DNA of 32,815 nucleotides from Thermodesulfovibrionales bacterium (GTDB taxonomy: Bacteria; Nitrospirota; Thermodesulfovibrionia; Thermodesulfovibrionales; UBA9159): contig DASRZP010000017.1 of NCBI GenBank assembly GCA_035686305.1, positions 1 to 32,815 on the forward strand. The letters are read 5' to 3'. Of the stretch, positions 1 through 32,815 are shown one piece after another. Below the pieces are notes generated by a model, which worked only from the letters and a program-made list of their open reading frames with translations, did not search any database and was not told where the DNA came from. Numbering within the stretch: position 1 is the first letter of the stretch; every line of letters starts with the position of its first letter. Position numbers and translations under genes: made by a program.

Positions 1-1
1 A

Positions 2-157
2 GGCGTTATTGAGGCCGGTTGTAAAAGTATCATCGGCTCCCGCTTAAAACAATCCGGAATGGAGTGGACCGTAAAAGGTGCAAACGCCATTATCGCCCTC
101 CGATGTGCCATGCTCTCGCATCGTTTTGAAGACTTCTGGGAATCCAGGGCTGCTTAA
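2..157 (+). CDS. C-terminal end of an ISKra4-like transposase (partial, runs off the left edge)
   Basis: An open frame enters from the left edge and ends with TAA at 155-157, giving 51 residues. Read from base 2 it contains EAGCKSIIGSRLKQSGM, then WTVKGANAIIALRC, then FEDFWESRA. This run (conserved Gly/Cys, the RLKQSGMxWT block, the ANAIxxLRC block and the closing DFWE) is what I know from the C-terminus of ISKra4-family transposases, which belong to the DDE superfamily. The rest of the protein lies outside the window, so it cannot be told whether the element is intact. The 240 bases after the stop show no gene and no inverted repeat end that I could identify by eye. The IS boundary probably lies between 158 and about 330. 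Confidence 0.75.
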   Translation, partial: GVIEAGCKSIIGSRLKQSGMEWTVKGANAIIALRCAMLSHRFEDFWESRAA

Positions 158-360
158 TACCCGATTCTATGACGCAGGCCCTCTTGCAGGCAACAGACCA
201 TCCCTTAGTCAGCCCCCTCCTTGATGGAAATGAGAAAGACTGATTCGTTTATTCCTTCATGCTTTCAGCACAAGAGCGTTCCTGGATATCAGGTCTTTCT
301 TGGCCAATCTCATGGATGACCGCTGGCCTCCTTCCTTACCATTCTTTTCCCTCTTCGTGG

Positions 361-366
361 TATAAT
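361..366 (+). promoter_or_regulatory. -10 box for the small basic protein gene
   Basis: A perfect TATAAT stands 34 bases before the start codon at 401. The best -35 match is TTACCA at 336-341, but its 19-base spacing is long, so only the -10 is convincing. The stretch from 158 to 360 before it shows no gene. Confidence 0.5.
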
Positions 367-400
367 AGCGCAATTATATATAATAAAAAAGGAGGGGTCA

Positions 401-580
401 TTGGCTAAGCACGCTGGAGCATACAGAAGTGAAAAACGGAAAAAGGAACTCTCTCGCCAGAAGAAACAGGAAGAGAAACGGCTTCGTCGGCTGAACAAGG
501 GGGCCGTGCAGGACGATTCGGGGAAGGGAGGCGTCGAAGAGAGGGAAGCAGCACAGGAGAACGTGGATCAGCCGCAGTAG
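401..580 (+). CDS. Small highly charged basic protein (59 residues), function unknown
   Basis: The start is TTG at 401, chosen because a strong AAAGGAGGGG ribosome binding site ends a few bases before it; no ATG lies in this frame nearby. The N-terminal 35 residues are rich in Lys, Arg, Glu and Gln (AYRSEKRKKELSRQKKQEEK is typical), likely a helix or coiled coil. The C-terminal third is acidic and Gln/Gly-rich and probably disordered. The MAKHAGAYRSEKRKKE-type start resembles small conserved hypothetical proteins I have seen annotated in Deltaproteobacteria and Nitrospirota, but I know no function. Nucleic-acid binding is a guess from charge alone. It has its own -10 box and lies 44 bases before lipA, so the two may be cotranscribed. 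Confidence 0.75.
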   Translation: MAKHAGAYRSEKRKKELSRQKKQEEKRLRRLNKGAVQDDSGKGGVEEREAAQENVDQPQ

Positions 581-624
581 AGAGTCCGGGAATTCTGTCA
601 CACCTTCCGACCCCTGTCAACTTC

Positions 625-1503
625 ATGAAACTCATGAGACTGCCTGACTGGATAAGAACGAAGAGCCTTACGGGGCTTCACGATACTAAACAGATGCTCA
701 GGACCCACAGACTTTCCACGGTCTGTGAGAAGGCCCGTTGTCCGAATATTGGGTCCTGTTTCTCAAAGCCGACCGCGACCTTTCTGATTCTTGGTCCGAC
801 ATGCACGAGGAATTGCGGCTTCTGTTCAGTCGAATCTTCACCGCCTCAGCAGCCTGACCGTGACGAACCGCGAAGGGTCGCCATGGCAGCAAAGGAATTG
901 AAACTGAACTATGTTGTTATCACGTCTGTTACTCGTGATGACCTTCCCGAGGGAGGAGCCTCACATTTTGCCGGGACAGTAAAGGCACTGAGGGACCATC
1001 TGCCTGATGCGAAGGTGGAGGTCTTGACGCCCGATTTCAGAGGCGATCTGTCTTCCCTGAAGATCGTGCTCTCTTCCGGTCCTGATGTGTTCAATCATAA
1101 CATAGAGACCGTGTCACGCCTTTATTCCACGGTGAGGCCTCAGGCTGATTACGAGCGCTCTCTGCTGGTTCTGAGGAACGCCAGACTCTTCTCTCCTCGT
1201 ATCCGGACCAAGTCAGGGATCATGGTCGGAATGGGCGAAACCTTTGATGAGGTTGTCACGGCACTGAAGGATATCCGCTCAACCGGCTGCGATTTCATAA
1301 CAATAGGGCAGTACCTGAGGCCTTCGAAAAAGAACCTTCCCGTCACAGAATACGTGCTGCCCGAGGTTTTTGACCGTTACAGAGAAGAGGCGCTCAGCAT
1401 CGGCTTTCAAGGGGTCGCCTCTTTTCCTCTTGCGAGGAGTTCCATGAACGCAGAGGAGATGTTCATAAAAGGAGACCGGGGAGAAGGAGCCTCCATCTCA
1501 TAA
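625..1503 (+). CDS. lipA: Lipoyl synthase (radical SAM)
   Basis: LipA inserts two sulfur atoms into the octanoyl group carried on lipoyl domains of 2-oxoacid dehydrogenases and the glycine cleavage H protein. The auxiliary cluster motif is C34-x4-C39-x5-C45 and the radical SAM motif is C60-x3-C64-x2-C67, exactly the LipA spacings. The C-terminal RSS motif is at 271-273, whose Ser ligates the auxiliary cluster in known LipA structures; here it reads RSSM where RSSY is usual. Length (292 residues) is normal. The start is uncertain: ATG at 625 and ATG at 634 are both possible and neither has a clear ribosome binding site. The octanoyl transferase gene lipB is not in the window. Confidence 0.95.
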   Translation: MKLMRLPDWIRTKSLTGLHDTKQMLRTHRLSTVCEKARCPNIGSCFSKPTATFLILGPTCTRNCGFCSVESSPPQQPDRDEPRRVAMAAKELKLNYVVITSVTRDDLPEGGASHFAGTVKALRDHLPDAKVEVLTPDFRGDLSSLKIVLSSGPDVFNHNIETVSRLYSTVRPQADYERSLLVLRNARLFSPRIRTKSGIMVGMGETFDEVVTALKDIRSTGCDFITIGQYLRPSKKNLPVTEYVLPEVFDRYREEALSIGFQGVASFPLARSSMNAEEMFIKGDRGEGASIS

Positions 1504-1515
1504 ACGGTTACCCAT

Positions 1516-1535
1516 CCTTATCAAACCTTATCAAA
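1516..1535. repeat. Perfect tandem 10-bp direct repeat upstream of the aminotransferase promoter
   Basis: CCTTATCAAA occurs twice head to tail with no gap, between the lipA stop and the putative -35 box at 1548. One helical turn spacing means both copies face the same side of the DNA, as for a tandem operator. No binding protein is known from the sequence. Confidence 0.5.
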
Positions 1536-1547
1536 AGTGAAGTGAAT

Positions 1548-1576
1548 TTGTTATAGTAAAGCTTGCGTTATATTAT
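1548..1576 (+). promoter_or_regulatory. Probable sigma-70 promoter for the aminotransferase gene
   Basis: TTGTTA (1548-1553) and TATTAT (1571-1576) are 17 bases apart, close to consensus. The start codon follows at 1597 after a TTAGGAG ribosome binding site. Confidence 0.5.
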
Positions 1577-1596
1577 CATTTGCGTTAGGAGTCGCC

Positions 1597-2784
1597 ATGA
1601 CAGAATTCAGCAGGATTAAGAGGCTTCCTCCCTACGTTTTTGCGATCGTAAATGCCCTCAAGATGGAGGCAAGGAGAAAAGGCGAGGATATTATAGATCT
1701 CGGCATGGGGAATCCCGACCTCCCCACCCCAAAGCACATTGTGGACAAGCTCTGCGAGGCGGCAAACAATCCGAAAAACCACCGCTACTCTGCGTCAAGG
1801 GGCATAACGCAACTACGGATTGCAATCACCGAGTGGTATAAGAGGCGCTATGACGTAGATTTGGACCCAGAAACAGAGGTAGTTATTACCATTGGGGCAA
1901 AGGAGGGCCTGAGCCATCTTGCTTATGCAACCCTTGGCCCGGGTGATGTTGTTATGACGCCGACGCCTGCCTATCCCATCCATCCCTACAGCGCGATCCT
2001 TGCAGGCGCTGAGGTGAGGTACATCCCCACCGGGAAGAACTATGATTTTTTTGAAGAGATGGAGAAGGCCTTCAAATCATCCTGGCCCAAACCGAAGATG
2101 CTTACGATCAATTTCCCCCATAATCCTACGACGGAATGCATTGAACTCGATTTCTTCAGGAAGGTCGTCGCCTTCGCAAAGGAACACGATATCTTTGTGG
2201 TACATGACTTTGCCTATGCTGACCTGAACTTTGACGGATACAGGGCCCCGAGTTTCCTCCAGGCGCCGGGAGCAAAGGAGGTAGGGGTAGAATTCTTCTC
2301 CCTGACAAAGAGCTATTCCATGGCCGGATGGAGGGTTGGGTTCTGTTGCGGGAACAGAGAACTCATAGGAGCGCTTACAAAGATAAAAAGCTATCTTGAT
2401 TACGGGATGTTCCAGCCCATACAGATCGCAAGCATTATCGCACTCAGGGGGCCCCAGGAGTGCGTCAATGAGATCAGGGCGATTTATGAATCTCGACGCA
2501 ATGCCCTCATTAAAGGTCTCCACAAGGCGGGGTGGAACATCGAGCCGCCCAAGGCTACGATGTTTGTCTGGACCGAAATCCCTGAACCCTTCAAGAAGAT
2601 GGGTTCTCTCGAGTTCAGCAAATTCCTGATAAAAGAGGCTGGGGTTGCCGTATCTCCCGGCATCGGTTTCGGGGAGGGCGGAGATGACTTTGTCAGATTT
2701 GCCCTCGTCGAGAATGAGCATAGGATACAACAGGCAACGCGGGGAATTAAGAGGGCGATACGTGGAGTCGATACTCGTAGTTGA
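1597..2784 (+). CDS. alaC: PLP-dependent aminotransferase, AlaC-type (glutamate-pyruvate)
   Basis: This is a class I/II fold-type I aminotransferase of 395 residues. The opening [20 protein letters not shown] and the [10 protein letters not shown] block follow the AlaC (YfdZ) pattern of E. coli, which makes alanine from pyruvate and glutamate. The PLP-binding Lys is K238 in [16 protein letters not shown]176-P177 in the HNPT motif, D204 and Y207 in HDFAYAD are the other cofactor contacts. The start ATG has TTAGGAG just upstream. The relatives LL-diaminopimelate aminotransferase and aspartate aminotransferase share the fold, so the exact substrate is inferred from overall similarity. The 3' end overlaps the next gene by 23 bases, suggesting cotranscription and translational coupling with the response regulator. 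Confidence 0.8.
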
Positions 2785-4126
2785 AGACAAGGAATCCATG
2801 GCTGAAATGTTAAGAGAGACGCTCGAGGCAGCCGGATACCGCACTGCAATTGCGCGGGACGGGGTCGAGGGGATCAGAAAGGTCAAAGACGAGAAGATCG
2901 ACCTTGTCCTCACCGACCTTAAGCTCCCGAGAAAAAACGGCATGGATCTCCTCACATTGGTAAGAGAGATAAACCCTATGATCCCGGTGATCATGATGAC
3001 CGCTTATGGTTCCGTAGATCTCGCGGTGAAGGCAATCAAGGAAGGGGCCTTCGATTTCATCACGAAGCCCTTTGACACCGACCACCTTCTCCATCTCATA
3101 CGGAAGGCGATAGAAAACCAGCGTCTCATTACCGAGAACACCCTGCTGAAAGAGGAGTTCTCATCCCTCATCGGTATGCCGCAGATCATCGGGAAGAGCG
3201 ACACGCTCAACGAGGTCGCGAAGAAGATCCAGAAGGTTGCTCCCGCGAGGACGACGGTCCTCCTTCTCGGTGAAAGCGGCACCGGCAAGGAGCTCTTTGC
3301 AAGGGCGATCCATTGTCTCAGCCCGAGGAAGGACTATCCCTTTGTTCCAATCAATTGTGCTGCCATACCGCAGGACCTTCTGGAATCAGAGCTCTTTGGC
3401 TACGAAAAGGGTGCATTTACCGGAGCCGAAATGAGGAAACTCGGCAAATTTGAACTTGCCGATAGAGGAACCGTATTTCTTGACGAGATCGGTGAGATGG
3501 CTGTTTCGCTCCAGGCAAAGATTCTGAGAATCATCCAGGAGGGCGAGATAGAGCGTGTCGGGGGGCTGAAACCGATGAAGGTTGATGTGCGGATTATCGC
3601 AGCCACCAACAAAGAGCTCGACAAGGCGGTGGCCGAAGGGAAATTCCGGGAAGACCTCTATTACAGGCTCAGTGTCTTCCCCGTCGTCATCCCGCCATTG
3701 AGAGAGCGAATTGATGATATCCCGTTGCTCGTCGATTTCTTCGTCAAGAAATATTGCGCTGAAACAAAGGCGCCGGTAAAAAGTGTTTCACGGGAGGCCC
3801 TCGATAAACTCGTGAAGTATCCCTGGAAGGGAAATGTGAGAGAACTCGAGAATGCCATCGAGCGGGCTGTGATCCTCTGTGAGGGGAATATGATAACCGC
3901 CGACGACATCTCCTTGCCGTCGTCCTCAGGAGAGGCCTACCTGCGCACCTTGCCTGCGAACGGGACACTGGAAGAGACGGCCCGGGCGGCAGTCAGGGTT
4001 GTTGAGACTGAGAGAATACGAAAGGCTTTGTTGGAAACAAAAGGGAACAAGAGCAGGGCCGCGGAAACCCTCGATGTGAGCTACAAGACCCTCCTGACGA
4101 AGATAAAGGAATACGGAATTGAGTGA
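2762..4126 (+). CDS. NtrC-family sigma-54-dependent response regulator
   Basis: The protein has 454 residues in three domains. The receiver (about 1-120) has the acidic pair E8/D9, phosphoacceptor D52 in LTDLKLP, and the conserved K102. The AAA+ domain (about 135-370) has Walker A GESGTGKE at 170-177, the sigma-54 contact loop GAFTGA at 217-222, and Walker B with DEIGEM at 241-246. A Fis-type helix-turn-helix ends the protein (about 410-454, [20 protein letters not shown]). GTG at 2762 is chosen because [10 protein letters not shown] then starts right at the first beta strand and AAGAGGG lies upstream; a longer frame reaches 2645 but would add 39 residues foreign to the family. No histidine kinase gene lies in the window, so its signal is unknown. 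Confidence 0.92.
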
Positions 4127-4182
4127 CACCCTGAGCTTGTTATCAGACCATTCATTTTCATCAAAGAACCAGGAGGTTTCAG

Positions 4183-4938
4183 ATGGCAGGACATTCTAAA
4201 TGGGCACAGATCAAACATAAGAAGGCGCATACCGATGCAAAAAGGGGCAGGATATTCACGGGCATCGTGAAAGAGATATCCGTCGCTGCCAGGATCGGCG
4301 GCGGCGATCCAGAGGGGAACCCAAGACTCAGGACTGCTATAGAGAAGGCGAAAGAGGTCAATATGCCTCACGATAACATAAAGCGGGCTATTATGAAGGG
4401 TACCGGGGAGTTGCCGGGAACGGCCTACGAAGAGTACACCTACGAGGGATACGGCCCCGGCGGGGTCGCCGTCCTTGTCGAGGTGCTCACAGACAACAAA
4501 AACAGGACCGTTTCAGAGATACGCCATATTATGTCAAAAAATGGCGGCAATCTCGGCGAGTCCGGCTGTGTTGCCTGGATGTTCGAAAAGAGAGGGTACC
4601 TCCTTGTGGACAAGAGCTCGGCCGACGAAGATGCTCTCATGACTGTCGCTCTTGATGCCGGAGCCCTGGACATGAAGAATGACCCGAAGGAGGACAGCTA
4701 CGAAGTTATCAGTCGTCCTGAAGATCTCAGCAGCGTAAAGAGTGCGATTGAAGGCGCTCACCTGCCGGTTTCCCTTGCCGAGGTGACAATGCTTCCGAAG
4801 AGCTACGTGGTGCTCGATGAAAAGGCTGCCGAGCAGATGATGAGGCTTATAGAGTCTCTGGAAGAGAACGAAGATGTCCAGAATGTCTATGCCAATTTTG
4901 ATATCCCTGACGAAGTCATGACAAGAACCGGCAAGTAG
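4183..4938 (+). CDS. yebC: YebC/PmpR family protein (TACO1 family)
   Basis: The 251-residue protein opens with [20 protein letters not shown] and carries [19 protein letters not shown] and the [10 protein letters not shown] block, all hallmarks of the family. Members have been described as transcription regulators (PmpR) and more recently as translation factors that relieve ribosome stalling at proline-rich stretches. AGGAGG sits 7 bases before the ATG. It begins a run with the DUF502 gene (1 base gap), glmU and glmS. In many bacteria yebC neighbours ruvC, but not here. Confidence 0.95.
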
Positions 4939-4939
4939 C

Positions 4940-5554
4940 ATGATCTCTATCCGAAGCACCGTAAAAAGGAGATTCCTTGCAGGGCTCGTGGTGGTAGTCC
5001 CCGGCATCATCACGATTTCCGCCATAGTCTGGCTCTTCAGATTCGTAGACGGCTTCCTCGGTCCCCTCTATGACAGTATTCTCGGCTATCACACCGCAGG
5101 TCTCGGGTTTCTATCGGCAGTGGCGCTCATATTTATTGTCGGCGTTATCTCTACAAACGTCTTCGGCAAGAAGATGATAGGCTTTGCGGAACAGATGTTC
5201 CTAAAGATCCCGGTATTCAAGGGTTTTTATACGGCAGTCAAGCAGCTCGTCGACGCCTTCTCCCCTGAAGACAAGAGTTCCTTCAAGGAATTTGTTGTAG
5301 TCGAATATCCGAGACCTGGCGCCTTCGCCTTTGGATTTCTCACAAAGGAATGCACGATCAAGTCGGAAAGAAGCGGCCTCGAGTCATGCCTCAGGGCCGT
5401 ATATATTCCTACCAACAATCTCTACCTGGGCGAAATCGTGCTCTTCAGAGAAGGGGACGTTTTTTACACCAATATATCGATCGAGGAAGGTATCAAGATA
5501 ATACTGTCCGGAGGTATCGCTGCTCCGGCGAAGATTATTGAGGCCCAGAGATGA
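4940..5554 (+). CDS. DUF502 family inner-membrane protein
   Basis: The protein has 204 residues with two predicted membrane helices near residues 12-35 and 52-75 (LVVVVPGIITISAIVWLF and LGFLSAVALIFIVGVIS). A soluble domain of about 125 residues follows, containing IPVFKGFYTAVKQLVDAF and a VYIPTNNLYLGEI segment, both typical of DUF502. Function of the family is unknown. It starts 1 base after the yebC stop and its own stop overlaps the glmU start (ATGA), so it is almost certainly translated from the same mRNA. The context suggests an envelope role, but that is only inference. Confidence 0.88.
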   Translation: MISIRSTVKRRFLAGLVVVVPGIITISAIVWLFRFVDGFLGPLYDSILGYHTAGLGFLSAVALIFIVGVISTNVFGKKMIGFAEQMFLKIPVFKGFYTAVKQLVDAFSPEDKSSFKEFVVVEYPRPGAFAFGFLTKECTIKSERSGLESCLRAVYIPTNNLYLGEIVLFREGDVFYTNISIEEGIKIILSGGIAAPAKIIEAQR

Positions 5555-6984
5555 GACTTGCCTGCGTCGTTCTTGCTGCCGGCCTCGGAAAGAGGATGAA
5601 GTCTCCCGTACCCAAAGTCCTCCACACGCTCTCGGGAAGACCTATGCTCCAGTATGTCCTTGATGCCGTGGCCAGGCTGAAACCGGAAAGAACGGTCGTT
5701 GTTGTAGGAACGTTCCACAAGGAGATTGCCGACGCCGTCGAGGCTTCGGGCATTTCTTTCGCCCATCAGCGAGAACCGAGAGGGACAGGAGACGCACTCA
5801 TGAAGGCCCGTGATGCCCTCAGTGGTTTTCGGGGTACCATTCTGGTCTTGAACGGTGATACCCCCCTGATTACCCCGGACACCCTGAGAGGGTTCCTGCG
5901 ACGTTCCCAAAAGAACGGAGATGCGCTCTCGGTCCTGTCTTTCTCAGCAGAAAATCCTGAAGCCTATGGGAGGATTGTGAGGGACGATTCAGGCGTGGCC
6001 CTCCAGATTGTGGAGGAGAAGGATGCCACTGCCGAGCAGAAGAGGATTGCGGAAGTGAACGGCGGAATTTATGCCATCAGTTCGGAGATCATGGATCTTC
6101 TCTCGAAGATCAGCCTCAATAAGGCCAAGGGGGAATACTATCTCACTGACCTCTTCTCGATAGCCCGACAAGAGAAGGTGAAGACCGGCGTCTATTGTTC
6201 TTGCCCGGAAGACGAGATGATGGGGATAAACACAAGGGCAGAGATGCTCAGGGCAGACAGGATATTACAGACAAGGATCGTCGGCAGACTGGTCGGCAGA
6301 GGGGTAACATTTATTAATCCTGCATCGGTTTACATCCACTCGGGCGTAATGATCGGCAGCGATACGGTTATCTATCCCAATGTCTATCTTGAAGGAGAGA
6401 CGAAGATCGGGCGGGGATGCGTTCTCTATCCCAACGTACGGATCGCCGGGAGCGCGATCGGAGACGGCTCGATCATAAAGGACTCCTCGGTCATAGAACG
6501 CTCTACGGTCAAACAGCATGCCCAAATCGGCCCTTTTGCTCATCTCCGCCCTGCATCGGTAATCGGTTCTCACGCAAAGATCGGCAACTTTGTCGAGATA
6601 AAGAAATCGGTAGTCGGCGCTGGGACCAAGGCCTCCCACCTGAGTTATATTGGCGACGCTGTCATCGGAAAGGACGTCAACATCGGCGCCGGGACAATCA
6701 CCTGCAACTATGACGGAAAGCAGAAACACAAGACAGAGATCCATGATGGGGTCTTCATCGGCAGCGACACCCAGCTCGTTGCTCCTGTGAAAGTCGGCAG
6801 AGGGGCATACGTCGCAGCAGGTTCGACGGTAACAAAGGATGTCCCTCCTCTGTCGCTGGCAATAAGCAGGACCATGCAGAAGAATATCAAGGACTGGGCG
6901 AAGAAAAGGATGGCTCAAGCCGAACGTCGGCAACCGGGGATGAAGGGCCAAAGAGGGAAAGGATCGCGGAAGGGGGACGACTGA
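5551..6984 (+). CDS. glmU: Bifunctional GlcN-1-P acetyltransferase / GlcNAc-1-P uridyltransferase
   Basis: GlmU makes UDP-GlcNAc from glucosamine-1-phosphate, acetyl-CoA and UTP for peptidoglycan and lipid A. The N-terminal uridyltransferase carries LAAGLGKRMKSPVPKVLH (residues 8-25), with the signature nucleotide-binding loop. From about residue 250 the protein is a left-handed beta helix of hexapeptide repeats (VIYPNV, GRGCVL, GAGTIT). The acetyltransferase active-site region FAHLRPAS and the NYDGK motif are present. Length is 477 residues, with a basic tail that is probably disordered. It overlaps the DUF502 gene by 4 bases at its start and glmS by 1 base at its end, and both glm enzymes feed one pathway. 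Phosphoglucosamine mutase (glmM) is not in the window. Confidence 0.97.
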   Translation: MRLACVVLAAGLGKRMKSPVPKVLHTLSGRPMLQYVLDAVARLKPERTVVVVGTFHKEIADAVEASGISFAHQREPRGTGDALMKARDALSGFRGTILVLNGDTPLITPDTLRGFLRRSQKNGDALSVLSFSAENPEAYGRIVRDDSGVALQIVEEKDATAEQKRIAEVNGGIYAISSEIMDLLSKISLNKAKGEYYLTDLFSIARQEKVKTGVYCSCPEDEMMGINTRAEMLRADRILQTRIVGRLVGRGVTFINPASVYIHSGVMIGSDTVIYPNVYLEGETKIGRGCVLYPNVRIAGSAIGDGSIIKDSSVIERSTVKQHAQIGPFAHLRPASVIGSHAKIGNFVEIKKSVVGAGTKASHLSYIGDAVIGKDVNIGAGTITCNYDGKQKHKTEIHDGVFIGSDTQLVAPVKVGRGAYVAAGSTVTKDVPPLSLAISRTMQKNIKDWAKKRMAQAERRQPGMKGQRGKGSRKGDD

Positions 6985-8810
6985 TGTGCGGAATAATCGG
7001 ATATACGGGCAGGGGTGACGCCATCTCCGTCGTCCTTGACGGACTAAAGCGCCTTGAATACCGGGGATATGACTCTGCAGGGATAGCTTTCTTTTCAGAG
7101 GGAACCGTACAGATCAAGCGATGCAAGGGAAAGGTCAACGATCTCTCCGGTCTCTTCGAACGTGACAGGCCAATGAGCGCGACGGCCATAGGGCATACAC
7201 GGTGGGCAACGCATGGAAAACCGTCAGAGGAGAATGCCCATCCTCACAGGTCCCATCACATCATTCTCGTCCACAACGGCATTGTGGAGAACTACATAGA
7301 GCTGAAAAAGGTCCTTATCGCCGAAGGATATACCTTCACATCGGAGACTGATACCGAAGTTTTGTGCCATCTCATTCATAAATACTCACAAGGCCGCTCT
7401 CTGGAGGAGGCCGTCAGGAACGCCCTGAAGGATGTCAGAGGCGCATATGCCCTCGCCGTGATGAGTGAAAAGGAGGAAGGGAAGGTTGTCGGGGTACGAA
7501 AAGACAGCCCCCTCTGCGTCGGTCTCGGCGACAGGGAGTATTTCATTGCTTCTGATGTGCCCGCTTTCTTCAGCCATTCAAAGAAAGTCATGTTCCTCAA
7601 TGACGGAGAAATGGCTGTACTGACGAATGACGGCGTTATCGTGACAACGATCTCGGGCGCCGCTGTTCACAAGGAGATGACGGCGATCTCATGGAGCCCG
7701 TCAATGGCTGAGAAGGGCGGCTACAAGCACTTTATGCTGAAAGAGATCTATGAACAGCCGAGGGCCCTCTCAGACACCATGAGGGGAAGGTTCAATGCAG
7801 AGACGGGCGAAGTAAATCTCGAGGAGTTCTGTCTGACCGGAGAACTCCTCAAAGCGGTTGAGAAGGTATTCATCGTTGCCTGCGGCACTTCCTGGCACTC
7901 CTCATTGATCGGGAAATACATGATTGAACATATTACACGCGTACCGGTTGAGGCGGATATTGCATCGGAATTCAGGTACCGGACTCCCATCATAAAACCC
8001 GGGGATCTCTTCATAGCCATAACCCAGTCCGGAGAGACTGCAGACACCCTTGCAGCCCAGAAGGAGGCTAGGAGACTCGGGGCAAAGGTCTTGAGCATCT
8101 GCAACGTGATAGGCAGCTCCTCTGCACGGGAGGCCGATGCCGTATTCTACACCCACTCGGGCCCCGAGATAGGCGTCGCCTCCACAAAGGCCTTTACGTC
8201 ACAAATTATCGGACTTTATCTCTTCGGGATCGCCCTGGGCCTGGCAAAGAATATGATCGACAGGAGAAGTGCCGGTGAGATGCTCCGTGAGCTCCTCAGC
8301 ATTCCCGATAAAGTGGAACAGATCCTTGCGCGGAATGATGAGATCGAAGCAGTCGCAAAAGACCTCTTCAAGGCGAAGGATTTCATCTATCTCGGGAGGG
8401 GCATCCAGTTTCCCGTTGCCCTCGAAGGGGCCCTCAAGCTGAAAGAGATTACGTACATTCATGCCGAGGGGTACCCCGGAGGGGAGATGAAACACGGTCC
8501 CATAGCTCTCATAGACGAAGAACTTCCGGTGGTCGTTCTGGCGCCCAGGGATACTCTCCGTGAGAAGATCGTCTCGAACTTGCAGGAGGTCAGGAGCAGG
8601 GGTGGAAAGGTGGTATCATTGATCAACCCCGGTGATACGGAAGTGCACGGGCTTTCCGACCACTGTATACCGGTACCGGAAACAAACCCCTTCCTGGCGT
8701 CAATCCTGCTGACGATTCCGCTGCAGCTCCTCTCATACCATATCGGGGTTTTGAGGGGTTGCGACGTTGACCAGCCGAGGAACCTTGCGAAGAGCGTCAC
8801 CGTTGAATAA
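6984..8810 (+). CDS. glmS: Glutamine-fructose-6-phosphate aminotransferase (isomerizing)
   Basis: GlmS makes glucosamine-6-phosphate from fructose-6-phosphate and glutamine, the step that commits sugar to amino-sugar synthesis. The N-terminal Ntn amidotransferase begins MCGIIGYTGR, with Cys2 becoming the nucleophile after Met removal. GHTRWATHGKPSEENAHPH is the glutamine-site block. Two SIS domains follow (CGTSWHSSLIGKYM near residue 300 and GRGIQFPVALEGALKLKEI near 470). The protein ends PRNLAKSVTVE, the conserved active-site tail. Length is 608 residues. It starts on the last base of glmU (TGATG), so it is coupled to it. There is no room for a glmS ribozyme leader here. Confidence 0.98.
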   Translation: MCGIIGYTGRGDAISVVLDGLKRLEYRGYDSAGIAFFSEGTVQIKRCKGKVNDLSGLFERDRPMSATAIGHTRWATHGKPSEENAHPHRSHHIILVHNGIVENYIELKKVLIAEGYTFTSETDTEVLCHLIHKYSQGRSLEEAVRNALKDVRGAYALAVMSEKEEGKVVGVRKDSPLCVGLGDREYFIASDVPAFFSHSKKVMFLNDGEMAVLTNDGVIVTTISGAAVHKEMTAISWSPSMAEKGGYKHFMLKEIYEQPRALSDTMRGRFNAETGEVNLEEFCLTGELLKAVEKVFIVACGTSWHSSLIGKYMIEHITRVPVEADIASEFRYRTPIIKPGDLFIAITQSGETADTLAAQKEARRLGAKVLSICNVIGSSSAREADAVFYTHSGPEIGVASTKAFTSQIIGLYLFGIALGLAKNMIDRRSAGEMLRELLSIPDKVEQILARNDEIEAVAKDLFKAKDFIYLGRGIQFPVALEGALKLKEITYIHAEGYPGGEMKHGPIALIDEELPVVVLAPRDTLREKIVSNLQEVRSRGGKVVSLINPGDTEVHGLSDHCIPVPETNPFLASILLTIPLQLLSYHIGVLRGCDVDQPRNLAKSVTVE

Positions 8811-8855
8811 CGGCGGATAAGGTGGAGCCTCCTTTGAGAGCAGGCACTATTTCTT

Positions 8856-8885
8856 TTGACGCGCAGAGCTCTTTTTTGTTAGTAT
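8856..8885 (+). promoter_or_regulatory. Candidate sigma-70 promoter for pcrA
   Basis: TTGACG (8856-8861) and TAGTAT (8880-8885) are separated by 18 bases, in the 90-base gap between glmS and pcrA. The ATG lies at 8901, so the leader would be very short. Confidence 0.45.
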
Positions 8886-8900
8886 AGGTTGAAACCCGCG

Positions 8901-11009
8901 ATGTCCAAGGATAGCTTACTAGAAGGTTTAAACCCCCAGCAACGAGAGGCCCTGCTCCATGTCGAAGGTCCTCTCCTCATCCTCGCCGGCGCAGGCAGCG
9001 GGAAAACCAAGATCATCTCCCACAAATTTGCTCACCTCACAAAGACAAAACGTCTCCCCTACAAGTCGATATTCACGGTGACCTTCACAAATAAAGCTGC
9101 CAACGAAATGAGAGAGCGGATTTTTGCCCTCACCGGCAAAGACATGAACGGCTCATGGATCGGGACCTTCCACTCCCAGTGCTGCAGGATATTGAGGAAA
9201 GAGATAGCATGTCTGGGGTACACCCCCGACTTTTCCATTTACGATGACGACGACCACTGCAACATCATTCGCCACATCCTGCGGGAATTCTCCATTCACG
9301 AGGCATTGTACCGCGGCGTCGCAGCACGCATAAGTTCACTGAAATCATCTCTCATGAGTCCAGAAGAGTTTCTCTCAGCCGGCGATGGTTTCGGTTTTGA
9401 TGAAAAGCTCGCAAAGGTCTATCTCCGATACCAGGATGAATTGAAGAGATGCAATGCCCTTGACTTTGACGATCTCATCGGCCTTACCGTCAAGCTCTTT
9501 GATAAGAAACCTGATATCCTGAGGAAGTTTCAGGACGAATTTCAATACATCTTGGTCGACGAGTTTCAGGACACCAACTATGCCCAGTATAGACTGCTGA
9601 AACTGCTCGGTTCCGGCCATCGGAACATCGCCGTGGTAGGCGACGACGATCAAAGCATTTACCGATTTCGAGGCGCCGATGTATCGAACGTTTTCCGCTT
9701 CGAAAAGGACTTCCCGGGGACAAAGGTTATCCGTCTCGAGCAAAACTACCGCTCGACGCAAAACATCCTTGACGTGGCAGGGGCCGTCATCTCGAAAAAC
9801 CCGGTCCGGAAGAAGAAGAAGCTCTGGACGGGCAAGGGGTGCGGAGAAAGGGTATACCACTGCTGGTTGAGCAACGAAGATGAAGAGGCCCGGCACATAG
9901 CTAAGACGACCAAGGAGTTCTACCTGAAGGGTGTCTATGAGTACAAGGACATTGCCGTGCTCTACCGGGTCAACGTCCAGTCCAGGGCCGTTGAAGAGGC
10001 CTTGAGAGACGAAGGGATTCCCTATCGGATTGTAGGCGGCATCAGTTTCTATCAACGGAAGGAAGTTAAAGATATCCTCGCCTATATGCGTCTTCTTATC
10101 AACCATAATGACAACGTCAGTCTGAGACGTATTGTCAACTGTCCTCCGCGAGGCATCGGCGCCACAACGCTATCAAAGCTGGAGCAGGAGGCAAAGAAAC
10201 GGTCAACGAGTTTCTTCGACGCCCTGAGATCAGCGGTGAGCGGGACAGGAAAAAAATCCCACGACCTTTTGAGCAGACTTGAGGATTTCATAAAGCTCAT
10301 CGAAGAACTCGCATCGAAAAGATATAAGACGGCCGCTGACATGCTGAAGGAGATTGTGGAGAAGACCGGTTACCGGAAGTTCGTTGATGAGGAGAAGATC
10401 CAGAATATCGATGAATTCATCGCTTCTGCGGCAGGCGCGAGCGTGAAGGATTTTCTCGAAAAGGTGGCCCTTCTGACAAGTCTTGATGACTCCCCGAAGG
10501 AGAATGCTGTTTCCCTCATGACCCTTCATTCGGCTAAGGGGCTCGAATTCCCCGTCGTCTTCATCGTCGGCCTCGAAGAAGGCGTGCTCCCCTATTTCAA
10601 GGCGGCCGACGATGTTGACGAGATCAACGAGGAGAGAAGACTCTTTTATGTCGGCATGACAAGAGCCAAGGATATCTTATGGCTCACCGGCGCAGGCAGA
10701 AGAAGGTTATATACAAGGACCCAGAATCAGGAACCTTCCCGTTTTCTCTCCGACCTTCCGAAAGAGTGCTGCCAATGGATAGAGAAATCCGCACGGACCC
10801 ATTTTACCCATTCGCCGAGAAGGGACACCGATTCGCCGAAGCGCGTCTTCCCCTATGTGACAGGATGCAGGGTTAAACATCCCAAGTGGGGAATCGGTGT
10901 CGTAAGGGATTGTTACGGTGACGGAGAAGAACAGAAGGTTACCGTCAATTTCCCTCAGATAGGGATCAAGAAGCTCGTACTCAGATTTGCGAACCTCGAA
11001 AAGATATAG
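8901..11009 (+). CDS. pcrA: UvrD/PcrA/Rep-family superfamily 1 DNA helicase
   Basis: This 3'-5' DNA helicase has 702 residues. Motifs in order are the Q motif LNPQQREAL (10-18), Walker A AGAGSGKT (29-36), Walker B DEFQDTN, motif III GDDDQSIYRFRGA, motif IV QNYRS, motif V TLHSAKGLEF and motif VI FYVGMTRA. The C-terminal 50 residues (VKHPKWGIGVV and LVLRFANLEKI) match the Tudor-like tail of PcrA and UvrD, which binds RNA polymerase in Bacillus. ATG at 8901 is preferred over an upstream TTG at 8889. The ribosome binding site is weak. gatC starts on the very next base after the stop. Whether it does mismatch/excision repair (UvrD) or replication-restart work (PcrA/Rep) cannot be read from sequence. 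Confidence 0.93.
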   Translation: MSKDSLLEGLNPQQREALLHVEGPLLILAGAGSGKTKIISHKFAHLTKTKRLPYKSIFTVTFTNKAANEMRERIFALTGKDMNGSWIGTFHSQCCRILRKEIACLGYTPDFSIYDDDDHCNIIRHILREFSIHEALYRGVAARISSLKSSLMSPEEFLSAGDGFGFDEKLAKVYLRYQDELKRCNALDFDDLIGLTVKLFDKKPDILRKFQDEFQYILVDEFQDTNYAQYRLLKLLGSGHRNIAVVGDDDQSIYRFRGADVSNVFRFEKDFPGTKVIRLEQNYRSTQNILDVAGAVISKNPVRKKKKLWTGKGCGERVYHCWLSNEDEEARHIAKTTKEFYLKGVYEYKDIAVLYRVNVQSRAVEEALRDEGIPYRIVGGISFYQRKEVKDILAYMRLLINHNDNVSLRRIVNCPPRGIGATTLSKLEQEAKKRSTSFFDALRSAVSGTGKKSHDLLSRLEDFIKLIEELASKRYKTAADMLKEIVEKTGYRKFVDEEKIQNIDEFIASAAGASVKDFLEKVALLTSLDDSPKENAVSLMTLHSAKGLEFPVVFIVGLEEGVLPYFKAADDVDEINEERRLFYVGMTRAKDILWLTGAGRRRLYTRTQNQEPSRFLSDLPKECCQWIEKSARTHFTHSPRRDTDSPKRVFPYVTGCRVKHPKWGIGVVRDCYGDGEEQKVTVNFPQIGIKKLVLRFANLEKI

Positions 11010-11288
11010 ATGCCGATACCCGTTGAACATATAGCGCACCTTGCAAGGCTTTCCCTTTCCGAAGATGAAGAGAAGACCTTTTCTCAGCAGATCGGCAGTA
11101 TTCTCGAGTACGTGGAGAAACTCAATGAACTCGACACCTCGGGCATTGAGCCGACGTCCCATGTGATCGAAATGAAGAACGTCATGCGGGAAGATATGAT
11201 CTGGCCTTCTCTTCCGGTAGACAATGCCCTCGCGAACGCCCCAGACAGGTCAGGCAACTTTTACCGGGTGCCGAAGATCATAGAATAG
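11010..11288 (+). CDS. gatC: Asp-tRNA(Asn)/Glu-tRNA(Gln) amidotransferase subunit C
   Basis: GatC is the small subunit that wraps around GatA and holds it to GatB in the enzyme that amidates mischarged Asp-tRNA(Asn) and Glu-tRNA(Gln). The protein has 92 residues and shows the family pattern: HIAHLARLSLSEDEE at the start, the ILEYVEKLNELDTSGIEPTS block, and MREDM followed by the ANAPDRSGNFYRVPKI ending. Its ATG directly follows the pcrA stop, so it probably depends on pcrA translation. gatA and gatB are absent from the 400 bases downstream, which instead hold panD. Confidence 0.95.
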   Translation: MPIPVEHIAHLARLSLSEDEEKTFSQQIGSILEYVEKLNELDTSGIEPTSHVIEMKNVMREDMIWPSLPVDNALANAPDRSGNFYRVPKIIE

Positions 11289-11297
11289 AGTGATACC

Positions 11298-11648
11298 GTG
11301 TTGCGCTGTGTCCTCAGAGCAAAAATACATATGGCGACCGTCACGGAGTCGAACCTGGCCTACGAGGGAAGCATCACCATTGATGAAGACCTCCTGAAAG
11401 AGGCGGGCATCCTTCCCTATGAACAGGTAATGGTGAGCAACCTGAACAATGGCGAGAGATTCGAGACGTACGCAATTCCCGGCAAGGCAGGGAGCAGGGA
11501 AATCTGTCTCAACGGCCCTACCGCGAGGAAAGGGGTGGCAGGTGACAAGGTGATCATCTTCTGCTACAGCTATTTTGAAGCGAACGAACTGAAGGACTTT
11601 GGGCCCAGGATTATCCGTCTCGACGCAGAGAATAACATCGTGAGATAA
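11298..11648 (+). CDS. panD: Aspartate 1-decarboxylase proenzyme
   Basis: PanD makes beta-alanine from aspartate for pantothenate and CoA. It is made as a proenzyme that cleaves itself between Gly24 and Ser25 to form a pyruvoyl cofactor. With the GTG start at 11298 the motif YEGS lands exactly at residues 22-25, as in E. coli PanD. This supports the GTG rather than the later ATG at codon 12. Further family blocks are LNNGERFETYAIPG and LNGPTARKGVAGD. Length is 116 residues. It lies 9 bases after gatC, probably in the same transcript as pcrA and gatC. No other pan gene is in the window. Confidence 0.96.
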   Translation: MLRCVLRAKIHMATVTESNLAYEGSITIDEDLLKEAGILPYEQVMVSNLNNGERFETYAIPGKAGSREICLNGPTARKGVAGDKVIIFCYSYFEANELKDFGPRIIRLDAENNIVR

Positions 11649-11655
11649 AGGATAA

Positions 11656-11686
11656 AGACGGGAACATTCCGATCCGTCTTATTTCG
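11656..11686 (+). terminator. Possible weak terminator or hairpin after panD
   Basis: AAGACGG (11656-11662) pairs with CCGTCTT (11675-11681), and GGAA/TTCC can pair inside the loop. Only ATTTC follows, so it is weak as an intrinsic terminator. Confidence 0.35.
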
Positions 11687-11716
11687 CCCTTCCTCCTTCA
11701 TATCTCCTTATAACGT

Positions 11717-12139
11717 ATGGATGAAATCGGCATTATCAAAGAGATCAACGGGATCTTTGCGACGGTCTCTGTGGCAAGAAAATCTGCCTGCAATGATTGC
11801 CAGGCCGACTGCAAGCTTGCGGAAGAAGAGGCACTCATAGAGGCTGTTAACGCCGCAAAGGCAACGACAGGCCAGAAGGTCAGGGTTGTCATGAAACCTT
11901 ATACCTACCTCAAGGGCTCACTCCTCGTATACGGCCTGCCTGCCCTCTCCCTCATCCTTGGCGCAGTCTTCGGCAAGGAATACATGAGCAGTTTCCTTAA
12001 GAATACCGATCCTGATATACTGTCAGCGATTTTTGGCTTCGGAGCTTTCATACTGTCCTTTGTTTTTGTTAAGCTATGGAGCAGAAGAATCGAGAAGAAG
12101 ACGGAATACAAGCCTGTAGTCGAGGAAATTCTGGAATAA
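11717..12139 (+). CDS. RseC/MucC family positive regulator-like membrane protein
   Basis: The 140-residue protein has a short cytoplasmic N-terminal domain with three cysteines, C25-x2-C28-x3-C32. Two membrane helices follow at about 72-90 and 100-120, and then a charged tail. This is the architecture of RseC/MucC, which in gamma-proteobacteria acts with RseA/RseB on sigma-E, and is also linked with Rnf-type reduction of SoxR. Neither rpoE, rseAB nor rnf genes are present here, so its role in this organism is unknown. It could be a redox-sensing membrane protein in view of the cysteines. No strong ribosome binding site is visible; TCCTTAT stands before the ATG. Confidence 0.75.
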   Translation: MDEIGIIKEINGIFATVSVARKSACNDCQADCKLAEEEALIEAVNAAKATTGQKVRVVMKPYTYLKGSLLVYGLPALSLILGAVFGKEYMSSFLKNTDPDILSAIFGFGAFILSFVFVKLWSRRIEKKTEYKPVVEEILE

Positions 12140-12226
12140 TGTAGGTGGCAGCACGCAGTAAAGACCAATTCCTGCGAACTGCTGGCTCCTTGCTGCTCAC
12201 ACTTCTCATCATATAAGGGGGTTTGT

Positions 12227-14320
12227 ATGACTCATTTTGATGTGAACAAGGTTCGTAACGCGGCCATTATTGCTCACGGAGGCGCAGGAAAGACCTCGCT
12301 GACGGAGGCGTTGCTCTTTGCATCAGGAGCAGTCGACAGGCTGGGCTCAGTGGATAGCGGCACATCCACTACGGATTTTGAGCCCGAGGAGATAGCAAGG
12401 AAGATAACCATCTCTTCTGCCCTCGCCTTCTGCAGCTGGAACACTCACAGGATCAATCTTGTCGATACCCCCGGCTTTATCAATTTCCTCGAGGACACGA
12501 GAGGCTGTTTGAGGGGAGTGGATGGAGCCGTCATTATTGTCAGCGCTATTTCCGGCGTAAAGGCTGAAACGGAAAAGGTCTGGAAATACGCCTGCGAATT
12601 TGAGATCCCGAGAATGATATTCGTGAATAAGATGGACAAGGAGAATGCAAACTTTTCGAGGGCCATAGCCGAGCTCGAAAAATCCTTCGAGACCGAGGCC
12701 ATCCCTCTGCAAATGCCGATAGGCTCGGGGAATACCTTTTCAGGCATCATCGATCTCGTCGATATGAAGGCGGTAATTTTCACGAACGGAAAACCGTCAT
12801 CCGCTGAAATCCCTTCCGAACTTCTCCCGGAGGCCGAAGGATACCGGAAGAGACTCATAGAGAAGATCGCAGAATCGGACGATGCCCTTCTCGAACGGTA
12901 TCTTGAAGGTGGAGAATTGACCAGGGAGGAGATTATCCGAGGGATAAAGGAGGGCTCTCTCACACGGAGGTTCATCCCCGTCACCTGCGGTTCAGCAACG
13001 AGAACCATAGGCGCAAAGGAACTCCTCGATGCGATAATCCTCTGTCTCCCTTCACCGGCTGAGATGTCAAGGATCTCCCCGATCAGGGGCAGGAGCGTGA
13101 AAGACGGAAAGGAAGCTGAAAGAAAACCCGACGAAAAGGAACCTTTCTCTGCATACGTCTTCAAAACCATTGCCGATCCCTTTGCTGGCAAGCTTTCGAT
13201 ATTCAGGGTGTATTCAGGGCACCTCAAGGCCGACTCATCAGTCTTGAATACCACAACAGGGACGAAGGAGCGCGTGGGCCAGGTCTTCTACCTGCTGGGG
13301 AAAAAACAGGTGCCTGCGCAGTCCGTAGGCCCTGGAGAGATCGCCGTCGTTGCAAAACTGAAGGAGACAAACACCGGGGATACGTTGTCGGACGAGTACC
13401 ATCCTTTCGCGTTTGAGAAGGTGAAATTCTCGGAACCGATCATATCATATGCCATTGCTCCCAAGAGCAAGGGAGACGAAGACAAGGTGAGTTTGGGCAT
13501 CCACAGGATACTTGAGGAAGACCCGACGCTCCGTTTCCATCGCGACGAGGAGACCAAAGAGATGCTGCTTTCAGGCATGGGGCAGGTCCACCTTGAGGTC
13601 ACCCTCGAAAGACTCAAGAGGAAATTCGGGGTGGAGGTCGTGATGAAGACCCCCAAGATACCCTACCGTGAAACGATCAGGACGTCAGCCAAGGCCCAGG
13701 GGAGATATAAGAAACAGTCAGGCGGACGCGGGCAGTACGGAGACTGCTGGATCGAGATAGAGCCTTTGCCAAGGGGCACCGGATATGAGTTTATTGACAA
13801 GATCGTCGGCGGAGTGATACCTCAGCAATACCGGCCGGCCGTAGAAAAGGGAATCGTAGAAACCATGAAGGAGGGTATCGTCGCCGGCTACCCGGTGATC
13901 GATATGCGGGCAACTCTCTATGACGGCTCCTATCATTCCGTGGATTCTTCCGAAATGGCCTTCAAGATAGCCGGATCCATGGCCCTGAAGAAGGCCTTCA
14001 TGGATGCGAAGCCGGTGCTTCTTGAACCCGTCATGAAGATTGAAGTCACCGTCCCTGATGAGAGTCTCGGCGCTGTTATCGGCGATCTGAACTCCAAGAG
14101 GGGTAAGGTCCAGGGAGTCGAACCCCAGGCAGGAGGGAATCAGAAGATCAACGGCCTTGTTCCCATGTCGGAGATGCTGACATATGCCAATCAGCTCCAG
14201 AGCATAACGTCCGGCCGAGGCCTCTATTCCATGGAGTTTTCCCACTATGATGAGATGCCGGGCCATCTTGCCCAAAAGATCATCGCAGAGAGGGAAGCAG
14301 CCAAGGAAGAGAAGGCTTGA
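12227..14320 (+). CDS. Elongation factor G paralog (EF-G-like, FusA2 type)
   Basis: The 697-residue protein has all five EF-G domains. The G1 loop is AHGGAGKT (17-24) where canonical EF-G has AHIDAGKT. Switch I reads ARKITIS instead of RGITI. The G3 motif reads DTPGF, so the catalytic His of DTPGH is replaced by Phe84. G4 is intact as NKMD, and domain IV contains GGRGQYGDCWIEIEP. These differences mark the second EF-G class, such as EF-G-2 of Thermus and FusA2 of Mycobacterium. The functions of that class are only partly understood. It also stands alone, outside an rpsL-rpsG-fusA-tuf operon. AAGGGGG precedes the ATG. A canonical fusA is expected elsewhere in the genome. Confidence 0.88.
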   Translation: MTHFDVNKVRNAAIIAHGGAGKTSLTEALLFASGAVDRLGSVDSGTSTTDFEPEEIARKITISSALAFCSWNTHRINLVDTPGFINFLEDTRGCLRGVDGAVIIVSAISGVKAETEKVWKYACEFEIPRMIFVNKMDKENANFSRAIAELEKSFETEAIPLQMPIGSGNTFSGIIDLVDMKAVIFTNGKPSSAEIPSELLPEAEGYRKRLIEKIAESDDALLERYLEGGELTREEIIRGIKEGSLTRRFIPVTCGSATRTIGAKELLDAIILCLPSPAEMSRISPIRGRSVKDGKEAERKPDEKEPFSAYVFKTIADPFAGKLSIFRVYSGHLKADSSVLNTTTGTKERVGQVFYLLGKKQVPAQSVGPGEIAVVAKLKETNTGDTLSDEYHPFAFEKVKFSEPIISYAIAPKSKGDEDKVSLGIHRILEEDPTLRFHRDEETKEMLLSGMGQVHLEVTLERLKRKFGVEVVMKTPKIPYRETIRTSAKAQGRYKKQSGGRGQYGDCWIEIEPLPRGTGYEFIDKIVGGVIPQQYRPAVEKGIVETMKEGIVAGYPVIDMRATLYDGSYHSVDSSEMAFKIAGSMALKKAFMDAKPVLLEPVMKIEVTVPDESLGAVIGDLNSKRGKVQGVEPQAGGNQKINGLVPMSEMLTYANQLQSITSGRGLYSMEFSHYDEMPGHLAQKIIAEREAAKEEKA

Positions 14321-14483
14321 CAGAGCGTTCTCATAGACCTATACTCTTCTTAAGAGTCCCGCGTATATGAATTAAGAAGTCAAGCATTTCAGGATGCGTA
14401 TCGGGGAATCTCCGAATAATGAGGAGGAAGGCTGTAAGTCTCGCCATTCCCAAGGCTAAGCGATAAGTTCAGAGGAGGGCAAC

Positions 14484-17400
14484 ATGAATGTATCTCGCCG
14501 AAATTTTCTGAAGGTATCAGGTGGAACTCTCGCACTCAGCACGCTCGGGATTAACCTTGATCCGGTCAGGGCGTATGCCCAGGGGCTCAGGATAAAGGAC
14601 GCAAAGGAAACGACGACGGTATGTCCCTATTGCTCGGTGGGCTGCGGCATTCTCGTGCACGTAAAGGATGGGAAGGTCATCAATACCGAGGGTGATCCTG
14701 AGCACCCGATCAGCGAGGGCACGCTCTGTCCCAAGGGAGGTTCCGTGTATGAGATGGTAAACAATCCCCTGAGACTGACAAAGCCGAAGTACCGGGCAGC
14801 CGGTGCGACGGAATGGAAAGAGGTGGAATGGGACTGGGCCCTTGATCAGATCGCACGAAAGATCAAAGATACGAGGGACAGGACGTTTAAGGAAAAGGCC
14901 ATATCGAAAGTGAAAGAAAAGAGGGGCCAGCTCTCTTTGGACACGGCAGGCCTACCGGTCGAGGTTGAGACCACGGTCGAGAAGGAGTTTATCGTAAACA
15001 GGACAGACGGCATTGCCCATGTCGGCAGTGCTGCCCTTGACAACGAGGAATGTTACCTCCTCCAGAAGCTCATGCGTTCCTGGGGTCTTGTCTGGATAGA
15101 ACATCAGGCCCGAATATGACACTCGCCGACGGTAGCGGCTCTGGGAGAGTCGTTCGGTCGCGGCGCCATGACAAACCACTGGGTTGATCTCAAGAATGCG
15201 GACGTAATCCTTGTTATGGGCGGGAACCCCGCCTCAAACCACCCCGTCTCCATGAAGTGGATCTTGAGGGCAAGGGAGAGAGGCGCAAAGCTCATCGTCG
15301 TTGATCCCCGTTTCACGCAGACAGCCGCGAAGGCCGACATCTATGCACCGCTCCGTTCCGGTACCGACATCGCCTTCATCAACGGGATGATCAAGTACAT
15401 TATTGACAACGACCTCATTTTCAGTGACTATGTTGTCAACTATACCAATGCGTCCTTTCTCGTGAACCCTGACTTCAAGATGCCGGGAGAACTCGATGGT
15501 GTCTTCTCAGGGTATGATGAGAAGACGGCGAAGTACGACAAGAAGACGTGGTCCTTCCAGATGGACGAGAAGGGGCTCCCGAAAAGGGACATGTCGTTGA
15601 AAGACCCCCGTTGCGTCTATCAACTCCTCAGGAAACATGTCTCCCGGTACACTCCCGACGTCGTCTCCAATATTACGGGGACCCCGAAGGAAAAACTCGT
15701 AGAGGTGTACAAGACCTACGCTTCGACAGGGAGACCTGACAGGGCCGGAACAGAGTGCTATGCCATGGGATGGACCCAGCATACCGTCGGCGTCCAGAAC
15801 ATCAGGGCTTTCTCGATTGTCCAGCTCCTCCTCGGCAATATGGGCATCGCAGGGGGCGGAATCAATGCACTAAGGGGTGAGTCAAATGTCCAGGGAGGGA
15901 CGGACTACGGCCTCCTCTTCAATAATCTCACAGGGTACAATCCCACGCCCACAGCCTCACTGGTGGATTTGACTGCGTACATCGAAAAATACACACCGAA
16001 GACAAAGGAGCCGAAGAGTGTGAACTGGTGGGGAAACCGGAACAAGTACATCACCAGTTACCTCAAGGCGATCTATGGAGACAAGGCGACCAAGGATAAT
16101 GATTTCGGCTATGTCTGGCTTCCAAAACTCGACGAGGGCATGCAGGCCTCGTGGCTCCATCTCTTCTGGAACATGGGAATGGGAAAATTTGAAGGGTTCT
16201 TCGCGTGGGGCCAGAATCCGGCCTGTTCATCAGCTGCGGCCGCCAAGGTCAGACAGGTTATGGGGAAGCTGAAGTGGATGGTCAACGTGAATCTCTACGA
16301 CAACGAGACCGCTTCTTTCTGGAGAGGGCCGGACATGAAACCTGAAAATGTCCAGACGGAAGTATTTCTTCTCCCTGCCTGTTCCTCGATAGAGAAGGAA
16401 GGCAGCCTGTCCAATTCCAGCCGTCTTGCCCAGTGGAGGTACAAGGCAGTTGACCCAGTCGGCCAATCCATGCCTGATGCGGAAATCATGAATGAACTCT
16501 ATTACAGGGTAAAGAAACTCTACCAGAAGGAGGGGGGCAAATTTCCGGCGCCGATCCTGAATCTGACGTGGAACTACGGAGAAAAGGACAAGGACGGCAA
16601 GATAAAACACCTCAACATCCACGATGTGGCAAAAGAGATCAACGGGTATTATCTTGAGGATGTATACGACAAGAAGGTTGAGCCTCCCAAGTTATTGGGG
16701 AAGAAAGGACAGCTCGTCACGAATTTCGTCAGCCTCCAGGCTGATGGAACGACGTCTTCCGGAAACTGGCTCTACTGCGGCAGCTACACCCAGAAGGACG
16801 ACAAGATCATCAACATGATGGCCAGGAGAGGAAAGGAGGATCCGACGGGTCTCGGCCTCTATCCGAACTGGGCATGGGCATGGCCCCTCAACAGAAGAAT
16901 AATTTACAACAGGGCATCCGTTGATCTCAAGGGTAATCCATGGGACCCCAAACGCGCAGTGATAAAATGGAACCCGACAAAGGAAAACCCCGCGACCGGA
17001 AAGCCGGGTATATGGGAGGGGGACGTACCGGATGGTCCTGCGCCTCCATTGTCTGATGAGAAGGGAGGCAAACTGCCCTTCATCATGAAGCCCGACGGAG
17101 TGGCTTCTATTTTTGGACCGGGGCTTGCCGATGGGCCCTTCCCTGAGCACTATGAGCCGCTGGAATGCCCTGTCCAGGAAAACCTCATGTCAAAGAAGCA
17201 GAGAATAAATCCGACGGTTTCGAAGATCATGCAGGATATCTCTCATTTCTCATGCGATATTCGCTATCCGTACGTTGCGACGACCTACAGGGTCACGGAG
17301 CACTGGCAGACAGGCGTTATGACACGACATACACCGTGGTTGCTTGAAATGCAGCCCCAGATGTTTGTCGAGATGAGCAAGGAGCTCGCTGCGGAAAAGG

Positions 17401-17663
17401 GCATTAAGAACGGCGATAAGGTGAAGGTCTCCTCGGGCCGCGGCATGTTGACAGCAGTGGCCGTGGTGACCGACAGGTTAAAACCGTTTAAGGTGATGAA
17501 TCAGACGGTCCATCAGATCGGTATGCCATGGCATTTTGGGTGGCAATACCCTGAGGACGGAAGCGGCGGCGACAGCGCGAACATCCTCACGCCGTTTATT
17601 GGAGACCCGAATACCTCGATACCGGAATCAAAGGCCTTTATGGCCAATGTCGAGAAGGCATAG
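14484..17663 (+). CDS. fdnG: Formate dehydrogenase-N alpha subunit, selenocysteine-containing (UGA at codon 212)
   Basis: This is the molybdenum/tungsten bis-pterin catalytic subunit that oxidises formate to CO2 in the periplasm (1059 residues counting Sec). A Tat signal SRRNFLK is at residues 4-10, followed by a hydrophobic stretch. The [4Fe-4S] ligands are C47, C50, C54 and C82. An in-frame TGA at 15117-15119 interrupts the frame inside ARI-U-HSPTVAALGESFGRG. This is exactly the Sec196 site of E. coli FdnG, and both halves are in the same frame, so this is Sec and not a broken gene. GAGGAGGG precedes the ATG. fdnH follows after 11 bases and fdnI overlaps fdnH, giving the FdnGHI set. Selenocysteine machinery (selA, selB, selC) and fdhD are not in the window. 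Confidence 0.96.
15134..15154 (+). promoter_or_regulatory. Bacterial SECIS hairpin for Sec212 of FdnG
   Basis: Starting 14 bases after the UGA, AGCGGCTCT (15134-15142) pairs with AGAGTCGTT (15146-15154) around a GGG loop, 9 base pairs with two G-U pairs. If the top pair opens, the loop becomes five bases. G15132 can pair with C15155, leaving U15133 bulged, reminiscent of the bulged U of E. coli SECIS elements. It lies inside the coding region, as bacterial SECIS elements do for SelB recruitment. Confidence 0.65.
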
Positions 17664-17674
17664 GGGGTGCTATC

Positions 17675-18445
17675 ATGGCGAGAATGGGAATACTCGTTTC
17701 TCCGGAATTGTGCATAGGGTGCAGGGCCTGTCAGGTTGCCTGCAAGTCGTGGAACCAGCTTCCCGGGGACAAGACCATCAACAGGGGAGGCTTCGAAAAT
17801 CCACCCGATCTCACTCCCCATCTCTATAACAGGATCCACTATCTTGAGGTGCCCTCCGAAAAAGACGCAACGCGGTGGCTTTTTCTGAACCAGCGCTGCA
17901 TGCACTGTGATGACGCAGGCTGCATGAAGATCTGTCCTGCCCCCGGAGCACTGTACAGGACAAAGGAAGGCGCTGTCGGGACCAATAAAGACAAATGCAT
18001 CGGATGCAAACTCTGTGCGGTCGGATGTCCCTTTAACGTTCCACGTTACGATGAGAAAGACAAGATTTCGAAATGCCATCTCTGCTTCGACAGGATCGCA
18101 AACGGACTTCAGCCTGCATGCACAAAGACCTGTCCTACGGGTGCTCTGAAATACGGAGACAGGGACGGGCTCATCGCTGCAGCCGGGAAAGTGGGCTATG
18201 GAAAGCTCTACGGACAGTCTGACCTCGGCGGACTCGGGGCTCTCTATGCATTCAAGGATGCACCGAAACTCTATGGCATGAATGAAAAACCCGCGATACC
18301 AGAGACCGTCGTCTTCTGGCATAAAGTGCTCAAACCCCTGTCATTTATAGGACTGGGAGGCGTCGTGGCTGCATCGCTGGTGCACTATGTTGCCTTTGGC
18401 CCCCATAAGATAAAAGAAGAAGAGGAGGTGAGGAAAGATGGATAA
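17675..18445 (+). CDS. fdnH: Formate dehydrogenase-N beta (iron-sulfur) subunit
   Basis: The 256-residue protein carries four ferredoxin-like cysteine clusters: C13-x2-C16-x2-C19-x3-C23, then CMHCDDAGCMKICP, then CIGCKLCAVGCP, then CHLCF with CTKTCP. These make four [4Fe-4S] centres carrying electrons from FdnG to the membrane. A single C-terminal hydrophobic helix (about residues 225-245, FIGLGGVVAASLVHYVAFG) anchors it, as in E. coli FdnH. It has no signal peptide of its own and would be exported together with Tat-marked FdnG. AGGGGGTG precedes the ATG. The last 8 bases overlap fdnI. Confidence 0.95.
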   Translation: MARMGILVSPELCIGCRACQVACKSWNQLPGDKTINRGGFENPPDLTPHLYNRIHYLEVPSEKDATRWLFLNQRCMHCDDAGCMKICPAPGALYRTKEGAVGTNKDKCIGCKLCAVGCPFNVPRYDEKDKISKCHLCFDRIANGLQPACTKTCPTGALKYGDRDGLIAAAGKVGYGKLYGQSDLGGLGALYAFKDAPKLYGMNEKPAIPETVVFWHKVLKPLSFIGLGGVVAASLVHYVAFGPHKIKEEEEVRKDG

Positions 18446-19052
18446 GATGGTAAAGAAATATAACGCATTCGCGATTCTGGACCACTGGGTTCTGGCCCTG
18501 AGTTGCATCGTCCTTGCTGTTCAGGGATTTGGTTTTCTTTTCCATATCGAGTCTGTCGGTTCCTTTTTCGGCGGGTTTGAGTCCATGAGGATGTGGCATA
18601 ATTACTTGGGTATCGCCTTCTCGGTCTCCCTCCTCTGCTCACTCTTCTTATTCCTGAAAGAGTCCCTCACCTTTGACGCTGACGACATCGGATGGATCAA
18701 GGTACTTGGAGGCTATCTCTCCCATAAAGTAACGGTACCGCCCATGGGGAAGGTTAATACCGGTCAGAAGTTCTATTTCCTTGGCCTGGTCGTTTTTAGT
18801 GCCGGTATTGTTGGATCCGGTTTGGTCCTCTGGCTTATGGCTGACAACAAGATATACGTAATGTATTCTCATCTAATCCACAATATTAGCTTTGTCATGT
18901 TGATGATTTTGGTCCCCGCCCATATGTATCTGGGCTCCCTCGCTAACCCCGGGACATTCAGGCTCATGATCTATGGAACGGCTCCCTATTGGTGGGCGAA
19001 GAAGGTATCTCCAAAGTGGATATCTGAAGTGGAGAAAGAACATAAAGCTTGA
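18438..19052 (+). CDS. fdnI: Formate dehydrogenase-N gamma subunit (cytochrome b556)
   Basis: This 204-residue membrane protein has four predicted helices. Candidate heme ligands are H16 (ILDHWVLA), H54 (MWHNYLG), and H145, H148 or H162 in the last helix region (MYSHLIHNI, PAHMYLG). Its role is to take electrons from FdnH through two b hemes and reduce menaquinone or ubiquinone. The start overlaps fdnH and is served by GAGGAGGTGAGG inside the fdnH end, so the two are translationally coupled. Cytochrome b subunits of hydrogenases have a related fold, but the gene order fixes this one as a formate dehydrogenase. Confidence 0.93.
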   Translation: MDKMVKKYNAFAILDHWVLALSCIVLAVQGFGFLFHIESVGSFFGGFESMRMWHNYLGIAFSVSLLCSLFLFLKESLTFDADDIGWIKVLGGYLSHKVTVPPMGKVNTGQKFYFLGLVVFSAGIVGSGLVLWLMADNKIYVMYSHLIHNISFVMLMILVPAHMYLGSLANPGTFRLMIYGTAPYWWAKKVSPKWISEVEKEHKA

Positions 19053-19101
19053 GCTTATTTGCTCCTCTGCATATGGAAAAGGCTCTTGAGTAATTTCTAA
19101 G

Positions 19102-19142
19102 GATCCCCCGTGTCACACGAAACCGGAGTGACACGGGGGATC
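19102..19142. repeat. Perfect 15-bp inverted repeat between fdnI and the selenoprotein gene
   Basis: GATCCCCCGTGTCAC (19102-19116) and its exact reverse complement (19128-19142) flank an 11-base loop. The RNA hairpin would be very stable. Neither side has a T-run, so it is not a standard intrinsic terminator. It ends 23 bases before the next start codon. It may set relative expression by mRNA processing or protection, be a Rho-type or partial terminator, or be a protein-binding palindrome or mobile repeat. Confidence 0.7.
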
Positions 19143-19165
19143 ATCACCCCGAAAAGGAAATAGCT

Positions 19166-19756
19166 ATGAGAAAGCTGTTCATCTTTGCAATCCTGTTCTT
19201 CACAGCATCCATCTCTTTTGCCGAGGATAAGCGGTATGACGTTCCTATCGGGGATTCGCCGGTCCTGGGGCCTGCTGATGCGCCAGTCACGATCATCGAG
19301 TTTCTCGATTTCCAATGACCCCACTGTGTTGCGGCCGGTCCGACCGTGAAGAAGATACTGTCTGTGTATAAGGGAAAGATCCGCCTTGTGATCAAGAACT
19401 ATCCGTACAAATACCGCGACTTTTCTCATATCGCTGCCGAGGCCTCTCTCGCAGCCGGAGACCAGAACAAATACTGGGAGATGCACGACCTCCTCCTTAA
19501 GAAGTCTCCTCGACTGGATCGCGCAAGTCTGATCCAGTATGCGAAGGAGCTAGGTCTCGACATCAATAGGTTTACCGAAGCCCTCGATACCGTGAAACAT
19601 TCAGCGCTCATTGAGAGGGACAAGAAGCTTGCTGTCGATCTCGACCTTTACAACACTCCGACCTTCTTCATCAATGGTAGGAAGGTGGTAGGGAACAGAC
19701 CTTACGAATATATCAAGAACATTGTCGACGAGGAGCTCAAGAATGCTAAGAAATAG
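19166..19756 (+). CDS. Secreted DsbA-like thioredoxin-fold selenoprotein (UGA at codon 51)
   Basis: The frame starts at ATG 19166 (AAAGGAAA upstream) and runs 196 residues with an in-frame TGA at 19316-19318. Residues 1-19 are a signal peptide ending SFA. After PADAPVTIIEFLDFQ comes the UGA, then PHC. This is the CPHC active site of DsbA-family disulfide oxidoreductases with Sec in place of the first Cys. The cis-Pro motif NTPTFF is at 163-168 (Pro165) and FINGRKVVG follows, as in DsbA/Thioredoxin_4 proteins. Both halves are in one frame and well conserved, and the genome clearly uses Sec (FdnG), so a real selenoprotein is far more likely than a nonsense mutation. The gene sits between fdnI and a diheme peroxidase gene that overlaps its 3' end by 14 bases. 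The substrate is unknown. Confidence 0.9.
19336..19346 (+). promoter_or_regulatory. Candidate SECIS hairpin apex for the DsbA-like selenoprotein
   Basis: CGGT (19336-19339) pairs with ACCG (19343-19346) around CCG, 17 bases after the UGA. A GGUC element lies at the apex, recalling the GGUCU loop of the E. coli fdhF SECIS. The lower stem is not obvious by eye, so this is a weak call. Confidence 0.35.
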
Positions 19757-20822
19757 ATTCCTCTCTTTCGGGTCTTTCCTTCTCTCTTGCGTCCTCTTCC
19801 TCTCCTCTTTCTCAGGTCCTGCATGGGCCGGTCACCTTGAGCCATTCACGTCTGTTCCGGTACCCGAGATAAACCGCCAGACTCCCGAAAAGATCGAACT
19901 CGGGAAGACGCTCTTTTTTGACAGGCGTCTTTCCGGCGATGGCACGATGAGCTGTGTGACCTGTCACGATCCGGAGCAGGCATTTTCCGACGGCCTTGAT
20001 ATTTCCCTGAGTTACCCTACGACGAAGAATTGGCGAAACTCCCCGACACTGATCAATGTGGCTTTCCAGAAATACCTCTTCCATGACGGGAGGGCGGAGA
20101 CTCTGGAAGAGCAGGCGCTATTTCCGATGATGTCCTCATTCGAGATGAATCTGAATCTCGATTATCTTGAGGAAAAGATACGAGTCGTTCCCGAGTATAA
20201 TAAAGCGTTTATGGATGTCTTTGGCGGTGATGTGACAAGGGAAAGAATTGCCATGGCCATCGCTGCCTTCGAGCGGACTTTGATTTCTGTCCATGCGCCT
20301 CTGGACAACTATCTGAAAGGGGATAAGGATGCGCTGTCACCTGATGCGAAAAAAGGGTTCGAGATATTCACAGGGAAAGGGAAATGCTCTGAATGCCATT
20401 ACGGCGTCAATCTCGCTGACGACAAATTCTATGCACTCCACGTTCCTGAAAATGCCGCATATCAAAATGATCCAAGGGTCATCGCGACGAGAAGATTCGT
20501 TGCCAAGATCTATCATTATGAAGGCTATAAAAATCTGAATGAGGACCCTGGAAGATACTTGATCACAAAAGATAAGAAAGACTGGAAGGCCTTCAAGACG
20601 CCGACGTTGAGAGAGATTGCGAGAACGGCACCTTACATGCATAACGGTATCTTCAAGACCATCGATGAGGTGATAGAATTCTTTGACAGAGGCGGCGGTC
20701 CGGGCAACAAGAGTTTAAAGCCCCTGGGGCTGAGCAGTGATGAGAAGAGGTCCCTGCGGACGTTCCTGATGGAAGCCCTGAGCGGGGAACCGATCGTCAT
20801 CAGGTATCCTGAGATCCCCTGA
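19743..20822 (+). CDS. Periplasmic diheme cytochrome c peroxidase / MauG-family protein
   Basis: The protein has 359 residues with a signal peptide (1-29, ending PAWA). Two c-heme sites are present: CVTCH at 71-75 and CSECH at 215-219. The blocks LGKTLFFDRRLSGDGTMSC, NSPTLINVAFQKYLFHDGRAETLEEQA and TPTLREIARTAPYMHNG are shared by bacterial cytochrome c peroxidases and MauG. Known members reduce hydrogen peroxide to water with electrons from small cytochromes, or oxidise protein substrates (MauG). Which applies here cannot be decided. The ATG at 19743 is chosen because GAGGAG lies about 9 bases before it and it places the signal peptide at the terminus. It overlaps the selenoprotein gene by 14 bases, implying coupled expression. 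Confidence 0.92.
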   Translation: MLRNRFLSFGSFLLSCVLFLSSFSGPAWAGHLEPFTSVPVPEINRQTPEKIELGKTLFFDRRLSGDGTMSCVTCHDPEQAFSDGLDISLSYPTTKNWRNSPTLINVAFQKYLFHDGRAETLEEQALFPMMSSFEMNLNLDYLEEKIRVVPEYNKAFMDVFGGDVTRERIAMAIAAFERTLISVHAPLDNYLKGDKDALSPDAKKGFEIFTGKGKCSECHYGVNLADDKFYALHVPENAAYQNDPRVIATRRFVAKIYHYEGYKNLNEDPGRYLITKDKKDWKAFKTPTLREIARTAPYMHNGIFKTIDEVIEFFDRGGGPGNKSLKPLGLSSDEKRSLRTFLMEALSGEPIVIRYPEIP

Positions 20823-20829
20823 GTTCCCG

Positions 20830-21582
20830 ATGGATATCGAAGGAATCGCTATCGAAAAACCCCATCTGAAGGATATTCTCAGGCTCTATGAGAAGGCGAC
20901 AGCCTTTGTTTCAAGGGTATCTGCCCTTGCCAGGGGAATTCCCTTTGACGATGTGGCTTATCCCTCTCTCCTGATTGATCCGATTTTTGAAACCTTCCTA
21001 TCGGTTTTTGACTTGGCAGAGGAAACCCTTTTCCCCCTGAAGGAGGCATTGAAGTCCGGGCAGATCGACTTCACGAGGCTTCCGAGGAATGAACTGGCTG
21101 TCTCTTCTCTACCCTATCACGAAGACGAGCTTGGAGTGGTTCTCTATCTCCTGGGTAAACCTTACTTCAGCCGCTTGAGGGAATTGCACAACCTTGATAA
21201 TGTTTTTTGGGAGAAGGGACGGTGTCCGCTCTGTAGAGCAAAAGCGTCCTTTGCAGCAATTGATCACGAGGGCAAGAGAGACCTTTGTTGCTCATACTGT
21301 CTTACGATAGGGACCTACCGGCGGATAGGCTGCCCTCTCTGCTCCACCGATGACAGCTCACTGATAAAGATCTTTACCGCTGAAGAAGAGAATGGGTTCA
21401 GGATCGACGCTTGTGACCGGTGTGGTTCCTATGTGAAGACCGTAAATCAGGCAATCCTGGATAACGACAGTCTCACTCCCGAGCTTGCGGACCTCGTAAG
21501 CCTGCCCTTGGACATCATAGCCCAGGGGAAAGGCTACCATCGACTTGCCCGGAACCCCGTCGGTATGCTACGGATGGTGTAG
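20830..21582 (+). CDS. fdhE: Formate dehydrogenase accessory protein FdhE
   Basis: FdhE is a cytoplasmic protein needed to produce active respiratory formate dehydrogenases; it interacts with the catalytic subunit before export. The 250-residue protein has an alpha-helical N-terminal half. The C-terminal half carries the family's four paired cysteine motifs (CPLC, CCSYC, CPLC, CDRC), which bind iron in rubredoxin-like folds. The CDRCGSYVKT ending is characteristic. It lies 7 bases after the peroxidase stop and has no strong ribosome binding site of its own. Its placement at the end of this gene train argues that the selenoprotein and the peroxidase inside the train belong to the same functional unit. 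Confidence 0.9.
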   Translation: MDIEGIAIEKPHLKDILRLYEKATAFVSRVSALARGIPFDDVAYPSLLIDPIFETFLSVFDLAEETLFPLKEALKSGQIDFTRLPRNELAVSSLPYHEDELGVVLYLLGKPYFSRLRELHNLDNVFWEKGRCPLCRAKASFAAIDHEGKRDLCCSYCLTIGTYRRIGCPLCSTDDSSLIKIFTAEEENGFRIDACDRCGSYVKTVNQAILDNDSLTPELADLVSLPLDIIAQGKGYHRLARNPVGMLRMV

Positions 21583-21651
21583 TGTAACTGGACCGAAGCG
21601 CACAGCGTAGAGGGCTATACCTACCCTGCCTGATGCGGGCGATGCTCTCCA

Positions 21652-22437
21652 CTATAACCGTGCATCCCTGAGCGCATGCCGGCATTCACACCCTCTTTCT
21701 TCAGGGATGATTTTCAGGGTCTCCTTCAGGAGATCCTTGATACGCACCATGGAGGTCTTCATGGTTTCTACGACTTCGGTGACCGTCAGGGGTCTCTCCG
21801 ATATTCCTGCTGCGTAGTTCGTGATGACCGCGATCCCTGCAAAGCAGACTTCCAGCTCCCTTGCAAGGCATGCCTCCGGCATGGCGGTCATCCCTACCAT
21901 ATCTCCCCCCATCCTTTGGAATGACGATATCTCTGCCTTTGTCTCGAGCCTTGGCCCATTGGTGCAGACGTACGTTCCTGTTTCTTTGAGATCGAGACCA
22001 ACAGTCTTCCCCGCTTTCGTGAGGAGACCCCTTAATTCCGGGCAAAAGGGAAAGGTGAAATCGACGTGGACCACCTCATCTTCCTCATAGAATGTGCTTT
22101 GCCTCCCCTCGGTCATGTCAATAATTTGATCGGGAATCATGATATCGCCGGGCGCCGCATCCCTGTTTATTCCGCCGACAGCGTTGACCGCAACGATCCT
22201 CTCGGCCCCCATCTCCCTGAAGCCCCACATATTTGCACGATAATTTATCCGGTGAGGAGCAATGCGGTGAGGACTTCCATGCCTCGAAAGAAACGCAAAT
22301 TCGATACCGTGGAATTCGCATATCTTGAAATCATCGGAACATTCTCCAAAGGGCGTCGTCACTCTTTTCATCTCTTTGACTTCGACGCCTTCGATCCCAT
22401 AGAGTCCGCTTCCGCCAATAATTCCGATCTTCGGCAT
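21652..22437 (-). CDS. mtnP: S-methyl-5'-thioadenosine (or methylthioinosine) phosphorylase
   Basis: This purine-nucleoside-phosphorylase-type enzyme splits methylthioadenosine, a by-product of polyamine synthesis, into a purine base and methylthioribose-1-phosphate. The 261-residue protein has the phosphate loop IGIIGGSGLYG at the N-terminus. SRHGSPHRIAPHRINYRANMW, NAVGGIN and the substrate-loop GMTAMPEACLARELE and NYAAGI follow, all typical of MTAP. GGGAGG precedes the ATG. It is transcribed toward fdhE and divergent from tldD. The methylthioinosine-specific version differs by few residues, so base preference is uncertain. speD elsewhere in the window (31649-32056) acts in the pathway that produces its substrate. 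Confidence 0.92.
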   Translation of the reverse strand: MPKIGIIGGSGLYGIEGVEVKEMKRVTTPFGECSDDFKICEFHGIEFAFLSRHGSPHRIAPHRINYRANMWGFREMGAERIVAVNAVGGINRDAAPGDIMIPDQIIDMTEGRQSTFYEEDEVVHVDFTFPFCPELRGLLTKAGKTVGLDLKETGTYVCTNGPRLETKAEISSFQRMGGDMVGMTAMPEACLARELEVCFAGIAVITNYAAGISERPLTVTEVVETMKTSMVRIKDLLKETLKIIPEERGCECRHALRDARL

Positions 22438-22537
22438 AAATCCTCCCTACGAATAACGTGGCAACATGAAGGGCAGAGGGATATTGATCTTTGTGTTATC
22501 CTGCCCCTCGCTCTACGCCCCAGCTCTTTATCCATGC

Positions 22538-22543
22538 TATAAT
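22538..22543 (+). promoter_or_regulatory. -10 box for tldD
   Basis: TATAAT lies 31 bases before the tldD ATG in the 137-base divergent gap to mtnP. No good -35 is visible at the proper distance. Confidence 0.45.
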
Positions 22544-22574
22544 ACAACGTTTCGAGAAGTCCAGCATCGAGAGT

Positions 22575-23975
22575 ATGCCCATTATGGTAGACCCTGCACT
22601 ATTATCTGATGTTTTGAAGAAGGTTCTGATCCACGGAGGTGAATATGCGGACATTTTCGTGGAGCAGAAGAGGCTGACGTCTCTTCACCTTGAGGACGGC
22701 AGAATCGAAAAGGTTTTTTCAGGGATTGACTGCGGCGTCGGAATAAGACTGATTTCCAGAGGCAGGACAGCATACGGGTTCAGCAACGATTTCTCGAGGA
22801 TCGCCCTTGTTGACCTTGCCGCTGCGCTGAGCAAGACCTTTTCATTAGGAACAGCAACGAATATCCATCTCGATCTGAAAAGGGAAAGACCGAAGATCGA
22901 TTTTGCCATAGCGATGCTCCCTGACAATGTCCCGACAGAAAAAAAGATTCAACTCGTGAAGTCCGCCGACCGTACCGCCCGTTCCTTCGACAACCGCATT
23001 AAACAGGTGACGGTAACGTACCGTGACTCAGCCCAGAGCGTCCAGATAGCAACCTCCGACAATGTCATAGCTGAAGACGAGCGTATTCACACGGTTTCGG
23101 CAGTTCATGTTATCACAACGGACGGCAGATTAGTTCAGACAGGATATGAAGCCGAGGGTGGGAGCGTGGGATTCGAGCTGTTTGACTCTGTATCTCTGGA
23201 TGCTCTGTCCCTCAGGGCTGCAAGAAGAGCCATTCTTATGCTGACGTCCCGGAAGGCGCCGGGCGGGAGGATGCCGATCGTCATATCCTCGGAGGCAGGC
23301 GGGACCATGATTCATGAAGCCATCGGTCATGGTCTCGAGGCGGACCTGGCGCAGCAGGGGTTATCTGTCTACTCTCACAAGATGGGAAGTGAGGTGGCAT
23401 CAAAGCTAGTAACCGTTCTGGACGATTCAACGCTGCCGGGAAAGAGAGGCTCATTTCGCTTTGATGATGAAGGGATTCCATCCGGCAGGACAACCCTTGT
23501 CGACAGAGGTGTCCTTGTCGGCTACCTCTTTGACAGGTTGACCGCCATGCGTGATGGCGTCAGACCTACCGGCAACGGCCGCAGGGAATCCTATCATCAC
23601 CGCCCCATACCGCGGATGACGAACACGTTTATTGCGCCGGGAGACTCCTCTCCGGATGAGGTCACAGGATCGACTCAAAGGGGCCTTTTTGTCAGGAAGA
23701 TGGGGGGCGGACAGGTCAACACGGTAACAGGCGACTTTGTTTTCGCTGTCCAGGAAGGCTATCTTATCGAAAACGGGCAGATCGGGGACGCGGTGCGTGG
23801 AGCGACCCTTACAGGAAACGGCCCGGATGTCCTCAGATCCATCGATATGGTGGCATCAGACCTTGGCTTCTCGATCGGCACATGCGGGAAGGACTCACAG
23901 GGAGTGCCCGTCTCAGATGCAATGCCGACTCTCAGGGTGGCTGAGATGGTAGTTGGTGGGGCAGTTGACCTGTAG
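22575..23975 (+). CDS. tldD: TldD-family zinc metalloprotease
   Basis: TldD forms a heterodimer with TldE/PmbA and degrades unfolded peptides; in E. coli it matures microcin B17 and in other species helps process modified peptides. The protein has 466 residues from ATG 22575. The metal site is HEAIGH beginning at H247. The blocks GGTMIHEAIGHGLEADL, TNTFIAPGD and the GVPVSDAMPTLRVAEMVVGG ending are typical of TldD. A longer frame opens at 22491 but would begin before the -10 box and adds no family sequence. The partner gene pmbA/tldE is not in the window. I see no peptide substrate gene next to it. Confidence 0.93.
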   Translation: MPIMVDPALLSDVLKKVLIHGGEYADIFVEQKRLTSLHLEDGRIEKVFSGIDCGVGIRLISRGRTAYGFSNDFSRIALVDLAAALSKTFSLGTATNIHLDLKRERPKIDFAIAMLPDNVPTEKKIQLVKSADRTARSFDNRIKQVTVTYRDSAQSVQIATSDNVIAEDERIHTVSAVHVITTDGRLVQTGYEAEGGSVGFELFDSVSLDALSLRAARRAILMLTSRKAPGGRMPIVISSEAGGTMIHEAIGHGLEADLAQQGLSVYSHKMGSEVASKLVTVLDDSTLPGKRGSFRFDDEGIPSGRTTLVDRGVLVGYLFDRLTAMRDGVRPTGNGRRESYHHRPIPRMTNTFIAPGDSSPDEVTGSTQRGLFVRKMGGGQVNTVTGDFVFAVQEGYLIENGQIGDAVRGATLTGNGPDVLRSIDMVASDLGFSIGTCGKDSQGVPVSDAMPTLRVAEMVVGGAVDL

Positions 23976-24014
23976 CAATAAAGACACACTTGCAGATATT
24001 TCTCCACCATATTA

Positions 24015-24040
24015 GGAGAGAGAACGACCGGGATCTCTCC
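24015..24040. repeat. Inverted repeat between tldD and lpxC
   Basis: GGAGAGA (24015-24021) and TCTCTCC (24034-24040) can form a 7-bp hairpin with a 12-base loop 40 bases after the tldD stop. No T-run follows, so terminator function is doubtful. Confidence 0.4.
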
Positions 24041-24090
24041 ATCTCGCGCCATGGGGCGATCTTGGCGACGGGAGAAATAAGTTCTTTATT

Positions 24091-24096
24091 TATAAT
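24091..24096 (+). promoter_or_regulatory. -10 box for lpxC
   Basis: TATAAT stands in an AT-rich segment 118 bases before the chosen lpxC start. TTGGCG at 24062 is too far away to be its -35. If correct, the transcript has a leader of about 110 bases. Confidence 0.4.
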
Positions 24097-24213
24097 GATA
24101 TTATTCATTGAGCATTTTTGCGGATCCTTCTTTCACGAGTCAAGAGGGGCGTGATCGGTGACCTGAAAAGAGATAATTTTCTCTGGCATCAACCTTGCTT
24201 TCTTACGAAAAAC

Positions 24214-25107
24214 ATGCGCTTGCAAAGAACCCTCAAACAGGAAATTACGTTCAGCGGAATCGGTCTGCACACCGGAAGGCTGTCATCGGTGACGGTCAGA
24301 CCGGCACCCCGCGATACAGGTATCATCTTTCACCGGACCGATAGACCAATGGTCATACGTGCCCATATCGGAGCGGTGACTGACACGGCTTTTGCGACAA
24401 CCCTCGGGAACGGAACCGTCAAGATCAGGACCGTTGAACATATCCTTGCCGTACTCGTCGGACTGGGGCTGGATAACGTCATTATAGAAGCTGACGGGCC
24501 AGAGATACCGATCCTTGACGGGAGTTCAACAGAACTCGTAAGCATACTTCTGAAGGCCGGCATAGCAAAACAGGGAAAGAAAAGACCGTACATGAGGATC
24601 ACCAAGCCCATCAGCATGAGTGAGAGTCATTCCGAGGTTGCCATCTTCCCTTACGACGGGAGAAAGATAACGTACCGGATCCATTTCAATCACCATCTGC
24701 TTGGTGAGCAAAATATAAGCCTTGATCTCAATGAAGAGACCTTTATCAAGGAGATAGCTCCGGCACGGACCTTCGGGTTTCTCAAGGACGTCGAATACAT
24801 GATGGCACAGGGCCTCGCAAAAGGTGGCTCCCTGAATAATGCCATTATTCTGACTGACAAAGGCGTAATAAACTCGTCAGGGTTGAGGTTTAAAGATGAA
24901 TTTGTGAGGCACAAGGTCCTCGATTTAATCGGTGATTTTTCCCTCATCGGATTCCCCATTTACGGCCATATCGTGGCAAACAAGTCAGGCCATTCGAACA
25001 ACCTCAAATTTATGAAGAAACTGCTCACATGCCCTGAATGCTGGGAGATCGTCTCGGAGCCTGTCGTGTCCGAAACCGAGTATCCTCAGGCCCTCTCCTA
25101 CCTATAA
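24214..25107 (+). CDS. lpxC: UDP-3-O-acyl-N-acetylglucosamine deacetylase
   Basis: LpxC catalyses the committed zinc-dependent step of lipid A synthesis, so the organism makes an LPS-type outer membrane. Its substrate derives from UDP-GlcNAc, the product of glmU in this window. The 297-residue protein has GIGLHTG near the start, the zinc ligands H76 (HILAVLVGLGLDN), H233 and D237 (HKVLDLIGD), and the catalytic His H260 (GHSNN). These correspond in order to H79, H238, D242 and H265 of E. coli. ATG 24214 is chosen because MRLQRTLKQ is the usual family start. The open frame extends upstream to TTG 24118, but that part has no family resemblance. The ribosome binding site is weak. Confidence 0.96.
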   Translation: MRLQRTLKQEITFSGIGLHTGRLSSVTVRPAPRDTGIIFHRTDRPMVIRAHIGAVTDTAFATTLGNGTVKIRTVEHILAVLVGLGLDNVIIEADGPEIPILDGSSTELVSILLKAGIAKQGKKRPYMRITKPISMSESHSEVAIFPYDGRKITYRIHFNHHLLGEQNISLDLNEETFIKEIAPARTFGFLKDVEYMMAQGLAKGGSLNNAIILTDKGVINSSGLRFKDEFVRHKVLDLIGDFSLIGFPIYGHIVANKSGHSNNLKFMKKLLTCPECWEIVSEPVVSETEYPQALSYL

Positions 25108-25191
25108 AAAACGTTTTTAATCCCAAGGGTTACAAAATTAGCTTGAATTTTTCATCAAAATAGAGTTTCATATCTACTGAAGACCGCAAAC

Positions 25192-25224
25192 AAAAAAAAG
25201 GGCTGGAGAATTTCTTCTCCAGCC
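25192..25224 (-). terminator. Rho-independent terminator of the Lys/Ala peptide gene
   Basis: On the minus strand, GGCTGGAGAA and TTCTCCAGCC form a perfect 10-bp stem with a four-base GAAA loop, followed by C and eight T residues. It begins 21 bases after the peptide stop codon. The tetraloop and T-run are textbook. Confidence 0.92.
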
Positions 25225-25245
25225 AAGAGTTCCCCACAACGTAAC

Positions 25246-25323
25246 TTATTTTTTCTTTGCGGTCTTCTTCGCTGCCGGCTTCTTCGCTGCCGGTTTTTTT
25301 GCTGCTGCCTTCTTTGTTGCCAT
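25246..25323 (-). CDS. Tiny Lys/Ala-rich histone H1-tail-like peptide (25 residues)
   Basis: The frame runs ATG to TAA and encodes 25 residues, of which all but the initial Met, two Thr and two Pro are Lys or Ala. The core is AAKKP repeated twice and then AAKKT, and the DNA repeats in 15-base units. A strong AAAGGGGGTGA ribosome binding site precedes the ATG by 7 bases and a strong terminator follows the stop, so expression is likely. The AAKKP pattern is like the tails of eukaryotic histone H1 and of bacterial H1-like proteins such as HctB and AlgP. DNA or RNA binding is therefore plausible but unproven. It lies 53 bases after the winged-helix gene and may share its transcript. Confidence 0.78.
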   Translation of the reverse strand: MATKKAAAKKPAAKKPAAKKTAKKK

Positions 25324-25342
25324 TCAGTTCACCCCCTTTCTG

Positions 25343-25360
25343 TCCCCGGACATCCGGGGA
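25343..25360. repeat. 8-bp inverted repeat just upstream of the Lys/Ala peptide gene
   Basis: TCCCCGGA and TCCGGGGA are separated by two bases, ending 20 bases before the ATG. It may be an operator. The C-run could alternatively pair with the G-rich ribosome binding site in mRNA and so control translation. Confidence 0.5.
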
Positions 25361-25376
25361 GTTCTTAGGATATAAG

Positions 25377-25922
25377 CTATACCCTTCCGATAAGGGAAAT
25401 CCGTTTCCCCGAAAGGAGCCGCTTTATCCCTGCGTCTCTCTTCTTTCTCTTCGTCTTATACTCCGTCTCATCTATTAATGTGCAGTTTATTTTATGTCCA
25501 AACTTTTTTTCCAGGTCCTTGAGGCCTTTGAGTACCGTTGGCGTAGCACCGATGACCACCAAATCGACGCTGTTGACGACCTCGCCTTCTGCATAGGGAC
25601 CATGAATAAAAGCGGCCTTTGCACCTGCAGCCCTGAGGAGAGCCTTTATGGCTCCCGGCAGTCCGAGTGACTTGGCGATGAGATTCTTGAGTTCCGAGTA
25701 GAGGGGTGAATCTTTGTCGGCTTGAAAATACTTGAGGTTGGCAACTTTTTCGCTGTTGACGATGCCCATCTTTTCGAGGTTGTCGAGTTCCCGCTTGACG
25801 CCGGAGGGGTTCTTTCTAAGGAGCTTTGCTATTTCACGGACGTAGAACTGTTCGTCGGGACTGTTGAGGAGCAGGGAGAGGACATCTGCTCGTATTGATG
25901 ACGAAAATAGACTTTTTAACAT
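25377..25922 (-). CDS. Winged-helix regulator with a degenerate nucleotidyltransferase-like domain
   Basis: The 181-residue protein has an ArsR/MarR-like winged helix in residues 1-75 (RADVLSLLLNSPDEQFYVREIAK, then the recognition helix NPSGVKRELDNLEKMGIV). A C-terminal MNT-like nucleotidyltransferase domain follows (about 95-181). The latter reads HGPYAEGEVVNSVDLVVIG where active enzymes have GSxAxG and SDxDL. The first catalytic Asp and the Ser after Gly are missing, so catalysis is unlikely and a sensing or oligomerising role is more plausible. ATG at 25922 is chosen because AAGGAG ends 5 bases before it. The tail is very basic (KTKRKKRDAGIKRLL). Regulation of its own promoter is suggested by repeats upstream. 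Confidence 0.8.
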   Translation of the reverse strand: MLKSLFSSSIRADVLSLLLNSPDEQFYVREIAKLLRKNPSGVKRELDNLEKMGIVNSEKVANLKYFQADKDSPLYSELKNLIAKSLGLPGAIKALLRAAGAKAAFIHGPYAEGEVVNSVDLVVIGATPTVLKGLKDLEKKFGHKINCTLIDETEYKTKRKKRDAGIKRLLSGKRISLIGRV

Positions 25923-25938
25923 TCTCACTCCTTACCAT

Positions 25939-26006
25939 ACGTTATACGAAAAATTTCTGTTTGTCAACAAAAAAATAACAATTATGAACAAAAAGTGCAT
26001 TTTTGT
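25939..26006 (-). promoter_or_regulatory. Promoter and possible operator of the winged-helix regulator
   Basis: TTGACA (25962-25967) is followed 15-17 bases later by TATAACGT (25939-25946). Upstream, ACAAAAA (25988-25994) and TTTTTGT (26000-26006) form an inverted repeat, and further GTTnA-type motifs stand between it and the -35. The A/T-rich repeats are plausible binding sites for the winged helix itself. The rest of the 270-base divergent gap holds only a cluster of GGAAC/GTTCC inverted motifs at 26023-26047. Confidence 0.6.
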
Positions 26007-26166
26007 GAACGATGCTAAAAAAGGAACGACTGTTCCAGAATTGGAACTCTTTCCTTCGTTACCGACTCATGAACGGCATTCCCTCGTCCACGGTGAAGCT
26101 CTCCCGCGCCTCTGTTCCGTGTGAACGCGTCGTTAACCATTGCGCCCGAAGCGGTGTCATCGTTCA

Positions 26167-26196
26167 TTGAAGGGCCCACGCACGATAGGGTATAAT
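26167..26196 (+). promoter_or_regulatory. Sigma-70 promoter of the HAD phosphatase gene
   Basis: TTGAAG (26167-26172) and a perfect TATAAT (26191-26196) are 18 bases apart, followed by AGGAG motifs and the ATG at 26229. Confidence 0.65.
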
Positions 26197-26228
26197 GGGT
26201 GTGCAGGAGTGCAGGAGAAGCATGCCAC

Positions 26229-26894
26229 ATGAAACTCATACTCTTTGACATAGACGGAACCCTCCTCGACTCAGGAGGAGCAGGGACACGGTCATTGAAT
26301 CTCGCCTTCGAAGAAATCTTCGCCATCCGCGAGGCATTCAAAGGGATCAGTATGGCAGGCAAGACCGACATCCAGATACTCAAGGAAGGGCTTGCCAAAC
26401 ACGGCATGAATTCAGCGAACGGGAACATCGGGCTCCTCTGCGACAGCTATGTCAGACACCTCAGGATTCAGATGGTGAACTCCGGCAGGCACGTAAAGCC
26501 CGGGATCGCCGAGGCGCTCGATGCCTTCAGCACGATGGACGTTCAGCTCGGCCTCCTCACCGGCAATATTGAACGGGGCGCACGGATCAAGCTTGAGCCC
26601 TTCGGCCTCAACAGTTACTTCCCCCTGGGCGCCTTCGGCGATGACGACGAAGACCGGAACAGACTCCTGCCCATTGCGGCCGAGAGGTTTGGAAAGTTCT
26701 CCGGGAAAAGGATTGCATACGGCGATTGTGTTGTCATCGGCGATACGCCCCGGGATGTGGAGTGCGCAAAGATTCACGGGGCTCGCTCAGTCGCCGTCGC
26801 AACGGGACCATACACGTATGAGGAACTCGCTGAGACCGGCGCCCATATGGTCTTGCGCACGATGGCAGAAATGGACTATTCGTCTCTCTCCTGA
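26229..26894 (+). CDS. HAD-superfamily hydrolase, phosphoglycolate-phosphatase-like
   Basis: The 221-residue protein has HAD motif I FDIDGTLLDSGGAG at residues 6-19, with nucleophile and acid-base Asp in DID. Motif II is in LLTGN, and motif IV in VIGDTPRDVECAK. A helical cap of subclass I lies between motifs I and II. Family members hydrolyse phosphoglycolate, pyrophosphate or small sugar phosphates. The exact substrate cannot be read from sequence, and the short DIDGTLLDSGGAG version is common in gph-like proteins of unknown specificity. ATG 26229 places the protein start at the first beta strand. An upstream GTG at 26199 is possible but lies too close to the predicted transcription start. 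Confidence 0.85.
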   Translation: MKLILFDIDGTLLDSGGAGTRSLNLAFEEIFAIREAFKGISMAGKTDIQILKEGLAKHGMNSANGNIGLLCDSYVRHLRIQMVNSGRHVKPGIAEALDAFSTMDVQLGLLTGNIERGARIKLEPFGLNSYFPLGAFGDDDEDRNRLLPIAAERFGKFSGKRIAYGDCVVIGDTPRDVECAKIHGARSVAVATGPYTYEELAETGAHMVLRTMAEMDYSSLS

Positions 26895-26959
26895 CCCATC
26901 AGAGTATTTTTGCCGCCGGACGGAGCAGGGAATGCCATGGGCAGCCCAAGAGTCCCTTC

Positions 26960-28130
<1,171 letters not shown>

Positions 28131-28159
28131 AATCAATCCTTTCTTTGGGTATAGCGTTT

Positions 28160-30404
<2,245 letters not shown>

Positions 30405-30412
30405 GGTGATTC

Positions 30413-31645
30413 ATGGTCAGGAAAAACGGAAATCCAGTACCGTCTTCTGATATTCTGTCAAAACTCACGATAGAAGACCTTGAGATCAGAGGCAAGAGGG
30501 TCTTTATCCGAGCCGACTTCAATGTGCCGATAGATGAGAACCTTAAGATAACGGACGACCGACGGATCCGCTCCACGCTCCCGACAATAAATTATGCCAT
30601 CGATGAGGGGGCAAAGGTCGTTCTTGCCTCTCACCTGGGGAGGCCGAAGGGAAAGCCTGACCCAAGATTCAGCCTCTCTCCCGTTGCCAAGAGGCTCCAG
30701 AGGCTTCTTGACAAGGAAGTCATCTTTGCTGAAGATTGCATCGGACAGAAAGTGGAGAATACCATAGCGAAGATGAAGGACGGTGACGTTCTTGTCCTCG
30801 AGAATCTGAGGTTCTATCCCGGTGAAGAGAAGAACGACGAGGAATTTGCAAAATCCCTGGCAAAGCTCGCAGACTGCTACGTCAATGACGCCTTTGGTGC
30901 CGCGCACCGGTCCCATGCCTCAACAGCAGGCATCACAAAGTTCCTTCCCTCTGCCGCCGGGTTCCTCCTGAAGAAGGAGATCGAGTATCTCAAGGGTGTT
31001 GTGATAAATCCGATCAGGCCCTTTGTCTCGATCCTCGGCGGCGCCAAGGTTTCGGGGAAGATCGGCGTTCTCGAGAACCTCGTCGACAAGGTGGATAAGG
31101 TCATTGTCGGAGGCGGCATGGCTTTCACCTTTATTAAGGCTATGGGATATGAGATCGGCGATTCCCTCGTTGAGGCCGAGATGCTCGGTTTTGCGAACAA
31201 TCTCCGTGAGAAACTCATAAAGAACAACGTCAGATTCTATCTCCCCGTAGACTGTGTTGTTGCCCAGAGCATGGAGCCCGGAGCAGAGACGAAGATCGTA
31301 ACGACCCAGGAGATACCGAAGGGTTGGCGGGCACTCGACATCGGCCCTGCTTCGGTGCGGCTCTTCTCTGAGGCGATCCAGGATGCCAAGACCATCATCT
31401 GGAACGGCCCTATGGGAGTCTTTGAGATCGACGCCTTCTCCAGAGGAACCTATGCCGTCGCACATTCTGTCGCAGACGCCTATGCCCTGACGATTGTCGG
31501 CGGCGGAGATACCGACCTTGCAGTACACAGGGCCGGCGTCTCTGATTCCATTTCCTTTATATCGACGGGCGGCGGCGCATCCCTTCAACTCCTTGAAGGA
31601 AAAGAACTCCCGGGTATCGCTGCGCTCACGGACAAGAAAGACTAA
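30413..31645 (+). CDS. pgk: Phosphoglycerate kinase
   Basis: The 410-residue enzyme transfers phosphate between 1,3-bisphosphoglycerate and [14 protein letters not shown] is the N-terminal substrate block. [24 protein letters not shown] and [13 protein letters not shown] line the phosphoglycerate side. [20 protein letters not shown] and the IVGGGDTD and [18 protein letters not shown] motifs form the nucleotide side. An N-terminal extension of about 20 residues compared with shorter forms is present. GAGGTG precedes the ATG, which lies 8 bases after gap. The convergent speD gene ends only 3 bases beyond the stop, and no terminator is visible between them. Confidence 0.98.
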
Positions 31646-31648
31646 CGG

Positions 31649-32056
31649 CTACGCAACGGACTGCATTTCGCTTTCTGAGCACTTATGAGGCAGTTTAATG
31701 TTCTCGTGTGACAGGATCCCCCGTTTCATCTCCACGATCGATGGACTTTTGCTCTCAAAACGTTCGATGAGATAGGCAGCAGCCACCTCCGGCCTGATCA
31801 CCTCGCCGCAGGTAAAAATGTCAACTGCCGCATAGCCGTATTCCGGCCACGTGTGAATAGAGAGATGGGACTCCGCGATAACGACCATGCCGCTGATTCC
31901 GAAGGGACTGAATTCATGGAAGGAGATATCTACAATGGTGGCCTTTGCTTCTCTTGCTGCAGAGACCAGTGCGTCACGGACTTCTTCGAGACTCTTGAGT
32001 ATTTCAGGATTGCAATCCTTCAATTCAACTAAAAGATGGGCACCTAAAGCATACAA
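31649..32056 (-). CDS. speD: S-adenosylmethionine decarboxylase proenzyme (prokaryotic class)
   Basis: This enzyme decarboxylates AdoMet to supply aminopropyl groups for polyamines. It is a proenzyme that cleaves itself before Ser63 to make a pyruvoyl group. The start was set to TTG at 32056, because AAGGGGGGT lies upstream and it places the residues exactly as in the Thermotoga maritima enzyme: E62-S63 in ESHLS, H68 in IHTWPE, and C83 in FTCG. The result is 135 residues. The frame stays open upstream for 93 more codons, through the promoter and tRNA gene, but that is not real coding sequence. Spermidine synthase is not in the window; mtnP (21652-22437) recycles the by-product. Confidence 0.95.
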   Translation of the reverse strand: MYALGAHLLVELKDCNPEILKSLEEVRDALVSAAREAKATIVDISFHEFSPFGISGMVVIAESHLSIHTWPEYGYAAVDIFTCGEVIRPEVAAAYLIERFESKSPSIVEMKRGILSHENIKLPHKCSESEMQSVA

Positions 32057-32085
32057 TTCTCTACCCCCCTTCGAGGTGAACTTGC

Positions 32086-32100
32086 GGAGTGAAGCACTCC
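32086..32100 (-). promoter_or_regulatory. Leader hairpin in the speD 5' untranslated region
   Basis: GGAGTG and CACTCC form a 6-bp stem with a three-base loop between the predicted transcription start (about 32106) and the ribosome binding site. Its effect is unknown. Confidence 0.4.
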
Positions 32101-32113
32101 CTCTTGAACTAAA

Positions 32114-32143
32114 AACATACCCCAAAAAGGCATCCTTTGTCAA
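32114..32143 (-). promoter_or_regulatory. Sigma-70 promoter of speD
   Basis: On the minus strand TTGACA (32138-32143) and TATGTT (32114-32119) are 18 bases apart. The perfect -35 and the 50-base leader to the TTG start support the short speD. Confidence 0.7.
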
Positions 32144-32293
32144 GAGAAAATTTTCGTTGTTGCTATAAGCGGCTCCTTTGTTCACAAATCTGCAACAAAA
32201 ACCTTCCAATGGGGAAGGAGAATCCGGTGAGACCAAACCTCGCGCGATATTGACTTTGACAGGACCCAAATGATAAGGTAAAAAACACTGTGA

Positions 32294-32369
<76 letters not shown>

Positions 32370-32377
32370 AGAAAGAC

Positions 32378-32408
32378 AAAAGGCAGCGATTGGTGCGCTG
32401 CCTTTTTT
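32378..32408 (+). terminator. Rho-independent terminator after tRNA-Ala
   Basis: GGCAGCG (32382-32388) pairs with CGCTGCC (32396-32402), extended by A-T pairs, and runs into six T residues. It starts 9 bases after the tRNA. Confidence 0.9.
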
Positions 32409-32420
32409 ATGCCGTTTCGA

Positions 32421-32458
32421 CGAAAAAAGAAAGCCCCCGCGGAGGGAGCCGACGGGGG
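32421..32458 (-). terminator. Terminator-like hairpin for a minus-strand transcript
   Basis: On the minus strand CCCCCG pairs with CGGGGG (32453-32458 with 32434-32439), and CTTTCTTTTTT follows. It lies about 40 bases beyond the stop of the 37-residue ORF, which it would serve. The loop is 13 bases long. Confidence 0.6.
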
Positions 32459-32499
32459 TCTTCTTGCTGCTGAGAACTCGTTGCTGAACGGGAGAGAAA

Positions 32500-32613
32500 T
32501 CAGGGCACCTGATTCTCAACGAGGCACGCCAGGGTTTCCTTCTTCAGCTCGTCCAAGTACTTCATCCAGTCTTTCCTGTCCGCTGCGGTGGGCTTCGCGC
32601 TCCATTTGATCAT
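32500..32613 (-). CDS. Possible small protein (37 residues), unknown
   Basis: The frame from ATG 32613 to TGA 32500 has a GAGGGAG ribosome binding site 9 bases upstream, and a terminator-like hairpin downstream on the same strand. The peptide starts MIKWSAKPTA and has a central helical stretch RKDWMKYLDELKKETLACL that could be amphipathic. I do not recognise a family. The start overlaps the stop of a longer open frame (32610-32813) that lacks signs of coding. Existence rests on the ribosome binding site and terminator only. Confidence 0.5.
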   Translation of the reverse strand: MIKWSAKPTAADRKDWMKYLDELKKETLACLVENQVP

Positions 32614-32815
32614 GTTTTAATCTCCCTCTGGCTGTCTGTCAGTTGGTCATTTTGTTGCCGGCGTTTTCCTCGTCTCCATCCGTTCACGGGCAGGGCCGAT
32701 CCCTGCCCGCAAACGAATGTCAAGGAGATAGTCAGTGACGTGCTGCAGAAGACGACGGTACTGACTGCTATCTGCGTATCCCTATCGGAAAAGGGCCGGC
32801 CCCTTGTCTTCATAA
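32614..32815. other. Right-edge stretch without a recognised gene
   Basis: No protein family or RNA is recognisable. It contains a perfect 9-bp hairpin: CGGGCAGGG at 32687-32695 and CCCTGCCCG at 32701-32709 with a five-base loop, without a T-run on either side. A TTGACA on the minus strand (32718-32723) has no matching -10. Confidence 0.5.

Follow-up and report, generated by a model that had tools for sequence, protein, structure and literature searches.

How is a bacterial gene to be read when a TGA codon stands in the middle of its frame, exactly at the first position of a thioredoxin-type active site, and what would the product of such a gene do in the cell? This question is raised by positions 19166 to 19756 of the window, that is, the whole stretch of 32,815 nucleotides analysed here. 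The window forms a single contig in a 3.2-Mb genome that is 98% complete, and its nearest protein relatives are found in Nitrospirota MAGs. In the following, the gene is called dsbU and its product DsbU, a name coined in this analysis.

Reading Frame and Selenocysteine Codon

The dsbU frame opens with an ATG at 19166, contains one in-frame TGA (19316-19318, in the context DFQ-U-PHC) and ends with a TAG at 19754-19756. A first-pass annotation of this DNA had described a signal-peptide protein with a TGA at the first position of a CPHC-type site, and the single frame running from 19166 to 19756 bears this description out. When read through the TGA, the protein matches the family profiles Thioredoxin_4 (9.6e-30) and DSBA (1.9e-20), and its N-terminus is signal-peptide-like. 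Standard annotation had been expected to lose both signal peptide and active site, and the open reading frame list obtained with table 11 indeed calls only 19346-19756 (136 aa, GTG start), which contains neither. The gene dsbU is an example of a gene class that is clipped by standard annotation. The features of the locus are collected in Table 1.

Table 1. Features of the fdh-dsbU region, with positions in the window
Feature	Position	Strand	Remarks
fdhA, FDH alpha subunit, Tat signal, selenoprotein (TGA 15117-15119)	14484..17663	+	
FdhA C895, at the aligned position of switch-disulfide C845 in D. vulgaris FdhA	17166..17168	+	
FdhA C924, at the aligned position of switch-disulfide C872 in D. 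vulgaris FdhA	17253..17255	+	column closest to DsbU presence
fdhB, iron-sulfur subunit	17675..18445	+	
fdhC, cytochrome b561-type membrane subunit	18438..19052	+	
Perfect 15-bp inverted repeat between fdhC and dsbU	19102..19142	+	fold z -6.06; without T run
dsbU, secreted DsbA/Thioredoxin_4-fold selenoprotein (predicted), 196 aa, U51-P-H-C54, loop NTPTFFING	19166..19756	+	
dsbU signal peptide, 19 aa, MRKLFIFAILFFTASISFA; cleavage point placed by eye	19166..19222	+	sequence; N-termini of relatives variable, of the same type
dsbU Sec-UGA, codon 51	19316..19318	+	TGA conservation
Bacterial SECIS apical stem-loop, loop GGUCC at 19337-19341	19330..19348	+	synonymous constraint at codons 56-61; covariation
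MauG/CCP-like dihaem c-type cytochrome, signal peptide; start overlaps dsbU stop by 14 nt	19743..20822	+	
FdhE-like FDH accessory protein (weak family match)	20830..21582	+	

When 84,980 species genomes were scanned for relatives of dsbU, 51 loci came up. In all 45 relatives with 62-79% identity, codon 51 is TGA and the frame has no further stop, so that the codon is neither a chance event nor a sequencing error; the remaining loci, at 46% identity or less, have Cys at this position. Moreover, a profile search of 396 Nitrospirota genomes gave 65 matches above 255 bits, all with TGA (stops were counted in all of them, and the position at codon 51 was verified where loci were extracted), while matches below 185 bits are mostly without stop. 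Among 395 genomes of Desulfobacterota, the phylum of Desulfofustis, codon 51 is TGA in 13/13 matches above 203 bits, and the matches next in rank (198 bits or less) have Cys. The resulting Sec clade spans Nitrospirota and Desulfobulbales/Desulfobacterota at about 44-79% identity, with TGA in every member checked and no Cys orthologue among the members checked in the two phyla. The Cys relatives (at most 46% identity and 198 bits) lack the SECIS element described below and, in those inspected, the dihaem partner. The pattern anticipated by the first-pass annotation, TGA in Sec users and Cys in relatives lacking Sec, is therefore found in its first half; Cys occurs only in distant lineages and not within the clade.

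Two apparent irregularities were set aside: a match without TGA (G274) belongs to a gene cut by the contig end, and in G378 and G364, where a second TGA had been suspected, the aligned protein holds one TGA, at codon 51. The motif itself varies in a few places of the Sec clade, with U-A-H-C in Desulfobulbaceae LH_M57 (L038:5151-5162) and U-A-F-C in L128. Some of the weaker Nitrospirota matches also carry TGA (L107-L109); they form a separate Sec DsbA-like group with U-P-Y-C and without the dihaem partner. In two Desulfobacterota loci (L137, L138), a related DsbA-like protein is encoded twice, side by side, once with Sec and once with Cys, which may offer a natural comparison of the two residues.

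SECIS Element, Selenocysteine Machinery and Fold

The stem-loop directly behind the dsbU UGA, with its G-containing apical loop, has the form of a bacterial SECIS element. Folding of the single sequence was uninformative, and constraint and pairing counts across relatives were therefore used instead. In the window's copy the stem contains a C-A mismatch, and taken singly this copy shows no exceptional stability (z 0.42); RNAalifold places the helix in a shifted register. Across relatives, the top five ranks of synonymous constraint among 145 tested codons are held by codons 56-60, with observed minus expected values of 0.59-0.69 against a mean of 0.08 (sd 0.14), and codon 61 ranks seventh. In addition, 88% of the stem cells are paired, compared with 19-46% in slid registers, and covariation is seen between columns 20-28 and 19-29, with C-G/U-A and G-C/G-U/A-U exchanges. 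The element is kept in Sec members of only 44-47% identity (L130-L133) and missing from equally distant Cys relatives (L134, L135).

The source genome is equipped for Sec insertion. The selA, selB and selC genes to which the first-pass annotation had pointed are represented by SelA (609.1 bits), SelB (378.8) and tRNA-Sec (70.6), all above cut-offs. Among the 396 Nitrospirota genomes, selA is present in 61 of the 64 with dsbU and in 112 of the 332 others. Furthermore, the cluster holds a second selenoprotein gene, fdhA, with an in-frame TGA at 15117-15119.

An AlphaFold2 model of DsbU, computed from an alignment, reached a pLDDT of 88.6 and a pTM of 0.82. In the PDB it is matched best by DsbA-like Thioredoxin_4 proteins and BdbD (3gyk, 3eu3, 6eez), with TM-scores of 0.74-0.78 (query length) and 26-30% identity. 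The residue before the conserved cis-Pro is Thr, not Val (loop NTPTFFING). Profile, fold, CxxC-type site and cis-Pro loop all agree with a DsbA-like/Thioredoxin_4 protein, and we are confident that the modelled fold is DsbA/BdbD-like.

The proposal of a periplasmic DsbA-fold selenoprotein thus stands on four independent lines, namely the invariant TGA, the SECIS constraint, the Sec machinery and the fold. It is extremely improbable that the TGA really terminates translation, betrays a pseudogene or stems from a sequencing error, as the mechanical table 11 reading of the frame, the one point on that side, would have it. This reading is opposed by TGA at the same codon in each clade member checked in two phyla, by the intact frame on both sides, by the SECIS constraint and by the Sec machinery; the invariance of the TGA among relatives in itself rules out a pseudogene or sequencing error. 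Judged from these sequence comparisons, there is very little doubt that the TGA would be read as Sec, and the product is almost certainly an exported, selenium-containing redox protein.

Gene Neighbourhood and the Dihaem Partner

The gene order in the window is fdhA(Sec)-fdhB-fdhC-dsbU-dihaem-fdhE. This formate dehydrogenase (FDH) context, overlooked in the first-pass annotation, likely carries the function of DsbU. In most loci fdh genes lie 5′ of dsbU, with a membrane subunit of two kinds, and FdhA of the same subfamily was found in 12/12 dsbU genomes searched, including the unlinked cases G047 and G079. The gene cluster is also present in the cultured and named strains Desulfofustis glycolicus DSM 9705 and Desulfopila aestuarii DSM 18488.

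The dihaem gene follows dsbU directly in 42/42 loci of the 84,980-genome scan with enough sequence, in 13/13 Desulfobacterota loci and in nearly all additional Nitrospirota loci. One genome (G219, L102:5977-7290) carries dsbU twice in tandem, once with U-P-H-C and once with U-T-H-C, and lacks the dihaem gene. Two genomes, complete or nearly so, appear to be Thermodesulfovibrio-like (L103/L104); there the cassette of dsbU and dihaem gene stands alone and the same-subfamily FdhA is encoded elsewhere.

A hairpin occupies the place between fdhC and dsbU in most relatives, unrelated in sequence, similar in form and often terminator-like with a T tract; read-through or attenuation may therefore set the level of dsbU and the dihaem gene. 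The hairpin may separate the expression of the two groups of genes, which counts against a cassette dedicated to FDH.

The dihaem partner shares with the MauG/bacterial cytochrome c peroxidase family (PF03150) the family domain and two CXXCH motifs. In an alignment with the dihaem enzyme 6e1c, the position of the Tyr that in MauG, the enzyme of TTQ biosynthesis, is the axial ligand to the second haem is held by Phe in 75, Leu in 5 and Ile in 1 of 82 partners, and no Met was found at the CCP ligand place of the aligned partner. Strict membership in MauG or CCP was rejected, because neither the Tyr nor the Met ligand is found. From its family, we infer that the partner may be a peroxidase.

The strict pairing and the 14-nt overlap of the two genes could also mean that DsbU is a maturation factor for the dihaem cytochrome, which would reduce the CXXCH thiols or make disulfides. 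A precedent exists in the mau gene cluster, where the thioredoxin-like MauD is paired with MauG. To our knowledge, however, maturation of c-type cytochromes normally needs no dedicated Sec enzyme; in addition, the Tyr of MauG is missing from the dihaem protein, and a MauD-like helper would leave unexplained the link to the FdhA cysteine pair described below. We regard such a helper as improbable.

Linkage of DsbU with the FdhA Switch Cysteines

According to the accessible text of two sources (PMC13397495, PMC11323313), D. vulgaris FdhAB is O2-stable and almost inactive when C845 and C872 form a disulfide, with a KM for formate of about 2.5 mM, and active, with a KM of 17 uM, when the pair is reduced. 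The primary source for this allosteric redox switch is given as reference 214 of PMC13397495. In the same text, the switch is reduced in vitro by DTT and the physiological reductant protein is unnamed.

Within one subfamily, FdhA sequences from genomes with and without DsbU were compared after removal of near-duplicates and of rows with unknown status. The test left out G264 (C/G at the switch positions, no DsbU), whose reading frame is broken, as well as G184 and G215, whose contigs end directly behind fdhC. Presence or absence of DsbU was taken from one profile search across genomes many of which are MAGs, with contig breaks checked in example genomes only. On this basis, both cysteines are retained in 53/53 FdhA sequences from carriers, and 10/19 from non-carriers no longer have the pair (Fisher p 1.7e-7, with kinship ignored). 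A Pagel-type fit gave an LR of 33.6 and a p of about 9e-7, a rough value since parameter bounds were hit, and a tree-aware test of independent pairs found 3-5 pairs that agree with expectation and 0 that oppose it, which is not significant (p 0.06-0.25).

More telling than these tests of a prior site is a scan in which no site was chosen beforehand. Specifically, of the 260 FdhA columns that never vary in carriers, C924 shows the most departures in non-carriers (10/19), R927, three residues away, is third and C895 is tenth. The same relation appears within single genera, where a genome with DsbU has both cysteines and one without has lost the second (G156, CC, versus G107, CA; G118, CC, versus G116, CG). 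The FDH clusters of non-carriers typically read fdhABC-fdhE, the cassette being absent. In G254 (L204:6148-6475), decayed remnants of the cassette, 27 residues of dsbU and two C-terminal fragments of the dihaem gene, lie between fdhC and fdhE, and the switch positions of FdhA are S/V. The pair is kept in 9/19 FdhA without DsbU, the whole family f11 among them. Since the dihaem gene is lost together with dsbU, the association is not assignable to DsbU alone. The way in which DsbU presence tracks the FdhA switch suggests, at the level of sequence, that DsbU may operate it.

A common cause has to be considered here. Cassette and switch could provide parallel protection against O2 and peroxide with no direct contact, and lineages with less O2 exposure would lose all of it: the two are lost together, a common low-O2 lifestyle could remove both, and no other neighbour of dsbU is as constant as the dihaem partner, even where FDH is encoded elsewhere, as in the Thermodesulfovibrio-type loci. 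Direct action fits better with the first rank of C924 among the 260 columns and with the usual position of the cassette within FDH gene clusters, and we consider parallel protection rather unlikely. The same doubtful standing is given to what DsbU would then do, namely repair or reduce other periplasmic thiols or support the dihaem enzyme.

A Possible Role in Formate Dehydrogenase Reactivation

The reading that we prefer, direct action on FDH, is that DsbU reactivates the FDH switch by reducing its disulfide, with peroxide being removed by the dihaem enzyme; sequence comparison gives it a nearly even chance. In this model, the UGA of dsbU would be decoded as Sec via the SECIS element directly behind it, and DsbU and the dihaem peroxidase-like protein would form a cassette serving specifically the periplasmic Sec FDH. 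A CcdA-type membrane protein would keep the low-potential Sec-Cys pair of DsbU reduced, and reduced DsbU would then attack the C895-C924 disulfide on the FdhA surface. FDH would thus be switched on again after transient oxidation, with the dihaem enzyme clearing peroxide alongside. In its broader form the idea is more tentative: the Sec-only DsbA lineage might be the dedicated physiological reductant of the periplasmic Sec FDH switch, and the dihaem peroxidase the third member of its O2 protection.

The direction of the reaction is a separate matter. Sec at the attacking position lowers the redox potential and favours reduction. The source genome encodes a CcdA-like membrane protein, a possible donor for DsbU, and a VKOR-Thioredoxin_4 fusion (L213:823-1842, contig C103) that is probably a general disulfide-forming enzyme; general oxidation would therefore have an enzyme of its own. 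Sec, the Thr-cis-Pro loop, the CcdA-like donor and the VKOR fusion together argue that DsbU would work in the reducing direction. That DsbU instead oxidizes periplasmic thiols in general, as DsbA does, and happens to use Sec, is very unlikely. Its DsbA/BdbD-like fold would suit such a role, and UPHC equals the CPHC active site of E. coli DsbA except for Sec. The VKOR fusion, Thr in place of Val and the effect of Sec on the potential speak against it, and tracking of one FdhA cysteine would not be expected of a general oxidase.

The matter is of some consequence, as the FDH switch sets the active or the O2-stable state of an enzyme wanted for CO2 reduction, and its operation in the laboratory relies on DTT. 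A natural protein that works the switch would, if the proposal is true, answer an open question and serve as a tool; one selenoprotein would control another. Since named cultured strains carry the gene cluster, the hypothesis is testable.

Comparison with Known Systems

Selenoproteins of the DsbU kind are not new, because DsbA-like UxxC selenoproteins have been known since 2005, when they were described from the Sargasso Sea (PMC1088965); they were later reported in several anaerobes (Zhang 2006, PMC1794560) and are listed in a review table as PF01323, "DsbA-like protein form 1" (PMC13188914). As far as the accessible text of these sources goes, DsbU equals the published proteins in fold, in Sec at the first UxxC position, in a SECIS element behind the UGA and in anaerobic hosts. 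The same text defines the family by motif and count, without operon, partner or substrate, and assigns no function. Going by those descriptions, DsbU is set apart by a clade in which only Sec occurs, by the constant dihaem partner and by its association with FDH; it offers a specific candidate substrate, down to the exact cysteine pair.

Among NCBIfam families, the best match of DsbU is NF041057 (Rcas_1661 family thioredoxin-like (seleno)lipoprotein), which has Sec or Cys members and aligns over the whole domain. At 94.6 bits, DsbU falls short of the curated cut-off of 190; it is shorter, and no lipobox is seen in its signal peptide. Other Sec/Cys relatives score similarly to or above DsbU on this profile. 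The structures 3gyk, 3eu3 and 6eez are alike in fold; unlike DsbU, they are all Cys proteins with other partners.

Literature searches, mostly of freely accessible papers, found no link between DsbA and FDH or between a selenoprotein and MauG; neither the Sec-only clade with its fixed dihaem partner nor its link to the FDH switch was found in the literature searched. What is new, accordingly, is that the DsbU clade uses Sec throughout and comes with a MauG/CCP-like dihaem enzyme, in most cases downstream of Sec FDH genes. New as well is the observation that DsbU presence tracks the FdhA cysteine pair equivalent to the O2-protection disulfide of D. vulgaris. Both cysteines of the D. vulgaris FdhAB switch stand at aligned positions in the FdhA of the window, the switch behaviour itself being, in the accessible text of the sources, that of the D. 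vulgaris enzyme only.
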